Below, piece after piece: positions 1 to 64,000 of a stretch of 64,000 nt of DNA. The stretch is from assembly GCF_000166135.1 (NCBI RefSeq), contig NC_014666.1, positions 6,014,001 to 6,078,000 of the forward strand. The letters are read 5' to 3'. Each line of letters starts with the position of its first letter. Position 1 is the first letter of the stretch. Below the pieces are notes generated by a model that saw nothing but the letters and a program-made list of their open reading frames with translations, did no database searches and had not been told where the DNA came from. The position numbers were made by a program, and so were the translations under genes. The DNA comes from Pseudofrankia inefficax (GTDB lineage: Bacteria; Actinomycetota; Actinomycetes; Frankiales; Frankiaceae).

Positions 1-118
1 GCCCGGCTGCGCGCGGTTCTCTGCGTGAAGGGCTGACAACCCGCGCCGCTCGGCCGACCATGAGGTAAAGCGTCCACGACAATTCGGTTACCGATAATCA
101 CCGTTTGGGTCATCCCGC

Positions 119-150
119 TGGTTGGCCGGCACCCCCGTGCCGGCCAACCA
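119..150. terminator. Strong intrinsic-type hairpin
   Basis: A perfect 14-bp stem (119-132 with 137-150) closes a 4-base loop of C. There is no clear U-tract, which is common for actinobacterial terminators. It probably ends transcription of whatever lies left of the window. Confidence 0.7.
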
Positions 151-235
151 GGCGCGTGAGCCGCCGTTGCTGGACAAGACCACGGCCACAGTCACGACCA
201 TGGTCGTTTGACGGAGGACCTAACCCGATTTCGGA

Positions 236-261
236 TCTAACGGTGGTTCCAGACCGTTAGA
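236..261. promoter_or_regulatory. 9-bp inverted repeat upstream of the STAS gene
   Basis: TCTAACGGT at 236-244 is repeated exactly in inverted form at 253-261, with an 8-nt spacer. A partial third copy (ACCGTTGGA) follows immediately. Arm length and spacing suit a dimeric repressor operator or a small RNA hairpin. It sits about 55 nt before the STAS start and downstream of a possible -35 (208-213). Confidence 0.4.
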
Positions 262-314
262 ACCGTTGGATAGGCGGTCCCGGCTTCCGGCGCTTAGCGG
301 AGGGAATGACGCCC

Positions 315-770
315 ATGCCCGATGTCAGGGTGGAATCGGAGCACGACGACCTCGCGGACCCCGCGGGGGACCAGACGGATCACGACCGGCCCGACGAGGC
401 GCTCCCGGGCTTCGACGCGGAGCGGCTGGAGATCCAGACAGGCGCGATGCGCGTGGCGGCGACCTTCGAGCCGCCCATCCTGTCGATCGACGGCGACATC
501 GACGCCTCGGTGCTGCCCGCGCTCGTCGGCACGCTCGCGAAGGTCGCCCACCACGGGCGCGGCGACGTCCGAGTCGACCTCGGCCGGCTGCGCCGCGTGG
601 ACGTCGGCGGCCTGCGCGCGCTGGTGGCGTCCGCGGGCAACCTGCACCGCGACGGCCGTGGGCTCGTGCTGCACGCCGTCGCGCCCTGGCTGCTCGGCCT
701 GCTGATCGTGACAGGCTGGGACGACGCGCCCGGCCTGCGCCTGGTAGCAGGGCCCGTGCCGACTGGCTGA
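315..770 (+). CDS. STAS-domain protein, anti-sigma antagonist-like
   Basis: A 151-residue protein with an acidic N-terminus of about 45 residues, then a STAS domain (roughly 45-145) of the SpoIIAA/RsbV fold. STAS proteins usually bind anti-sigma-factor kinases or act as regulatory modules. The core strand LSIDGDIDA and the helix-capping loop VDVGGL are recognisable. In phosphorylated antagonists that loop reads D-S-S-G-L; here the phospho-acceptor serine is glycine, so classical serine phosphorylation is unlikely. I chose the ATG at 315 because GGAGGG at 299-304 is correctly spaced from it; the in-frame ATG at 306 is too close. No kinase partner is adjacent. The domain call is good; the pathway is unknown. 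Confidence 0.75.
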   Translation: MPDVRVESEHDDLADPAGDQTDHDRPDEALPGFDAERLEIQTGAMRVAATFEPPILSIDGDIDASVLPALVGTLAKVAHHGRGDVRVDLGRLRRVDVGGLRALVASAGNLHRDGRGLVLHAVAPWLLGLLIVTGWDDAPGLRLVAGPVPTG

Positions 771-808
771 TCCTGGCGAACTCGGCTCGGCCGCGACCAC
801 GTCCTCCG

Positions 809-822
809 TAGACTGACCGCTC
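809..822 (+). promoter_or_regulatory. -10 element for a probable leaderless transcript
   Basis: TAGACT at 809-814 fits the actinobacterial TANNNT -10 consensus and ends 8 nt before the aminotransferase ATG. There is no Shine-Dalgarno sequence, so transcription may start at or next to the start codon. The -35 region is poor. Confidence 0.4.
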
Positions 823-2217
823 ATGGCGGGGGTTGACCGGGACAGGCTGGCACGGCTGCTGGACGCCGAGACGGCGCGGTTCGTCACCGCGCACCCGCAG
901 GCCGGGAAGGCGTTCGAGCGGGCCCGCGGCTCCCAGCTCTCCGGCGTCCCGATGAACTGGATGACCCGCTGGCCCGGCAGCTACCCCGTGGTCGTCGCGG
1001 CCGCCGCCGGCAGCCGGCTCACCGACGTCGACGGGCACGGCTATGTCGACTTCTGCCTCGGCGACACCGGCGCGATGGCTGGGCACTGCCCGGCTCCGAC
1101 GGTCGCCGCCGTCACCGCCCAGGCGGCGTCGGCGATCACCACCATGCTGCCGTCGGCCGACGCACCGGCTGTCTCCGAGCTGTTGCGCGACCGGTTCGGC
1201 CTGCCACTGTGGCAGTTCACCCTCACCGCCACGGACGCCAACCGGTTCGTGCTGCGGCTCGCCCGGGAGATCACCGGCCGGCCGAAGGTGCTGGTCTTCG
1301 ACCACTGCTACCACGGCACCGTCGACGAGACCGCCGTGACGCTCGACGACCAGGGCGGCGTCGTCGCCCGGCCCGGCAGCCTCGGGCCGCAGGTCGACCC
1401 CGCGCGGACCACCCGGGTGGTCCAGTTCAACGACCTGGCCGCGCTGGAGCACGAGCTCGCGCATGGTGACGTCGCCTGCGTCCTCGCCGAACCGGCGTTG
1501 ACGAACATCGGCATCGTGCTGCCCGACGAGGGTTTCCACGCCTCCCTGCGGGCCCTGTGCGACGAGCACGGAACGCTGCTGGTCATCGACGAGACGCACA
1601 CGATCTGCGCCGGCCCCGGCGGGTACACGGCGGCCCATGGGCTTCGGCCGGATTTCCTCACCATCGGGAAGCCCATCGCGGGCGGTATTCCGATCGGTGC
1701 GTATGGAATGACGGCGGACGTGGCGGCGAAGGTGCTCGAGCACGACATTCCGCGGCTCACCGACGTCAACGGCATCGGGGGCACTCTCGCGGCGAACCCG
1801 GTGTCCTTCGCCGCCGCGCGGGCCACGCTGGCCGAGGTGCTCACCCCGGCCGCGTTCGACCGGATGATCAGCCTCGCCGAACGGTTCGAGGCCGGGACAG
1901 CCGGGGCGTTCGCCGACATCGGCCTCGGCTGGCAGACCGTGCGGCTGGGCTGCCGAGTCGAGTACATGTCCCCCGTCCGCGACACCGGCACGGCCGCGGG
2001 GACCGCGGCCGGCTGGCGGGCCGCGCGGACCGGCGCCGAGGCCTCGGCGGCGTTCGACGAGCAGCTGGACGCCTACCTGCACCTGGCCCTGTTGAACCGG
2101 GGCGTGCTGATGACCCCGTTCCACATGATGGCGCTGATGTCCCCGGCGACCACCGAGGCCGACGTCGACGCCCACACCACGGCCCTGCGGGACGCCCTCG
2201 ACGCGCTGGCCGGCTAG
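823..2217 (+). CDS. Class III PLP-dependent aminotransferase
   Basis: A 464-residue fold-type I aminotransferase resembling glutamate-1-semialdehyde aminomutase and related omega-transaminases. Seen: a GSRLTDVDGHGYVDF N-terminal segment, a YHGT substrate/PLP loop, LLVIDETHT with the Asp (about 255) that contacts the PLP ring nitrogen, and TIGKPIAGG with the Schiff-base Lys (about 283). Length is normal for the family. It catalyses amino-group transfer or intramolecular amino shift in the cytosol, but the substrate cannot be read from sequence. It is unlikely to be the haem-pathway HemL itself, as no haem genes are nearby and the N-terminus differs. No ribosome-binding site is visible, and a TAGACT -10 sits just upstream, so the mRNA may be leaderless. 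It ends at a convergent terminator. Confidence 0.85.
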   Translation: MAGVDRDRLARLLDAETARFVTAHPQAGKAFERARGSQLSGVPMNWMTRWPGSYPVVVAAAAGSRLTDVDGHGYVDFCLGDTGAMAGHCPAPTVAAVTAQAASAITTMLPSADAPAVSELLRDRFGLPLWQFTLTATDANRFVLRLAREITGRPKVLVFDHCYHGTVDETAVTLDDQGGVVARPGSLGPQVDPARTTRVVQFNDLAALEHELAHGDVACVLAEPALTNIGIVLPDEGFHASLRALCDEHGTLLVIDETHTICAGPGGYTAAHGLRPDFLTIGKPIAGGIPIGAYGMTADVAAKVLEHDIPRLTDVNGIGGTLAANPVSFAAARATLAEVLTPAAFDRMISLAERFEAGTAGAFADIGLGWQTVRLGCRVEYMSPVRDTGTAAGTAAGWRAARTGAEASAAFDEQLDAYLHLALLNRGVLMTPFHMMALMSPATTEADVDAHTTALRDALDALAG

Positions 2218-2223
2218 CAGCCC

Positions 2224-2253
2224 GCGCCGGCCGGGACGGGCCCCGGCCGGCGC
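2224..2253. terminator. Terminator between convergent genes
   Basis: A perfect 12-bp GC-rich stem (2224-2235 with 2242-2253) has a 6-nt loop. It lies between the stop of the aminotransferase and the stop of the minus-strand GlsB-like gene, so it probably serves both. Confidence 0.75.
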
Positions 2254-2271
2254 GCGACGTCTACCGGCTGA

Positions 2272-2631
2272 CTAGCGCATGTCCATGTGCGAGCGGTCGC
2301 GGTCGCGGCTGTACTTCTGGCCACGGCCGGAGCCGGAGAACATGTGCGGCCCGGTGCCTCCGCCGCCACCACCGCGCCGGCCACGCATCACCAACGGCCC
2401 CACGAGGGCGACCAGGCCGCAGGCGACGCCGATCTGCAGAATGTGGCGGATCCAGTCGATTCCGCCCGTGTGCCGCACCCCGATGGCTCCGGCGATGGCG
2501 TTTCCGATAAGCGCGCCCAGAATACCCAGGCAGACGGTCGCCCACAGGGGGACCGACCCTCGACGCATCAGCGCACGGGCAATCAGACCAATGATCGCCC
2601 CGCCGATCACGATCCACAGGATTTGGAACAC
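2272..2631 (-). CDS. GlsB/YeaQ/YmgE-family stress membrane protein
   Basis: A 119-residue integral membrane protein of the transglycosylase-associated GlsB/YeaQ family. The helices are a first segment ILWIVIGGAIIGLIARALM, a Gly-rich second helix (GILGALIGNAIAGAIG) and a third (VACGLVALVGPLV). The tail is charged and Gly/Arg-rich and is probably cytosolic. The family is small, induced by envelope or osmotic stress in several bacteria, and has no defined biochemical role. I chose the GTG at 2631 because it follows GGAGG with 5-nt spacing and begins right at the first membrane helix. A longer reading from the ATG at 2682 adds 17 residues that do not look like family sequence. Confidence 0.8.
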   Translation of the reverse strand: MFQILWIVIGGAIIGLIARALMRRGSVPLWATVCLGILGALIGNAIAGAIGVRHTGGIDWIRHILQIGVACGLVALVGPLVMRGRRGGGGGGTGPHMFSGSGRGQKYSRDRDRSHMDMR

Positions 2632-3018
2632 CGCAGCCTCCGACGTGCTCGACGGTAAGGCTGGGAAAATACCCTCGCCCACCCTGGAGAAACGCCGGCC
2701 CAGATCCCAGGAAAGAGATTCAGCGCAATCTACCCCGTTTACGACCCCTGGCCGGCCTTTCGCCTAATCCGCACTGATGCCGGCGTCCGGCGAGCTGGCT
2801 TGATCGTCGTTTTGGCCCTCGTATGGTTGCAAAACCGCTGTGGTTACAGCCACGCGAGGGCGAAAACAGCGATCTTGCGGGTCCCAGGACGAGGCCAACC
2901 TCGTCAGCCGAGGCACCAGCCCGGATCGCCCGGCCCCGCAACGCGGAATCGCCCCGCCGGCATTGGCCGGCGGGGCGATCAGCGTGTCTAGCTCAGAGGG
3001 CCAGGCCCCCGGGCCGGA
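2632..3018. other. Intergenic region downstream of rpsA
   Basis: I see no gene here. It contains the Shine-Dalgarno of the GlsB-like gene, a loose CCCTCG...CGAGGG inverted repeat around 2817-2862, and the rpsA terminator (2948-2979). Confidence 0.6.
2948..2979 (-). terminator. rpsA terminator
   Basis: A perfect 14-bp stem (2948-2961 with 2966-2979) with loop ATTG lies about 40 nt past the rpsA stop codon. Confidence 0.75.
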
Positions 3019-4500
3019 CTAGCCGCGACCGAACTGCTCGCGCAGGCGGCGCAGGGCCTCCTCGTCGATCGCCGAGGCGGCCGGCTGCTGGGACTCCGAG
3101 GAGTACGACGACGGCGCGACCGCGGCGGCCTCGGCCTCGCGGGCGGCGCGGATCTGCGCCTGGTGCGCCTCGAAGCGGGCCTGGGCCTCGGCGTACTGCC
3201 GCTCCCACTCGGCCTGCTGGGTCTCGAAGCCGGGCAGCCACTCGCCGGTCTCGGAGTCGAAGCCCTCCGGGTAGACGTAGTTGCCGGCCTCGTCGTACTT
3301 GGCTTCCATGCCGTACTGGCTCGGGTCGAAGGTCTCGCCGTCGCCGGCCAGCGCCGCGGCCTCGTTCGCCTGCTTCAGCGAGAGGCTGATCCGGCGCCGG
3401 TCGAGGTCGATGTCGATGACCTTGACCAGGATCTCGTCGCCGACGTTGACGACCTGCTCCGGGATCTCCACGTGGCGCTCGGCCAGCTCGGAGATGTGGA
3501 CCAGGCCCTCGATCCCCTCGTCCACCCGGACGAAGGCGCCGAACGGCACGAGCTTGGTGACGCGCCCCGGGACGACCTGGCCGATGGCGTGCGTCCGGGC
3601 GAACTGGCGCCACGGGTCTTCCTGCGTCGCCTTCAGCGACAGCGAGACCCGCTCGCGGTCCAGGTCGACGTCGAGAACCTCGACGGTGACCTCCTGGCCG
3701 ACCTCGACCACCTCGGACGGGTGGTCGATGTGCTTCCAGGACAGCTCGGACACGTGCACCAGGCCGTCGACCCCACCGAGGTCGACGAAGGCGCCGAAGT
3801 TGACGATGGAGCTGACGACACCCTTGCGGATCTGCCCCTTGGCCAGCTGCGAGAGGAACTCGGAGCGGACCTCGCTCTGCGTCTGCTCCAGCCACGCCCG
3901 GCGGGACAGAACCACGTTGTTGCGGTTCTTGTCCAGCTCGATGATCTTGGCTTCGAGCTCACGGCCGACGTAGGGCTGGAGGTCGCGGACACGGCGCATC
4001 TCGACCAGCGACGCGGGCAGGAAGCCACGCAGGCCGATGTCGAGGATCAGACCGCCCTTGACGACCTCGATGACGGTGCCCGTGACGACGCCGTCCTCTT
4101 CCTTGAGCTTCTCGATCGTGCCCCAGGCGCGCTCGTACTGGGCGCGCTTCTTGGACAGGATCAGCCGACCCTCCTTGTCCTCCTTCTGGAGGACGAGAGC
4201 CTCGACGTGGTCACCAACCGCGACGACCTCGTGCGGGTCCACGTCGTGCTTGATCGACAGCTCGCGGGACGGGATGACACCCTCGGTCTTGTAACCGATG
4301 TCCAGCAGCACCTCGTCGCGATCCACCTTGACGATGGTGCCGTCGACGATGTCACCGTCGTTGAAAAACTTGATCGTCTTGTCGACGGCGGCGAGGAAGT
4401 CCTCGGCCGAGCCGATGTCGTTGACCGCGACCTGTGGTGTGGTCGGGCTTTGCGGGCTGGTCACGGTCTCCACGGGTCGAACGTCGGTGGTGCTCGTCAA
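3019..4500 (-). CDS. rpsA: 30S ribosomal protein S1
   Basis: A 493-residue actinobacterial-type S1 with four S1 (OB-fold) RNA-binding repeats, roughly residues 48-120, 135-200, 220-290 and 305-375. The best conserved are repeat 3 (GVVSSIVNFGAFVDLGGVDG) and repeat 4 (GRVTKLVPFGAFVRVDEGIE). Gram-negative S1 has six repeats, so four is normal for this phylum. The C-terminal 115 residues are acidic, Gln/Ala-rich and low in complexity, also usual here. S1 binds mRNA leaders on the 30S subunit and helps initiate translation. The gene has its own strong promoter (4678-4707) and a hairpin terminator, so it is probably monocistronic. It lies near polA, as in mycobacteria, but an envelope gene block now separates the two. 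Confidence 0.97.
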   Translation of the reverse strand: MTSTTDVRPVETVTSPQSPTTPQVAVNDIGSAEDFLAAVDKTIKFFNDGDIVDGTIVKVDRDEVLLDIGYKTEGVIPSRELSIKHDVDPHEVVAVGDHVEALVLQKEDKEGRLILSKKRAQYERAWGTIEKLKEEDGVVTGTVIEVVKGGLILDIGLRGFLPASLVEMRRVRDLQPYVGRELEAKIIELDKNRNNVVLSRRAWLEQTQSEVRSEFLSQLAKGQIRKGVVSSIVNFGAFVDLGGVDGLVHVSELSWKHIDHPSEVVEVGQEVTVEVLDVDLDRERVSLSLKATQEDPWRQFARTHAIGQVVPGRVTKLVPFGAFVRVDEGIEGLVHISELAERHVEIPEQVVNVGDEILVKVIDIDLDRRRISLSLKQANEAAALAGDGETFDPSQYGMEAKYDEAGNYVYPEGFDSETGEWLPGFETQQAEWERQYAEAQARFEAHQAQIRAAREAEAAAVAPSSYSSESQQPAASAIDEEALRRLREQFGRG

Positions 4501-4879
4501 GGGGTCGGCTCCGACTAGGGGTTGACGTCAGCGCGAGAGCCGGGTCGAACCGCCGGGACGGAGGGACAGAAGACGCGCTACAACGACTTTGCGCTGACAA
4601 CGACACTGTCAGAACCGATAACGACTGCTCGAGTGGATCCGCTCGGTCTGAGACCCACAGACCCTCGTGCCGACCCCAGTCTAGGGAAGCCTCTCCGGCG
4701 AGGTCAACGGGAGGCCGTGGGCAGGCTCACGCGTGCCGCGCCCCACGCCCCCGAGCGGAGCGGCCGAGGCGCCGGCCGAACGGCCCATCCGGCCCTCTGA
4801 CCTGGCCACCCGACCCGTACCGACCGCCCGGTGTCGCCTCGGCCGGGTCGCCGAGCCAGCCGCCTGATGTGGCGCCGGC
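4501..4879. other. rpsA leader and upstream region
   Basis: This is a non-coding stretch between the acyltransferase stop and rpsA. It holds the rpsA promoter (4678-4707) and a leader of about 170 nt. The leader has three similar octamers, ACAACGAC at 4580 and 4597 and ATAACGAC at 4618, and the palindrome TGACGTCA at 4523-4530. They could take part in autoregulation, which is known for S1 in other bacteria, but nothing here proves it. Confidence 0.5.
4678..4707 (-). promoter_or_regulatory. rpsA promoter (housekeeping sigma type)
   Basis: On the minus strand a -35 TTGACC (plus-strand 4702-4707) is separated by 18 nt from a -10 TAGACT (4678-4683). Both boxes match the actinobacterial principal-sigma consensus well. 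It is the best promoter match in the window and suits a highly expressed ribosomal gene. Confidence 0.7.
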
Positions 4880-6622
4880 CTAGCCGCCCTCGCGCGTCAT
4901 CTTATCCGGGGTGTCCGTCTCCGCGAGCACCGGGACGGTTGTCTGGTCGAACAGGCCCACGGAGGGGCCAGTGGCCGCGACGCCCGCCCACGGCGTGGTG
5001 CCGTCGGCCGGTCCCGCCAGGGGATTCGCCCCCGATCCGGCCGCGTGGCGCGCCCCGGACGGCCCGGTCGTGGGGGCCGCGGTCGGCCCGACCGGCTGGG
5101 CCGGCACGGCATGGTCGGGCTCGGGCTCCGGCTCGCGCGGGCGGGCCAGCCGGGCGAGACGGGTGGCCGCCACGGTGAGCGGCCGGCGCCGGGCGCGGTT
5201 CTTCCACTGCCGCGCCCAGCCCCGCGCCAGGTTCTGGCACGGACGCTCGACCAGGTAGTAGGTCAGGGTCGACAACAGCACCGTGACGACGAACACCACG
5301 GAGAACAACGGCACGAAGCCGACCTGCCAGAGCTTCCAGCCGCTGCGCTCCATCACCACGTCGATGACGGTCTGGTGCCACAGGTAGATGCCGTAGGAGA
5401 TCGAGCCGAGGAACGTCATCACCCGGCTGGCGAGGAACCGGCGCACGATCCCGCGCCGCTGCGGCCCGAACACCGCGGGCAGCAGCAGGAAGAACCCGAA
5501 GAGCCCGTAGAAGAGGTGCTTGCCGAGGTCGGTCCGCACGGTCGCCTGGTAGATCGGCCAGCGCGGCAGCCCGATCTTGTTGCTCGCGATCCAGTAGCAG
5601 ACGGCCGCGAGCAGCCAGCAGACCGTCCCCGAGCCCGGCAGCGTCGACCAGCGCGGGTGGCGCCCCTGCCGGCCGTACCAGGCGGAGACCACGGCCAGGA
5701 ACATCCCGAGCGAGAACAGGTCCCACCAGACCGGCAGCCACGCCGGCCAGCCGGCGGTCCAGCCGTGCGCGTGGCCGATCATCCGCCAGTGCACCAGCGT
5801 GCCGACCAGGTAGAGCGCCGCGACGCCGGTCAGCTCCCGCAGCAGCTGGATCCGCGGCGAGCGCACCCGCCGGCCCAGCAGCCAGGCGAAGAGCGGGACG
5901 AACAGGTAGAAGGCGACCTCGACGTCGAGCGTCCAGGCCTGGGTCAGGCCCTGCAGGGCCCACGCCGGCTGGTAGCCCTGCAGGAACAGCAGGCACTCGG
6001 CGAGGCCCTTGACGTTGGCGACGATCATCTTGTCGGTGATGACGACCAGGCTGATCACGAAGACCAGCCAGTAGAGCGGGACGATCCGCATGAACCGGCG
6101 AATCCAGAACCCGCCCGCGTCCGGGATGTCCTGGCCGCCGCCCTGGTCGGCCAGCGCGAAGTGGCGGGCGACGGACGGCCGGTAGAGCAGGAAGCCGGAG
6201 ATCAGGAAGAAGACCGCGACGCCGATCTCGGCCCTGGCGACGTACGGGCCGAACCTCGTCTGCAGCGTCAGCGTGGTCATGAAGCCGGTATGCACGATCA
6301 GCACGAGGATCGCGGCGATGGCGCGCAGGCCGTCGAAGCCGGGGAAGACCGTGGTGTCCCGGCGCGCGGGGACGCTCGGCTGGGCGGGGGCGGCCGGACC
6401 GGTCGTCGCTCCGACGACCGTGGTGCTCCCGTCGACCGCGATGGTCGTCGGGTCGTCGGAACGGGCCAGCTGGCGGATGCCCAGGCCGCTCACGGCGCGA
6501 GTCGCGGGAAGCTGCGGACCGACACGGTCGGTAAGGTACCAGGACTGTTCCGGCCCGCGCGCGGACGCCGGATCAGTCACGGCGCAGCGCCGTCGCCAGA
6601 CGCATCGTGACCCGGCCGCCAC
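4880..6622 (-). CDS. Acyltransferase family 3 membrane protein
   Basis: An integral membrane O-acyltransferase (Acyl_transf_3, OafA/YrhL/NodX type) of about 580 residues. Family blocks: FDGLRAIAAILVLIVHTGF with the catalytic His near 110, a VAVFFLISGFLLYRP helix, FWIRRFMRIVPLYWL, and LTQAWTLDVEVAFYL in place of the common TWSLxVE. Around ten hydrophobic segments follow, then an approximately 100-residue Pro/Ala-rich cytosolic tail. Such enzymes move acyl groups from cytosolic CoA donors to sugars on the outer face of the membrane. It starts about 20 nt after the glycosyltransferase stop, so the two probably form an operon. The start is uncertain: GTG 6622 or GTG 6580, neither with a good Shine-Dalgarno. 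The acceptor is unknown but is probably the glycan made by the neighbouring genes. Confidence 0.85.
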   Translation of the reverse strand: MAAGSRCVWRRRCAVTDPASARGPEQSWYLTDRVGPQLPATRAVSGLGIRQLARSDDPTTIAVDGSTTVVGATTGPAAPAQPSVPARRDTTVFPGFDGLRAIAAILVLIVHTGFMTTLTLQTRFGPYVARAEIGVAVFFLISGFLLYRPSVARHFALADQGGGQDIPDAGGFWIRRFMRIVPLYWLVFVISLVVITDKMIVANVKGLAECLLFLQGYQPAWALQGLTQAWTLDVEVAFYLFVPLFAWLLGRRVRSPRIQLLRELTGVAALYLVGTLVHWRMIGHAHGWTAGWPAWLPVWWDLFSLGMFLAVVSAWYGRQGRHPRWSTLPGSGTVCWLLAAVCYWIASNKIGLPRWPIYQATVRTDLGKHLFYGLFGFFLLLPAVFGPQRRGIVRRFLASRVMTFLGSISYGIYLWHQTVIDVVMERSGWKLWQVGFVPLFSVVFVVTVLLSTLTYYLVERPCQNLARGWARQWKNRARRRPLTVAATRLARLARPREPEPEPDHAVPAQPVGPTAAPTTGPSGARHAAGSGANPLAGPADGTTPWAGVAATGPSVGLFDQTTVPVLAETDTPDKMTREGG

Positions 6623-6643
6623 CCACGCCGCCGGAGCCGACGG

Positions 6644-8164
6644 TCAGGGCGGACCGCCACCGTCGGCCGCGGGGCCGAGCCCGGTCGGCGTCGTCGGCGG
6701 GCCGCTGCCGGCCCCGACCGTGGGGCCCGGCGGGCCGGCACGCAGCGGCACCGTCAGCTCGCCGGGATGTGGCGGCGCCACCGTCTCCCCACTCGGGGCG
6801 AGCTCCGGCCGGGCGAGCGGAATCACCGGCCGCCGCGGGCCGCTGTGCCGGCCGCGCGGGACGAACCGGCCGCGGATCGCGGTGAACGCGACGGCGGCGA
6901 GCAGCACGACCGCCGGCTCGGCCACGGCCCGGAACCTGCTGGTCCCGTAGACCATCGTCGACGCCACCGTCAGCGCGCCCGGCAGCGCCACGAGTGGCAG
7001 CAGCAGCGCCCGGCGCCGGCGCAGGACCACCGCGCCGGCGGCGCTCGCCGCCATCAGCACCCACAGCGAGCCGAGGCCGACCTGGCTGACGCGGATCGGC
7101 CGCTGCTCGATCGTGTCGAGCCGGATCTGCTGGAACGGGTGGAACAGGCCCCAGGTCCGGCCGATCCGGGCCAGCGCCACCTTGGGCAGCTCGCGCTCGT
7201 GCTTGCCGAGGTAGCTGTAGGCCACCTTCCGGTAGAAGACGTCCCGGTCGGAGCGCTCGGTGGGTGGGTTCGGGATCGCCAGGACACAGTCGAAGTCCCA
7301 GAAGCCGAGCGCGGGCCCGGAGTAGGTCTCGTCACAGGTCGTGACCGCCAGCGTGGTGCCGAGCCCGGTGGAGAGGTACTCGGGCTGGTGGAACCTGGCC
7401 AGGTTGTAGATCGCCCAGGGCGCGATCGTCAGCACGCAGGCGGCGCCGGCGGTCACCAGCAGCGCGACGGCTCGCCGCCACGACGCCAGCCGGCCGCCCG
7501 CCTGCGCCCGCGGCCGGGCCAGCAGGATCAGCGGGGTGACGAGGAACAGCGTGAGCAGGAGCAGCTCCGCCCTGGCGAGCGCGGCCGCCGCGGCGGCGAC
7601 GCCGAGCAGCGCGGCGTCCAGGTAGCCGCGGCGCTCCCAGTACCGGTAGGCCAGCCACAGCAGCACCGAGCAGGCCAGGATCCCGGTCGTCTCCGACATC
7701 ACCAGCGGGTCGTTGATCCACATCCCCGGGTAGACCGCGGCGATCGCCCCCGCGACCAGGCCGGCGACCGGCCCGGCGGCCCGGCGGCCGGTCAGCGCCA
7801 CGAAGAAGACCGCCAGGGTGCCGAGCAGGCACTCGAAGATCTGGTGCTCCAGGAACGTGGTCAGGCCGACCAGCGACGGCAGTGCCAGCAGCGCGCTCGT
7901 CAGCGGCGGATGCTGCGCGTCCGCCACGTACCGGTGGTTGATTTTCAGCTCGTACGGGTCCGGCCAGCCGTGCCCGCGGGCGAAGAGGTTCGCCGCCTGG
8001 TGGTAGTACAGCGGATCGCCGATGACTTGGGCGGGGTGCAGGTAGGCGAACAGGTACCACAGGCGTACACCGAGGCCGACAGCCAGGATCAGCGCGAGCA
8101 GCAGCCACCAGCGCCGGGTTGGCCGGGCCGGGCCCGGCCGCGCCGGGTCGCCGACGTCGGACAT
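6644..8164 (-). CDS. GT39-like (GT-C fold) membrane glycosyltransferase
   Basis: A 506-residue polytopic membrane protein resembling glycosyltransferase family 39/PMT_2 and ArnT-like enzymes. After an N-terminal anchor (RRWWLLLALILAVGLGVRLW) comes the first external loop, VIGDPLYYHQAANLF, which holds the acidic residue expected in the GT-C active site. Roughly nine to eleven hydrophobic segments follow, then a Pro/Gly-rich cytosolic tail of about 90 residues. GT-C enzymes use polyprenyl-phosphate sugars to glycosylate glycans or proteins outside the membrane. I chose the ATG at 8164; GTG 8200 is an alternative 12 codons upstream. Longer readings run into the divergent gene and are low-complexity. 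It is probably co-transcribed with the downstream acyltransferase. Confidence 0.8.
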   Translation of the reverse strand: MSDVGDPARPGPARPTRRWWLLLALILAVGLGVRLWYLFAYLHPAQVIGDPLYYHQAANLFARGHGWPDPYELKINHRYVADAQHPPLTSALLALPSLVGLTTFLEHQIFECLLGTLAVFFVALTGRRAAGPVAGLVAGAIAAVYPGMWINDPLVMSETTGILACSVLLWLAYRYWERRGYLDAALLGVAAAAAALARAELLLLTLFLVTPLILLARPRAQAGGRLASWRRAVALLVTAGAACVLTIAPWAIYNLARFHQPEYLSTGLGTTLAVTTCDETYSGPALGFWDFDCVLAIPNPPTERSDRDVFYRKVAYSYLGKHERELPKVALARIGRTWGLFHPFQQIRLDTIEQRPIRVSQVGLGSLWVLMAASAAGAVVLRRRRALLLPLVALPGALTVASTMVYGTSRFRAVAEPAVVLLAAVAFTAIRGRFVPRGRHSGPRRPVIPLARPELAPSGETVAPPHPGELTVPLRAGPPGPTVGAGSGPPTTPTGLGPAADGGGPP

Positions 8165-8412
8165 GCCCCCCAATGCTGGCACGACAGCGGCTTCGCTCAC
8201 GGCGGGACGGTACCAAGCGCGGTCCCACCCCCCGAGAGCGATGGGTGTGATGATTAGGCTTCTTGTGCGGGCCCCGCGAGCCGGCATCCGCCTGTCGGCG
8301 GTGCCCTGGACTCGGGCGAGCAACTCGCCAGGGACTACCGCATACTTCGCAGAGCGGTCACCGGACACCGGGCCGCCCGTCATCACTGGCGGACGAGCGG
8401 GAGGAGGCCCGG

Positions 8413-11247
8413 CTGAGCCGCAAAGACGCTGACACGGTCCGGATCTCCGACGCGACCCGGTTCCGCGCGCCCGCCCCGAACCGCCCCGGCCGCTCCGACG
8501 ACGAGTCCGAGGGCGGCCGCGACGAGCGGCTGGACCCCGTGGACGGGCACCCCGGCGGCCGGGACGGCGAGGCCGAAGGCGAGGACCGGTTCGCCGGCCG
8601 CGCGACTGGCCCGGCCCGCGACGAGGGCGACCCGGCCGGGCCCGACCGGCGCGGCTCGGCTGGCCTGCGCGACCGCGCCGACGGCACCGGCCCCGGCCGG
8701 GCGGCCCGCGGCCCCGGCGACCGCGCGCGCCCCGGGTACGGCCCGGCGGCCCGCACCGGTCGCGACCAGCAGGAGGAACGCGCGCGCGAGGACCGTCCCG
8801 GCCGGCGGGCGCCAGGCTGGGACGGGGAGGAGCGGCGCGACCCGCGCCGCGACGCCATCGCCCGGCCAGGCGGCGGGCGCCGCGACGACGAGTGGCCACC
8901 CGCCCGCCGTCCCGACGGCGACCGGCGACCGGTGCGCTGGTCGGACGAGCCCGAGGGCGACGACGGATTCTCGCCGCCCACGACCCCGGTGCCCCGGGGC
9001 CCCCGCTCGCGTACCGGGCCGAGCGACCGGTCCGAGGTGATCGCTCGCCGGCCGGACCCGACGTTCACCCGGCGGCCGGTCGCCGCGCTACCGCCCGGTC
9101 GCGCGGCCGTTCCGCCCGCCCGCGGCGAGGCCGCGGCCGAGGCCCGGACCGGCGGCCTGGCGCTGCTCGACCCGAAGACGGCCCCCCCGGCCAGTTACGC
9201 GATCGGGCCAGGGGACGCGGACACCACCGGCACGTTCCTCGCGCCGATCGTGCACTCCCCCGGCCTCGACGGACTGCGCGCCCTCGCGGTTCTCGCGGTG
9301 ATCGCCTACCACGCCGGTATTCCGTGGGTGCGCGGCGGCCTGCTGGGCGTCGACACGTTCTTCGTGCTGTCCGGGTTCCTGATCACCGGACTGCTGGTGG
9401 CCGAGTACCGGGCGACCCGGCGCATCGACCTGAAGGACTTCTGGATCCGCCGGTTCCGACGGCTGCTGCCGGCGGTGCTGCTGCTGGTGCTCGCCGTGGC
9501 CGCGTACGCCCGCTGGCTGGCGGCGCCGAGCGACGTCCCCAAGATCCGCCTGGACATCCTGGCGACGCTGTTCTACGTGGCGAACTGGCGGTTCGCCCTG
9601 TCCGGCCAGAGCTACTTCGACCATTTCTCGGCGCCGTCGCCGCTGCTGCACACCTGGTCGCTGGCGGTCGAGGAGCAGTTCTACGTCCTCTGGCCGCTGA
9701 TCGTCTTCCTGCTGATGCGCCACAGCGCCCGCACCGCGGACAAGTGGAAGCAGCAACGGCGCAAGGCCCAGTCGGCGGCGCTGTCGGTGGCGGTGCTGGG
9801 CGCCGAGGCGAGCTCGCTGATCGGCCTGGCCCTGCTGCTCGCCGGCGTCGACGCGTCGAAGATCTACTACGGCACCGAGGTACGCGTCCAGGCGCTGCTG
9901 ACCGGCGCTGCGCTCGCCGTCTGGCGGGCGCAGCGCAAGGCCGGGTTCACCCCGCGGGGCAAGAAGGTCCTCGGCCACGCCGGCGGGTTGGCGCTGCTGG
10001 CCATGATCGCGCTGTGGGGGACGATCGACGGGCAGGCCCGCGGCCTGTACGCGGGCGGCTTCCTCGGCGTCGCCGTCATCGTGGGCGTGCTGGTCGCGGC
10101 GATCGTCGAGGTGCCGAACTCGCTGGTCGCGAAGGTGCTCTCGATCAAGCCGCTGACCTACATCGGCAAGATCTCCTACGGCCTCTACCTGTGGCACTGG
10201 CCGATCCTGCAGGTGCTCACCGCGTCGCGGACCGGGCTGCACGGGCCGGTCCTGCTGGCCGCCCGGATGGGGGCGACGGCCGCCTGCACGCTGCTGTCGT
10301 TCTACCTGCTCGAGAACCCGATCCGGCGCCGCCAGATCCGCTTCCCCAAGCCCAGGCTGACAGTGCCGGCGATCGTCACGGCCGTGGTGGCCGTCGCGGT
10401 GCTGGCGACCAGCACGACGGCGTCCACCGCCCGCAGCCCCGGCGACCTGGACAAGCTCGCGGCCCAGGTCGAGGGCAGCAACGGCACGGTCCCGACGGGC
10501 GCGGCGGGCGCCACCGACGAGCCCCCGCTGAAGATGCTGGTCGCCGGCGACTCACTGGCCACGACGCTGGTCGGCAGCCAGTTCACCACCGTCGCGGCGT
10601 CGATGAACGTGCAGGTCGCCGACGCGTCGATGCTCGGCTGCGGGGTCGCCCGGCTGCCGACCCGCAAGCTCAACGGCATCGCCGGGCCGACGACGACCGG
10701 CTGCGACCAGTGGCCGGCCCGCTTCACCACCCGGGTCAACCAGATCAACCCGGACGTCGCGGTGCTCCTCGTCGGCCGCTGGGAGGTCACCGACCAGCTG
10801 CTGAACGGGGTGTGGACGCACGTCGGCGAGCCGAAGTTCGACACCTACCTGGCCGGGCAGCTCGATCTGGCGATCACCACGCTGTCCGCGCGGGGCGCCA
10901 AGGTGGTCCTGTTCACCACCCCGGCGGTCGCGGCCCGCGAGGGACCGGACGGGACGCAGTTCCCGGAGACCAAGTCCGAACGAGTGGCGCAGTTCAACAA
11001 GCTGTTGCGGGAGGCCGCCGGCCGTCATCCAGGGATCGCGAGCATCGCGGATCTCAACGCGGTACTCACGCCGGGCAACCAGTTCACGGACCACATCAAC
11101 GGGATCCTCACCCGGGACGACGGCGTGCACATTACCGCCGCGGGTGGACGCATCGTGGGCCAGGCGTTGCTGCCGGCGATTGTTAAGCTGGTTGGTCCGA
11201 CACGCACGGATCGTACTCCCGTGGTGACAGCCACATCCCCCGGCTGA
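8413..11247 (+). CDS. OatA-like acyltransferase with C-terminal SGNH domain
   Basis: A protein of about 944 residues in three parts. First, about 260 residues of very charged Arg/Asp/Gly/Pro-rich sequence, presumably cytosolic and disordered. Second, an Acyl_transf_3 membrane domain (about 280-650) with GLDGLRALAVLAVIAYHAG, DTFFVLSGFLITGLL and LHTWSLAVEEQFYVLWP. Third, an extracellular SGNH/GDSL domain (about 715-925) with nucleophile motif MLVAGDSLATT and catalytic DGVHIT (Asp-x-x-His). The layout matches peptidoglycan or polysaccharide O-acetyltransferases such as OatA: the membrane domain exports the acetyl group and the SGNH domain transfers it. The start is unsettled. A strong GGAGGAGG at 8399-8406 is well spaced only from a CTG at 8413; a TTG at 8263 is the next upstream option but lacks a site. 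It is divergent from the GT39 gene. Confidence 0.85.
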   Translation: MSRKDADTVRISDATRFRAPAPNRPGRSDDESEGGRDERLDPVDGHPGGRDGEAEGEDRFAGRATGPARDEGDPAGPDRRGSAGLRDRADGTGPGRAARGPGDRARPGYGPAARTGRDQQEERAREDRPGRRAPGWDGEERRDPRRDAIARPGGGRRDDEWPPARRPDGDRRPVRWSDEPEGDDGFSPPTTPVPRGPRSRTGPSDRSEVIARRPDPTFTRRPVAALPPGRAAVPPARGEAAAEARTGGLALLDPKTAPPASYAIGPGDADTTGTFLAPIVHSPGLDGLRALAVLAVIAYHAGIPWVRGGLLGVDTFFVLSGFLITGLLVAEYRATRRIDLKDFWIRRFRRLLPAVLLLVLAVAAYARWLAAPSDVPKIRLDILATLFYVANWRFALSGQSYFDHFSAPSPLLHTWSLAVEEQFYVLWPLIVFLLMRHSARTADKWKQQRRKAQSAALSVAVLGAEASSLIGLALLLAGVDASKIYYGTEVRVQALLTGAALAVWRAQRKAGFTPRGKKVLGHAGGLALLAMIALWGTIDGQARGLYAGGFLGVAVIVGVLVAAIVEVPNSLVAKVLSIKPLTYIGKISYGLYLWHWPILQVLTASRTGLHGPVLLAARMGATAACTLLSFYLLENPIRRRQIRFPKPRLTVPAIVTAVVAVAVLATSTTASTARSPGDLDKLAAQVEGSNGTVPTGAAGATDEPPLKMLVAGDSLATTLVGSQFTTVAASMNVQVADASMLGCGVARLPTRKLNGIAGPTTTGCDQWPARFTTRVNQINPDVAVLLVGRWEVTDQLLNGVWTHVGEPKFDTYLAGQLDLAITTLSARGAKVVLFTTPAVAAREGPDGTQFPETKSERVAQFNKLLREAAGRHPGIASIADLNAVLTPGNQFTDHINGILTRDDGVHITAAGGRIVGQALLPAIVKLVGPTRTDRTPVVTATSPG

Positions 11248-11313
11248 CCTGCATGCTTTACCGAGCGCTAATCTCACGACCGGCGGCATGCCGACTCAGA
11301 CAGGAGAGTGATC

Positions 11314-12315
11314 GTGCCTCGCGCGCTCATCACGGGGATCACCGGTCAGGACGGCCTGTACCTGGGCGAGCTGCTCACGACGAAGGGTTATGAGGTCTTT
11401 GGCCTGGTCCGAGGCCAGTCGAACCCGAAGGTCGCCACGGTCGAGCGGATCATTCCCGGTGTCGAGCTGCTCGAGGGCGACCTGACCGACCTGTCCTCAC
11501 TGATCAGCGCGGTGGAGATCTCCCAGCCCGACGAGGTGTACAACCTCGGCGCCATCTCGTTCGTCGGACTCTCCTGGAAACAGGCCGAGCTGACCGGCGA
11601 GACGACGGGGATGGGTGTGTTGCGAATCCTCGAGGCGCTGCGGATCACGGCCGGCGCCGATGTCTCCCGGATGCGGTTCTACCAGGCCTCTTCGTCCGAG
11701 ATGTTCGGGAAGGTCCGGGAGACGCCGCAACGCGAGACCACACCCTTTCACCCGCGTTCGCCCTATGGCGTCGCAAAGTGTTTCGGGCATTACCTGACGG
11801 TCAACTACCGCGAGTCGTACGGGATGTTCGCCTGCTCCGGCATGCTGTTCAACCATGAGTCGCCGCGGCGCGGAATCGAGTTCGTCACCAGGAAGGTCAC
11901 CAAGGGCGTCGCCCGGATCGCGCTGGGCCTGCAGGACTCGATCACCCTGGGAAACCTCGAGTCCCGCCGGGACTGGGGCTTCGCCGGTGACTACGTCGAG
12001 GCGATGTGGCGGATGCTGCAGCAGGACTCCCCCGACGACTACGTGGTCGCCACCGGTGAGACCCACTCGATCCGCGAGCTGTTGGACGCGTCCTTCGCCC
12101 GGGTCGGGATCGCCGACTGGACGCCGTACGTCAAGCAGGACCCGCGCTTCTTCCGGCCGGCCGAGGTCGACCTCCTGGTCGGCGACCCGTCGAAGGCGAT
12201 GGGCCAGCTGGGCTGGAAGCCCACCGTCACCTTCACGGACCTGGTCGACATGATGGTCGACGCGGATCTCGCGGTGGAGCGGGAGACCGCGGGGCAGGCG
12301 CTGACGGTTCGGTGA
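11314..12315 (+). CDS. gmd: GDP-mannose 4,6-dehydratase
   Basis: A 333-residue extended short-chain dehydrogenase that converts GDP-D-mannose to GDP-4-keto-6-deoxy-D-mannose, precursor of fucose, rhamnose and related deoxy sugars. It has the N-terminal NADP site [11 protein letters not shown], the catalytic serine region QASSSEMFG, the SPYGVAK Tyr-x-x-x-Lys pair, and the family sequence [10 protein letters not shown]. Length is usual for Gmd. GTG 11314 is preferred: AGGAG at 11302-11306 is 7 nt upstream, whereas the GTG at 11308 almost touches it. No reductase (fucose or rhamnose synthase) lies in the window, so the final sugar is undetermined. Its stop overlaps the next start (GTGA), suggesting coupled translation. 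Confidence 0.93.
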
Positions 12316-13895
12316 CCGGTCCACCGCTGCGGCCCGGCGGGCGAGCCGCGCGCCGGGCCGACCGCCTTCCGCCGTCGGCCCGTGACCCGTCGACGGCCTA
12401 CCGCGCGCCGCTCACCCGAGCTCGCCCCGCCGCGGTCGGTTCCGCCCATGCCCCTGCGAACGCCGCCGCGGACGTCCCCGTGACTGCCTCCGGGGCGCGA
12501 ACGACCACGCTGCGTAACAGTAGCAGCATGCCACGGCGACAGGGTGCCACCGACGACGTGCCGCCGGCGTCCCGGCTGCGTGGCGCGCTGCGCGGCGCGA
12601 CCCCGCTGGCGCTGGCCGGGATGCTGGCGAACGTCGCGAACCTCGGCGTCACCCTCGTGATCGCCCGGGCGATGAGCACCCGTTCGTACGGGGCCACCGC
12701 CGTGCTCTTCGCGCTTTTCATGGTCGTGTCCATGCCGGGCAGCGCGCTGCTCGTCGGGGTGGTCCGCAGGGTCACGACCTGGACCAGGACCGGCCGGGCC
12801 GACCTCGTCGTCGGCTGGGCGGCGCGGGTGCGTTCGGCCGGTCTGCGGACGGTGGTCGTCGTCGCCCTGCTCGCGCTCGCGGTGCGCGGGCCGCTCGCCC
12901 ACGAGCTCTCGCTGCCCGGACCGGGCGGGGTCGCGCAGACGCTGACCGCCGGCGCGGCCTGGTGCCTGCTGTGCGTCGACCGGGGCCTGCTGCAGGCCAC
13001 TCGCCGCTACCGGGAGCTGGCCTCGAACCTGCTGGTCGACGCCGCGGTCAAGGGGGCCGCGACGGTGGGTCTCGTGCTCGCGGGGCTGGGCCAGGCCGGC
13101 GCGGCGACCGCCGTGCTGTGTGGCGTGCTGGCCGCCCTCGTCCACGCCCGCCTCGCGCTGCGCCGGCTGGCGCCGGACGCCTCGTGCTCACCGGCCGCGC
13201 TGACCGCAGACCCGGCCCCGGCAGCCGGGGCCGGCCCGGCGGCGGCCCGGGAGCGGCGGCTGGCCGTCGAGCTGGGGGCCGCGCTGGCGGCGCTGGGGTT
13301 CCTGGCGCTGCTGCAGAACATCGACGTGCTGATCCAGGGCCGGCTCGCGCCGGCCGAGTCGGGCCAGTACGCCGCGGTCTCCGTGACCAGCAAGGTCCTG
13401 ATGTTCGGGGCCGTCGTGCTGGCCGGTTTCCTGTTGCCCGAGGCGGCCGACCGGCGCCACCTCGGCGAGCACGCCCTGCACCAGCTCGGCGCGACGCTCG
13501 CGATCCTCGTGGCGCCCGCGTCCGTGCTCCTGGTGGTCGCGACCGCCGCGCCCGCCACCCTGCTGTCCCTGGCCTTCGGGCCTCGATTCACCGACGCGTC
13601 CGGCGCCCTCCTCCCGCTGGCCGGAGCGATGACCTGTCTCGGAGCAACTGTGCTGTTCACCCACTACCTGCTGGCCCTGGGCTCGCGCGCCGTGCTGGTC
13701 GCGCTCGGGATCACGGCCACGGCCGCCGCTGGGCTGATCACCCTGGCCGGTGGATCTCCGGTCGCCACCGCGCGGATGGACCTCGCGGTCCAGGCCGTGC
13801 TCGCCGTGGTCACCGGGCTGCTCGTCGTCGGCGCGGCCCGCCGCACGACCGCCGCCGCGGCCGCCGGCGCGCCCGCCACGGAGGTGACCGCATGA
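12312..13895 (+). CDS. Polysaccharide flippase (MOP superfamily)
   Basis: A membrane protein of 527 residues if it starts at GTG 12312, or 455 from ATG 12528. From about residue 85 there are some 12-14 hydrophobic helices in the pattern of Wzx/MurJ-like MOP exporters, beginning with [22 protein letters not shown]. Such proteins move lipid-linked sugar units across the membrane. The GTGA overlap with gmd favours the upstream start. However, the first 72 residues are low-complexity Pro/Ala/Arg and are not part of the family, so the shorter form is also possible. The 3' end overlaps the GT4 gene by ATGA. The substrate is inferred from context to be the glycan of this cluster. Confidence 0.75.
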
Positions 13896-15214
13896 GCCAG
13901 GCCTTCCAGCTGGGAGCGGATTCGGCCGGATCCGCTGAAACGGGCGACGCGCAGCAGATCCAGGGCGCCAGCGGCGCGATCGGCCTCGCCGAGACGCCCC
14001 GCGCCGCGCGGATCGAGGTGCGGGAGCCGACGCTCGAGGAGCTGGTCGAGCGTTCGGGGCTGCGCCGGGTGCACATGCTCGCCTGGCGGGACCTGGACGA
14101 CCCCGAGGCCGGCGGCTCCGAGCTGCACGCCGACAAGGTCGCCGCCGCCTGGGCCGCGGCTGGCGTGGACGTCAGCATGCGCACCGCGCACGCCCCGGGC
14201 CACCTGCCGCAGGCGACCCGCAACGGCTACTCGGTGGTCCGCAAGGCCGGCCGGTACGCCGTGTTCCCGCGCTCCGCGATGTCCGGCGCGCTCGGCCACG
14301 GCGGCCCCTGGGACGGCCTGGTCGAGATCTGGAACGGCATGCCGTTCTTCTCGCCGGTCTGGGCACCGTGCCCGCGGGTCGTGTTCCTGCACCACGTCCA
14401 CGGCGAGATGTGGCGGATGGTGCTCAAGCCGCCGCTGTCCCAGGTCGGCGAGGCGCTGGAGAGCACGATCGCGCCGCCGTTCTACCGGCGGACCAGGGTG
14501 CTGACCCTGTCCGAGTCGTCGCGCCGCGAGATCATCGAGATGCTGCGGCTACCACCGGCGAACATCTCGGTGATCCCGCCGGGCATCGACGAGCACTACG
14601 CCCCGCTGGGCGAGCGCTCGCCGCACCCGATGGTGCTGGCCGTCGGCCGGCTCGTCCCGGTGAAGCGGTTCGACGTCCTCATCGACGCCCTGATCCGGCT
14701 GCGCCAGCAGCACCCGACGCTGGAAGCCGTCATCGTCGGCGAGGGCTACGAGCGCCCGGCGCTGGAGGCGCGGATCCGGGCCGCCGGCGCGACCGAGTGG
14801 CTGAAGCTGCCGGGCCGGGTCGACGACGAGGGGCTGCTGGCGTACTACCGCCAGGCCTGGGTGCTGACCAGCGCGTCCGCGCGCGAGGGCTGGGGCATGA
14901 CGATCACCGAGGCGGCCGCCTGCGGCACGCCGTCGGTCGTGTCGAACATCGCCGGGCACACCGACGCCGTCGCCGACGGGCTGTCCGGGCTGCTCGTCGA
15001 GCCGAACGAGCTGGCCGATGCGCTCGGCCGGGTCATCGGCGACCAGGGCCTGCGCGACCGGCTCACCGCCGGCGCGCTCGCCCACGCCGCCACGTTCACC
15101 TGGGCGAACACCGCCCGGCGGACGTTCGCCGCGCTGGCCCAGGAGGCGGCGAAGCACCGCCGCCGTTCCCCGCGCCCCGGTGGCCTGGACCGGCTGCACG
15201 GGCCGCTGCGGTGA
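13892..15214 (+). CDS. GT4-family glycosyltransferase
   Basis: A 440-residue GT-B fold retaining glycosyltransferase (GT4). The N-terminal domain includes GGSELHADKVAAAWAAAGV, typical of the acceptor side. The C-terminal nucleotide-sugar domain shows VLAVGRLVPVKRFDVLI, VIVGEGYERPALEARI and the EX7E region SAREGWGMTITEAAACGTP. The enzyme is predicted to be cytosolic or membrane-associated and to add one sugar to a lipid-linked intermediate. The start is clear: ATG 13892 follows GGAGGTG and overlaps the flippase stop as ATGA. It overlaps the next gene by GTGA. The donor could be a GDP-sugar made through Gmd, but this is inference. Confidence 0.88.
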   Translation: MSQAFQLGADSAGSAETGDAQQIQGASGAIGLAETPRAARIEVREPTLEELVERSGLRRVHMLAWRDLDDPEAGGSELHADKVAAAWAAAGVDVSMRTAHAPGHLPQATRNGYSVVRKAGRYAVFPRSAMSGALGHGGPWDGLVEIWNGMPFFSPVWAPCPRVVFLHHVHGEMWRMVLKPPLSQVGEALESTIAPPFYRRTRVLTLSESSRREIIEMLRLPPANISVIPPGIDEHYAPLGERSPHPMVLAVGRLVPVKRFDVLIDALIRLRQQHPTLEAVIVGEGYERPALEARIRAAGATEWLKLPGRVDDEGLLAYYRQAWVLTSASAREGWGMTITEAAACGTPSVVSNIAGHTDAVADGLSGLLVEPNELADALGRVIGDQGLRDRLTAGALAHAATFTWANTARRTFAALAQEAAKHRRRSPRPGGLDRLHGPLR

Positions 15215-18200
15215 CCCTGACGACCCACGGCCCGACCGGGCCCAACGGCTCGGGCACCGCGACGCTGCCGGCCGACCACCCCGCCGAGGAGACGCCGGAC
15301 GCCGCCGCCGCGGACGGCGGGGCGCCGCGGCGCCGGTGGCGGCTGTGGCGGCCGAGCTGGGCCGCGCTGGTGCTCGCGGCGGTCGCCTACCTGCCGCTGC
15401 TGCGCACCTCGCCCGGCGAGATCGGCGCCGACACCAAGGCGTACCTCTACCTCGACCCGGGCCGGCTGCTGAGCCGGGCGGTGTCGATGTGGGACCCCGA
15501 CGTCGGCATGGGCACGGTCACCCACCAGAACATCGGCTACCTGTTCCCGCAGGGCCTCTGGTACTTCGTGCTGCACGAACTCGGCTTCCCGATGTGGGTC
15601 GCGCAGCGGCTGTGGACCGGCAGCATCCTGTTCGCCGCGGGCGTGGGCGTGCTGTTCCTGCTGCGCTCGTTCGGCTGGCGGGACCGCTACTCGATCGTCG
15701 CGGCGTTCGGCTACATGCTCACGCCGTACTCGCTGGAGTACGAGGCGCGGATCTCGGCGATCCTGCTGCCCTACGCCGGCCTCGGCTGGTTCATCGGCAT
15801 CACCGTGCGCGGCCTGCGCGAGGCCGAGCAGGGCAAGGGCAGCTGGCGCGGCGCCGAGGCGTGGCGCTGGCCCGCGGCCTTCGCCCTGGTCGTGACCGCG
15901 GTCGGCAGCATCAACGCCTCCAGCCTCATCCTGATCATGCTGGCGCCGGTGCTGTGGGTGCCGTTCGCGATCTGGGGTACCCGCGAGGCCACGCTGCGCG
16001 CCGCGATGGGGATGATCACCCGGGCGGTGATCCTCACCTTCCTGGTCAACCTCTGGTGGATCTCCGGTCTTTACACCCAGGCCGGCTACGGCCTGAACGT
16101 GCTGGCGTTCACCGAGACGGTCCAGACGGTGGCCAGCAGCTCGCAGGCCTCCGAGGTGCTGCGCGGGCTGGGGAACTGGTTCTTCTACGGCCAGGACGCG
16201 CTCGGCCCGTGGATCAGCCCCGCGTTGAGCTACACCCAGTCGCTCTGGCTGCTGGTCGTCAGCTTCCTGGTGCCGCTGATGGGCCTGTTCGCCGCGACGG
16301 TGATCAAATGGGGCCAGCGGGCGTACTTCGTCGCTCTCGTCGTGCTGGGCACCACGGTCTCGGTCGGCGTGTACCCGTACACCCATCCGTCGCCACTCGG
16401 CTACCTGTTCAAGACCTTCGCCGAGGACTCGACGGCCGGCCTCGCGCTGCGGTCGCTGCCCCGCGCGGCACCGCTGGTCGTGCTGGGCCTGGCCGTCATG
16501 CTCGCGGGAGCGCTCGGCGCGTGGACCGAGCGCCGGGTGGCCCGGGCCGCCGACGCCGACGCGGCGGCGGCCCGGGGCCAGACGCTGGCTCCCAACCGGA
16601 TCGGCGGTCGCCACAGCGGCGGGCAGCGCCGGCGCCAGCTCGTCTTCAAGCCTCGGCCGGGCGCCCTGCTGCCGACGGCGGTCACCCTGGTCGTGCTCGC
16701 GCTGCTGGCGATCGACCTGGCCCCGTTGTTCCGCGGCCAGCTCATGGAGCAGAGCCTGACCCGGCCGGAGAACGTCCCCGACTACGAGGTCGCGCTCGCG
16801 AACGCGCTCGGCGCGAAGGGGAACGCCACCCGCGTCCTGGAGCTGCCCGGCGCCGACTTCGCCCACTACCGCTGGGGCACCACGCTCGACACGGTCACCA
16901 CCGGGCTGACCGACCGCCCGACCGTCCAGCGCGAGCTGATCCCCTACGGCGAGGCCGGCAGCGTCGACCTGATCCGCTCGCTGGACCGCCGGCTGCAGGA
17001 GGGCGTCTTCGAGACGGCGTCCATCAACGACATCGCCAAGCTGATGGGCGTCGGCGACGTCGTGCTGCGCAACAACAACGCCTACGAGGAGTTCCGCGGG
17101 CCCCGGCCGCGCGCCGACTGGCAGCTGTTCACGTCGCCGATCCCGAACGGCCTGGGCAAGCCGACGACCTACGGGCCGCCGGTGTCCGAGGACACGAAGA
17201 TCCCGTACGTCGACGAGATCGCGCTCGGCACCGACCCGACCGTGCCGGAGCCGCCGCAGCTCGCGGACTTCCCGGTCACCGACCCGACCCCGATCGTGCG
17301 CACCGCGACCACGCAGGGCCCGCTGCTCGTCAGCGGCAACGGCGAGGCGCTGGTCGACGCGGCCGCGACCGGGCTGCTCGACCCGGTCGTCGACAACAAC
17401 CGGGCCGTCCTCTACACGGCGGCGCTGGCCAAGGACCCGGCCGGCCTCAAGCAGGCCCTGGACGACGGCGCCGAGCTGCTCGTCAGCGACTCCGACCAGC
17501 TGCGCGCCGAGCGCTGGACCGGCATCCGGGAGAACTTCGGCTACGTCGAGCAGCCGGGCATCGGCCCGCTGAAGAAGGACCCGAACGACAACCGGCTGCC
17601 GCTGTTCCCGGACCAGACCACCGCCGACCAGACCATCGAGGTGCTGACCGCCCCGGGCCAGACACCCCAGGTCGCCTCGGTCACCGCGTCCAGCTACGGC
17701 AACACGTTCGCCTACGGCCCGGCCGACCGCCCGGTGCACGGCATCGACGGCGACCTGACCACCGCCTGGCGGGTGGGCGCCTTCACCGATCCGGCCGGTG
17801 AGCGCTGGCAGACGACGCTCGCGGCGCCCACCACCACCGACCACGTCACGCTCACCCAGCCGCTGACGGGGCCGCGCAACCGGTGGATCACCAAGGCGAC
17901 GCTGACGTTCGACGGCGGCTCGCCGGTGACCGTGGACCTCGGCGACGTCTCCCGGACGTCGGCGGGCCAGGTCGTGACCTTCCCGTCCCGGACGTTCACG
18001 ACCCTGACGATCCGGATCGACGCGACGAACTACGGCCGGCTCCCGAACTACAACGGCCTGTCCGCCGTCGGCCTGGCCGACGTGAAGATCCCGATGGCGA
18101 ATGGCCAGCCGGCCGTCGCGCAGGACCTGCTGCGGATGCCGACCGACCTGCTCTCCACCGCTGGCGCCGACTCGCTGGACCACCAGCTGGTGCTGACGAT

Positions 18201-20121
18201 GACCCGGGACCGGGCCAACCCGGCCGAGCCGTTCAAGGAGGACACCGAGTCGACGATCGACCGGGTGTTCACCCTGCCGACGGCCCGGACGTTCAGCCTG
18301 ACCGGCACGGCCCGGATCTCCTCCTACATCCCGGACACCACGGTCGACACGCTGCTCGGCCGGCCGGCGCAGGCGCCGGTGATCCTCTCGTCGGGCCGGC
18401 TGCCCGGTGACCTGGGCTCCCGCGCCTCGGCCGCCTTCGACGGGGACCCGAACACGGCCTGGCAGCCGGGCTTCGGCCAGCAGCAGGGCGGCTGGATCCA
18501 GCTGACCACCCAGCAGGGCCAGGCACCCGTCACGCTGTCCACCGGGCAGTTCACCTTCGTGACCGACGGGCAGCACTCGGTGCCGACCCAGCTGGGCGTC
18601 CTCGTCGACGGCCAGAAGGTCGGCGAGGTGACCGTGCCGCCGCTGGCCGACACCGCGAAGCACGGCGCCACCAGCACGGTGACCCTGCCGCTGCCGGCGG
18701 CCACCGGCCGGACCGTGCGCTTCGTCGTCGACGGCGTCCGGCAGGTGACCACCAAGGACACGATCTCCGAGGGCGTCTCGATCATGCCGGTCGGGATCGC
18801 CGAGGTCGACCTGCCCGGCGTGCTCGGGACCGGCTCCACCGCGGGCATGGCGGCGCCGCAGGGCCTCGACTCGAACAGCTGCCACACCAACCTGCTGACC
18901 GTCGACGGCCGGCCCGTCGGCCTGCGGGTCGTCGGCACGTCGAAGGACGCGGCCGACCGGCTCGGCCTCGACGTCGTCACCTGTGGCACGCCGGTCCGCC
19001 TCGGCGCCGGTGACCACGTCCTGCGGACCGCGAACGGGGCGGCCACCGGGTTCGACCTGGACCGGCTGGTACTCGCCTCCGACGTCGGCGGGACCACCTG
19101 GCCGGACGCGACCTCGTTCAACGCGCTGGACACCTCCCAGGCCCAGCGGCAGACCGACCTCGCGAGCCGGCCCGCCAGCGCCTCGGCGACGGCCGCGGGC
19201 GCCGGGGCCACGAGCGCTGGGGCCACGCCGAAGGTCCACGTCGACGTCACCAGCGCGACGACGTTCGTGCTGAGCGTCACCGGGGCCAAGCCGGGCCAGC
19301 CGTTCTGGCTCGTGCTCGGGCAGAGCCTGTCCGCCGGGTGGCACGGCAAGATCGACGACAACACCGACCTGGCGGCACCCCAGCTGATCGACGGTTACGC
19401 GAACGGCTGGCGGGTCAACCCGACGTCGGACAGCTTCAAGGTCCAGCTCACCTGGACGCCGCAGCGGGTCGTCTACGCGTCGCTGACCGTGTCCGTCGTC
19501 GCGGCGGTGCTGTGCCTGGCCCTGCTCGGGGTGACGGGCCGCCGGCGGCGCCGGGCCGGCTGGCCGCGCACACCGGCCGACCTGCCCCGGCTGGACTCGC
19601 CGCTCGCGGCCACCCAGCGGATCGGCCTCCCGCAGGTCGGGCTGCTGGTCGTCGGGATCCTGGCGGTCGGTACGTTGATCGTGAACCCGGTGGCCGGGGC
19701 GATCACCGCGGCGGTGACGCTGGTCGCCGCGCTGGCCCCACGCGGGCGGGTGCTGCTGCGGGCGGGCGCTGTCGGGGCGCTGCTGGTCAGCGTCGCCTAC
19801 GTCCTGGAGGTGCAGGCCCGGTACCACCTGCCGGTGAACGGCGACTGGGTGTCGCAGTTCTCCAAGGTCGCGACGCTGTCGTGGCTCGCCGTGCTGTTCC
19901 TGGGGGCCGACGGCGCACTGGCGGTACTGCAGGGCCGCGCCGCCGGACGGCTCGCCGCGGCGACAGCTGGCGGGCCGGGCGACGCGGACGTCGCCGCCGG
20001 TACCGACCCGCCGGCACTTCTCGGCGAGCCCGACGCGGCGGCGGAGGCCGGGCCGACGGCGACCGCCACGCCACCGCAGCCACCGCCGGCAGACGGCGCG
20101 GACCCCGGAACGACCGGCTAG
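15211..20121 (+). CDS. AftD-like arabinofuranosyltransferase (DUF3367)
   Basis: A 1636-residue membrane enzyme resembling mycobacterial AftD, an alpha-(1->3)-arabinofuranosyltransferase using decaprenyl-phospho-arabinose. An N-terminal GT-C membrane half (about 45-540) carries the loop PGEIGADTKAYLYLDP with acidic residues. A large extracellular region contains two discoidin/CBM-like modules, about 820-950 (HGIDGDLTTAWRVG) and 1060-1200 (AAFDGDPNTAWQPG), which probably bind the glycan. A cluster of C-terminal helices (about 1420-1560) and a Pro/Ala tail follow. It is longer than mycobacterial AftD (about 1400). The GTG at 15211 overlaps the GT4 stop, making this the last gene of a four-gene coupled set. 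Its presence suggests an arabinose-containing envelope glycan, though relatives outside mycolic-acid bacteria are not biochemically characterised. Confidence 0.85.
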   Translation: MTLTTHGPTGPNGSGTATLPADHPAEETPDAAAADGGAPRRRWRLWRPSWAALVLAAVAYLPLLRTSPGEIGADTKAYLYLDPGRLLSRAVSMWDPDVGMGTVTHQNIGYLFPQGLWYFVLHELGFPMWVAQRLWTGSILFAAGVGVLFLLRSFGWRDRYSIVAAFGYMLTPYSLEYEARISAILLPYAGLGWFIGITVRGLREAEQGKGSWRGAEAWRWPAAFALVVTAVGSINASSLILIMLAPVLWVPFAIWGTREATLRAAMGMITRAVILTFLVNLWWISGLYTQAGYGLNVLAFTETVQTVASSSQASEVLRGLGNWFFYGQDALGPWISPALSYTQSLWLLVVSFLVPLMGLFAATVIKWGQRAYFVALVVLGTTVSVGVYPYTHPSPLGYLFKTFAEDSTAGLALRSLPRAAPLVVLGLAVMLAGALGAWTERRVARAADADAAAARGQTLAPNRIGGRHSGGQRRRQLVFKPRPGALLPTAVTLVVLALLAIDLAPLFRGQLMEQSLTRPENVPDYEVALANALGAKGNATRVLELPGADFAHYRWGTTLDTVTTGLTDRPTVQRELIPYGEAGSVDLIRSLDRRLQEGVFETASINDIAKLMGVGDVVLRNNNAYEEFRGPRPRADWQLFTSPIPNGLGKPTTYGPPVSEDTKIPYVDEIALGTDPTVPEPPQLADFPVTDPTPIVRTATTQGPLLVSGNGEALVDAAATGLLDPVVDNNRAVLYTAALAKDPAGLKQALDDGAELLVSDSDQLRAERWTGIRENFGYVEQPGIGPLKKDPNDNRLPLFPDQTTADQTIEVLTAPGQTPQVASVTASSYGNTFAYGPADRPVHGIDGDLTTAWRVGAFTDPAGERWQTTLAAPTTTDHVTLTQPLTGPRNRWITKATLTFDGGSPVTVDLGDVSRTSAGQVVTFPSRTFTTLTIRIDATNYGRLPNYNGLSAVGLADVKIPMANGQPAVAQDLLRMPTDLLSTAGADSLDHQLVLTMTRDRANPAEPFKEDTESTIDRVFTLPTARTFSLTGTARISSYIPDTTVDTLLGRPAQAPVILSSGRLPGDLGSRASAAFDGDPNTAWQPGFGQQQGGWIQLTTQQGQAPVTLSTGQFTFVTDGQHSVPTQLGVLVDGQKVGEVTVPPLADTAKHGATSTVTLPLPAATGRTVRFVVDGVRQVTTKDTISEGVSIMPVGIAEVDLPGVLGTGSTAGMAAPQGLDSNSCHTNLLTVDGRPVGLRVVGTSKDAADRLGLDVVTCGTPVRLGAGDHVLRTANGAATGFDLDRLVLASDVGGTTWPDATSFNALDTSQAQRQTDLASRPASASATAAGAGATSAGATPKVHVDVTSATTFVLSVTGAKPGQPFWLVLGQSLSAGWHGKIDDNTDLAAPQLIDGYANGWRVNPTSDSFKVQLTWTPQRVVYASLTVSVVAAVLCLALLGVTGRRRRRAGWPRTPADLPRLDSPLAATQRIGLPQVGLLVVGILAVGTLIVNPVAGAITAAVTLVAALAPRGRVLLRAGAVGALLVSVAYVLEVQARYHLPVNGDWVSQFSKVATLSWLAVLFLGADGALAVLQGRAAGRLAAATAGGPGDADVAAGTDPPALLGEPDAAAEAGPTATATPPQPPPADGADPGTTG

Positions 20122-20168
20122 TCCACCCGGCCACGCGCCCAGGGCACCCAGCCGGGGCGGACGGGAAC

Positions 20169-23100
20169 TCAGCGGGCCCGGTGCGTGGTGTCCGCTGGGC
20201 GGGGTCGGCGGGCGGGCCGGCCATCGTGGTCGCCGCCGACCCGGCCGTCGCCCCGCGTCGAGCCGAGGTGGGACCGGTCGTCGTCCCCTGGCGAGTCCGG
20301 CCCGGCCGTGCACGGCCGGGCGGACGGGCCCGACGCGCTGGCCGTGTCGGCGCGGCCGCCGAGCACGGCGGCGCTGCCCCGGCTCGAGCCACGCGGCCCG
20401 CCATGGCCGTTGGGCGAGGCGGGGCTGTCGGGAGAGGCTGGGCCGGTGTGCGGAGCGGGGCCGGCGGCCTTGCCGGCGGCGGTGAGCAGCCGTTCGAGGG
20501 TGTACCGGCCCTGCCGAGTGAAGAGTGTGACCGCGCGGAGCACGTCCGGATCGAGCCTGCGCATCGGCCTGACCCACCGAACCGCGACCAGGCCCTGCGC
20601 GCCACCCTCGCCCATCAGCGGCACCATCAACGCGGACGCGACCTCCATCTTGCGTGCCATCGACGACGAGAGCACGGTGCTCGCCTGGGCGTCCGGGACG
20701 AACACCGGCCGGCGTGATCCCGCCACCTGGCGCACGACCTCCTCGGCCTCCAGCGTGGTGCGCATCCCGACCGCCGAGACCGGCCTGGCGCCCTCGGCGA
20801 CGGACAGTCCGGTCACCCGGAAGACCGACGAGCCAGGAAGGTCGGGCAGCATGACGGCCGCGGTGTCCGCGCCGCACAGCGATCGGACCGTGTCCGCGAA
20901 CGCGGCGGCGGCGGCCGTCAGGTCCTGGCGGTGCCAGAACCGGTCCAGTCGGTCCAGACCGGCCTCGACCTCCTTGAGCAACAGCCGTTCCAGCCGGGCG
21001 TCCAGCAGCCGCATGGTGTGCGCGGCGAGCTCCTGGAGGGCGGCGCGCTGGGCGCTGGTGAGGCGGCGGGGCACGCGGTCGGAGACGCTCAGCGCGCCCA
21101 GGACCCGGCCCTCCGAGGTCCGGAGGGGAGCGCCGGCCACGAAGATCACATGCGCCGGCTCGATCCGGGCGAGGTGGGCATAGCGCAGGTCACGGGTGGT
21201 GTCGGCGATCTCGAGGAACTCGCCGGAGGCCACGATGTACGAGCCGGGCCCGACCCGGGCGCCGAGATCGGTCAGCTCGACGCCGTGGACGGCCTTGAAC
21301 CACTCCCGGTTGACGTCGATGAAGACCAGGTAGCCGTACCGGCAGTCGGTGACCTGCGCCGCGAGGGCCGCCAACGCGTCGAACTCGGGCTCCGGCGGCG
21401 TGTCGAGGATGCGGTAGCGGTGCAGCGCCGCGAGGCGCTCGGTCTCGTCCGGCGGGTTGGGCGCGGTCATGCCCGTCTTGACCCACAGCTCGGTCGTCTC
21501 GTCGGGCACCACGAGCCGGGCCGCCTTCCGCGCCGCGGCGGCGGGGCTCTCGACCTCCTCCTCGCCGGTCGGGCGCTCCGTCTCCGGCATGGCCACCGCC
21601 GGCATGGCCACCGCCGGCATCGCCACCGCCGGCGGCGCCTCGGCCGGCGCGGTCAGGTCGGGCGCCGCCTCGGCCTCCTCGCCGGAGGCCGCGACGGGCC
21701 GGTAGCCACCCCGCAGCAGCGCGGCGAGCTCGTCGGCCGGCAGCGGCGGCGAGAGGGCGTCCCCCTGCAGCAGGTCGACGCCCAGCTCGATGAGCATCCG
21801 GGCGGACTCCTCGTCCTCGACGCCCTCGCCGACGACGCGCAGGCCGAGCCGGTGGCCGAGGTCGATGACCGAGCGGACGATCGCGACGTCCGGCAGGCTG
21901 CCTCGGGCGTCCGCGACGAAGCCCTTGTCGATCTTCATCTCGTCGAACGGGAGCGCCTTGAGGATCTCCATCGAGCTGTAGCCGGTGCCGAAGTCGTCGA
22001 GCGCGAGCTTCACCCCGGCGGTCCGCAGCTCCCCGAGCATCGTCGCGGCCCGGGCGGGCTGCGAGATGAGCGCGCTCTCGGTGATCTCCAGCGTCAGCAT
22101 GTCCGGCGGCAGGTCGTAGGCCTCGAGCCGGCGGGTGATCAGCCGGGGCAGGTCGTCGACGACCAGCATGCGGGCGGACAGGTTGGCCGAGACCGGGATG
22201 TGCAGGCCTTCGCGCACCCAGGCGGCGCACTGGCCGAGCGCCTCGTCCAGCTCCCACCAGGTCAGGTCGATGATCAGGGTGGAGCGTTCGGCCATCGGCA
22301 GGAACGAGCCCGGTGGCAGCAGGCCGCGCTCCGGATGACACCAGCGGACCAGCGCCTCGACGCCGGAGACCCGGCCCGTCGCCGCGTCCTGCAACGGCTG
22401 GTAGTACAGGACCAGCTCGCGGTTGGCGATCGCCCGGCGCAGCTGGGCGTGCAGTGCCAGCTCCCAGGAGCGCACGCCGACCGTCCCGGCCATCCCGCTG
22501 GTCCACACCCCGACCCGGGCGCCGTCCCGTTTGGCGTTCGCGAGCGCGGCGTCGGCGCACGGCAGCAGCGCGGAGAGCCGGTCACCGTTGCGCGGGGCGG
22601 CCGCGAGGCCCGCCGTCGACTCGAGCTCGACGTCGATGCCACGGATGCGGACCAGGCCGTCGAGCTGGTCGAGCACCTCGCGGCCCAGGCGCCCCAGCCG
22701 GTCACGGCGTTCGTCGTCGTCCTCGGTGGTCAGCACCTTGCCGGGCAGGACCAGGACGAACTCGTCGCCGCCGAGCCGGCCGACGAACAGCGGCGTCGGG
22801 CTGACCCGCCGCAGCAGGTCGGCGAACTCCCGCAGCGCCTCGTCGCCGGCCTGGTGGCCGAGCGCGGTGTTGATCTCGCGGAAGCGGTTCACGTCGAGGA
22901 CCATGAGGATCGCCGAGCGGCCGGCGAGCAACATCTCGGCGATGGCCGGCTCGGCGGCGTGCATCATGCCGGCGCGGTTCGTCAGCCCGGTCAGCGGGTC
23001 GTTGAACGCCTGGCCGCGGCCCCAGCCGAGGAAGCCGGAGGCGAAGGCCGCGGCGCCGATCGTGCTCAACAGGCACGAGACGTAGGTCAGCGGGATGGCG

Positions 23101-23510
23101 GTCAGGCCGCCGCGGATGGTCATGGCGACCGTGAGGGCGGCACAGATCACCCCGGTCACGGCGACCGCCGGGCCGCGCCGGGAGGAGACAAGCCCGGCAT
23201 AGCTGCCCGCCCACGGGAACCAGAGCAGGAAGGCCAGTGGGGCGCGGGAGCCGTCGCCGCCGAGGATCGCGGTCGTCATGGCCGCCGTCATCGTCAGCGA
23301 CACCACGAGCGCCTGGCGCCGTACGTCGTGGCGCCGGTCGAGCAGCAGGTAGGCCAGCGTGGCCGCCGAGACCACGAGGGCCGCGAAGGTCGCGGGGAGC
23401 ATCTGGACGTCGGACGGCGCCACGAGCATGACGATGAGGAACAGCGTGCCGACCAGCGGGAGCGCGACAAGATAGCCGCTCCGCTGGACCGCCGCGCGCA
23501 TCGCTCGCAT
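20169..23510 (-). CDS. Membrane GGDEF-EAL protein with GAF domains
   Basis: A 1113-residue cyclic-di-GMP enzyme candidate. Five or six N-terminal membrane helices (1-155) are followed by GGDEF (about 165-325) with an intact RLGGDEF active loop. EAL (about 345-590) follows, with GVEALVRW, ITESALI, DDFGTGYSS and KIDKGF, so the phosphodiesterase metal ligands also look intact. A linker holds three AVAMP repeats (15-bp units, 21586-21630). Then come two GAF domains (about 700-830 and 870-1010) and a charged Ser/Pro/Gly tail. Both activities may be present, with GAF and membrane parts as sensors. I chose ATG 23510, preceded by GGGGAGGG; longer readings add 88 Arg-rich non-family residues. It follows polA on the same strand after 458 nt, so it is probably transcribed separately. 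Confidence 0.88.
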   Translation of the reverse strand: MRAMRAAVQRSGYLVALPLVGTLFLIVMLVAPSDVQMLPATFAALVVSAATLAYLLLDRRHDVRRQALVVSLTMTAAMTTAILGGDGSRAPLAFLLWFPWAGSYAGLVSSRRGPAVAVTGVICAALTVAMTIRGGLTAIPLTYVSCLLSTIGAAAFASGFLGWGRGQAFNDPLTGLTNRAGMMHAAEPAIAEMLLAGRSAILMVLDVNRFREINTALGHQAGDEALREFADLLRRVSPTPLFVGRLGGDEFVLVLPGKVLTTEDDDERRDRLGRLGREVLDQLDGLVRIRGIDVELESTAGLAAAPRNGDRLSALLPCADAALANAKRDGARVGVWTSGMAGTVGVRSWELALHAQLRRAIANRELVLYYQPLQDAATGRVSGVEALVRWCHPERGLLPPGSFLPMAERSTLIIDLTWWELDEALGQCAAWVREGLHIPVSANLSARMLVVDDLPRLITRRLEAYDLPPDMLTLEITESALISQPARAATMLGELRTAGVKLALDDFGTGYSSMEILKALPFDEMKIDKGFVADARGSLPDVAIVRSVIDLGHRLGLRVVGEGVEDEESARMLIELGVDLLQGDALSPPLPADELAALLRGGYRPVAASGEEAEAAPDLTAPAEAPPAVAMPAVAMPAVAMPETERPTGEEEVESPAAAARKAARLVVPDETTELWVKTGMTAPNPPDETERLAALHRYRILDTPPEPEFDALAALAAQVTDCRYGYLVFIDVNREWFKAVHGVELTDLGARVGPGSYIVASGEFLEIADTTRDLRYAHLARIEPAHVIFVAGAPLRTSEGRVLGALSVSDRVPRRLTSAQRAALQELAAHTMRLLDARLERLLLKEVEAGLDRLDRFWHRQDLTAAAAAFADTVRSLCGADTAAVMLPDLPGSSVFRVTGLSVAEGARPVSAVGMRTTLEAEEVVRQVAGSRRPVFVPDAQASTVLSSSMARKMEVASALMVPLMGEGGAQGLVAVRWVRPMRRLDPDVLRAVTLFTRQGRYTLERLLTAAGKAAGPAPHTGPASPDSPASPNGHGGPRGSSRGSAAVLGGRADTASASGPSARPCTAGPDSPGDDDRSHLGSTRGDGRVGGDHDGRPARRPRPADTTHRAR
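21586..21630. repeat. Three 15-bp in-frame repeats
   Basis: Three tandem copies of GGCATGGCCACCGCC (the third with one change) code, on the minus strand, for AVAMP x3 in the linker between the EAL and first GAF domains. They alter linker length without breaking the frame. Confidence 0.8.
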
Positions 23511-23968
23511 CGCCAGCCCTCCCCGTGCCCGGACGCGCGAGTGCGGGACGCCGCCGTGGCGTCGGGGAGCATCCCTGCGCGCCGCGCGACGTGCCGCCGG
23601 CCAGGGCAACCCGTCCTTCATCGGGCGCGGTGCCGAACCGGACCGTCTCACTCCAACTACACAGCCCGTACCCAGCCAGTCACACCATCTCCCGCGCGGA
23701 CCGCGGGGTAACCCGCCCCGACCACCCACCCTGCGCCCGCGCCGAATATCTGTCCACTCCTTGAATCCGCCCACTCACGCTCCGCGTCCGAGGGGGGACG
23801 AGCTGGCCGGCCCGCTCCCGCAAGATACGGAATCAACCGGACAACCGGGCGCGTTTCGACGACCCAGCCGCCACGGACGGGAAAACCGCTCGACGCGGCC
23901 TGGAAACGTCCCGCGGGCCTTCGGCCGCGCGGGCGGGCCGCCCCGGCCAGGATCCGCGGGGCAGCCCC
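23511..23968. other. polA to GGDEF-EAL intergenic region
   Basis: There is no plausible gene here. It contains the probable polA terminator (23910-23933). A promoter for the GGDEF-EAL gene is expected, but I see no good -35/-10 pair. Confidence 0.5.
23910..23933 (-). terminator. Probable polA terminator hairpin
   Basis: A 10-bp stem with one bulged G and a TTC loop lies about 40 nt beyond the polA stop codon on the minus strand. Confidence 0.5.
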
Positions 23969-26884
23969 CTAGTGGGCGGCGTCGTCCCAGGTGTGGCCGG
24001 AGCCGACCGAGACCTCCAGCGGGACGGACATGGTGTACGCGTTCGCCATCTCGGCGCGGACCAGGGCCTCGGCCCGCTCGCGCTCGCCCGGGGCGATCTC
24101 CAGGACGAGCTCGTCGTGGACCTGCAGGAGCAGGCGGGACCGCAGCCCGGCGTCGCGCAGGCCACGGTCGACGCCCAGCATCGCGATCTTGATGATGTCC
24201 GCGGCCGAGCCCTGGATCGGCGCGTTGAGGGCCATGCGCTCGGCCATCTGACGACGCTGGGAGTTGTCGCTGGTCAGGTCGGGCAGGTAGCGGCGGCGCC
24301 CGAGGATCGTCTCGGTGTAGCCGTCCTTGCGAGCCTGGTCGACGACGCCGCGCAGGAAGTCGCGCACTCCGCCGAACCGGGCGAAATAGGCCTCCATCTG
24401 GTCCCGGGCCTCGTCCGGGTGGATGCCGAGCTGGGTGGCCAGGCCGTAGGCGGACAGCCCGTAGGCCAGCCCGTACGACATCGCCTTGATCCGGCGGCGC
24501 AGCTCCGGGTCGACCTCGGCGACCGGCAGGTTGAACGCCTGGGCCGCGACGAAGGTGTGCAGGTCCTCGCCGGAGGCGAACGCCTCGATCAGGCCGGCGT
24601 CCCCGGAGAGGTGCGCCATGATCCGCATCTCGATCTGCGAGTAGTCCGCCGTCAGCAGCGTCTCGTAGCCGGGGCCGACCACGAAGGCGCGCCGGATCTG
24701 GCGGCCCTCGGCGGTCCGGATCGGGATGTTCTGCAGGTTCGGGTCGGTCGAGCTGAGCCGGCCGGTGGCCGCGATCATCTGGTTGAACGTCGTGTGGATC
24801 CGGCCCGCGTCGTCGATCATCGGCAGCAGCGACTCGACGACCGTCTTGAGCCGGGCGACGTCGCGGTGGCGCAGCAGCGTCGGGATGAGCGGGTGCTCGG
24901 AGTTGGTGGCCAGCCACGCGAGCGCGTCGGCATCCGTCGTGTAGCCGGTCTTGATCTTCTTGGTCTTGGGCAGGCCCAGCTCCTCGAACAGGATCTGCTG
25001 GAGCTGCTTGGGCGAGCCGAGGTTGAACGGCCGGCCGACGATCTCGTGGGCCGCCTCGACGACCTTGGTCACCTCGGTGCCGTACTGGGACTGCAGGTCG
25101 GCCAGGTACTCGGCGTCGGCGGCGATGCCGGCCCGCTCCATGCCGGCGAGCACGGTCAGCAGCGGCAGCTCGATGTCGCGCAGCAGCCGGGCGGCCGAGC
25201 GGCGCTCCAGGTCGCCGTCGAGCGCGTCGGCCAGTTCCCCGACGGCCCGGGCTCGGACCACGTCGACCTCGGCCTCGGCCGACTCCTCGACGCCCTCGAC
25301 CTCGACGTCGAGGGTCAGCTGGCCGTCGGACGGCGCCTCGTCGGCCTTCAGCTCCCGGTGCAGGTAGCGCAGCACCAGGTCGCCCAGGTCGAACGAGCGC
25401 TGGCCCGGCAGCGCCAGGTAGGCGGCCAGCGCGGTGTCGCTCGTGACGCCGGCCAGGGTGAAGCCCAGCTCGGCCAGGGCGAGCATCGGGCCCTTGACGT
25501 CGTGGGCCGCCTTGGGCTTCGCCGGGTCGGCGAGCCAGCCGGCGAGCGCCTGCTCGTCGGCCGGGGTGAGCTGGGTCGGGTCGATCCAGGCCGCCTTGCC
25601 CTTGGGCGGGGCCAGGGCGATGCCGGCGACGGTCCCGGTGCCCCGGCCCCAGCCGCCGCGCAGGTGCAGGCCGGTGCGGGCGCCACCCGTGGTGTGCTCG
25701 GCGAGCCACTCGGTGACGTCGCCGGGCGCCAGCGCGTCGAACTCGACGGCGAAGCCACCGTCGCCGGCGGCCGGCTCGACGACCGCGAGCGCCTGGTAGA
25801 GCCGCTCGCGCAGCACCCGGAACTGCAGCGTGTCGAACAGGGTGTGCACGGCCTCCCGGTCCCACGGCACCAGGCGCAGGTCGGCAGGGTCCCGGTCGAG
25901 CGGGACGTCGCGGGCGAGCTCGGTGAGGCTCCGGTTGCGGATCACGTCGCCGAGATGGTCGCGCAGCGACTGGCCGGCCTTGCCGCTGACCTCGTCGGCC
26001 CGGTCGACCATCGCGGCCAGGCTGCCGAACTGCTGGATCCACTTGGTGGCGGTCTTCTCCCCCACCCCGGGGACCGACGGCAGGTTGTCGGACGGGTCAC
26101 CGCGCAGCGCCGCGAAGTCCGGGTACTGCGCAGGGGTCAGGCCGTACTTGGCCTCGACCTCGTCCGGGGTGTACCGGACCATGTCGCTGATGCCCTTGCG
26201 CGTCATCAGGACGGTGACCTGGCCGGTGACGAGCTGGAGGGCGTCGCGGTCCCCGGTGACGATGAGGACGTCCATGCCGGCCGCCTCGCCCTGGGTCGCC
26301 AGCGTCGCGATGATGTCGTCCGCCTCGTAGCTGGCGGCCGAGAGGCTCGGCACCGCGAGCGCGTCGCAGACCTGGTGGATCAGGCTGATCTGGCCGACGA
26401 AGTCGCTCGGGGTCTCGGCCCGGCCCGCCTTGTACTCGGCGTACTGCGCGTGCCGGAAGGTCGGCGCCGGCAGGTCCCAGGCGACGGCGACGTGGGTCGG
26501 CTGCTCGTCGCGCAGCGCGTTGATCAGCATCGAGGTGAAGCCGTAGACCGCGTTCGTCGGCTGCCCCGTCGTGGTCGAGAAGTTCTCCACCGGAAGCGCG
26601 AAGAAGGCCCGGTAGGCCAGCGAGTTCCCGTCGAGCAGCAGCAGGCGGGGCACCCCCGGGGTGGGCGCGGGCCTGGCGGCCGACGCCGTCGTCCGCGCCG
26701 CCGGCCTGGCCGCTGCGCGTGAGCCCGGCGCCCGGGTGGCCCGCCGCGCGGGGGCCTTGGCCGGCGCGTCGGCGGCCGCTGGCGCCTCGTCGGCCGGCGC
26801 CGCCGGGGCGGGGGCGTCGGCGACCAGGGTCGCGTCGGCCAGGTCTGTGCTGCTTAGGTCTGTGCTGCTCGTCGAACCGGACAC
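23969..26884 (-). CDS. polA: DNA polymerase I
   Basis: A 971-residue family A polymerase for Okazaki-fragment processing and repair. After an Ala/Pro-rich extension of about 75 residues comes the 5' nuclease domain (LLLDGNSLAYRAFFALP, ADDIIATLA, VTGDRDALQLV). The central exonuclease-like domain lacks the DxE and other metal residues, so proofreading is probably absent, as in mycobacterial PolA. The polymerase domain has motif A LLTADYSQIEMRI, motif B RRRIKAMSYGLAYG and motif C LLQVHDELVLE. The motif B Tyr corresponds to E. coli Phe762; Tyr there is known to weaken discrimination against dideoxynucleotides. I prefer GTG 26884, 7 nt after a TAGACT -10 (probable leaderless mRNA); TTG 26914 adds ten residues. 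Confidence 0.97.
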   Translation of the reverse strand: MSGSTSSTDLSSTDLADATLVADAPAPAAPADEAPAAADAPAKAPARRATRAPGSRAAARPAARTTASAARPAPTPGVPRLLLLDGNSLAYRAFFALPVENFSTTTGQPTNAVYGFTSMLINALRDEQPTHVAVAWDLPAPTFRHAQYAEYKAGRAETPSDFVGQISLIHQVCDALAVPSLSAASYEADDIIATLATQGEAAGMDVLIVTGDRDALQLVTGQVTVLMTRKGISDMVRYTPDEVEAKYGLTPAQYPDFAALRGDPSDNLPSVPGVGEKTATKWIQQFGSLAAMVDRADEVSGKAGQSLRDHLGDVIRNRSLTELARDVPLDRDPADLRLVPWDREAVHTLFDTLQFRVLRERLYQALAVVEPAAGDGGFAVEFDALAPGDVTEWLAEHTTGGARTGLHLRGGWGRGTGTVAGIALAPPKGKAAWIDPTQLTPADEQALAGWLADPAKPKAAHDVKGPMLALAELGFTLAGVTSDTALAAYLALPGQRSFDLGDLVLRYLHRELKADEAPSDGQLTLDVEVEGVEESAEAEVDVVRARAVGELADALDGDLERRSAARLLRDIELPLLTVLAGMERAGIAADAEYLADLQSQYGTEVTKVVEAAHEIVGRPFNLGSPKQLQQILFEELGLPKTKKIKTGYTTDADALAWLATNSEHPLIPTLLRHRDVARLKTVVESLLPMIDDAGRIHTTFNQMIAATGRLSSTDPNLQNIPIRTAEGRQIRRAFVVGPGYETLLTADYSQIEMRIMAHLSGDAGLIEAFASGEDLHTFVAAQAFNLPVAEVDPELRRRIKAMSYGLAYGLSAYGLATQLGIHPDEARDQMEAYFARFGGVRDFLRGVVDQARKDGYTETILGRRRYLPDLTSDNSQRRQMAERMALNAPIQGSAADIIKIAMLGVDRGLRDAGLRSRLLLQVHDELVLEIAPGERERAEALVRAEMANAYTMSVPLEVSVGSGHTWDDAAH

Positions 26885-27000
26885 CCAGCGAAGTCTAGGC
26901 GCCCCTACCGACAATCCCGGACAGCGCCTGATCCCCTGGCCGAGGACACCGTGGTCCCGTCGGACGACCAGGTGGCGCCACCGCGACCTAGGCTCGGACG
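26885..27000. promoter_or_regulatory. Divergent promoter region with two leaderless-type -10 boxes
   Basis: On the minus strand TAGACT (plus 26892-26897) ends 7 nt before the polA GTG. On the plus strand TAGGCT (26989-26994) ends 6 nt before the thioesterase ATG. Both fit TANNNT at leaderless spacing and neither gene has a Shine-Dalgarno. The -35 regions are weak. Confidence 0.45.
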
Positions 27001-27477
27001 ATGACTGTGGAGACCGGGCCGGCGGACGCCGCCGGCACGAGCGAGCCCGCCGACCTGCTCGCGCAGCTGAACGCCCACCGGGGCGAGCTCCCCCGGAAGC
27101 TGGGCATCGAGCTGCTCGAGGCCACGCCGGAACGGGTGGTCGGCCGGATGCCGGTCGAGGGCAACCGGCAGCCTTACGGGCTGCTGCACGGGGGCGCCTC
27201 CGTGGCGCTCGCCGAGACCGTCGGCTCGATCGCCGCGATGCTCAACGCGGGCCCGGGCCGGGCGGCCGTCGGCCTGGACATCAACGCCACCCACCATCGG
27301 GCGCTGACCTCGGGCACCGTCACGGCCGTGGCGACCCGGATCCACGCCGGCCGCTCGGCCGCGATGTTCGACATCCGCATCACCGACGAGCAGGGCCGCC
27401 CGGTCTGCACCAGCCGCCTGACCTGCCTGCTGCGCGACCAGCCGCCCGCCGGTGGCACGATCCCCGGCCGCGGCTGA
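27001..27477 (+). CDS. PaaI-family hotdog thioesterase
   Basis: A 158-residue hotdog-fold acyl-CoA thioesterase of the PaaI/YdiI type. The signature is YGLLHGGASVALAETVGS: HGG binds substrate and the Glu is the likely catalytic acid/base. A second strand, GLDINATHHRALTSG, is also family-like. It hydrolyses small aromatic or aliphatic acyl-CoA esters in the cytosol; the natural substrate is unknown. The first 30 residues are extra. A thioesterase divergent from polA also occurs in other actinobacteria, so this is backbone rather than acquired DNA. There is no Shine-Dalgarno, and TAGGCT lies 6 nt upstream. A hairpin follows the stop. Confidence 0.88.
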   Translation: MTVETGPADAAGTSEPADLLAQLNAHRGELPRKLGIELLEATPERVVGRMPVEGNRQPYGLLHGGASVALAETVGSIAAMLNAGPGRAAVGLDINATHHRALTSGTVTAVATRIHAGRSAAMFDIRITDEQGRPVCTSRLTCLLRDQPPAGGTIPGRG

Positions 27478-27827
27478 GCCAGCCCCGCGGCCGGCAGGGG
27501 CCGTCGACCGGCCCGGCTCGGCCCCTCCGTGGGCCAGGCCGGGACCGCGACCGTCCGGCCTGGTCAGGCGCGTCAGGCTGTCGCGCCAGCGGTGACACCC
27601 GGGGACGGTCTTTGGTGCCGTCCGGACCTTCCCCGCGCCCGGACGTTTTCTACTCGTCCGACCCCCGGGTCCACCACCGGAAGAGACGGTAAGAGCGTTG
27701 AGTAACCAGGTCAACACGGCCCGCACATGTTCGCCGACTGTTGTGACTTCTCCGGCAACGCCGGCATTCCACTAGCTGATTGCGTTCCGCTGTCGACAGG
27801 CCCTCGAACCGGTCATGACGGAACCCG
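27478..27827. other. Intergenic region between convergent thioesterase and livG
   Basis: I find no gene. This is where livF would be expected downstream of livG, and no trace of an ABC ATPase is visible. It holds the thioesterase terminator (27496-27526). A short TGACGG/CCGTCA hairpin (27816-27830) overlaps the livG stop. Confidence 0.6.
27496..27526 (+). terminator. Probable terminator of the thioesterase gene
   Basis: AGGGGCCG (27496-27503) pairs with CGGCCCCT (27519-27526) across a 15-nt loop that is itself GC-rich. It starts 19 nt after the stop codon. Confidence 0.5.
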
Positions 27828-28949
27828 TCAGGACGCCGTGACCGCCGTGCCGAGATAGGCCTCCACGACGGCCGGGTTGGCCCGCACCTCGTCGGGGGTG
27901 CCGGTGGCGATCACCTTGCCGAAGGTCATCGCCAGGACCGTGTCGGCGACGGCGGCGACCAGCCGGATGTCGTGCTCGATGAGCAGGATGCTGACGCCGC
28001 GGGCCCGGATCTGGCCGATCAGCTCGACCAGGTCACGCCGCTCGGCCGCGGTGGCGCCGGCGGCCGGCTCGTCCAGCAGCAGCAGGGACGGCCGGGTGCC
28101 GAGCGCCCGGGCGATCTCGAGCCTGCGCTGGGCACCGTAGGGCAGGCTCGCCGCCGGCTGACCGGCCCGGTCGGCCAGGCCGACGAACTCCAGCAGCTCC
28201 CAGCTGGCCTCCGCGACCGCGCGGGCCTCCCGGCGCACGAACGGCAGCGGCAGCAGCGCCCGACCGGCCCCGACGCGCGCCCGTACCTCGACGCCGACCC
28301 GGACGTTGTCGAGCGCCGTCAGGTCGCCGAACAGCCGGATGTTCTGGAACGTGCGGGCGATGCCCAGCCGGGCCACCCGGTGCGCGGACCGGCCGAGCAG
28401 CTCGACCGGCTTGCGCGCGACGTCCGGCGCGGTGGCGGCCCGTCCCATGCCGGCCTCGTCCGGTCGCGGCGGGCCGCCGGGGGCCTCGCCGTTGGCCGCC
28501 GGAGCCGCGCAGGCCGGAACCGCGCCGGCCGGGGACGCCCAGGAGCCGACGCCCGGGACGCGGGTCGGCCAGAAGTGGGCGCTGCCTCGACGGGGCTTGT
28601 AGGTGCCGGTGAGGCAGTTGAACAGGGAGGTCTTGCCCGCGCCGTTCGGACCGATCACGGCCAGCACCGTCCCGCGCGGCTGGCGCAGCGAGACGTCGTC
28701 GAGGCTGGTCAGCCCGCCGAACCGGAGCGTGAGGCCGGCGACGTCGAGAATCGGCCGCGACGGGGGCTGCGAGCCCGGCGACGGCACCGTCGTCGCGTCC
28801 GGTGCCCAGCCGACCCGCGGACCGGGCCGGGCCGGCACGACCGGCGGCGGGAGGGCCGCGCGGCCGCGCGGCACCGGGATCGACCCGCCGGACCCGCCAG
28901 GCGGCTCGGGGACGGCGGGCCCGGGGACGGGCGGTTCGGAATCCGTCAT
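27828..28949 (-). CDS. livG: Branched-chain amino-acid ABC transporter ATPase LivG
   Basis: A 373-residue ABC ATPase with Walker A VIGPNGAGKTS, Q-loop/LivG segment LGIARTFQNIRLF, signature SLPYGAQRRLEIARA (Ser-x-Gly-x-Gln with YGAQ), Walker B LLLLDEPAAG and H-loop ILLIEHD. Two oddities are visible. There is a 68-residue Pro/Gly-rich N-terminal extension. A low-complexity insertion of roughly 50 residues sits between Walker A and the Q-loop, near residues 120-175, where LivG normally has a short hairpin. The core motifs are intact, so it is probably functional. It powers uptake of Leu/Ile/Val or related substrates with LivH and LivM. The ATG overlaps the livM stop (ATGA). The usual second ATPase gene, livF, is absent. 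Confidence 0.9.
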   Translation of the reverse strand: MTDSEPPVPGPAVPEPPGGSGGSIPVPRGRAALPPPVVPARPGPRVGWAPDATTVPSPGSQPPSRPILDVAGLTLRFGGLTSLDDVSLRQPRGTVLAVIGPNGAGKTSLFNCLTGTYKPRRGSAHFWPTRVPGVGSWASPAGAVPACAAPAANGEAPGGPPRPDEAGMGRAATAPDVARKPVELLGRSAHRVARLGIARTFQNIRLFGDLTALDNVRVGVEVRARVGAGRALLPLPFVRREARAVAEASWELLEFVGLADRAGQPAASLPYGAQRRLEIARALGTRPSLLLLDEPAAGATAAERRDLVELIGQIRARGVSILLIEHDIRLVAAVADTVLAMTFGKVIATGTPDEVRANPAVVEAYLGTAVTAS

Positions 28950-30916
28950 GCCCTGCCTTCCCGGGGAACGGTCGGAACCTCGTCGGGCGAACCGGCCCCA
29001 ACCGGTGCCCGCCGCTGGGCCGGACCGGCCGCGGCGGTGCCTGGCCCGGGCGCGGGGACCGGGCTGGCCCCGAGCGGGCGCGGCGGCAGGAGGCCCTGCG
29101 GCCGGAACACCATCATGATCATGACGATGGCGCCGAAGTAGATGAAGCGGTCGGCGGCCGGCACCCGGTCGCGCAGGAAGAACGCCAGGCCCTGCAGCAC
29201 GACGGCGCCGACGACGACGCCGAGCCGGGAGCCCATCCCGCCGAAGATGACGACGGTGAGCACCAGCAGGGAGGCCTGCAGGCTGAAGGTCTGCGGATTG
29301 AAGAACTGCTTCGTGGCCAGCACCACCCCGGCGAAGCCGGACACGGACGCCCCGATCGCGAACGCCAGCAGCTTCATCCGCATGGTCCGCACCCCGGTGG
29401 CCTCGGCGGCGACCTCGTCCTGGCGGATCGCGGCCCAGGCCCGCCCGGTCCGCGACCTCTCCCAGACGCCGAGCACGGCCATCACGAGGATGACCAGGAC
29501 GACCAGCAGGTAGTAGTAGGGCAGCGGTTCGAGGCCCCAGGCGTAGTGGAACCCGCCGGCGTGGACGGACAGCGGCGGCACGCCGAACACGCCGCGGGCG
29601 CCGCCGGTGATCCCGTCGGCGTTGTTCGCGAGCAGCTGCACGATCTCGCCGAAGCCCAGCGTGACGATCGCCAGGTAGTCGCCGCGCAGCCGAAGCGTCG
29701 GCGCGCCCAGCGCGATCCCGGCGAGCGCGGCGACCGCGACCGCGACGGGCATCGCGAGGAACGGGTTGATCCGCACCGGCGCGTGCCACGGCATCGCCGT
29801 CGCGGAGCACAGGTAGGCGGCCGTGTAGGCGCCGATCGCGAAGAAGGCGATGTAGCCCAGGTCCAGCAGGCCCGCGTAGCCCACGACGACGTTGAGGCCC
29901 AGCGCGAGCAGCGCGTACAGCCCGATGTCGTTGACCATCGACTGCTGCGCGGCCGTGGACACGGACAGCGGAGCGACGACGGCCGCGGCCAGCGCCACCG
30001 CGTACCCGACCGTCCGAACGCTCCGGCGGCCCCGACGTCCGCCAGCCGTCGCCGGGGCGGCCGCCGCCAGCGCCCCGCCGCCGTGGCCGCGTCCGCCCTG
30101 GGCCGGGACCGTCCATTTCGACCGGGCCGCCCAGGTCCGATGCCACGGCGCCACCTCGGGCGCCGCCGTGCGCTCGCCCGAGGCGGCGCGCGGGTCCCCT
30201 TCCTGAAGCGTCGCACCCGTGGCCTCGGCGGCCTGCCTGCTCGGTCGGGACAGCGCGTCGGCGAGCGACGGCCGGACGGGCCGGACGGCGGCCGGCCGGC
30301 CGGCCAGCCGGGCGCGCCTGCGCCGGCCCGCCAGCGGCAGTGCCAACCGCGCGCCGTGGCGGGCCGCGCCGGCCAGATCACGCGCCGCCTGGATCAGCCG
30401 TCGCAGCCGGCGGCGGTGGTGGCGGCGGCGCAGCCCCGCGCGGTCCCGGATCCCGGCGGCGCGTTCGCGGGCCCGGTCGGCGACCCGGCGCGGCGGGCCG
30501 GCGAGCCACCCGCGCAGCCAGGGCGACCAGGTGACCCCCAGCCAGGCCAGGACGGCCGCGGACAGGAAGAGCGCGCCCCGGGCGCCCGCCAGCGAGCCCC
30601 TGGCCCCGGCCAGCGGCCGGTCGCCGTCGCCGGACGGCCCGGTCGCCAGCGCCGCGATCAGGGCGAGCACCAGGCAGCCGCCCAGGCTGCGCCAACGGCT
30701 GGCACCCGTCCGGGGCTGGCCGCCCCGCGCCGGCTCCGCGGCCGCCGCGCGGCCCGAGGACGGACCGGCCTCGGACGGCGGCCAGGCCGGCGGCGGTTCG
30801 GGCGGGCGCGCCCCGCCGGAGCCCAGCCGCTCGACCAGGACCCGTACGTCCGGCAGCCCGAGGTCGCCGTCCCCGGTCTCCGGCGGCTCGCCGGCACCGG
30901 GGCTCGCCGGCGTCAC
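28946..30916 (-). CDS. livM: Branched-chain amino-acid ABC permease LivM, N-terminally extended
   Basis: A 656-residue protein whose C-terminal half (about 325-620) is a typical LivM permease: YALLALGLNVVVGYAGLLDLG, GAPTLRLRGDYLAIVTLGFGEI, the ATPase-contact loop RTGRAWAAIRQDEVAAEATG and FGGMGSRLG. Usual LivM length is 300-420. The N-terminal 325 residues are Arg/Pro/Ala/Gly-rich, with two moderately hydrophobic stretches (CLVLALIAALATG and GALFLSAAVLAWLGVTW). They match nothing I know. GTG 30916 overlaps the livH stop (GTGA), which supports this start, although an internal start just before the permease cannot be excluded. The tail after the permease is also Pro-rich. It forms the membrane pore with LivH. 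Confidence 0.88.
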   Translation of the reverse strand: MTPASPGAGEPPETGDGDLGLPDVRVLVERLGSGGARPPEPPPAWPPSEAGPSSGRAAAAEPARGGQPRTGASRWRSLGGCLVLALIAALATGPSGDGDRPLAGARGSLAGARGALFLSAAVLAWLGVTWSPWLRGWLAGPPRRVADRARERAAGIRDRAGLRRRHHRRRLRRLIQAARDLAGAARHGARLALPLAGRRRRARLAGRPAAVRPVRPSLADALSRPSRQAAEATGATLQEGDPRAASGERTAAPEVAPWHRTWAARSKWTVPAQGGRGHGGGALAAAAPATAGGRRGRRSVRTVGYAVALAAAVVAPLSVSTAAQQSMVNDIGLYALLALGLNVVVGYAGLLDLGYIAFFAIGAYTAAYLCSATAMPWHAPVRINPFLAMPVAVAVAALAGIALGAPTLRLRGDYLAIVTLGFGEIVQLLANNADGITGGARGVFGVPPLSVHAGGFHYAWGLEPLPYYYLLVVLVILVMAVLGVWERSRTGRAWAAIRQDEVAAEATGVRTMRMKLLAFAIGASVSGFAGVVLATKQFFNPQTFSLQASLLVLTVVIFGGMGSRLGVVVGAVVLQGLAFFLRDRVPAADRFIYFGAIVMIMMVFRPQGLLPPRPLGASPVPAPGPGTAAAGPAQRRAPVGAGSPDEVPTVPREGRA

Positions 30917-31857
30917 GCGGGCCGTCCGAGGCGGGCGCCGAGCAGGCCGGACGGGCGCAGCAGCAGCACGCCGACCAGGACGACGAAGGCGATGACGTCC
31001 TTGTAGGAGGCCTCCAGCAGGTAGCCGCCAAAGCTCTCGACCACGCCCAGGAGCAGCCCGCCGAGCACAGCGCCGCGCACGTTGCCGATGCCGCCCAGCA
31101 CCGCGGCGGTGAACGCCTTGATCCCCGGGACGAAGCCCATGGTGTACGAGGCGTTGAAGGTCATCGCGTAGAGGAAGCCGCCGGCGCCGGCCAGCAGGCC
31201 ACCGAGCACGAACGTCGCCACGATCACCCGGTCGACGTCGACGCCGAGCAGGGTGGCGGTCTCGGCGTCCTCGGCGACCGCGCGGATCGACTGGCCCAGC
31301 CGGGTCGCGCGGACCAGCCGGTCGACGACGAGCAGCATCGCGAGCGCGGTCGCGCCGATCACCAGCGTGAGGGTCGAGACGGACGCGCCGGCGACCCGGA
31401 AGACCGTCCCGTCGCGGAACAGCGCGGGCACCGGCACGTTCTGGCGGCCGAACTCCTTGCCGGCCAGGTTGAACGCGAACATCGAGGCACCGATCGCGCT
31501 GATCAGGTACGCCAGCCGGGGTGCCCCGCGCCGCCGCAGCGGCCGGTAGGCGGCCCGCTCCAGCGCGAGCGCCGCGAGCGCTCCGGCGAGCCCGCCCGCG
31601 ACGAGACCGACGGCGACGAGACCGACCGCGGCCAGCCCGCCGGGCGGGGCGCCCGCGCCGCCCGCTCCCCCGGGCACGAACGCGCGGGCCGCGAACAGTC
31701 CGCCGAACGCGCCCAGCATGAACACCTCGCTGTGCGCGAAGTTGATTAGTTGCAGCACCCCGTAGACGAGCGTGTACCCGAGCGCGATCACCGCGTACAG
31801 CGCGCCGACGGTCAGGCCGTCGACCGCGAGCTGCGCGATCGGCTCGCCGCTGCTCAC
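30913..31857 (-). CDS. livH: Branched-chain amino-acid ABC permease LivH
   Basis: A 314-residue polytopic permease of the LivH family with about eight helices. It shows the conserved start GLTVGALYAVIALGYTLVYG, INFAHSEVFMLGAF, the ATPase-contact loop RLGQSIRAVAEDAETATLLG and GGIGNVRGAVLGGLLLG. Length and order are normal apart from a short Gly/Ala-rich loop near residue 65. It pairs with LivM in the membrane. GTG 31857 overlaps the stop of the preceding 114-codon ORF (GTGA), and the stop overlaps the livM start in the same way. Confidence 0.94.
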   Translation of the reverse strand: MSSGEPIAQLAVDGLTVGALYAVIALGYTLVYGVLQLINFAHSEVFMLGAFGGLFAARAFVPGGAGGAGAPPGGLAAVGLVAVGLVAGGLAGALAALALERAAYRPLRRRGAPRLAYLISAIGASMFAFNLAGKEFGRQNVPVPALFRDGTVFRVAGASVSTLTLVIGATALAMLLVVDRLVRATRLGQSIRAVAEDAETATLLGVDVDRVIVATFVLGGLLAGAGGFLYAMTFNASYTMGFVPGIKAFTAAVLGGIGNVRGAVLGGLLLGVVESFGGYLLEASYKDVIAFVVLVGVLLLRPSGLLGARLGRPA

Positions 31858-32198
31858 CGGCCCACACCTGGCCCGATGTCACGGCCCGCACCTGGCCCGA
31901 TGTCACGGCCCGCACCTGGCCCCAAATCACGGCCCACACCTGGCCGCAGGTCACGGCCCGGGCCCGGCCGGGCGCCACCGACGCCCCAGCGGGCCGACCG
32001 CACCCGTCCCTCCCAGCTGGAGGCCAGGTCGGCGAGTCCCGGCTCGCCCCCGGCCTCCGGGGCGGGATCGGCGGGCGCCGGCCAGGGGGAGACGACCGGC
32101 GCCCCCGCCGCGCCCGCGGGTGCGGGCGCGACGGGGGCCGGTCCGGCCGGCTGGCCGGCGACGTCGCCGGGGATCTGGGTGACGTCGGCAGTGATCAC
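31854..32198 (-). CDS. Small Pro/Gly-rich protein with octapeptide repeats, inside liv operon
   Basis: I do not recognise this 114-residue product. It begins with an uncharged Pro/Ala-rich stretch, has a short middle around LADLASSWEG, and ends in four tandem octapeptides of the type GRDIGPGA coded by a 24-bp DNA repeat. There is no signal peptide or membrane helix. Support for a real gene is positional: GTG 32198 overlaps the livJ stop by GTGA, and its stop overlaps the livH start by GTGA, the same junction type as the rest of the operon. It might simply be a translated spacer that carries ribosomes from livJ to livH, or it might be a small accessory protein. Confidence 0.5.
   Translation of the reverse strand: MITADVTQIPGDVAGQPAGPAPVAPAPAGAAGAPVVSPWPAPADPAPEAGGEPGLADLASSWEGRVRSARWGVGGARPGPGRDLRPGVGRDLGPGAGRDIGPGAGRDIGPGVGR
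31859..31954. repeat. Four 24-bp tandem repeats
   Basis: Four head-to-tail 24-bp units of the type GGCCCACACCTGGCCCGATG plus TCAC. The two units nearest livH differ by one base, and the other two carry several changes. The period is a multiple of three and, on the minus strand, encodes the GRDIGPGA/GRDLGPGA octapeptides at the end of the small liv ORF. Confidence 0.85.
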
Positions 32199-33376
32199 GG
32201 CTTTGTCAGCTGGTCCGTCGGGCCTAGGACGACCCGCTGTCCGTTGCGGACCTCGTAGACGTAGACCGTCGAGCCCTGGACCTCGCCCCGCCCGTCGAAG
32301 CGGATCTGCTTGGTGACGCCCGGGATGTTCACGCTCCGGAAGTCGTCCCGGACCGAGGTCCTGGTCGCCTTCGTGCCCTCGTGGGTGAGCACCGAGATGA
32401 TCGCCTCGGTGGCGTCGTAGGCCTCGCCCGAGTACGTGCCGGGCTTCGCGCCGCTGTTGACGTCCTTGAACTCGGAGACGAACTTCGCCGCCTTCGGGTC
32501 GGAGTTGGCGTCGCCGCAGGCGCAGGTCAGCAGGGTTCCGTCGGCGGTGTCGGCGCCGGCCTGCCTGATGAACTGGTCGTCGTTCGCGCCGTCGCCGGCC
32601 ATGATCTTGCCGGTGTAGCCCTTGCCGCGCAGCGCCTTCACCAGGAGGGCGAACTCGGCGTAGTAGCCCGAGTAGTAGACGGCGTCCGGGTGGTCGGCGA
32701 TGATCTTCGTCGCCTCGGAGGTGTAGTCCTTCGTCGGGTTGATGCCGTCGTGCGTGACGGTCACCGCGTCGGCCCGCAGGCCCTTCTCCAGGGCCGTGGA
32801 CAGGCCGGTGCCGTAGTCGCTGCGGTCGTCGAGCGAGAACACCCGCTTGGCCTTCAGCGCCTTCGCCAGGTAGTTCGCGGCGGCGGCGCCCTGGACGGTG
32901 TCCGGCGCGATCACCCGGTAGAAGGTCTTGAAGCCGAGGTCGGTGAGCTGCGGGTTCGTCGCGGACGGGCTGACCGACAGCAGCCCGGCCTGGCTGAACA
33001 GCGGTTCGCTGGACTTCGTCGCGCCGGAGAACACCGGCCCGACGACGGCGAGGACGTCCTTGTTGTCGACCAGCTTCTGCGCGGCCGTCGGCCCCTGCTC
33101 GGGGGTGCCCTGGTCGTCCGAGGCCACGATCCGCAGCGTGAACGGGAGCTTGGTGTTCCGGTTGGCCTCGTCGATCGCGGTCAGCACGCCGTTGTACGCG
33201 TTGATCCCCAGTTGCTGGTTCTCACCGGACAGTGGCCCCTGGAACCCGATCGCGTACTCCTTCTTCCCTCCGTTCGATGAGTTGGAGCCGTCCCCGCCGC
33301 AGCCGGCCGCGGCCGTCACAGCGGCCACCGCCGCGACGGTTCCGATGAGCCGATGCCGCCGCGTCAGACCGTCCAT
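32195..33376 (-). CDS. livJ: Branched-chain amino-acid substrate-binding lipoprotein
   Basis: A 393-residue extracellular solute-binding protein (Peripla_BP_6). It has a type II signal with lipobox TAAAGC, so Cys near position 26 would be lipidated and hold it outside the membrane. The mature start KEYAIGFQGPLSGENQQLG, the GVLTAIDEAN helix, VVGPVFSGATKS and SPSATNPQLT are characteristic. It delivers substrate to LivH/LivM. GAGGG 8 nt upstream supports ATG 33376. A likely promoter lies 110-145 nt upstream. It is first in the operon and overlaps the small ORF by GTGA. Confidence 0.93.
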   Translation of the reverse strand: MDGLTRRHRLIGTVAAVAAVTAAAGCGGDGSNSSNGGKKEYAIGFQGPLSGENQQLGINAYNGVLTAIDEANRNTKLPFTLRIVASDDQGTPEQGPTAAQKLVDNKDVLAVVGPVFSGATKSSEPLFSQAGLLSVSPSATNPQLTDLGFKTFYRVIAPDTVQGAAAANYLAKALKAKRVFSLDDRSDYGTGLSTALEKGLRADAVTVTHDGINPTKDYTSEATKIIADHPDAVYYSGYYAEFALLVKALRGKGYTGKIMAGDGANDDQFIRQAGADTADGTLLTCACGDANSDPKAAKFVSEFKDVNSGAKPGTYSGEAYDATEAIISVLTHEGTKATRTSVRDDFRSVNIPGVTKQIRFDGRGEVQGSTVYVYEVRNGQRVVLGPTDQLTKP

Positions 33377-33793
33377 GGACTGTCCCTCTTTCGCCCGCGA
33401 ATGCCCGCCGGTGGCGCCCCGGCCTGTCCGGGCTCACCACACGGGTCCGACGATCGCCGGACGGCCGCGAAACTAGCCGTTTGTCGCGCCATCCTAAAGC
33501 GCAGCGTGAGAGTGTCGTCACTTTTTGTAGTCTCATTGCCGAAGGCACGGCCGGTTGGCTACTCAAGGTGGCTATTGGCCGACTATTCGGGCGCGCCCGT
33601 CTGGGCCTGCGACCGGGAGCTTCGCGACCGCCCAGACCCCACCGACCACCTGCCCACGCGGGCGGCACTCTTGGGTTCCGTCTGACGGTCGACCGCGGGC
33701 GAGATTCGTCGGCGCCGGGTATGCCTCACACGGGCTCAAGGCCCGAAAATGCCGAAGATCTTGACCATGACCGAGACTCGACCAAGATCACAC
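33377..33793. other. Region between tRNA and livJ
   Basis: No gene is evident. It contains the candidate liv promoter (33491-33521) and the 3' flank of the tRNA. The rest shows no clear hairpin or coding pattern. Confidence 0.5.
33491..33521 (-). promoter_or_regulatory. Candidate liv operon promoter
   Basis: On the minus strand a -10 TAGGAT (plus 33491-33496) lies 18-19 nt from a GTGACG -35-like box (plus 33516-33521). The predicted leader before livJ is about 110 nt. The -10 is good, the -35 only fair. Confidence 0.4.
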
Positions 33794-33869
33794 TGGTAGC
33801 CCGGGTGGGATTCGAACCCACACTGTCGGTGGTTTGAGCACCGTCTCTCTGCCGTTGGAGTACCGGGCC
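33794..33869 (-). tRNA. tRNA with CAA (Leu-type) anticodon, class I shape
   Basis: A 76-nt cloverleaf on the minus strand. The acceptor GGCCCGG pairs with CCGGGCT (first pair G-U), followed by discriminator A and an encoded CCA. The D-stem is 3 bp (CTC/GAG). The anticodon stem CGGTG/CACCG encloses loop CTCAAAC, giving anticodon CAA, which reads UUG (Leu). The T-arm is GTGGG TTCGAAT CCCAC. The variable region has only 5 nt, whereas normal bacterial tRNA-Leu has a long variable arm. By shape it resembles tRNA-Gln, but Gln anticodons are CUG or UUG. A73 agrees with leucine charging. The amino-acid identity therefore needs care. Confidence 0.8.
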
Positions 33870-34282
33870 TGGCATCGATGTGGACCTGGGGAGTCTCCGG
33901 CGTGAACATCCCTCGCGGCTGCGGGGCGGATAAGGCGATGGAGGTGCTCCCCGTGACGACTCTAGCCGGGTAGGGTGCGATTCGACCTCTCGCCCCGCCC
34001 GTTTGGGGCCTGTGCGGTGTTCCGGGCCAGCCGTCGTCGGCGGCCCCCGGCGCGCCGGTAGCGGCCAGCCGCCTCGCAGCGGACGGAGCGTGGAGTCGAG
34101 ACGACCGCGCTGGCAGCCGGCGCTCGCGCGACCGACCTGGTCGCCGGGCGTCACCGCCAACCATGGCGGGGGGCTGCCGCCAGCCGACCGTTGAGCGCAG
34201 CAAGGATGCGTCCAATGGACGGCAGAATGGCTACCGACGCCGACCGACCACTATCGACGCCGACCCCAGGAGATCAGACTCG
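33870..34282. other. Region between tRNA and pdtaR
   Basis: No gene is supported. Some frames are open through it, including an upstream extension of pdtaR, but they lack family similarity. A well-placed AGGAG (34268-34272) marks the real pdtaR start. Confidence 0.5.
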
Positions 34283-34882
34283 ATGAGCCAGCCATCCTCG
34301 ACGCCGCGCCGGGTGCTGATCGCCGAGGACGAGGCGCTGATCCGTCTCGACCTGCGTGAGATGCTGCAGGAAGAGGGCTACGAGGTCGTCGGCGAGGCCG
34401 GCGACGGGGAGATGGCCGTGACGCTGGCGACGAAGCTGCGTCCGGACCTGGTCATCCTCGACGTGAAGATGCCGAAGATGGACGGCATCGAGGCCGGCGC
34501 GAAGATCGCCAAGGAGCGGATCGCCCCGGTCGTCATCCTCACCGCGTTCAGCCAGCGCGACCTGGTCGAGCGGGCCCGGGAGGCCGGCGCGATGGCCTAC
34601 GTCGTCAAGCCGTTCCAGAAGAAGGACCTGCTGCCGACGATCGAGATGGCGATGAGCCGGTTCACCGAGATCGTGAGCCTGGAGGCCGAGGTCGAGGACC
34701 TGCAGGGCCGGCTGGAGGCTCGCAAGATCATCGAGCGGGCCAAGGGCGTGCTGCAGACCGAGCACAAGATGACCGAGCCGGACGCCTTCCGCTGGATTCA
34801 GCGCACCTCCATGAACCAGCGCCGGACGATGCGGGCGGTCGCCGAGGCAGTCCTGTCCGGGGAGGCCCTGCCCGGGCAGTGA
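34283..34882 (+). CDS. pdtaR: PdtaR-type response regulator with ANTAR domain
   Basis: A 199-residue regulator: receiver domain (1-125) with RVLIAEDEALIRLDLREML, phospho-acceptor in VILDVKMPKMDG (Asp about 60), switch residues in VVILTAFSQ and VVKPFQKKDLL; then a coiled linker and a C-terminal ANTAR domain (about 138-192) with IIERAKGVLQ. ANTAR proteins bind paired hexaloop RNA hairpins and prevent transcription termination. This one matches mycobacterial Rv1626/PdtaR, partner of histidine kinase PdtaS, in length and neighbourhood (polA, rpsA, tesB nearby). The kinase is not in the window. ATG 34283 has AGGAG 10 nt upstream. Confidence 0.93.
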   Translation: MSQPSSTPRRVLIAEDEALIRLDLREMLQEEGYEVVGEAGDGEMAVTLATKLRPDLVILDVKMPKMDGIEAGAKIAKERIAPVVILTAFSQRDLVERAREAGAMAYVVKPFQKKDLLPTIEMAMSRFTEIVSLEAEVEDLQGRLEARKIIERAKGVLQTEHKMTEPDAFRWIQRTSMNQRRTMRAVAEAVLSGEALPGQ

Positions 34883-34949
34883 CCTCCCTGCTGCGACACG
34901 CCCATCCGTCCGTGGCCGCCCTGCCCATGCCGGCCGCCGCGATCCGCCG

Positions 34950-36656
34950 ATGACGCCCGATGAGGAGCGTCCGGGCTTCGACGCGCCCGCGCCTCCCCCC
35001 GCCGAGCGAGCGAGCGCATCCTCGCTGCTGCGCAGGCTGGGCCGCTGGCTGTCCGGCGGTCCGGAGAGTGAACGCGCCGGCTCCGAACTGGTCGTCGCCG
35101 GTGGCGCCGACGGGCCGCTGGTGCCTGGCTGGGAGATCGCCGTCGCGGGCCTGCGCCGGTTCGCCGGCTGGACGGGCCGCGCGGCGCGGGCGACGGCCGG
35201 CTGGGTCGGCCGGCGCCGCGGCACCGGCCGCGGCCGGGCGTTGCTCGCCGGGCTGGTCACGCTGCTGGTGGCGATCCCGACCGGCCTGACCATCGGCCTC
35301 GTCGAGCTCGCCAGAGACCACGGTGACGGTGTGCCCGGGGCGTCCGACCCCCGGGTGCTGCGGCTCGGGGTGATGGCGCCGCTGTCCGGGGACCTCGGCA
35401 ACATCGGCATCGCCGTGCGCGACGCGGTGACGCTCGCCGTCGACGACGCGAACAAGACCGACGCGATCCCCGGCTGGAAGGTCGAGCTGGTCGCCAAGGA
35501 CGACCTGTCGCGCCCGGACGGCGGAGCGGCCGCCGCTGAGGCGTTCGCGGACGACTCGTCGCTGATCGGCGTCGTCGGGCCGCTCAGCTCGACCGTCGCC
35601 CGGGTGGCGCTGCCGGTGCTGGATGCCGCCGGGGTACCGGTCGTCTCACCGTCGAACAGTTCGCCCGACCTGACCGCCCAGGACGCGTCGGCGAGCACCC
35701 GCAAACGCCCCTACAGCCGCTACTTCCGGCTGTCCGGCACCGATGCGCTCCAGGCGAAGACCGGGGCCGACTACGCGGTCGACACGCTGCGCCGGTCCAG
35801 GATTCTCGTCATCGACGGCGGCCCGTCCTATGGCGAGTCGCTCGCCGAGCGGTTCACCCGGGACGCGACGGCCGCCGGGGCCGAGGTGGTGGCCAGCTAC
35901 CAGGTGGACGGCGACGCCGCGGCGGCCGCCGAGGTCCAGTCGGTGGCCGACGGCATCCAGACGCTGAACCCGGACCTGATCTACACGACGACCGGCTACC
36001 TGTTCGCGAGCGCGCTGCGCAAGCGGATGGCCGCGGCGCAGCTGTCGGTCCCGTTGCTGGGTACCGACGCGATGCTCAGCGCCCGCTACCTGGACTCGGC
36101 CGGCGACACCGCCGAGGGGGACCTCGCCACCGACCTGGCGGTCCCGATCTCCAGGCTGCCGGCCGCCGGCGCCTTCGCGGCCGAGTTCCTCAAACGATGG
36201 GGCCCGGTCCTCGGTGGCCCGGAGCAGCCGGCCACCCCGGACAAGGTGCCGGACTCCTCGGCCACGCCGTCGGCGGGCACGGACGGGACGTCGTCCGAGG
36301 GTCCGCCGGCCGCCAGCGCCGCCGTGCGGCAGCCGGGGCCCGACGGGGGCGGGACCACCGGGTCCGAGCCGCCGACGCTGACCCCCCAGCGGGCCGAGAT
36401 GATCCCGGCACTCGCCGCCTACGCCTACGATTCGGCCCGCGCGCTGCTGCGCGCCGCCGCCGTGGTCCTGCCGGGCCGGCTGGCCGTCGACGACGGCGCC
36501 CGCGCCGCGATCGCCGCGCAGGTGGGCCGCGGCTCGTTCGCCGGCGTGACCGGGCAGGTCTCCTTCGACGCCTTCGGCGACCGGCGCGACCCCTCGTCGG
36601 TCGTCTACGCCGTGCTGGCCGGCCGCTTCGTGCCGCTCGTCATCGGCGAGCCCTAG
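34950..36656 (+). CDS. Membrane-anchored Peripla_BP_6 solute-binding protein
   Basis: A 568-residue protein: a Pro/Arg-rich cytosolic N-terminus of about 95 residues, one membrane helix (about 97-118, LLAGLVTLLVAIPTGLTIGL), then a LivJ-like ligand-binding domain (LRLGVMAPLSGDLGNIGIAV, IGVVGPLSSTVARVALPVL, VVSPSNSSPDL). A Pro/Ser-rich insertion near 425-480 splits the second lobe. It has no lipobox, unlike LivJ, so a signal anchor holds it outside. No permease or ATPase is adjacent, and the liv operon is on the other strand. It may feed the Liv permease or act as a sensor. The start at ATG 34950 is not backed by a good Shine-Dalgarno. Confidence 0.75.
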   Translation: MTPDEERPGFDAPAPPPAERASASSLLRRLGRWLSGGPESERAGSELVVAGGADGPLVPGWEIAVAGLRRFAGWTGRAARATAGWVGRRRGTGRGRALLAGLVTLLVAIPTGLTIGLVELARDHGDGVPGASDPRVLRLGVMAPLSGDLGNIGIAVRDAVTLAVDDANKTDAIPGWKVELVAKDDLSRPDGGAAAAEAFADDSSLIGVVGPLSSTVARVALPVLDAAGVPVVSPSNSSPDLTAQDASASTRKRPYSRYFRLSGTDALQAKTGADYAVDTLRRSRILVIDGGPSYGESLAERFTRDATAAGAEVVASYQVDGDAAAAAEVQSVADGIQTLNPDLIYTTTGYLFASALRKRMAAAQLSVPLLGTDAMLSARYLDSAGDTAEGDLATDLAVPISRLPAAGAFAAEFLKRWGPVLGGPEQPATPDKVPDSSATPSAGTDGTSSEGPPAASAAVRQPGPDGGGTTGSEPPTLTPQRAEMIPALAAYAYDSARALLRAAAVVLPGRLAVDDGARAAIAAQVGRGSFAGVTGQVSFDAFGDRRDPSSVVYAVLAGRFVPLVIGEP

Positions 36657-36677
36657 CTCCGGAAGGGTGACGAAACC

Positions 36678-38090
36678 TTGACCGCGCCACCGCGTCCCGG
36701 CCCGGCGCTGCGGGTCAGCATCCCCGCCCCGGCGCCGGCCGTCCGCGAGTTCCTCGCGACCGAGGCGGGCAGCGCCGTGCTGCTGCTCGGCGCCACGGTC
36801 GTCGCGCTGGTCTGGGCCAACTCGCCCTGGTCGTCCAGCTACGACCACCTGTGGAACACCCACGCGGCGCTGCGGGTCGGCGGCGCCTCGCTGGACCTCT
36901 CGCTGCACCACTGGGTGAACGACGGCGCCATGGCGATCTTCTTCATGGTCGTCGGCCTGGAGATCAGCCGGGAGGCGACCACCGGGGAGCTGCGTGACCG
37001 CAGGGCTGTGGCGGTGCCGGCGCTCGGCGCCCTCGGCGGCCTCGCGACCCCGGCGCTGATCTACTGGCTGCTCAACCGGTCCGGCAGCGGGGCATCCGGC
37101 TGGGGCATCGCGATGTCGACCGACACCGCGTTCGTCCTCGGCATGCTGGCGCTGTTCGGGCCGCGCTGCCCGGACCGGCTGCGGCTGTTCATGCTCACGC
37201 TCGCCATCGTCGACGACATCGGCGCCATCACCGTCGTGGCGGTCTTCTACACGAAGCACGTCAACGTCGTGGCCCTCGTACTCGCCGGGGTCGCGGTCGT
37301 CGCCATCGTCGTGCTGCGCTGGATGGGCGTCTGGCAGCTCACGCCCTACCTGGTCGCCGCGCTGCTGCTGTGGCTCGCGGTCCACGCGTCCGGCGTGCAC
37401 GCCACGCTCGCGGGAGTGCTCATCGGGCTGCTGGTGCCCGCGACGCCACCCCGCCGCGAGCAGATCGAGAACGTGCCCGTGTTCGTGCGCGCGCTGCAGG
37501 AGGACTCGACGGCGTCGCGCTCGGCGCTCGCGGTGTCGGCCGCGCGGGCCGCCGTCACCCCGAACGAGCGGCTGCAGCACCTGTTGCATCCGGTCAGCGC
37601 GTTCGTCGTCGTGCCGCTGTTCGGCCTGGCGAACGCCGGCGTGAGCCTCGACGCGCACACGCTGCGGACCGCGGCGACGTCACCGGTGACCCACGGCGTC
37701 ACGGCCGCGCTCGTGCTCGGCAACGCGGTCGGCATCACGGTGGCCGCGACCTGCGCCGTGCGAGGCGGCCTCGGCGTCCTGCCCGGCCGGGTCCGTTACG
37801 GGCACCTGCTCGGCGCCGCCGTGCTGGCCGGGATCGGCTTCACGATCTCGCTGTTCATCACCGAGTTGGCGTTCGACAGCGAGGAGCTGCGCGACCAGGC
37901 GAAGATCGGCATCCTGGTCGGCTCGCTGATCGCCGCGACCCTGGGCAGCCTGCTGCTGCGCTTCCTGGGCGATCGCATGCCGCTCTGCTCCCCCGAGAGC
38001 GACGGCCTTCCCCCACCGCTACCGCCCCAGCCGTGGCTCGCGCCAGGAATGCCCGTGCATCCGCTCGATGGGGCAGTGCTGCACCGGTAG
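36678..38090 (+). CDS. nhaA: Na+/H+ antiporter NhaA
   Basis: A 470-residue NhaA antiporter exchanging cytosolic Na+ for external protons. Conserved blocks are LLGATVVALVWANSPW, WVNDGAMAIFFMVVGLEI, GWGIAMSTDTAFVLGMLALFG, the ion-binding pair in LAIVDDIGAITVV (two Asp), and VPLFGLANAGV. A helical permease of about 425 residues is followed by a short Pro-rich tail. The start is TTG 36678, with GGAAGGG 11 nt upstream. Many actinobacterial NhaA proteins carry a fused C-terminal thioredoxin-like domain. Here the tail lacks it, but a separate DsbA-like gene ends 5 bases away on the opposite strand. Confidence 0.93.
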   Translation: MTAPPRPGPALRVSIPAPAPAVREFLATEAGSAVLLLGATVVALVWANSPWSSSYDHLWNTHAALRVGGASLDLSLHHWVNDGAMAIFFMVVGLEISREATTGELRDRRAVAVPALGALGGLATPALIYWLLNRSGSGASGWGIAMSTDTAFVLGMLALFGPRCPDRLRLFMLTLAIVDDIGAITVVAVFYTKHVNVVALVLAGVAVVAIVVLRWMGVWQLTPYLVAALLLWLAVHASGVHATLAGVLIGLLVPATPPRREQIENVPVFVRALQEDSTASRSALAVSAARAAVTPNERLQHLLHPVSAFVVVPLFGLANAGVSLDAHTLRTAATSPVTHGVTAALVLGNAVGITVAATCAVRGGLGVLPGRVRYGHLLGAAVLAGIGFTISLFITELAFDSEELRDQAKIGILVGSLIAATLGSLLLRFLGDRMPLCSPESDGLPPPLPPQPWLAPGMPVHPLDGAVLHR

Positions 38091-38095
38091 GGCGG

Positions 38096-39184
38096 TCAGC
38101 TCCTCGACCACGGCAACCAGCGGCGATGGCCTCGGCGCGGTTCCTCCTGGGAGTCGTAGTCCAGCCTGGCGGTGTCGGCCGGAGTTAGGGCGTCGGCCGC
38201 AGGTGGGGCGTCGGCCGCAGGTGGGGGGTCGGCCGCGCTGCTCGCCGGCGCATCACCGGTCGGCTGGGAGTCATCGTCGGACAGCGGGACGCTGTCGAAA
38301 TGCCCGGCACCGTTCGGGCCGTCGCCTTCGGCCACCCCGAGGACGAGGATCGGCGGCCCGTCAGGCACCGTGAGTCTGGGCAGCGGCGGGCTGGCCACGA
38401 TCGCGGACGTGGCCGCCAGGTGCACCGCCCGGCGCAGCGCGGGAAGCTCCGTGCGGCCACGGTAAGCCTGGCCGTTGATGAAGATCGTCGGGGTGCCTCG
38501 CACACCGACACCGACGCCGTGCTCGTAGTCGGCCTCGACGGCGGCGCCATACGGCTGGGCCGCGGCACCGACGACAAGCTCCGGGTCCAGGCCGAGCCGC
38601 TCGGCCCGCATCCGCAGGTCGATGTCCTTCAGCCGGGACTGATAGGCGAAAAGCTGGTCATGCATCGGCCAGAACCGGTCGTGCGCGTGGGCCACCTCGG
38701 CCGCCAGCGCCGCCGTCAACGCGTACGGATGCACCTCGAACAACGGAAAGTGCCGAAAGACGTGCCGTACCAGTCCCCCGCAGGTCTCCACCAGCTCATG
38801 CAGCACCGGCGCGGCCTGCGCGCAGTACGGGCACTCGAAGTCCCCGTACTCGACGAGTACGACCGGCGCCGTCAACTCCCCCCGAGATGGCCGGTCATCC
38901 AGCCGAACCGGCGCGGCCAGCCCGTTTGCGCCGTCTCGGTCGACGGGCGCGGCAACCTCGCGGGACGTGGCGGCGACGGCCGGCGCCGGGCCCGGCGCCG
39001 GCTCGCTAGCCGCCGGCCTGGTCGCCACCTGGTCGACGGCCGGACCCGGCCGTCGCGCGTCGTCGATCGAGCACGCGGGACCGGCTTCTTCTGGATCGAC
39101 CGCCTCCGTCGTCTCGGCGTCGGCACCGCCCGTCGAGCCAGGAACCGCGGGCCTGTCCACATCCGACACCGATGGCAGCTCCAT
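38096..39184 (-). CDS. DsbA-like thioredoxin-fold protein (CPYC)
   Basis: A 362-residue protein: an acidic, Ala/Pro-rich N-terminal region (1-100), a DsbA/Thioredoxin_4 domain (about 105-270) with VVLVEYGDFECPYCAQAAP (active-site CPYC) and the cis-Pro loop GVRGTPTIFINGQAYRG, then a disordered tail with PPAADA repeats (18-bp units at 38187-38240). No signal peptide is seen, so a cytosolic thiol-oxidoreductase role is likelier than secreted DsbA. The domain closely resembles the thioredoxin part fused to NhaA in other actinobacteria. Convergent placement beside nhaA suggests a functional link. ATG 39184 is the first start; no clear ribosome site is seen. Confidence 0.82.
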   Translation of the reverse strand: MELPSVSDVDRPAVPGSTGGADAETTEAVDPEEAGPACSIDDARRPGPAVDQVATRPAASEPAPGPAPAVAATSREVAAPVDRDGANGLAAPVRLDDRPSRGELTAPVVLVEYGDFECPYCAQAAPVLHELVETCGGLVRHVFRHFPLFEVHPYALTAALAAEVAHAHDRFWPMHDQLFAYQSRLKDIDLRMRAERLGLDPELVVGAAAQPYGAAVEADYEHGVGVGVRGTPTIFINGQAYRGRTELPALRRAVHLAATSAIVASPPLPRLTVPDGPPILVLGVAEGDGPNGAGHFDSVPLSDDDSQPTGDAPASSAADPPPAADAPPAADALTPADTARLDYDSQEEPRRGHRRWLPWSRS

Positions 39185-39372
39185 ACGACGAGTATCGCCT
39201 CGGCCACCCGCTCTATTCGCCGTGGAGCGGATCAGGCCTGCCTCACACCGAGACCGCCCCCGGCCCTGAGCCAGTAGCCCGAAGTGATCTCCGCGTTCCG
39301 CGGGACGCGACCGCCGGGCCGGAAGCCGGCATGGCGGGCCGGGCTCGTCACGCGCCTCGTCCGGCCGCCCTG

Positions 39373-40914
39373 TTAAGGCGTGCAGGACGTGTCAGCTGGC
39401 GCGGGAACGGCCGGCGGGGACGTCGAGGCCGGCGGCGGGGTCGACGGGCCCCCGGTCGCCAGGCGGGTGAACGCCCCCCCGAGGATGACGACCAGCCCAT
39501 GGCGCGCGGCCGGGTCCGGGACGAGGCGGGCGCCGGGGATGAGGGCCGCCAGGGTGCGGGCAGCGGCCACACCGGCGCCGACGTCAGGGCCTGCGGAGCC
39601 GTAGTGGATCTCGGTCGTCGCCAGGGTGCCGTGCGCGTCGGCCACGGTCATCGGGCCGGTGAAGCCGCGCTCGCGCAGGTAGGCGGCGGTCTGGGCGGCC
39701 AGGCCGTTGCGGCCGGCGGCATTGCGCACCACCGCGATCGTCACCGCGCCAGGCGCCAGCGTCGGGCCGACGGCCGGCGCCGGTGTACCGGTCGCGCCGC
39801 CCGTCGTCGCGGGGTGCGCGGGCGCGCCCGACCGTCGGCCCGCGGTGGATCGCAGCGGGCCGACCAGGCGCTCGAACGCGTCCTGGTCGAGGAACAGCAC
39901 CTGCTGGTGGGACGGGACCGTGCCCCGGTCGTCGATCGCCCCCTCGGCGCGGGTCGGGACGTGGGTCGGGATGGTGGTGAAGGTCAGCTTGCCGGGGCCG
40001 AGGGTGGCCAGCCGGTTCGCCAGCGCGACGAGCTGCTGCTCGCCGAGGCCCTTGTCGACGGTGAGCGAGCCGCCGACGGCGCCGAGCAGCGCGGCGAGCC
40101 GGACCGGGTTCGTCAGCACGCCGAGACCCGTCGCCTTCGCCAGTAGGCGGGCGAGGAACTGCTGCTGGCGCAGGATGCGCAGCCGCTCGTCGCCGAGCGC
40201 GTGCCGGGTCCGGACGAAGGCGAGGGCCTGCTCGCCGTTCAGTCGGTTCTCCCCCAGGTGGCCGTGCCACTGGGACCAGGCGTCGTTGAGGTTGCCGGTG
40301 CCACCGTCGGGCAGCGGCCGTACGCAGACGGTGACGCCACCGACGGCGTCCGTCATCGCCTTGAAGCCGGCGAGGTCGATGGAGATCGTGTGGTCGATCC
40401 TCAGGCCGGTCAGCGCCTGGAGGGTCGTGATCAGTCCGGGGACGCCGGCCAGGTTCAGGACGTCGGTGAGCTTCGACCTCCCGTCCGCGGGCACTCCGGC
40501 CACCCGGGGAACGACCGGCACCAGGGTGTCGCGCGGGAACGACAGCAGCGTCACCGCACCGTCCGCACCGAAGTGGGCGATGATCGTCGTGTCGGACCGG
40601 TCGCCGTCGACCTGGCCATACTCGCCGCCCGTTCCGGCCCGGCTGTCACTGCCGAGCAGCAACACGTTCATGGTGCCGGACGGGTCGCTCGCGCCGGCCA
40701 GGTTCCAGCCGTTCTCCCTGGTCAGGGCACTGTCGAAGCGGCGGTAGCCGGCCCAGCCGACCGTGCTGACGACCAGCACGGAGAACGACAGGACGGCCAG
40801 CACCACCAGCACCGGCCGCCGGAACGGGGACCGCCGGGTGCCGGGCCGGCGCGGCTCCACATCGGGCGGTGGCAGCAGCCGGCGCGGTCCCGTCCGCCCG
40901 TCTCGTTGCGCCAT
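39373..40914 (-). CDS. LytR-CpsA-Psr (LCP) family ligase
   Basis: A 513-residue membrane-anchored LCP protein: short cytosolic Arg/Pro-rich N-terminus, one helix (VLVVLAVLSFSVLVVSTVGW, about 35-57), the LCP domain (about 80-245) with NVLLLGSDSR, the polyprenyl-phosphate Arg/Asp residues in DRSDTTIIAHF and LLSFPRDTLV, and KLTDVLNLAGVPGL. A LytR_C domain (about 355-450) and a Pro/Ser tail follow. LCP enzymes transfer lipid-linked glycans onto peptidoglycan. It may attach the polymer made by the 5-20 kb cluster, although it lies 19 kb away. ATG 40914 has GGAGAG 3-8 nt upstream; longer readings add 84 unrelated residues. Confidence 0.9.
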   Translation of the reverse strand: MAQRDGRTGPRRLLPPPDVEPRRPGTRRSPFRRPVLVVLAVLSFSVLVVSTVGWAGYRRFDSALTRENGWNLAGASDPSGTMNVLLLGSDSRAGTGGEYGQVDGDRSDTTIIAHFGADGAVTLLSFPRDTLVPVVPRVAGVPADGRSKLTDVLNLAGVPGLITTLQALTGLRIDHTISIDLAGFKAMTDAVGGVTVCVRPLPDGGTGNLNDAWSQWHGHLGENRLNGEQALAFVRTRHALGDERLRILRQQQFLARLLAKATGLGVLTNPVRLAALLGAVGGSLTVDKGLGEQQLVALANRLATLGPGKLTFTTIPTHVPTRAEGAIDDRGTVPSHQQVLFLDQDAFERLVGPLRSTAGRRSGAPAHPATTGGATGTPAPAVGPTLAPGAVTIAVVRNAAGRNGLAAQTAAYLRERGFTGPMTVADAHGTLATTEIHYGSAGPDVGAGVAAARTLAALIPGARLVPDPAARHGLVVILGGAFTRLATGGPSTPPPASTSPPAVPAPADTSCTP

Positions 40915-41326
40915 CCGCTCTCCGGCCCCCACTGACTCGGTCCCGCTCGCCTCGCCACGGCCGCCACGGACCGTGGCGGCGGCCCGCCTCATCCCTCGAC
41001 GGGCACGGACGTCCGAAACGCTACATTTGCCCAGCGTCGCAACGGATCCACCGGTCGGCCCGCGTGGCACCGGTCGGCCGATCGACGACGCACAACCGAA
41101 CGGCAAACCCGCCCGAAGCACACCCCGGGCGCCGCGAGCGAGCGGTGACGTCGGCCAAGCTGTCATCCCGCGAGCGGCACCCGGCGCCCAGGCCTGGCCG
41201 GCGATAGGGCCTGGCCGGGCCGGCAGCGGGCCACGCCGCGACCGGTCCGCGCTGGTCGGGGGCGGTTTCCCGCGGTCGGGCCGGGTACCCCGCCAGTCGG
41301 TGGAATCGACTCAACCGGGGTGTGCA
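40915..41326. other. Divergent intergenic region, LCP gene and phosphatase gene
   Basis: Open frames extend from both genes into this region but are low-complexity. A minus-strand TAGCGT (plus 41017-41022) could be a -10 for the LCP gene, without a good -35. Confidence 0.4.
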
Positions 41327-42856
41327 GTGGGACGAGCAGCGACGAAAGTCCGCCGGGACCGGAGCAACGACGCGGATCTGCCGACCGCGACGTCGCCTGG
41401 ACTGACGACGAAGCCCGATGCACGGTCCGACAAGGCCAAGAAGACGCGGGGCGGGAAGGGCGCTGGCCCGAAGGCCCCCAAGGCCGAGCTCAAGAAGTCG
41501 GGCGCGGGCAAGAGTGACAAGAAGTCCCGTGAGCCTTCGATCGAGGCCGTGGCCGGTACCCCCGCCGGGGCGACGAACAGCGTGGTGGACGCGATCATCG
41601 CGGCGGCGCTGGGCGAGGCGGTGGCGGAGTCGCTGACGGCCTCGCTGGCCGAGTCAATCAACGAGTCCTTCACGGAGATGATGGCCGGCGGCCTGGCCGG
41701 TGCCCTGGAGGAGGCGCTGGTCGAGGCGGTCTCGACGGCCGTCGCGCGCGACCTGCCCGACGCGTTCGCGAGCGTCGCCGTCGCGAGCCTGACGGGCCAG
41801 CCCGCCGTGGACCTCGACGCGCCCGGTTCCGGGGCCGGCTCCACGGCCCCGGCCGTGACACCTCCTGGCGAACCCGGCGGGAGGCCCGCCGCCGGGTCGG
41901 CCTCGTCGACACGCACCGCGCCGGGGCCGGCCCGGGCGTCGGACGGGCACGCGGTCGAGGTCGCGGCCGCCCGGTCGCTGTGGGAGGCGCTGCCCCCCAG
42001 GCGGCTGCCGGTGCTGCCGAGCCTCGACCTGGCTGCCCGCCGGCTGGCGGCGAGCGACCCGGACCGGGTCGGCGGCGACTGGTACGACGCCATCGCGCTC
42101 GACGCCGACGCGGTGGTGCTGGGCGTCGGCGACGTCGCCGGCCACGGTCCGGGCATGGCCGCCCAGATGGCGGAGCTGTGCCACGCGGCCCGCGCCTACG
42201 CGCTGCTGGACCTGCCGCCGGCCCAGATCACCGGCCGGCTCACCGAGGTGTTGCGGGCCGGTGGCCACCGCTCGCTGGCGTCGACCTGCACGGCCCGCCT
42301 CGACATCCCGACCGGCCGGTTGACCTGGTGCAACGCCGGCCATCCGCCGCCGGTCCTGATCACCGCGCAGGGCGACGTCTCGTTCCTCGGCGACGTGCAC
42401 GGCCCGCTGCTGGGCGCGGCCCCGGGCGCTGGCCCCGGCACGAGCCTGGCCGGCGGGCCCGGGGTCGAGGGCGGGACCGAGTACGCGCAGAGCACCGTGA
42501 CGCTGCCGTCGGGCGCGACCGTCCTGTTCTACGCCGCCGGCCTCGTCGATCAGCCGGACGCGCCGATCGCCCACCGTCTCGACGCGTTGGCCACCGCGGC
42601 GTCCAAGGCCTTCGGCACAGCCGCGAGCACCTCGGCCACGGGCAGCTCGGCCACAGACACCTCGGCCACGAGCACATCGGCCAGCGGCGGGGTCCAGCCC
42701 GGTGTCGACGTGCGTCCGCTCGCGGCGGCCTGCGACGCGCTGCTCACCGAGCTCTCGACCGCCAGGGCGGCATCCTCGGGCCAGTCCGACGCCGCCCGGC
42801 AACCCCGGCCGCGCCGCGACAGCGACTCCGTCCTGCTGGCGGCCCGTCTCCGCTGA
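41327..42856 (+). CDS. SpoIIE/RsbU-type PP2C serine phosphatase
   Basis: A protein of about 509 residues. The N-terminal 70 residues are Lys/Gly/Ala-rich. Residues ~75-160 form an Ala/Glu/Ser amphipathic helical stretch (VVDAIIAAALGEAVAESL and similar) that matches nothing I know. A Pro/Ala linker leads to a SpoIIE-like PP2C domain (about 225-440) with metal-binding GGDWYDAI and VLGVGDVAGHG and a CNAGHPPPVLI strand. The last 60 residues include a Ser/Thr/Ala repeat and end in DSVLLAARLR, the usual closing strand. Such phosphatases dephosphorylate STAS antagonists in partner-switching circuits. There is no sensor domain of a known type. The start is uncertain: GTG 41327 (after GGGG) or GTG 41300. 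Confidence 0.8.
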   Translation: MGRAATKVRRDRSNDADLPTATSPGLTTKPDARSDKAKKTRGGKGAGPKAPKAELKKSGAGKSDKKSREPSIEAVAGTPAGATNSVVDAIIAAALGEAVAESLTASLAESINESFTEMMAGGLAGALEEALVEAVSTAVARDLPDAFASVAVASLTGQPAVDLDAPGSGAGSTAPAVTPPGEPGGRPAAGSASSTRTAPGPARASDGHAVEVAAARSLWEALPPRRLPVLPSLDLAARRLAASDPDRVGGDWYDAIALDADAVVLGVGDVAGHGPGMAAQMAELCHAARAYALLDLPPAQITGRLTEVLRAGGHRSLASTCTARLDIPTGRLTWCNAGHPPPVLITAQGDVSFLGDVHGPLLGAAPGAGPGTSLAGGPGVEGGTEYAQSTVTLPSGATVLFYAAGLVDQPDAPIAHRLDALATAASKAFGTAASTSATGSSATDTSATSTSASGGVQPGVDVRPLAAACDALLTELSTARAASSGQSDAARQPRPRRDSDSVLLAARLR

Positions 42857-43101
42857 TCTGCTGACCTGCCTGGCTCTAGTTCGGCTCCATCGCGTCCCCC
42901 GATCGGTCTGGCGGCTACCGTCGCCGCAGGTGGCAGCGCCAGTAGAGCAGCGGCCGGACCCCCACATGTGGTCGAAATATGAGAGCTGCCCGATTTGGTG
43001 CGGACAGCGCCCTGATCGGGACGCTCGCCCGCACCGATGCCCGCGAGGGCCGGACCGCCCGGGGCTCCGATGCGGCGACGACAGCCGCCGTGACCTGCGG
43101 A

Positions 43102-43137
43102 GTGTCCACTTTCTGTCCGGCCGACAGCACTGGACAC
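43102..43137. repeat. Nested inverted repeat / hairpin
   Basis: The outer arms GTGTCCA (43102-43108) and TGGACAC (43131-43137) enclose the inner arms CTGTC (43113-43117) and GACAG (43123-43127), separated by CGGCC. It could fold as a two-stage stem-loop or be a composite operator. Confidence 0.5.
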
Positions 43138-43387
43138 CCAGGTACCCGCCGAACGGATCTAGTTGTCCGCCGGCATGTCTCACAGGCCGGCGCGCCAAGG
43201 ACGCATGCTCAGCTACGCGACCACGCGAGCCGGCCGGCGCCTGGTACGGGGAGGCGTCGGCCACAGGCTCGACGCTGGGCTCGACGGTCAGGAGCTCGCG
43301 TCCTGCCTCCGGCGGACATCCGTGGCGTGACGTTGGGAACCCGGCCGCCAGGACGTCGGTCGGACGTCGCGATCGGGGGAACGCGCA

Positions 43388-43543
43388 ATGGCCAGAGAGG
43401 CCCAGGGCCCGAGATCAGGGGCGGCCGCCAGCGACCTGGGCGGCTGCACCGACGGGACGACCGGCGAGGACGAGGAGAAGGCCCACGCGGGGCCCGACCA
43501 CCCGCCCGATACCCCACCGCGCCGCCGCATCGGTCCGGCCTGA
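43388..43543 (+). CDS. Small ORF, 51 residues, unknown
   Basis: ATG 43388 follows GGGGGA with about 8-nt spacing and opens a 51-codon frame ending at TGA 43541-43543. The product starts MAREAQGPRSG, is acidic in the middle (TGEDEEKAHAG) and basic at the end (PPRRRIGPA). It has no membrane helix or known motif. The ribosome site is better than chance for this window, but I cannot show that it is translated. Confidence 0.35.
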   Translation: MAREAQGPRSGAAASDLGGCTDGTTGEDEEKAHAGPDHPPDTPPRRRIGPA

Positions 43544-43671
43544 CCGACCGCGTGCGGACGCGGGCAGGGCTCGCGGATCACCTCGGCGACGCGGGGCTCC
43601 ACTCCGCCGCGCTCAGGCCACGCCCGCCCGGACCGTGGCCCCGCGCCGTACCGCCGCCAGCCGGCGGCGGC

Positions 43672-44670
43672 TCACGACCACCGCAGGCCGTAACAGAGGC
43701 CGGAGGCCAGCCCGCTGAACCGCGCGAACGCCTCGCTGACCCCGTCGAGCGCGACCGCCGGCAGGTCGATGGCGAGGTCCTCGACGGCCCGCAACGGCAG
43801 GCCGTCCACCAGTTCGACCTTCGGGTCGGCATCCTCGGGGAACCGCACCCGCAGGTCGAGCGCGTCGCAGCGGATCGTCGGGTTGAGCGCGTACCGAGGC
43901 GCCATCGGCTGGCCGGCCGGCACCCGCCACGCGCAGCCGAAGTCGTGCCGCTCATGCCGGCCCAGCGCGCGCGGCAGCCGCAACACCGGCGAGTAGTGCG
44001 TGTCGCCCTGGCGGTCGATCCGCACCATCCGGCCGCCGAACAGCACATCGACATCGAGGTCGCGCGGGCTGGCGGGCGCGCCCGGCGGCCGCGGCAGGCT
44101 CATCGACAGCGCCAGCTCCCGCAGGCCGTCCTCCAGCGCGACGACCCGGCGCGTCTCCAGCAGCTCGGGCGTCGGCCCGTCGAGCCGCAGCACCGCCCAG
44201 ACCCGTTCCACGTACCAGGCGCCGGCCGGCGGCCCGGCGAGCGCGGGCGGGGCGGGCGCGAGGCCCACGGAACGGGACCGGCCGGCCGGGACGTCGGGAT
44301 CCACCGCGGCGGCCGTCTCGGCGAGCAGCCGGAACGCCTCCTCGCAGCGACGGCGGACCGTGCGCGGGTCGCGGTCGAGCTCGACCGCGAGCCAGCCGAG
44401 CCGGTCGGTCAGCAGCCGCTGGTCGGCGCGCGGGTCGAGCGCGAGCGCGAAGGCGACGACGATGCGCAGATCGGCGGGCAACACGGCGATCCGGTCGCGC
44501 AGCCAGGCGACGAGACGAGTCCGCAGCTCGATGCCGACGGACTCACCCAGCCCGGCATGCCGGCGCAGCGACGGACCGACCCGTGCGCCCAGGTTCGCGG
44601 CGCGAAGCCCACGGCTGCGCGCGAGCGATCGCAGCTCGTCATGAAGCGCCGCGGTGTCAGAAGCGTTCAT
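43672..44670 (-). CDS. Conserved-looking hypothetical protein
   Basis: I do not recognise this 332-residue protein. The N-terminal 120 residues are helical and Leu/Arg/Asp-rich with DRDPRTVRRRCEEAFRLLAE, which could be a helix-turn-helix: ordered charged residues and a recognition-helix-like RTVRRR. The C-terminal 200 residues look like alternating strands (AWYVERVWAVLRLDG, LETRRVVALEDGL, DVDVLFGGRMVRID). No membrane helix or signal is present. Non-random composition and a GAGATG 6 nt before ATG 44670 support a real gene. A DNA-binding regulator is one guess. It is divergent from the pair at 44963-47295. Confidence 0.6.
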   Translation of the reverse strand: MNASDTAALHDELRSLARSRGLRAANLGARVGPSLRRHAGLGESVGIELRTRLVAWLRDRIAVLPADLRIVVAFALALDPRADQRLLTDRLGWLAVELDRDPRTVRRRCEEAFRLLAETAAAVDPDVPAGRSRSVGLAPAPPALAGPPAGAWYVERVWAVLRLDGPTPELLETRRVVALEDGLRELALSMSLPRPPGAPASPRDLDVDVLFGGRMVRIDRQGDTHYSPVLRLPRALGRHERHDFGCAWRVPAGQPMAPRYALNPTIRCDALDLRVRFPEDADPKVELVDGLPLRAVEDLAIDLPAVALDGVSEAFARFSGLASGLCYGLRWS

Positions 44671-44962
44671 TGTTCATCTCGGACGGGTCTGTCGGCCCGG
44701 CACCGTAAGGGCGGGGTATCTGAGTGTGACCGGGCGTGTCGGACAACAGTAGCGAAGCACGGCAGCGACGGCGGCGCGGAACACGACGAAGCCGGTCCGG
44801 CGGTACGCCGAGGTCGCCACCTATGGTCTGCAATTTTCATTATGCTGACGTTCGCCCGCCGCCGCGCTGGTTCGGCCGGCGGCCGGGATGCGATGATCAA
44901 CCATCGCGGCCGCGAACCGGCGTCAGGGCAAGGCTGCCATGGTGGGACACGGGGGATCCATC
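44671..44962. other. Divergent intergenic region with AT-rich core
   Basis: There is an unusually AT-rich patch at 44831-44846 (CAATTTTCATTATGCT). TATGCT (44841-44846) fits a -10 for the downstream gene, with a leader of about 115 nt; no good -35 is seen. Confidence 0.35.
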
Positions 44963-45949
44963 GTGCGATTGACGGGGGAACTGGAAGAGACGGCGGTCGC
45001 CGGGTGGTACCGGTCCGCGCGTTTCCGGCCCGACCCGGCCCGGCGCGAGTCGGGTGGGCTCGTGCAGCGTCTGAACTGGCAGACCAGGACGAGGTACTAC
45101 GAGACCCTGGTCGACCAGCTCCGGGCCACCGGCGGAACGACGGACGGCCTGGCGCGCGACGAGCTGGCCGCGGCGGCCGGCCAGCGCCGGCCGTCGACGC
45201 TCTACTACCTGGTAAGCCCGCGCAGCCCGGGCTCGCTGGCGGGCGCGCTGGTCGCCGCGTCGCCGCGTCGCCTCTACGAGAAGCAGCGGGGCGAACGGGT
45301 CCTCGACCTGCTGGTCGCCGAGACCAAGGTGTGGAGCTACTGGCCGCATCGGGAGGGCTGGCTGGGCGCGCTCGACGACCTGACCGTCGCCGACCGCTGG
45401 CTGGCCGCGGCGAGCCTCATCCGCGTCGTCGCGGACTGGGCGATGTGCTCCCGGTCCCTCGCCACCGCCGCCTCCTTCGCGCCACCGGTCGCCGCCGTCG
45501 AGGACCTGCTCAGGCTCGCCGACGGCGGCCAGCCCGGCGGCGCCGCTGCTGGTGACCGGCCCGGGGCCGGTGGGCCCGCCGTCCCGGCTGTGCCAGGTGC
45601 CGACCGGGCGGGCGGCCGTGAGGCGCCGCCGGCCGCCCGCCGGCCGGCCCCGCCCGTCGACCCAGGCCTGGCCGCGGTTACCGCCCTGCTCACGACGGTG
45701 GTGCGCACGGCGGTCGAGTCGAGCGGGATCGGCCCGGCCTTCGTGCTCGCCGCTGTGCATCCGAGCCTCACGAGCCTCGTCTCCGTCGCCGGGCCGGGGA
45801 CCGAGAAGATCACCGCGGAGGTAGCCGACGTGATGACCCAGCTGGAGCACCAGCTGCCGCGGCTGGCCGCGGATGACCGCGTCCGGATCGCCGACGAGCT
45901 CGCCCCCCGGCTGCGCGCCGTCCTCACACTGCTGGCGGAGGGCCGATGA
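44963..45949 (+). CDS. Hypothetical protein paired with TPR protein
   Basis: A 328-residue soluble protein that I do not recognise. Features: a start IVRLTGELEETAVAGWYRSARF, a Trp/Tyr-rich middle (TRYYETLVDQL, LYYLVSPRSPGSL, VWSYWPHREGWLGALDDL), a Pro/Gly-rich spacer near 190-230, and a helical C-terminus. The YYLV...SPRR order hints at a nucleic-acid or regulator fold, but I would not assign one. I chose GTG 44963 because GGGGGA lies 7 nt upstream; ATG 44939 would add eight residues. The stop overlaps the next ATG (ATGA), so the two products probably work together. Confidence 0.6.
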   Translation: MRLTGELEETAVAGWYRSARFRPDPARRESGGLVQRLNWQTRTRYYETLVDQLRATGGTTDGLARDELAAAAGQRRPSTLYYLVSPRSPGSLAGALVAASPRRLYEKQRGERVLDLLVAETKVWSYWPHREGWLGALDDLTVADRWLAAASLIRVVADWAMCSRSLATAASFAPPVAAVEDLLRLADGGQPGGAAAGDRPGAGGPAVPAVPGADRAGGREAPPAARRPAPPVDPGLAAVTALLTTVVRTAVESSGIGPAFVLAAVHPSLTSLVSVAGPGTEKITAEVADVMTQLEHQLPRLAADDRVRIADELAPRLRAVLTLLAEGR

Positions 45950-47295
45950 GCCGGCCCTCCGGTACCACCGCGGGCCCCGAGGACTGCGGTGAGCTGGCCC
46001 GCCGCCTGCGCGGCCGGGTCCAGACGATGCTCACCTACGCCGACCAGGCCGCCGACCCGCGGCCGCTCGTCGGACTGCTGGACGAGGTCACCGACCTGCT
46101 CGGGGCGGACAGCCCGCTCGCCCTCCTCGTCGAGTACACGGTCGAGGAGCTGCGCAGCCGGACCCGTTCGGTGGTCGAGTCGGCCCGGGTCTGGGACGAC
46201 CTGCACGTCCGGGCCGACTCGTCGCTCGACCGCCGGGACACGACGCTGATGAGCATCAAGGCGCTGCATGCCCGGTACGTCCGGCTGTCCGGCGACCCGG
46301 TGGACCGGGACGCGGCCGTGCAGAGCTACGAGGTCGAGTGGCGCCGGCGGCTGGCCATCCTCGGCGCGCGGGCGCACCGGACGAGCACGGCGTACGCGAA
46401 CCTGGCCACGGCGCTGCGTGAGCGGGGCACCTCCGACGACCTGAGCCGCGCCTGCGTGATCGCCCGGCAGGAGATCGCGCTCCGGCTGGCCGTCTGGGGC
46501 CCGGAGCACTCGTTCACCTGGATCCCGCAGATCATCCTGGCCCAGTGCCTCCTCAAGGCCGCCGAACGGGCCGTCCCGCGCCAGGCCGATGCCGCCGAGC
46601 CGGCGAATCCCGAGGCGAGCGCCCTCGGTCCGGACAACGCCCCCGGGCCGGCCGGCGCGGCCCAGGCCGGGACCGCCGCCGACAGCGTGGGCGGCGGAGC
46701 CCGTGGCGACGGGCCCGGCGGGTACCCGCGGGTCACCCGGGATGACCTGGCCAGGACGGGCGCCGCCCTGGTCGCCGAGGCACGATCCCTCGCGGAGGCG
46801 GTCGTGGCCGCGCGACAGGAGCGGTTCGGGCCGTCCTCGGGGGCGACGCTGCGGGCCCAGCTGGTGCGGGCGCACGCGCTGCTGCTGGCCGAGGAGCCCG
46901 CCGCCGCCGTGGCCGAGATCCGCTACGTCCTGGCGACCAACCGCCGGATCGGGGCGAACCTCGACCCGGGCTGGCCGGAGCTCCTGCTCGCCCGGGCGCT
47001 GCTCGCCGCCGGTCTCGCCAGCGGCGACGGCAGCCTGGACGACGCCGTGCGCCAGGCCCGTGCGGCCGTCGAGGCCCGCCTGGGCCGCTACCCGGCCGGG
47101 ACCGAGCGGGTCGCCGAGGCCGAGCGGTTCGAGCGGGAGGCCAGGCGGCTGGCGAGCCAGGCGCCGCGGCCGCCCGCCACAGCCGAGGCTGAGGCCGCGC
47201 CGGGTGCCGAGACGCCCGCCGACGGCGTCGCGCAGGTCACCGACCAGGCCGACTATGGCGATGATCATAGCTTGGGTGCCGGAGGCGGCGGGTAG
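45946..47295 (+). CDS. Tetratricopeptide-like helical repeat protein
   Basis: A 449-residue soluble protein, almost entirely helical, with TPR/Kinesin-light-chain-like segments: AILGARAHRTSTAYANLATAL, a WGPEHSFTW junction, AGAALVAEARSLAEAVV, and a C-terminal repeat around LVRAHALLLAEEPAAAV. A Pro/Ala-rich insertion (about 205-265) splits the repeats. It probably serves as a protein-protein interaction scaffold. The ATG overlaps the previous stop, with GGAGGG directly upstream. Partner and pathway are unknown. Confidence 0.65.
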   Translation: MSRPSGTTAGPEDCGELARRLRGRVQTMLTYADQAADPRPLVGLLDEVTDLLGADSPLALLVEYTVEELRSRTRSVVESARVWDDLHVRADSSLDRRDTTLMSIKALHARYVRLSGDPVDRDAAVQSYEVEWRRRLAILGARAHRTSTAYANLATALRERGTSDDLSRACVIARQEIALRLAVWGPEHSFTWIPQIILAQCLLKAAERAVPRQADAAEPANPEASALGPDNAPGPAGAAQAGTAADSVGGGARGDGPGGYPRVTRDDLARTGAALVAEARSLAEAVVAARQERFGPSSGATLRAQLVRAHALLLAEEPAAAVAEIRYVLATNRRIGANLDPGWPELLLARALLAAGLASGDGSLDDAVRQARAAVEARLGRYPAGTERVAEAERFEREARRLASQAPRPPATAEAEAAPGAETPADGVAQVTDQADYGDDHSLGAGGGG

Positions 47296-47471
47296 GTTCG
47301 CGAACCAGTACACGGAGTTCCGCGCGCCCGCTCGGCCGGTCCGGCCTGAGGCGGGCGGTGGCGCGCCGACAGGGTGCCGTCCGGCGTCCCTGCTGCTCAG
47401 GAGCGTCGAGCCCGGAGCAGGATGTGGAGCCAGGGGCGGCGCGCTGGCGCACCCAGATGACGGAGGTAGCG

Positions 47472-48404
47472 GTGGACACCGCGGCGACCGGCGAGGTCGG
47501 CTCGTTCCTGAGCCTGTTGACGCTTGAGCAGCCGGAGCCGGACCTCTTCCGCGGGGTCAGCCACGAGGGCGCGCCGCTGCGGGCGTTCGGCGGCCAGGTC
47601 GCCGCGCACGCGCTCGTCGCGGCCACGTCGACGGTCGAGCCGGGCCGCCCGGTCCACTCGCTGCACAGCTACTTCGTCCGCGGCGGCGACACCACGATCC
47701 CGATCGACTACCAGGTCGAGCGGATTCGCGACGGCCGGTCGTTCACCACCCGCCGGATCACGGCGATCCAGCATGACGAGGCGATCTTCGTCCTGTCGGC
47801 GTCGTTCCACCGGCACGAGGAGAGCCCGGTCAACCACCAGCGCACGGCGCCGAAGGCAGCGCCGCCGCCGGACGGCCTCGCGTTCTTCGAGGGCCGCCGG
47901 CGCGACGACGAGGGCACCGAGACCGGCCCGTCAGCGCGGGACACCCGCGACGACGACCGGCGGGAGGCCTGGGGCCGGCGGGGCTTCGAGGTGCGGGTCG
48001 TGGCCGGCTTCGGGATGGCCGGCACCGGAGCGGACGACCGGTACACCGGTGGCTCCGGGCTGACGGCGCCGGCCCGGCTGCGAGCCTGGCTGCGGGTGAC
48101 CGAGAAGCTGCCGGACGACCAGCACACGCATGCCTGCGCGCTCGTGTACATGTCCGACCTGACGCTGTCGCATTCGATCATGGGACCGCACGGCGGGATG
48201 GCCGGTGGCATGGCGCTCACGTCACTCGACCACGCCGTCTGGTTCCACCGCCCGTTCCGGGCCGACGAGTGGCTGCTGTTCGACCAGGGCAGCCCGACCG
48301 CCTCGAACGGCCGCGGCCTGGCCTTCGGCGAGTTCTTCGACACCGACGGCGTCCTGGTCGCCACGGTCGTCCAGGAGGCCCTGGTCCGCCCGGTCCGGGC
48401 ATGA
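47472..48404 (+). CDS. tesB: Acyl-CoA thioesterase II
   Basis: A 310-residue double-hotdog thioesterase of the TesB family, hydrolysing medium- and long-chain acyl-CoA. The N-terminal hotdog has FGGQVAAHALVAATSTV and LHSYFVRGGDT. The C-terminal hotdog has SLDHAVWFHRPFRADEW (catalytic Asp) and the Gln near the end (VVQEALVR), matching the Asp/Thr/Gln set of E. coli TesB. A charged insert of about 20 residues (around 145-165) is lineage-specific. The start is set at GTG 47472 because GGAGG lies 5 nt upstream; ATG 47457 has none. TesB also occurs near pdtaR and polA in mycobacteria, which suggests conserved neighbourhood. A strong terminator follows. Confidence 0.93.
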   Translation: MDTAATGEVGSFLSLLTLEQPEPDLFRGVSHEGAPLRAFGGQVAAHALVAATSTVEPGRPVHSLHSYFVRGGDTTIPIDYQVERIRDGRSFTTRRITAIQHDEAIFVLSASFHRHEESPVNHQRTAPKAAPPPDGLAFFEGRRRDDEGTETGPSARDTRDDDRREAWGRRGFEVRVVAGFGMAGTGADDRYTGGSGLTAPARLRAWLRVTEKLPDDQHTHACALVYMSDLTLSHSIMGPHGGMAGGMALTSLDHAVWFHRPFRADEWLLFDQGSPTASNGRGLAFGEFFDTDGVLVATVVQEALVRPVRA

Positions 48405-48408
48405 CGAA

Positions 48409-48436
48409 CGGCCCCCGGCAGGTGCGCCGGGGGCCG
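48409..48436. terminator. Bidirectional terminator
   Basis: A perfect 11-bp GC stem (48409-48419 with 48426-48436) with a 6-nt loop fills most of the gap between the convergent tesB and flavoprotein genes. A shorter outer pairing (ACGA/TCGT) extends it. Confidence 0.8.
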
Positions 48437-48452
48437 CGTCGTTGGTCTACTA

Positions 48453-49991
48453 CTACCGCGAGCCGGCCACGCGGCTGCGGGCCGCGTCGAGGACCTTGCG
48501 GGGAAGAACCGGCGCGTCCCGGCCGGTGCCCAGCGAGCCGGCCGGCTTCGCGGAGCCCGTCGAGCCGCCGTCCTTCTCCTCGTGGTACTCCTCCTCGACG
48601 TTGACCGACCAGACGTCGTGGGCGGTGCCCTTGACGATGTTCTCGGCGGTCAGCATCGCGGTGTACATCGAGTGGTCGGCGTTGTTGTAACGGAACATGC
48701 CGTTGCGGCCGACCGGGTGGACGTTGCTCGCGTAGTCGGTCAGCCAGCCCCGGATCACGTCGACGTTCGCGCCGTAGCGGTCGTCGTAGATCGGGTACGC
48801 CTTCGGCTGGCGGACGACGTAGCCGGCCTCGATGTCCTTGTAGGCGACCAGGCCGAGCTTGTCGAGTTCCTTCTTGCCCTTCTCGATGAGCTCGTCGTCG
48901 GGCGCGGTCCACTCGGAGTCGTTCTCGAACACCGTGTACTCCAGGCCCAGGACGTTACGGCCGTCCTTGACCAGGAACGGCGACCAGGACGCGAAGTTCT
49001 GGATGCGCATCGTGCGGACCGACGGGTCGTGGATGTAGATCCAGTTGTCGGTCCAGGAGACCGCGTTCGACGGCACGACCAGGGCCACGGTGAGGAAGTC
49101 GCGGTAGCGCAGGTCCTGCGCGGCCTTGAGCACCCGCGGCGGGACGGCCGGGCTCATGATCTCGATGAGCTGCGAGATCGGCATCGAGGAGATCACGTCG
49201 GTCGCCGGGTAGGCGGTGATGCCGCCGTTGGCGTCCTCGGCGACGACCTCGAAGGCCTTCCCGTCCTCGTGCCGGATCTCGACGACCTTCGTCTCCATGC
49301 GGATCTTCGAGCCCTGCGCGACGACCTTGTCGCGGCAGACCTCCCACATCATGCCGGGGCCGTACTTGGGGTACTCGAACTCCTCGATGAGCGAGGTGAT
49401 CTCTTTCTGGTTCGTCTTCGGCTTGACCGCGTTGAGGATCGCGTTGCCGAGGTTAAGGCTCTTGATCCGCTGCGCGGCCCAGTCGGCCGGCATCTCGCTG
49501 ACCGGGACGCCCCAGACCTTCTCGGTGTAGGTCTTGAAGAACGTCCGGTAGAGGCGCCACCCGAACCGGGCGACCAGCCAGCTCTCGTAGTCCGACTGGT
49601 CCTTCGGCGGGCTGATCCGGGCGCGCAGGTACGAGGCGATGCAGATCGCGGCCTCCTGCGGGCCGAGGTTCTGCAGCGCGTTGACCGCCTTGATCGGGTA
49701 GTCGTAGTACTTGCCCTGGTAGAAGATCCGGCTCTTGCGCGGCCGCAGCAGGAAGTCCTCCTGGGGCAGGATCTCGTGCCAGAAGTCCTCGACCCGCTGG
49801 ACCTTCGAGAAGAACCGGTGGCCGCCGATGTCGAACCGCCAGCCGTCCCGCTCGACGGTGCGCGAGATGCCGCCCACCTGGGTGTCGGCCTCGAGGATCG
49901 TCGACGGGATCCCGTACCGATGCAGCTCGTAGGAGGCCGTGAGGCCCGCCGGTCCGGCGCCGATGACGACGACGTCCACGTTTTCCGACAT
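48453..49991 (-). CDS. FAD-dependent oxidoreductase, UDP-galactopyranose mutase-like
   Basis: A 512-residue NAD(P)/FAD-binding protein with an N-terminal dinucleotide fold [17 protein letters not shown] and [20 protein letters not shown], then [17 protein letters not shown], a substrate-domain sequence shared with UDP-galactopyranose mutase and amine-oxidase-fold enzymes. True Glf is shorter (about 390) and this has an extra C-terminal Glu/Lys/Ser-rich tail. Related proteins occur in polysaccharide loci. The reaction could be a sugar-ring isomerisation or an oxidation; I cannot decide. ATG 49991 is preferred over the preceding TTG, with AAGGAACGG upstream. Confidence 0.8.
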
Positions 49992-50773
49992 CAAGACTCA
50001 GCCGTTCCTTGGGGTGTAAGACGAGAGCGACGACGCCGTCCGCGCCGTCGGTGCACCCGTGGGCCCCGTACCTGACACGGGGTGCGCTCCGAATGATCCA
50101 TTTTGGTCACTCAACGCTACGGAACCGACGGCAGTGTCCCTCGCGGCGTACCCGGAATGCCACCGGTGGGGGCGCGTCGCCCGGTGACGGGCGATCGGCT
50201 CACGCATCGTTGGCTCCGCTTCTGGTTCCGGGGGATCGCTCGCGGGGACGGACTGGTGCGGAAGCGGCCGGGGTTATCCGCTTCGCGCACACTGTAACGG
50301 CCCGAACCGACGGCGAATCGCACGGGTCCCGCTCCCGGGCGCTCGGCCCGGTCGGCCCGGCGGGGCGCGCCGTGACCCGACCGCGGACCCCGGCACCACG
50401 CGGGTTCGGGGCCACACGCCCGGTCGGCGGCCCGCGCCGCCCCCGGCCGCCGGCCGGAGCGACCTTCGGGACCCGTCACGAAATGTGACGAAGCAGGGCC
50501 CCTGGAGGCCGGTCCACAAACCAACGGAACACCCGATTTGCCGCGTCGCTCGAACAGGTTCCAGCCCCGCCGGCCGCCGAACGGCCCTGTCGCGGCGGGT
50601 CAGCCGGCCCCGATCGCCCGACGCGCTGGGTGACCAACACCACCATCGTGCCATCAACCACGCAAGGCGTCGGAACCCGTCCAGGACGCCCTCGGTCCCT
50701 CTCGACGGCAGCCGGTCGGAGGCACCCAGGTCGGCCGAAGACGACTGCGCGTGCGGCCGAAGGTGCGGCCGGG
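49992..50773. other. 782-nt intergenic region
   Basis: Lies between two minus-strand genes, the GT2 gene upstream and the flavoprotein downstream. I find no protein gene that I can support. It has AT-richer stretches near 50096-50112 and 50505-50540, and the inverted repeat CGTCAC-N5-GTGACG (50474-50490). It should hold the flavoprotein promoter; no clear -35/-10 pair stands out. Confidence 0.5.
50474..50490. promoter_or_regulatory. Inverted repeat CGTCAC-N5-GTGACG
   Basis: Perfect 6-bp arms with a GAAAT spacer lie in the long intergenic region upstream of the flavoprotein gene. The half-site spacing suits a dimeric regulator of the Crp or TetR/GntR type. Confidence 0.4.
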
Positions 50774-53158
50774 TCAGCCGAAGGCGACGGCGAGCGCCGC
50801 GGCGATCAGGACCGCGGCGCCGATCGTCGCGCGCAGCCGGCCGCCGACGCGCACCGTCGCCGACTGCAGCGCACACGCCGCGGCGACCGCCTCCGCGGCG
50901 ACGAGCAGCACGGCGCCCGCCCAGGCCAACGCGACGAGATGGCCCCGGTCCGGCCGCACGGCGGCGACGAGCACCGAGGCGGCCAGCGCCACGGCCGGCA
51001 GCGACACCACCAGCAGCGACGGTGTCCACCGGTCCGGCGTGAGCTGGCCGAGGGCCGAGCCCGGATGGGCCGTGAGCCCCGAAGGCCAGGCGGTCACCGT
51101 CCGGTTCCAGGCGCCCTTGACGAGCCCGGTCCTGCCCACCGCCGCGAGCGGTGCCCTCTTCGCGGGCCCGGCCTTGACCGGTGCGGTCCCCTGAGTGACC
51201 CGCGGGGGCACCGCCTTCGCCAGGCCGGCCGTGGGCGCGGCCTTCGCGCGCACCAGCGCCTTGGACGTCGTGGCCTTCCCCACCACGGCCGTCGTGGGCA
51301 CGGCCTTGACCAGGGCGGCCTTCGACGTGGTCGCCTTCCCGGCCGCGGCTTTCCCGGCCACGGCCTTCCCCGCCACGCCTTTCCCGGCCGTGTCTTTCCC
51401 GACCACGGCCTTCTCCGCCACGCCTTTCCGCGCCGCGCTCTTCCCAGCCGTGCCCTTCCCAGCCACGGCCTTCCCAGCCACGGACTTGGCCGGCAACGAC
51501 TTCCCGGGCACGGCCCTGACCTCGGTGGCCGCGGCCGGTGCGGTCGAGGTGGCCCGGACCGGGCCCTGGCCGGGAGCCGAACGCAGGGCACGCCGCGCGA
51601 GATCGGGGGCCGCGCCGGACCGGCCGCCGAGCACGACGATCCGGGCCAGCGCCAGCAGCGACAGCGGGATCGCCGCCAGCCAGCCGGCCAGCGCGGCCGC
51701 CAGCCCACGCCCGACCAGGCCGCCCTCGGTGGTGACGGCCGCCGCGAACAGCCCGGTGGCCGCCAGGTAGGGCAGGCCGAAGGCGAGCCACTGGACGGCG
51801 TCCGTCCCCGAGCTGAGCCGCCCGCCCGCGAGCACCATCAGCGCCGGGGTCAGCCAGAACCCGATCTGCGCGGCGGCGAGCAGCGGCAGGGCCGCGTCGC
51901 CGAGGTGGTGCGCCCGCTGCCGGGTGGTCAGGCCCGTCTTGGCCAGCGGGTTGTCGAACAGCAGTATCCGCAGCCGGTCGAGCGCGCGGGCGAGGGTGAG
52001 CCGCGCGGCCACCGCCGGCGGGCGGGCCGCGCGGGCGGTGACGACGTCCGGGTGGTGGACGCTGGCCCACCCGGCGGAGTGCAGCTCGTAGGAGGTCCGT
52101 GGCTCCTCGGTCGCGGCCCGGACGCCGAAACCGCCGACGGTCTCGAGCGCGACCCGGCGGTACAGCGTGCCGCTGCCCACGCCGGTGGCGGCACCGTCGC
52201 GGTCCCGGCCCGCGGCGACCATCCGGGCCAGCGCCGCCTCGGCCCGGTCGGGCAGCGGGCCCTGCCCCGACGCGGTCGGCCGCCAGGCCGACGAGACGAA
52301 CCCGACCTGCGGGTCGCGCAGGTAGCCGAGCACCCGGTGGGCGGCGTCGGCGCAGACCGTGTCGCCGACGTCGAGCAGCAGCACCGCGTCACCATCGGTG
52401 ACCGCCAGGGCGGCGTTGAGCAGGCCGGTGCGGCTCGGCGGCCCGTCGTCCCGGGTCAGGCAGGTGATGTCGCGCCGATCCGCCAGCGCCGCGGCGGCCC
52501 AGGCGCCACCGCGGCCACCGGGCAGCGCCGCGTCGTCGATCCGGGTGTCGACCAGCAGATAGGTGCGGTGCGGGTAGGTGATCGCCTGGGCCGTGCGCAG
52601 CGTGCGGTCGACGTCGGACAGCGGCTCACCGCGGCTGACGACGAACACGTCCAGCGTGCCGGCCGGAGCGGGCGCGCGGCGGACGAACCCGCGGTTCACC
52701 CGCGCCGCGCAGACCGCGAGGCCCACCACCACGAGGTAGAGCGCCAGCTCGGCGGCGAACGCGAGACCGCCCGTGAACCCGGTGCCCCCGAGATGGCCGG
52801 CGCGCCAGCCGAGGTAGACGGCGCCGGCGGCGCCGGCGACGAGCCCGGCGGTCGCGGTGGCCGCCGCGGCGAGCCCGGCCGAGCCCGCGACCAGGTGCCA
52901 CCCCGCCCGGGCCGGCCGCGCGGTCCCCGGATCGGCCGGCAGGCCCGCGTCCGGCTCCGGCAGGCCCGCGTCCGGCTCCGGCGGGTCCGCGTCCGGCTCC
53001 GGCGGGTCCGCGTCCGGCTCCGGCGGGTCCGCCTGGGCGACGGGCCGCCGTCGCGGCGGCTGCGCCGGACCGGCTGGCTCGCCCTGCCGCGGCGCGGGTA
53101 CGGCGGCACGGCGGGCGGACCCGTCTCGGCGCGATCCCCCGGACCCTCGGCCCGCCAT
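50774..53158 (-). CDS. GT2-like membrane glycosyltransferase, degenerate, with Lys/Ala repeats
   Basis: A 794-residue protein: Pro/Asp/Glu-rich N-terminus with DPPEPDA repeats, two helices (about 90-145), a GT-A domain (about 170-400) resembling cellulose-synthase-like GT2, several C-terminal helices, then a Lys/Ala/Gly repeat region (about 555-670, units such as VAGKA), and three final helices. Catalytic motifs are weak: LLLDVGD stands for the DxD region, TEEPRTSYELHSAGW for TED...GW, and no QxxRW is visible (ARALDRLR instead). It may be inactive or have diverged. ATG 53158 has GAGGGGG 6 nt upstream. The histone-H1-like repeat would lie on one face of the membrane and could bind acidic polymers or nucleic acid. 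Confidence 0.72.
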   Translation of the reverse strand: MAGRGSGGSRRDGSARRAAVPAPRQGEPAGPAQPPRRRPVAQADPPEPDADPPEPDADPPEPDAGLPEPDAGLPADPGTARPARAGWHLVAGSAGLAAAATATAGLVAGAAGAVYLGWRAGHLGGTGFTGGLAFAAELALYLVVVGLAVCAARVNRGFVRRAPAPAGTLDVFVVSRGEPLSDVDRTLRTAQAITYPHRTYLLVDTRIDDAALPGGRGGAWAAAALADRRDITCLTRDDGPPSRTGLLNAALAVTDGDAVLLLDVGDTVCADAAHRVLGYLRDPQVGFVSSAWRPTASGQGPLPDRAEAALARMVAAGRDRDGAATGVGSGTLYRRVALETVGGFGVRAATEEPRTSYELHSAGWASVHHPDVVTARAARPPAVAARLTLARALDRLRILLFDNPLAKTGLTTRQRAHHLGDAALPLLAAAQIGFWLTPALMVLAGGRLSSGTDAVQWLAFGLPYLAATGLFAAAVTTEGGLVGRGLAAALAGWLAAIPLSLLALARIVVLGGRSGAAPDLARRALRSAPGQGPVRATSTAPAAATEVRAVPGKSLPAKSVAGKAVAGKGTAGKSAARKGVAEKAVVGKDTAGKGVAGKAVAGKAAAGKATTSKAALVKAVPTTAVVGKATTSKALVRAKAAPTAGLAKAVPPRVTQGTAPVKAGPAKRAPLAAVGRTGLVKGAWNRTVTAWPSGLTAHPGSALGQLTPDRWTPSLLVVSLPAVALAASVLVAAVRPDRGHLVALAWAGAVLLVAAEAVAAACALQSATVRVGGRLRATIGAAVLIAAALAVAFG
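51190..51510 (-). repeat. Lys/Ala/Gly pentapeptide-type repeat region
   Basis: Imperfect 15-bp units (coding GKAVA, GKGVA, SKAAL and variants) run through this part of the GT2 gene. They resemble the basic repeats of H1-like bacterial proteins. Confidence 0.75.
52943..53035 (-). repeat. 21-bp tandem repeats, about 4.5 copies
   Basis: Four full and one partial 21-bp unit encode DPPEPDA or GLPEPDA near the N-terminus of the GT2 protein. The period is a multiple of three, so copy changes keep the frame. Confidence 0.85.
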
Positions 53159-53666
53159 GCCTACCCCCTCGAGCGATCAGTGCTGGATCTGTCACCGACA
53201 GTAACAGCGGCCTCGATCGACGGAAGGCATCCAGCCGCCCGCTCCCAGGCCTGGGCCTGGCCCAGGTGCGTGTGACCTCGACGCGCGGGGGGTCATATCG
53301 TGATCAAACGGCGCCGGCCCGCGGCATGGTTCGTGCCCGGAGTGGGCAATGCCGGTTCGGCCGCGCCCACGGCTCCGCCACACTGGGACCAGGGCTCCCG
53401 CGCCGCGGGCCCGGTGGCCGGGCGATCGTGCCCGCGCCGGACTCGGCGGCCGGGTGCCCAGGGCGCTCGCGCGGCACCCGACGCCACGCGCCGCCCGCCG
53501 GGTCGGCGCGCCACTGGTGGTGTGTCATGCGTTGAACCAGGCCGGCCGGGGAAGGCCCGATGCGCCGGCACAGGACGACGACGGAAGGGATCATGAACGA
53601 CTCGGGCGATACCGGTTGTAGTCCGAACCGATCCGCGCGCGTGGGAGCGCCCGTGGGGGTCGACCG
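53159..53666. other. Divergent intergenic region
   Basis: Separates the minus-strand GT2 gene from the CNNM pair. Contains CCTGGGC-CTG-GCCCAGG (53250-53266). A GTG at 53300 with GGGGGG upstream opens a 98-codon frame, but its product is Arg/Pro/Gly-rich and resembles random GC-rich sequence, so I do not call it. No good promoter was found. Confidence 0.45.
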
Positions 53667-55196
53667 GTGACTCAGGCGCTCCTTCTCGTCGCGGGAGTCA
53701 TCCTGCTCGCGGGCTGCGGCCTGTTCGTGGCCGCCGAGTTCGCCCTTGTCACCGTCGACCGCGCCACCGTGGAGCGCGCGGCGCGTGACGGCGACCGGGC
53801 AGCCCACGGCACCCTGCGGGCGCTGCGCACCCTGTCGACCCAGCTCTCCGGCGCCCAGCTCGGCATCACGCTGACCAACCTGGGCATCGGCTACCTGGCC
53901 CAGCCGGCGATCGCCGAGCTGCTGTCCGGCCCGCTCGGCCGGGTCGGCGCGTCCGGGCAGCTCGCGGACGACCTGGCCGTGGTGCTCGCGCTGGTGATCG
54001 CCACCGTCCTGACGATGGTGTTCGGCGAGCTGGTTCCGAAGAACGTCGCGCTCGCCCGGCCGCTCGCGACCGCGAACGGTGCCCAGCGCTTCCAGCGGGG
54101 CTTCACCGCCGCGGCCCTGCCGCTGATCCGGTTCCTCAACGGCGCGGCCAACCTGCTGCTGCGCCGGTTCGGGATCACCCCGCGCGAGGAGCTGGCCTCG
54201 GCCCGCTCGGCCCAGGAGCTGTTCTCCCTGGTCGGCCGGTCGGCGGAGCACGGCGCGCTGGCCCGGGAGACCGCGACGCTGGTCCAGCGCTCACTGCTGT
54301 TCGGGGACCGCACCGCCCAGGACGTGATGACGCCGCGGGTCCGAATGCGCTCGATCAGCGCCGACGAGCCGGTCGCCGCGGTGATCGCGCTGACGCGGCG
54401 GACCGGGCATTCGCGGTTCCCGGTGCTCGGCGAGGACAGCGACGACGTGGTGGGTCTCATCCACATCAAGCGGGCCGTCGCGGTGCCCGAGGAGGACCGC
54501 GCGACCACCCCGGTCCGCGCGGTGATGGGGCCGACGGTCACGGTCCCGTCCACGGCCCCGCTGGAGCCGCTGCTGGAGACGCTGCGCGCCGGCGGCCTGC
54601 AGATGGCGATCGTCGTCGACGAGTTCGGCGGCACCGACGGGCTGGTGACGGCCGAGGACCTGATCGAGGAGATCGTCGGCGACGTCGTCGACGAGCACGA
54701 CCGGGTGAGCCCGCGCGCCGTGCGCCACCGCGACGGGAGCTGGGCGTTGTCCGGCCTGCTGCGCCCCGAGGAGGCCGAGGAGCTGACGGGCGTGCCCGTC
54801 CCGACCGACGACGCCTACCAGACGCTCGGCGGCCTGATGGCCGCGGCGCTCGGGCGCATCCCGGCCGCAGGTGACGCGGTCGAGGTGGCCGGCGTCGGCT
54901 ACACCGTCGAGCGGATGGACGGCCGCCGGGTCGACCGCATCCGCCTCGACCCGCCGGCCGCCGGCCCGGCGCCCAGGCGCCACGGCAGGCGGGACGACCC
55001 CGAACACGCCCCGGAGGACGGCGGCCACGACCGTGACGACGCGGATCGCGCGGGCCAGGGCCGTCAGGGCGCGCGGCCGGGGGGCGGCTCGGAGCTGGCC
55101 GACGGCGACGTCGTCGTCGACCCGCGCCGCGCCCTGCCGCCGGCCCATCCCCCCCGTGGCAACGGCCGCGCGGCCGGCTGGGACGGCACCCGGTGA
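53667..55196 (+). CDS. CNNM/CBS-domain protein (HlyC/CorC family), full length
   Basis: A 509-residue membrane protein: a DUF21/CNNM domain (1-190) of three or four helices with LLVAGVILLAGCGLFVAAEFAL, AQLGITLTNLGIGYLA and GELVPKNVALARP; a CBS pair (about 200-330) with QDVMTPRVRM and IVVDEFGGTDGLVTAEDLIEEI; a CorC_HlyC domain (about 345-430); and a disordered His/Asp/Arg/Gly-rich tail. Related proteins are linked to Mg2+ or Co2+ efflux and regulated by nucleotide binding to CBS. GTG 53667 has GGGGG 7 nt upstream. The stop overlaps the second CNNM gene (GTGA). Confidence 0.9.
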   Translation: MTQALLLVAGVILLAGCGLFVAAEFALVTVDRATVERAARDGDRAAHGTLRALRTLSTQLSGAQLGITLTNLGIGYLAQPAIAELLSGPLGRVGASGQLADDLAVVLALVIATVLTMVFGELVPKNVALARPLATANGAQRFQRGFTAAALPLIRFLNGAANLLLRRFGITPREELASARSAQELFSLVGRSAEHGALARETATLVQRSLLFGDRTAQDVMTPRVRMRSISADEPVAAVIALTRRTGHSRFPVLGEDSDDVVGLIHIKRAVAVPEEDRATTPVRAVMGPTVTVPSTAPLEPLLETLRAGGLQMAIVVDEFGGTDGLVTAEDLIEEIVGDVVDEHDRVSPRAVRHRDGSWALSGLLRPEEAEELTGVPVPTDDAYQTLGGLMAAALGRIPAAGDAVEVAGVGYTVERMDGRRVDRIRLDPPAAGPAPRRHGRRDDPEHAPEDGGHDRDDADRAGQGRQGARPGGGSELADGDVVVDPRRALPPAHPPRGNGRAAGWDGTR

Positions 55197-56278
55197 ACGA
55201 CGTGCTGAAGCTGGCGCTGGTCGTGGCGCTGCTGCTGGGCAACGCGCTGTTCGTCGGCGCGGAGTTCGCGCTGATCTCGGCGCGCCGCACGACGATCGAG
55301 CCACGGGCGCAGGCCGGGTCGTGGTCGGCCCGGATCACGCTGCGGGCGATGGAGCACGTGTCGCTGATGCTGGCCGGCTCGCAGCTCGGGGTCACCGTCT
55401 GCACCCTGGGGCTCGGCGCGCTCGCCGAACCGACCATCGCCCACCTCATCGAGCACCCGTTCGAGGCCGTCGGCCTGCCCGCCGCGGCGATCCACCCGAT
55501 CGCGTTCGTGCTGGCCCTGGTGCTGGTCACCGTCCTGCACGTGGTGATCGGTGAGACCGTGCCGAAGAACATCGCGCTCGGCGCGCCGGACCGGGCCGCC
55601 CTGGTGCTGACCCCGCCGCTGGCCGGCCTGGTGCTGGTGCTGCGACCGGTGATCGTCGCGCTGAACTGGGTCGCGAACGCCAGCCTGCGACTGGTCCGGA
55701 TCGAGCCGAAGGACGAGGTCGCGAGCGTCTTCACCCGCGACGAGGTGGCCGGCCTGGTCGACGAGTCGCGCCGCGAGGGCCTCCTGGAGGCGGACGAGCA
55801 CGAGCTGGTCAGCGGCGCGCTGGCCTTCGACGAGCGGGCGGCCCGCGACGTGCTGCTGCCCCGGGAGGGCCTGGTCACCGTCCCGACGGAGATCACTCCC
55901 AGGGCGCTGGAGCAGCTGGCGGCCAGCACCGGCTACACCCGGTTCCCGGTGCACGACTTCGGTGGCCGGCTGATCGGGTATCTGCACCTGAAGGACATCC
56001 TGGAGACCCGACCGGAGCGACGGGCGTCTCCGGTGGCGGCGAAGTGGCTGCGCCCGCTGGTGCACGTGCCGGCGGACGCGACGCTGCGCCAGGCGCTGAC
56101 GGTCATGCAGCGCTCCGGTGCGCACCTGGGCCAGGTGGTCGACGCCTCGGGCGAGTCCCTCGGCCTGGTCGCGCTGGAGGACATCCTCGAGGAGCTGGTC
56201 GGGGAGATCCGCGACGAGGCGGCCCGCCGGCCCGCCCGCCCGGTCGCGCCGGCCCAGCCCGCGGCCCGGCCCGTCTGA
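55193..56278 (+). CDS. CNNM/CBS-domain protein, short form
   Basis: A 361-residue relative of the preceding protein: DUF21/CNNM domain with LLGNALFVGAEFALISARR, SQLGVTVCTLGLGALAEP, GETVPKNIAL, then two CBS motifs (AARDVLLPREGLVTV and GEDILEELVGEI-like sequence). It lacks the C-terminal CorC_HlyC domain of its partner. Tandem long and short CNNM genes are common in actinobacteria and probably form a heteromer. GTG 55193 overlaps the partner stop. The stop codon lies in the first unit of a 15-bp tandem array. Confidence 0.9.
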   Translation: MNDVLKLALVVALLLGNALFVGAEFALISARRTTIEPRAQAGSWSARITLRAMEHVSLMLAGSQLGVTVCTLGLGALAEPTIAHLIEHPFEAVGLPAAAIHPIAFVLALVLVTVLHVVIGETVPKNIALGAPDRAALVLTPPLAGLVLVLRPVIVALNWVANASLRLVRIEPKDEVASVFTRDEVAGLVDESRREGLLEADEHELVSGALAFDERAARDVLLPREGLVTVPTEITPRALEQLAASTGYTRFPVHDFGGRLIGYLHLKDILETRPERRASPVAAKWLRPLVHVPADATLRQALTVMQRSGAHLGQVVDASGESLGLVALEDILEELVGEIRDEAARRPARPVAPAQPAARPV

Positions 56279-56360
56279 CACCGGTTCGTCTGACACCGGG
56301 CCGCCTGACACCGGCTCGTCTGACACCGGGCCGCCTGATTCGGGGCCGTGTGGTTCGGGG
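56271..56360. repeat. Six 15-bp tandem repeats spanning a stop codon
   Basis: Six head-to-tail units of the form CCGTCTGACACCGGT at 56271, 56286, 56301, 56316, 56331 and 56346, with the last two diverged. The first unit contains the TGA of the short CNNM gene. Because the period is 15, five units place TGA in the same frame. Confidence 0.9.
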
Positions 56361-56672
56361 CCACGACCGTCCCGCCGGTTCCGGTTCGGACCGGGATTGA
56401 CGGCCGGAACGCCGGGCGCGGGTGCCCGGATGGGGGGTGCGCCCGGGGTTCGGTGTCGGCTGGGCGTCACTTAGGGCGATATCAACGCAATCGGCGTGCC
56501 GGGCGTCGAGCATGCGGCGTAGCGTGTGGTCCCTAGCCGGTCTGTTCCCCGGTATCGGCGCAGGCACTGGCGTGGCCTGCGCCGATAGGCAAAGTCTTTA
56601 CTTGCGGACGCGGTCTCCCGTGTCAGGATCGACAATCGAAAAGCTGTAACTCGTCACGAGGGGGAGGGACCG
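56279..56672. other. Region between CNNM pair and kinase
   Basis: Begins with the 15-bp array. No further gene is seen. The last 60 nt before the kinase are AT-richer and probably hold its promoter, but I cannot identify boxes. GGGGAGGG (56661-56668) is the kinase ribosome-binding site. Confidence 0.5.
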
Positions 56673-59417
56673 GTGGCGGGATCGACACCACCCCCGGTAT
56701 CCGGCAATGCCCCGGCCCCGCTGAACGCGGCGGATCCACGCAAGCTGGGCAAGTACGTGATCACCGGGCGGCTCGGCCAGGGCGGGATGGGAACCGTCTT
56801 CCTTGGTCACAGCCCCGACGGCGACGCCGTCGCGATCAAGGTAATCAAGCCGGAGCTCGCCGAGCGCCCGGAGTTCCGGGCCCGGTTCCGGCGGGAGGCT
56901 GAAAGCGCCCGCCGAGTCAGGCGGTTCACGACCGCCGCGGTGCTCGACGCCGACCCGGACGGCCCGTGGCCGTATCTGGTGACCGAGTACGTCGAGGGCC
57001 CGACCCTGTCGAAGATGGTCGGCCGCCGTGGCCCGCTGCGCCCGGCCGACCTGGAGCAGATGGCGCTCTCGGTCGCGACCGCCCTCTCCGCGATCCACGC
57101 CGCCGGGATCGTGCACCGGGACCTGACCCCGGCCAACGTCCTGCTGTCCCCGGTCGGCCCGAAGGTGATCGACTTCGGGCTGGCCCGCGACTTCGCGGGT
57201 TCCGGCGAGTTCTCCCGGACCGCCAAGCACGCCATCGGCACGCCGGGGTACATGGCGCCCGAGCAGATCATGGACTCGCCCGTCACGTCGGCCGCCGACG
57301 TGTTCGCGTGGGGCGCCATCACCGTCTTCGCCGCCACCGGCCGCCAGCCGTTCGGCGAGGGCCGCATCGAGGCGCTGCTCTTCCGCATCCTCTACGAGCC
57401 CGCCAACATCGACGGCGTCCCCGACGAGCTCGCGCCGCTGGTCGACGCCGCGCTGCGCAAGAACCCGGCGGAGCGCCCGACGGCCGAGGAGCTGCGGATC
57501 TCCCTGATGAGCGGCGCCGCGCTGCCCGCGGCCCGGCTGGCCGCCTCAGGGCCCACGGCGCAGGAGGCGACCTCCACCGACGGCAAGGACGGCGCCCGCC
57601 GCCGGCGCGGCCACCTGTTCGGCCGCGGTCGCCACCAGGACGGCGACGAGGCCGTGTCCGGCGCGCCGGTGTCCGGGGCCGCCACCAGCCTGCTCACCCC
57701 GGCTCCGGCGACGACGGGTGCCCCGCCGTCGCCGATCTCGGCTCCGCCGACCTCCGTCGGTCCGGCCGCCCCGGTCTCTCCGGTGCCGCGGCCGGTCCCG
57801 GCGCCGTCCGTCGCCCCCGGCGCGCCGGCCGGCCCGATCGCCCGGTCCGCCGGGCCTCGGCCGCCGTCGCTCGCGCCTCGGTCGACGACGTCCACACCGC
57901 CTCGCTCCCCCGCGCCGTCGACGCCGGCACCGCACCCCTCGGCTCCGCCGCCGGCCACTACTCCGTCCCCCGTGCCCGTCTCGCCGGCGCCGGCCGCGCC
58001 GCCTCGCCCGCAGGCGCGGCCCGCGGGCGAGCGGGCGGCCGCGGCGGTGACGGCGCAGGTCGCCCCGCCCGCCAGGCCAGCCGAGGAGGCCCGGCCGACG
58101 GGGTCCGGACGCGGTCGTCGCACCGTCGTGCTGGTCGCCGCTGGGCTGGTGCTGCTCGCCGCCGCGGTGGGTCTCCCGCTGGCGCTCACCCACGGGTCCG
58201 GCGGCAGCGGCGGCTCGTCGTCGGTGTCCCCGGCCCGGGCCGCCCAGCTGTCCGACACCCTCGCGAAGGCCGCCGACACGGCCCGGCCGACGGACCCGGC
58301 CCGCGCGGCCCGGCTCAGCCTCGCCGCGTACCGGATCTCACCGACGCAGGCCGCGGCCAGCGCCATGGTCGCGTCCTTCGCCGCCAGCTCCAAGGTCGAC
58401 CTGCCGGGCTCGCCCGTCGCCTACACCGGTGTCGCCCTGACATCCGACGGCCGCCTCGGCGCGGCCACCGACGCGGCCGGACGGGTCCGGCTGTGGAACC
58501 TCGCCGCCGCGACGCCGGCCCTGCTCGCCGACATCGCCACCGGGGACGCCAGCGCTCCCACGGCCCCGGTGTTCCTGCCGACCGGCGACCTGCTGACCGG
58601 TGGCGGCATCGGGCACGCGTGGACGCTCGCCGACCCGCGCGCGCCCAGGGCGATCTCCGACGTGAAGCCGCAGGCGACCCAACCGCTGCAGCTGGCCCTC
58701 TCCGGTGACGGGCGGCTGCTGGTCACCGCGGGCCAGGACCGGATCATCGAGCTGTGGGACCTGAACAACCCGGCGAAGCCAGGCTGGCTGGGGCTGAAGG
58801 TGACCCCCGGGATCATCACCGACATCGCGCTCAGCCCGGACGGCCGCACACTGGCCGTCGCCGGCGTCGACGGCACGGTGTCCCTGTGGGACCTGAGCGA
58901 CCGCCGGAACCCGGTCGAGCGAGGCTCCGCGGTCGGGCACCTCGGCCAGGTCACGGCGGTCGCGTTCCTGCCGGGCAGCAAGCGGATCGTCACCGGGGGA
59001 AGCGACAAGACGGTCCGGCTGTGGAACATCACGGACCTGGACGCCCCCCGGCAGCTCGGCGAGGTCACCCAGGGCGGCTCGCCGGTGGTGAACGTCGCGG
59101 CGCTCGACGCGAACCTGGTCGTCAGCAGTGACGCGAGCGGCAGCCTGCTCGGCTGGAGCGTCGCCGCGGCGAACCCCGCGGAGTCGTTCTCGCTGGGCCG
59201 GGGCAGCACCGGCCTCGACCTGGCCGTGGGCGGCGCCGGGAAGATGTTGCTGACCGCCCCGGCCGGAGGCTCCTCCGGTGCCGCGTCGCTCATCTCGACC
59301 GACCCGGCCCGGCTGGCGACGGTCGCGTGCGCGAATCCGGCGAACAGGATCGGCGAAACGGAATGGAAGTCCCTCATCGCCGACCTCGCGTATTCCGACC
59401 CCTGCGCCGGGCGATAA
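56673..59417 (+). CDS. Ser/Thr protein kinase with external WD40 domain
   Basis: A 914-residue Hanks-type kinase (about 26-285): Gly loop RLGQGGMGTVFLG, Lys in VAIKVIK, catalytic HRDLTPANVLL, DFGLARDF and GTPGYMAPEQ. The HRDLK lysine is Thr here, which is common among actinobacterial kinases but departs from the Pkn consensus. Then come a long Pro/Ala/Ser linker (285-480), one helix (about 486-508) and an external region with at least five WD40 repeats (LWDLNNPAKPGWLG, LWDLSDRRNPVERG, LWNITDLDAPRQLG). The beta-propeller probably binds a cell-wall or protein ligand. GTG 56673 has GGGAGGG 5 nt before it. A strong hairpin follows the stop, then the Hsp70-PstS gene. Confidence 0.92.
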   Translation: MAGSTPPPVSGNAPAPLNAADPRKLGKYVITGRLGQGGMGTVFLGHSPDGDAVAIKVIKPELAERPEFRARFRREAESARRVRRFTTAAVLDADPDGPWPYLVTEYVEGPTLSKMVGRRGPLRPADLEQMALSVATALSAIHAAGIVHRDLTPANVLLSPVGPKVIDFGLARDFAGSGEFSRTAKHAIGTPGYMAPEQIMDSPVTSAADVFAWGAITVFAATGRQPFGEGRIEALLFRILYEPANIDGVPDELAPLVDAALRKNPAERPTAEELRISLMSGAALPAARLAASGPTAQEATSTDGKDGARRRRGHLFGRGRHQDGDEAVSGAPVSGAATSLLTPAPATTGAPPSPISAPPTSVGPAAPVSPVPRPVPAPSVAPGAPAGPIARSAGPRPPSLAPRSTTSTPPRSPAPSTPAPHPSAPPPATTPSPVPVSPAPAAPPRPQARPAGERAAAAVTAQVAPPARPAEEARPTGSGRGRRTVVLVAAGLVLLAAAVGLPLALTHGSGGSGGSSSVSPARAAQLSDTLAKAADTARPTDPARAARLSLAAYRISPTQAAASAMVASFAASSKVDLPGSPVAYTGVALTSDGRLGAATDAAGRVRLWNLAAATPALLADIATGDASAPTAPVFLPTGDLLTGGGIGHAWTLADPRAPRAISDVKPQATQPLQLALSGDGRLLVTAGQDRIIELWDLNNPAKPGWLGLKVTPGIITDIALSPDGRTLAVAGVDGTVSLWDLSDRRNPVERGSAVGHLGQVTAVAFLPGSKRIVTGGSDKTVRLWNITDLDAPRQLGEVTQGGSPVVNVAALDANLVVSSDASGSLLGWSVAAANPAESFSLGRGSTGLDLAVGGAGKMLLTAPAGGSSGAASLISTDPARLATVACANPANRIGETEWKSLIADLAYSDPCAGR

Positions 59418-59440
59418 GGCATTCCAGATGGCACTCCCGC

Positions 59441-59477
59441 CCGCCCCGGTTCGACGGTTTCACCGTTACCGGGGCGG
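59441..59477 (+). terminator. Two-stage hairpin after the kinase
   Basis: A 10-bp outer stem (59441-59450 with 59468-59477), a small internal loop, and a 5-bp inner stem ACGGT/ACCGT around TTC. It may terminate kinase transcription or attenuate read-through into the Hsp70-PstS gene. Confidence 0.6.
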
Positions 59478-59580
59478 CGCGTCCCACACCAGGCTTGGTG
59501 CGACGGTAGTTCGGTGATCGAGAAGTCGGGCCGGCCGCGTCGCGCCCGTGTGACAGCAAAAGGGCACAGGTGACACAGCG

Positions 59581-62082
59581 ATGGGCTACCAACTCGGAAT
59601 CGACATCGGAACGGCGAACACCACGGTCGCCGTGGCGGCGGGTGACTGGCCACAGATTCTGACGGTCGCCGGCGGTCCGTCGATTCCGACGGTCCTTTAC
59701 TTCCCGGCGGGCGCTCCGGTGGTGTTCGGCCGGGCCGCGGCGCGCCGAGCGCTCGCCGAGCCGTCGCGGGCGGCGCACGGGTTCCTGCGCAGGGTCGGCG
59801 ACCCTGCTCCGATCATGGTCGGCGGGTCGGCGTACACGCCGGAGGGCCTGGTCACCCGGTTCCTCGACCGCGTGCTCGCGACCGTCACCGAGACCCGTGG
59901 CGAGGCGCCGGACCAGGTCGTCCTGACCTTCCCGACGAGCTGGACCTCGCGGCGCCGCGAGCTGTTCACCGAGGCGCTGGAACGCCTGGACGTGGACGTC
60001 CCGGTGCGGGCGGTGCCGGCGGCCGACGCGCTCGGCGCCGTGCTGGCCCGGCGTGCCGCGGCCCGGACTCCCGGCCGCAACGCGGACCTGATCGCGGTCT
60101 ACGACTTCGGGGCCGGCGCGTGCGAGGCGGCCGTGCTGTCCGTCTCCGACTACGGAGCCGAGGTCGTCGGCACGCCGGCCGGGATGGCCGGCGTCGAGAT
60201 CGACGACCTGCTGCTGGAGCACGTGCTGGCCGCCAGCGGGGTGGACGTCGCCCTGCTGGACCGGACCGAGCCGGCCACGGCCGCGGCGCTCGGCCGGCTG
60301 CGCGCCGAGGTCGTCGCGGCCAAGGAGACGCTGGCGGCCGACGACGAGGCGTCGGTCCCGGTCACGCTGCCCGGCGCGTTCGCCTGGGTGACGCTGCGCC
60401 GCGAGGACCTCGAACGGCTGGTCACGCCGGCCGTCGAGGACAGCGTCCGGGTGCTGGCCAGGACGGTCCGCTCGGTTCCGACGACCCCCGACGGGCTGTC
60501 GTCGGTGCTGCTGTACGGCGGTCTCGCGCGGATGCCGCTGGTCGGCCGGCTGGTGCGGGCCGCGCTGCCCGGCGTGCGCCGGTTCGAGGAGCCGCCGGCG
60601 GAGGACCTGGCGATCGGCGCGGCGCTGCTCGCCATCGGCCTCGCCGAGCAGGCCGAGCCGCCGGCCGGCGGCGAGACCGCGATGCTCGGCGGCGGTTTCG
60701 CGAGCGAGCCACCGGAGCTCTCCTCATTCCCCGGGGTGTCGCTGCCACCGTCGGGCTCGCTCGCCGGCGCGGGGGCGACGGTACCGATCGCCGCCGCGAG
60801 CGCACCGGACGACGCGGAGTCGACCGCTCTGATCACCGCGGCCTACGAGTCGTTCCCGGCCGCCGCCGGGGCGACGGCCGGCGCGACGGCCGGTGCCACC
60901 CAGGCGACCGGGCTCGCGGCGTGGAACCCGGCCGCGCCGGCTGGCCCGCCGGCCAGCCCCGGCGGCAGTAACGCCGGGGGCGCAGGCAGCCGGGGCGGCG
61001 GCGGCCGCAAGGCGCGGCGCGGCGGCCTCGGCGCGCTGCGGTCCGCGGGCGGGATCGCCGCGCTGGTCGCGGCCGTGGTCTTCATCGCCGGCGGCGCGAC
61101 GCTCGGCGTCGTGCTCACGCAGGGCGGCGGCGGGGACGCGACCGTGGCCGGGTCGACAACGGCGCCGACGGTCGCGCCCGCGACGGTCGCGGCGCCCACC
61201 ACCGCGACGGCGGTCACGCCCCCACGCAATGTGGTCCGGGTCGCGAACTCCGACGAGGTGGCCCCGATCCTGGAGAAGGCGTCCCAGGAGCTGGCGTCGA
61301 GCCAGCCGAACGTCACCGTCGCCTTCGACTCGACCGTCACCGACACCAACACGGCGTTCACCAAGCTCTGCTCCGGGGAGGCCGCGATCGCCGGCGCCTC
61401 GTTCGAGCTGGACCCGAAGTTCGCTCCCGACCCGAGCTGCAAGGACAAGGTGGTCGGGTTCGAGATCGCCCACCACACCCTGCCGATCATCGTGAACCCG
61501 GCGAACACCTGGCTGGGCTGCCTCAACCTGTCGCAGCTGAAGTCGATCTGGGCCCCCGGCTCGACGATCACCAGGTGGAACCAGATCAACAAGTCGTACC
61601 CGGACGAGCCGATCAACTTCGTCGGCCCGGCGAAGAACAGCGTCCAGGCCGAGGTCTTCAACTCCAGCATCAACGGCGACAGCACGAAGTCCCGGGACTA
61701 CACCGTGAAGGACCTTGGCGGCGTAGCCTCCACCGTGCTGTCCGACCGGGACGCGATCGGCTTCCTGGACTTCCCGACGTTCGAGACGCTGGGCGCCCAG
61801 CTGCGCGGCGTGCTCGTCAACGGCGGTTCGGGCTGTGAGCCCCCGAACGCGATCACCGCCGGCACCGGGGTCTACACGCCGCTGTGCAAGCCGCTGTACG
61901 TCTACGTGCGGACCGACGCGCTGCGCGACCCGGCGACGGCGGCCTACATGAAGTTCTTCCTGGAGAACGAGCAGTCGATCGCGCAGGTCTCGCACTACGT
62001 CCCCCGCGACGACGCCACCGTCAAGGAGAACGTCGACAAGGTGAACGGTCTGACACAGGGGGTCGGACCAGTACCCGCCTGA
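59581..62082 (+). CDS. Hsp70-like ATPase fused through a membrane helix to a PstS-like domain
   Basis: An 833-residue protein. Residues 1-350 form an actin/Hsp70 nucleotide-binding domain: phosphate-1 LGIDIGTANTTVAV, phosphate-2 AVYDFGAGACEAAVLS and adenosine motif LLYGGLARMP. No Hsp70 substrate-binding domain follows; instead a Gly/Ala/Pro linker, one membrane helix (about 490-513, GGIAALVAAVVFIAGGATLG), a Thr/Ala/Pro stalk, and a PstS-like phosphate-binding domain (about 550-830) with VRVANSDEVAPILEKAS, FTKLCSGEAAIAGAS, PIIVNPANTWLGCL and GGVASTVLSDRDAIGF. The binding domain would be outside, the ATPase inside. AGGTGA lies 7 nt before ATG 59581. The role is unknown; ligand sensing or ATP-driven regulation is inferred. 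The 3' end is duplicated just downstream. Confidence 0.85.
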   Translation: MGYQLGIDIGTANTTVAVAAGDWPQILTVAGGPSIPTVLYFPAGAPVVFGRAAARRALAEPSRAAHGFLRRVGDPAPIMVGGSAYTPEGLVTRFLDRVLATVTETRGEAPDQVVLTFPTSWTSRRRELFTEALERLDVDVPVRAVPAADALGAVLARRAAARTPGRNADLIAVYDFGAGACEAAVLSVSDYGAEVVGTPAGMAGVEIDDLLLEHVLAASGVDVALLDRTEPATAAALGRLRAEVVAAKETLAADDEASVPVTLPGAFAWVTLRREDLERLVTPAVEDSVRVLARTVRSVPTTPDGLSSVLLYGGLARMPLVGRLVRAALPGVRRFEEPPAEDLAIGAALLAIGLAEQAEPPAGGETAMLGGGFASEPPELSSFPGVSLPPSGSLAGAGATVPIAAASAPDDAESTALITAAYESFPAAAGATAGATAGATQATGLAAWNPAAPAGPPASPGGSNAGGAGSRGGGGRKARRGGLGALRSAGGIAALVAAVVFIAGGATLGVVLTQGGGGDATVAGSTTAPTVAPATVAAPTTATAVTPPRNVVRVANSDEVAPILEKASQELASSQPNVTVAFDSTVTDTNTAFTKLCSGEAAIAGASFELDPKFAPDPSCKDKVVGFEIAHHTLPIIVNPANTWLGCLNLSQLKSIWAPGSTITRWNQINKSYPDEPINFVGPAKNSVQAEVFNSSINGDSTKSRDYTVKDLGGVASTVLSDRDAIGFLDFPTFETLGAQLRGVLVNGGSGCEPPNAITAGTGVYTPLCKPLYVYVRTDALRDPATAAYMKFFLENEQSIAQVSHYVPRDDATVKENVDKVNGLTQGVGPVPA

Positions 62083-62147
62083 CCCCACAGCACAACCAAC
62101 GACGCGAACGGCCTGACACAGGGGGTCGGACCAGTCCCGGCCTGACC
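62043..62147. repeat. 42-bp direct duplication of gene 3' end
   Basis: 62043-62084 and 62106-62147 are 42-bp copies with three mismatches, offset by 63 nt. Both encode the C-terminal peptide NGLTQGVGPVPA followed by TGA in the same frame. The copy after the true stop is therefore a spare tail. Confidence 0.9.
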
Positions 62148-62170
62148 GGGCCCTGAGCGCGCCGGAAGAG

Positions 62171-63652
62171 GTGACCGACCGGGTGGTCCAGCGCGGCGCG
62201 GAGCGGGGCCGCCCGGACGGGCTCGACGCTGTCGTCGTCGGGGCCGGGCCCAATGGGCTGGTCGCGGCGGTGACGCTCGCCGAGGCCGGCTGGCGGGTGC
62301 TGCTCGTGGAGGCGGCGGGCCGGCCGGGCGGCGGCCTGCGGACCGAGGAGCTGACGTTGCCGGGCTTCCGGCACGACGTCTGCGCCACCGTGCTGCCCCT
62401 CGCCCTCGCCTCACCCGCGCTGCGCGGGTATGGCGAGGCCGACGGGGTGCGCTGGGCGCACCCGGCGGTTCCGCTCGCCCATCCGTTGGACGCGGGCCCG
62501 GCGGCCCTGCTGCGCCGCGACCTCGCCACGACGGCCGCCGGTCTGGGCGGCACTGGCTGGCGGCGGCTGTTCGGGCCGCTCGTCGCCGCCGGCCCGCGGC
62601 TCGCGGACGGGGTGCTGTCGCTGCTCGACCTCCCGCCGGCCGCTCCGCTGGCGCTCGCCGGGTACGGCGCCGCCGGGGCCTGGCCCGCGACCTGGCTGGC
62701 CAGGGCAGCGCTGCGCGGTGATCGAGCAAGGGCACTGTTCGGTGGGCTGGCCGCGCATTCGATGCTCGACCTGGGCCGGCCGATCACCGCCGGGTACGGC
62801 CTGCTGCTCGGCGTGCTCGCGCACCAGGTGGGCTGGCCGGTGGCGGTCGGCGGCTCGGCGACGGTCGCGGACGCGCTCGTCGCCCGGCTGCGCGCGCTGG
62901 GCGGCGAGCTCGTCACCGACCACCCGGTCACGCGCCTCGCCGACCTGCCGCCGGCGCGGGCCGTGCTCCTCGATCTCACGCCCAAGCAGGTACTGCGGAT
63001 CGCCGGCGACGCGCTGCCGGCCGGCTACCGGGCCGCGCTGTCCCGCTACCGGTACGGGCCGGGCGTCTTCAAGGTCGACTGGGCGCTCGACGGCCCGGTG
63101 CCCTGGCGGGACCCGGCCGTCGGCGCGGCCGGCACCGTCCACCTCGGCGGCACCCTCGCCGAGGTCACCGCGGCCGAACGCGCGGTGGCCCGGGGCCGCC
63201 ATCCCGACCGGCCGTTCGTGCTGTTCGTCCAGGCCACGGTCGCCGACCCGACCAGGGCGCCGGCCGGGAAGCACACCGGCTGGGCCTACTGCCACGTCCC
63301 GCTCGGTTCGACCGTCGACCTGACCGGCGCGATCGAGGACCAGGTCGAGCGGTTCGCCCCCGGTTTCCGGGACCGCGTCCTCGCCCGGCACGTCATGGGC
63401 CCGGCCGCGCTGGAGGCGCACAACGCCAACGAGGTCGGCGGCGACATCGGCGGCGGCAGCGCCGACCTGCGCCAGCTGCTCGCCCGCCCGGTCCTGTCCC
63501 GCCGCCCCTGGGCGACCCCGCTGCCCGGCGTCTACCTGTGCTCCGCCGCGACCCCACCCGGCGCGGGCGCCCATGGCATGTCCGGCCACCACGCCGCCAC
63601 CCTGGCGCTGCGCCAGGCGGACCAGCCCGGGCCGGGCCGGCCGGGCGGATGA
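62171..63652 (+). CDS. CrtI/phytoene-desaturase-like FAD oxidoreductase
   Basis: A 493-residue NAD(P)/FAD oxidoreductase of the phytoene desaturase/carotenoid retinol saturase group. The N-terminal FAD fold is VVVGAGPNGLVAAVTLAEAG followed by VEAAGRPGGGLRTEEL, and the C-terminal FAD segment includes GVYLCSAATPPGAGAHGMSG. No carotenoid genes are nearby, so the substrate may not be a carotenoid; many actinobacterial members are uncharacterised. The start is uncertain: GTG 62171 is only one base after GGAAGAG, and GTG 62183 is better spaced. It directly follows the duplicated tail of the Hsp70-PstS gene and precedes a DUF5990 gene by a few bases, suggesting an operon. Confidence 0.82.
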   Translation: MTDRVVQRGAERGRPDGLDAVVVGAGPNGLVAAVTLAEAGWRVLLVEAAGRPGGGLRTEELTLPGFRHDVCATVLPLALASPALRGYGEADGVRWAHPAVPLAHPLDAGPAALLRRDLATTAAGLGGTGWRRLFGPLVAAGPRLADGVLSLLDLPPAAPLALAGYGAAGAWPATWLARAALRGDRARALFGGLAAHSMLDLGRPITAGYGLLLGVLAHQVGWPVAVGGSATVADALVARLRALGGELVTDHPVTRLADLPPARAVLLDLTPKQVLRIAGDALPAGYRAALSRYRYGPGVFKVDWALDGPVPWRDPAVGAAGTVHLGGTLAEVTAAERAVARGRHPDRPFVLFVQATVADPTRAPAGKHTGWAYCHVPLGSTVDLTGAIEDQVERFAPGFRDRVLARHVMGPAALEAHNANEVGGDIGGGSADLRQLLARPVLSRRPWATPLPGVYLCSAATPPGAGAHGMSGHHAATLALRQADQPGPGRPGG

Positions 63653-63659
63653 TGGGACG

Positions 63660-64000
63660 GTGCTGATTCGGGTGGAGGGAACCGACCTGCCGGGGCGGCG
63701 CTGCGCCGGGCCGGCCGGGTCGGCGGACTACGAGAACATCCACGTCGCCGTGCAGCGGCGCGAGCGGCCGGCCGAGTTGCTCGACCCGGTCGCGGCAGAC
63801 GCCGCCACCGCGGTCTGGACGCTGGAGTGCACGGCCACGGTGACGCCCGGCGCCGTCGACCTGAAGGGCCGGTACGTCCAGGGCCGGCCGGGCGAACGGT
63901 TCATCTACCTCAACTGGGTCGCCGCCGACCCGGTGGGCGGCGGCTTCACGATGTTCCGCCGGGCCAAGCTGTGGCTGAACGCCGTCCCGGACGACGTACT
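63660..64000 (+). CDS. DUF5990-like protein (truncated at window end)
   Basis: The window ends inside this gene; 113 codons are visible from GTG 63660. The start VLIRVEGTDLPGRR, the core NIHVAVQRRERPAELLDPV, WTLECTATVT, GRYVQGRPGERFIYLNW and FRRAKLWL match what I recall of DUF5990, a small cytosolic beta-rich family of unknown function in actinobacteria. The stop is outside. It starts 7 nt after the CrtI-like stop, so the two are probably co-transcribed. Confidence 0.7.
   Translation, partial: MLIRVEGTDLPGRRCAGPAGSADYENIHVAVQRRERPAELLDPVAADAATAVWTLECTATVTPGAVDLKGRYVQGRPGERFIYLNWVAADPVGGGFTMFRRAKLWLNAVPDDV

Follow-up and report, generated by a model that had tools for sequence, protein, structure and literature searches.

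A short-armed tRNA-Leu(CAA) alternates with the long-armed form beside pdtaR in actinobacteria

The one tRNA gene of the window (the whole 64-kb stretch of DNA that was analysed, out of a single 8.8-Mb contig) very probably encodes a working, UUG-reading tRNA-Leu of the short-armed class, which has kept the leucine identity set and is swapped as a unit at a locus beside pdtaR. Among relatives this one locus is occupied by either a class I or a class II tRNA-Leu(CAA), and the class found in the window would reflect which allele last occupied it. In function the molecule appears to be an ordinary leucine tRNA, in form a kind that has not been recognised.

Anatomy and conservation of the tRNA gene

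ARAGORN called a single tRNA in the window, tRNA-Leu(caa), on the minus strand at 33794..33869, and the Rfam tRNA model RF00005 matched it with 49.8 bits (gathering score 29, E 1.1e-7). Together with the sequence itself these calls bear out the anatomy given in an earlier sequence-only reading, namely a 76-nt cloverleaf with encoded CCA, the anticodon loop CTCAAAC, the anticodon CAA and a variable region of 5 nt. The acceptor stem has 7 bp. The anticodon (positions 34-36; 33834..33836, minus strand) reads UUG and has U33 and A37 on either side, the variable region ACAGU (positions 44-48; 33822..33826, minus strand) ends in U48, and the discriminator is A73 (33797..33797, minus strand). The D arm (33845..33860, minus strand) is of the leucine type, with a 3-bp stem and the bases C13 A14 A15 C16 G18 G19 C20 A20a G21 A22. 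With a normal cloverleaf and a variable region within the 4-5 nt of class I the tRNA belongs to that class, and at 5 nt it lacks the long variable arm of class II.

The neighbour of the tRNA is a divergent gene for a pdtaR-type response regulator with receiver and ANTAR domains (34283..34882, plus strand; PF00072, PF03861; PDB 1s8n, E 2e-81), and from position the promoter of the tRNA should lie in the intergenic stretch between the two (33870..34282). A periplasmic binding protein gene lies on the 3' side.

The tRNA sequence has a match in 32 of 41 relatives searched, at least two of these matches being short and partial (G027, G034), and all seven genomes of the same genus are 100% identical to it over the matched stretch. 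At the 30 loci read from this search ARAGORN called Leu(caa) every time. In a set of 52 different class I sequences 1027 of 1040 stem cells are paired, and double (compensatory) changes occur at 15 of the 20 stem pairs, which argues for a selected cloverleaf and not a chance fold; this covariation, with the conservation in relatives, rules out a pseudogene.

Leucine identity and the meaning of UUG

The genome that holds the window has 46 tRNA matches, among which the window tRNA is the only one with a CAA anticodon, and a search of these 46 for a class II tRNA-Leu(CAA) elsewhere, a check that had been proposed beforehand, found none. Among the other leucine tRNAs of this genome the UUA reader is also of class I and the CUN readers (UAG, CAG and GAG) are of class II. 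The UUA reader (G000:C1:828855-828930; L075:201-276) has a 6-nt variable region and carries C33 in place of the near-universal U33 (loop CCTAAAA); C33 was seen by eye in the UAA tRNA of the 15 rows of family f1 and of six f17 genomes as well.

In the part of PMC9976931 drawn on here, the elements of E. coli tRNA-Leu that matter are given as A73, A14, A15-U48, G18G19 and A20a, while the sequence and fold of the long arm are described as irrelevant to leucylation, armless variants remaining active. The window tRNA holds the complete set, A73, A14, A15-U48, G18G19 (as GG-Y-A20a) and A20a, along with the common A35. As the identity elements are present and the long arm is absent, the gene is a tRNA-Leu by its identity elements and not a class II tRNA. 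The same elements recur among the 118 CAA loci read (see below), where A73 and A14 are each found at 118/118, the window included, and A15 is found with U48 at 116; the other two loci, both class I and both in genus g24, have G15 with C48, a compensatory change. Only one reading frame of the genome, at 831.6 bits, scores above the LeuRS family cut-off, and the tRNA, which keeps A73, A14, the trans-Levitt pair A15-U48, G18G19 and A20a, would most likely be charged by this one ordinary LeuRS.

The sequence-only reading had seen a body like that of tRNA-Gln, a likeness that dissolved on comparison, identity being 41/73 to both of the genome's Gln tRNAs, 51/73 to its Leu(UAA) and 53/73 to a Met tRNA. 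Its suggestion of an anticodon-shifted tRNA is likewise set aside, given that the leucine identity set is kept, identity to tRNA-Gln is low and UUG aligns with leucine as CUG does. In the conserved genes of the window itself TTG occurs at 4 aligned positions only (7 cells: 5 Leu, 1 Cys and 1 Val), which is too rare, and the meaning of UUG therefore rests on relatives. In 51 class I genomes TTG codons aligned with a leucine of the window in 130 of 224 cells (58%), against 706 of 1191 (59%) for CTG, and in 20 class II genomes TTG did so in 37 of 59 cells (63%). By this alignment UUG is an ordinary leucine codon in class I relatives, and codon reassignment was rejected for them, since TTG aligns with leucine as often as CTG does.

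Distribution of the two classes

We searched 148 genomes of the window's class, each at least 95% complete and drawn evenly, using four separate patterns (class I or II, CAA or UAA) that replaced an earlier combined pattern because the latter also caught tRNA-Trp. Chance rows were removed by eye; these were G309, G273:C14, G348:C1:1021562, G334:C4, G329 and G270:C3 for class I CAA, G276, G347, G331 (two), G339, G323, G289 (two), G297, G363, G246, G348, G310, G326 and G226 for class II CAA, and G324, G271 and G226:C8 for class II UAA. The CAA tRNA was of class I in 85 genomes and of class II in 35, with 28 matched by neither pattern, and the UAA tRNA was of class I in 106 and of class II in 21, with 21 matched by neither; no genome had both forms of either tRNA. 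Eight of the genomes whose CAA tRNA fitted neither pattern belong to family f18, genus g24 (G051, G158, G177, G226, G236, G322, G330 and G338), and these probably have a variant D or T loop. We take g24 to be Streptomyces, from its bldA-like UAA tRNA and from the named Streptomyces genomes; for six Streptomyces genomes the part of PMC4932002 covered gives one CAA gene each.

Among named genomes both the CAA and the UAA tRNA are of class I in Mycobacterium asiaticum, Corynebacterium pelargi, an Amycolatopsis, Nocardioides pini, a Cellulosimicrobium and Planktophila versatilis, and a class I CAA tRNA stands with a class II UAA tRNA in Bifidobacterium stellenboschense, Salinispora fenicalii and Streptomyces lincolnensis. 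The class I pattern found at least 118 named loci, and 114 of the matches listed are from Actinomycetota; besides the two MAGs described below, two more of the matches listed are not actinobacterial, one labelled Acidobacteriota and one Armatimonadota. A phylum-wide count by the class I CAA pattern gave 17 matches among 216, including one chance-like row (G068). Besides a seed picked for its match, none of 198 genomes drawn from Pseudomonadota held a class I tRNA for UUR codons, two further rows there being chance-like. The unusual isoacceptor proposed from the sequence is thus real as a structure, a class I tRNA-Leu that is the sole CAA among the 46 matches, and fails as a peculiarity of this genome; the reading had itself named an ordinary known actinobacterial tRNA as the finding that would count against it, and the tRNA is common among actinobacteria.

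Some rarer cases were seen alongside. Class I Leu(UAA) occurs rarely outside Actinomycetota, as in a Gemmobacter MAG (G371:C156:9470-9513; L134) and a Rokubacteria MAG (L131), and the short Leu(UAA) of the former may be phage-borne or lie on a stray contig, since the same genome has a class II Leu(CAA). Besides a bldA-type class II Leu(UAA), Streptomyces sp. SAJ15 shows another UAA match, a short one whose D arm reads AGAC (G381:C4:137993-138037); it is perhaps a chance match or a mobile copy.

The pdtaR locus

A CAA pattern matched in 120 genomes, and from 117 of these we read 118 CAA loci, leaving out three genomes of the window's own family (G041, G043 and G044); distances to pdtaR, and to the endonuclease-like gene described below, were measured to the tblastn match and not to a proven start codon. 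The suggestion that Streptomyces be checked for the same tRNA next to pdtaR proved fruitful, as the CAA tRNA adjoins pdtaR at 112 of the 118 loci, 80 of 83 in class I and 32 of 35 in class II. At the remaining six pdtaR is absent from the fetched stretch, two of these lying at a contig end and four having some 1.5 kb on each side. The tRNA is divergent from pdtaR at 94 loci and co-directional at 18, G328 among the latter. Thirteen of the 18 belong to family f81, a group of very small genomes (e.g. L398, L403) in which all 13 loci are co-directional and the tRNA lies 1-46 bp from the pdtaR match. In a separately drawn set of named genomes, among the matches listed, pdtaR lies within 1 kb at 43 of 56 CAA loci and, as a negative control, at 0 of 62 UAA loci; the 13 CAA loci without it, among the same matches, include seven from Corynebacterium and some others near the end of their stretch.

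Both classes are held by six families and by five genera among these 118 loci. On a tree of 112 pdtaR proteins parsimony gives 15 class changes, as compared with 28 when labels are shuffled, and since the tree is a quick one with some long branches the figure of 15 is approximate; the starred branches force at least seven.

Replacement of the whole tRNA gene

The two classes differ throughout the molecule. The variable region is exactly 5 nt at 83/83 class I loci and 13, 15 or 17 nt at 35/35 class II loci; U8 A9 and C13 mark 83/83 class I tRNAs, while U8 G9 is found in 35/35 and G13 in 34/35 of class II. With the variable region left aside, tRNAs of opposite class from a single genus disagree at 21-30 of some 68 positions, while every tRNA of the five mixed genera has its closest counterpart in another genus among tRNAs of its own class, with 0-10 differences. 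Opposite-class forms in one genus are therefore wholly different molecules, which speaks for replacement and not for loss of the arm. Most likely recombination with a foreign copy would have replaced the gene, perhaps with its promoter, in one piece, no arm being gained or lost in place.

It is firm that the entire tRNA was exchanged, but how far the replaced block reaches is poorly resolved. Six same-genus pairs of opposite class were aligned in detail. In five of them the upstream block closest to the tRNA shows 81-91% identity and breaks off 44-175 bp ahead of it, and the sixth (G328/G336) showed no homology; all ten same-genus pairs of the same class compared in this way align through the tRNA. 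A test of the upstream break alone, with the tRNA left out, did not separate opposite-class from same-class pairs, homology stopping 56-174 bp short of the tRNA in ten opposite-class pairs (one more having none) and 0-368 bp short in 154 same-class pairs (three more having none). Over the last 60 bp before the tRNA the closest band gave a median identity of 0.50 for opposite-class pairs (4 pairs) against 0.70 for same-class pairs (29), and the 0.85-0.90 band gave 0.48 (11) against 0.55 (91), so that the limits of the block stay blurred because this test separates the classes in the closest band only. The stretch just before the tRNA may have been swapped together with it in relatives.

A LAGLIDADG-type gene beside the tRNA in relatives

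A gene for an endonuclease-like protein of about 250-280 residues adjoins tRNA-Leu(CAA) at 17 of the 118 loci (12 class I, 5 class II), in families f14, f17, f18, f19, f28 and f87. Sixteen of the 17 copies follow the tRNA in the same orientation, 35-191 bp beyond its 3' side, and one lies upstream on the opposite strand; at L411 only some 140 residues are in frame. It was also found at five of the 118 named loci among the matches listed (Actinomadura parmotrematis, Catellatospora tritici, Streptomyces sp. SAJ15, Nocardiopsis listeri and, with a broken frame, Streptomyces lincolnensis), all of them CAA loci (5/56), with none at the 62 UAA loci. The gene was not found at the other 101 of the 118 sampled loci, the window among them; five of the 118 have less than 1 kb of sequence on the 3' side. 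The best tblastn row in the window (E 6.7e-6) is the tRNA gene itself, hit by an over-extended N-terminus; such N-termini, reaching into the tRNA, occur for instance in L114, L404, L425 and L435.

The protein has an N-terminal helix-turn-helix followed by two LAGLIDADG motifs, LLGxYLGDG and RGLxHSDG, whose acids D77 and D178 are invariant in all 20 aligned sequences (L123, with a broken open frame, and L411 were left out of the alignment and tree, and L355, whose frame runs on, was trimmed at the common C-terminal end of the family). Pfam PF14528 matches at E<=0.01 in 17 of the 20, the scores shown lying near the gathering score and three of four below it, and a profile search of PDB sequences at E 1 returned mainly helix-turn-helix proteins and one weak I-AniI row. 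An AlphaFold2 model (pLDDT 91.9) finds its best PDB matches in I-DmoI (Z 16.0, rmsd 2.9 over 161 residues) and I-Tsp061I (Foldseek E 2.7e-8). The same fold is seen in WhiA, titled a transcription factor (Z 15.8), and the conserved acids matter for the nuclease reading because the fold alone, being common to WhiA, does not show a nuclease. By motifs and modelled fold we regard the protein as LAGLIDADG homing-endonuclease-like and as a putative nuclease.

Replacement of the tRNA as a unit could be driven by this gene acting as a free-standing homing endonuclease, a possibility to which we give a little less than an even chance. The putative endonuclease would cut copies of the locus that lack its gene, repair would copy promoter, tRNA and endonuclease across, and the class of the tRNA would change either because the tRNA is simply carried along or because tRNAs of the other class escape cutting. 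Besides its position at CAA and not at UAA loci and its invariant motif acids, footprints of this kind can be seen in g24. Between G207, which has the gene, and G362, which lacks it, both of the same class, the alignment runs to +92/+91 and resumes from +969/+142, leaving some 830 extra bp. Between G354 (class II, gene present) and G362 (class I, gene absent) it runs to -71/-79 and resumes from +987/+142, so that the DNA just ahead of the tRNA, the tRNA itself and the endonuclease gene form a single replaced block between shared flanks. Other pairs with and without the gene are less clean, as G345/G288 and G282/G341 have other DNA in its place and G325/G341 share nothing downstream. Among genera with at least two genomes the gene is present in 4 of 5 mixed-class genera and in 2 of 18 unmixed ones (Fisher one-sided p 0.008, a post hoc test that ignores kinship), while at family level the association with mixed class is not significant (p 0.21). 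The mixed families f4, f83 and f89 are among the loci where the gene was not found, and homing cannot explain them unless it was lost there. Nor does tRNA class cluster on the endonuclease tree (4 changes, shuffled mean 4.6), so that the endonuclease and the class of the tRNA are not permanently coupled. On this balance the linked endonuclease, acting by homing, is a plausible though unproven driver and the best available.

Viral contigs hold distant relatives of the endonuclease (24-36% identity) that also tend to lie near tRNA genes, with one within 200 bp at 10 of 12 loci, several of which are apparent near-copies. At viral locus L454 a 75-nt Leu(CAA) lies 9 bp past the end of the endonuclease match, in an array whose four other Leu tRNAs measure 83-89 nt. 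In plasmids and annotated phages no relative of the endonuclease of L359 was found at E 0.001. It is tempting to go further and see the chromosomal tRNA gene as cargo of a homing system, its class flipping as the element comes and goes and phages serving as the reservoir, a tentative picture that we think somewhat likelier to be wrong than right. The free-standing HTH-LAGLIDADG endonuclease would cut the pdtaR-tRNA locus of relatives without it and install its own promoter and tRNA; where the element was later lost, as may have happened in the window's own genome, only the swapped tRNA would remain, and the reservoir would be phages that carry related endonucleases and a Leu(CAA) of the same short-armed form.

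Alternative explanations

An ancient tandem pair beside pdtaR, one tRNA of each class, with one copy lost per lineage would also give class-specific clades at one locus, and would require recent ancestors with both forms in the mixed genera; as both forms occur together in 0 of 148 genomes and a second CAA tRNA at 0 of the 118 fetched loci, we disfavour it as improbable. We likewise disfavour, and think slightly less probable again, repeated loss and regain of the arm by mutation within one tRNA lineage, with which the shared locus and the same leucine D loop in both classes would agree, and with which the differences at 21-30 other positions, the class-specific marks and the same-class nearest relatives outside the genus do not. 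Reassigned or ambiguous UUG, or a non-translational role such as tRNA-dependent peptide synthesis, has the odd structure and the great rarity of TTG in the window's conserved genes in its favour and is very improbable for the sole CAA tRNA of a genome, with leucine identity kept, UUG aligning with leucine in class I relatives and a conservation too wide for a niche role. No support was found for the special role in reading the rare TTG codon that had been proposed, and ordinary decoding of UUG suffices.

Comparison with known systems

Bacterial class II tRNA-Leu(CAA) has in common with the class I form the anticodon, A73, A14, A15-U48, G18G19, A20a, the 3-bp D stem and the pdtaR locus, whereas the class I form has 5 nt and not 13-17 in the variable region, A9 and not G9, C13, and the consensus AGAG and not AGAC. 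Animal mitochondrial tRNA-Leu(UUR) is also a leucine tRNA without the long arm, and the part of PMC9976931 drawn on gives the identity of human mt-tRNA-Leu as A73 and A14; unlike it, the window tRNA has a full cloverleaf and is found in a free-living bacterium with class II Leu tRNAs in the same cell. A tRNA-Leu(TAG) with a short variable loop, again actinobacterial, sits in a mycobacterial tRNA cluster according to the part of PMC6582537 covered, but there the cluster copy has a normal counterpart elsewhere, whereas the window gene is the sole CAA found. For M. tuberculosis the part of PMC11541572 covered gives long variable loops to tRNA-Leu-2, 3 and 5, which suggests by implication that the other Leu tRNAs lack them.

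The same short-armed form is carried by phages, with at least 15 CAA and at least 66 UAA genes in 80 viral loci (L224-L303), though there it often stands in tRNA arrays, at least 64 of the 80 having further tRNAs; none of the 15 viral CAA genes among the matches listed exceeds 86% identity to the class I CAA set from chromosomes. The window tRNA itself matched ten annotated phage records, tRNA-Leu of Gordonia phages (76% identity) and of cyanophage, and one plasmid record.

The protein encoded beside the tRNA in relatives shares its fold, and the two motifs with their acids, with the monomeric LAGLIDADG endonucleases I-DmoI and I-Tsp061I; these are intron-encoded by their PDB titles, whereas the gene described here is free-standing, lies beside a tRNA gene and has an extra N-terminal helix-turn-helix. 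SegB of phage T4 is a free-standing GIY-YIG endonuclease that carries tRNA genes along, and is thus alike in moving tRNA genes and unlike in that the gene of the relatives is of LAGLIDADG type and lies on bacterial chromosomes.

The part of PMC9976931 drawn on gives the long arm as a universal trait of tRNA-Leu outside animal mitochondria, and the actinobacterial sequences contradict this, provided that the tRNAs are charged with leucine. Many members of one bacterial class, Mycobacterium, Corynebacterium and Streptomyces included, read UUG, UUA or both by short-armed tRNAs. In the open-licence literature, which leaves most subscription journals outside, no account of class I tRNA-Leu as a trait of actinobacteria turned up, and the parts covered of PMC6582537 and PMC4932002 do not describe it as one; databases may list such tRNAs. 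Short and long UUG readers that have often traded places at one locus amount to a natural experiment on recognition by LeuRS and SerRS, one that also concerns toxins which attack tRNAs by reading the variable arm and isotype software built to expect such an arm. If the linked endonuclease does drive the swaps, they would be a gene drive acting on an essential bacterial tRNA.

In G336 a gene for a phage-type tyrosine integrase (L349:4079-5362; PF00589, E 2.3e-25) lies 20 bp past the class I tRNA-Leu(CAA), and this tRNA may therefore also be an attachment site.
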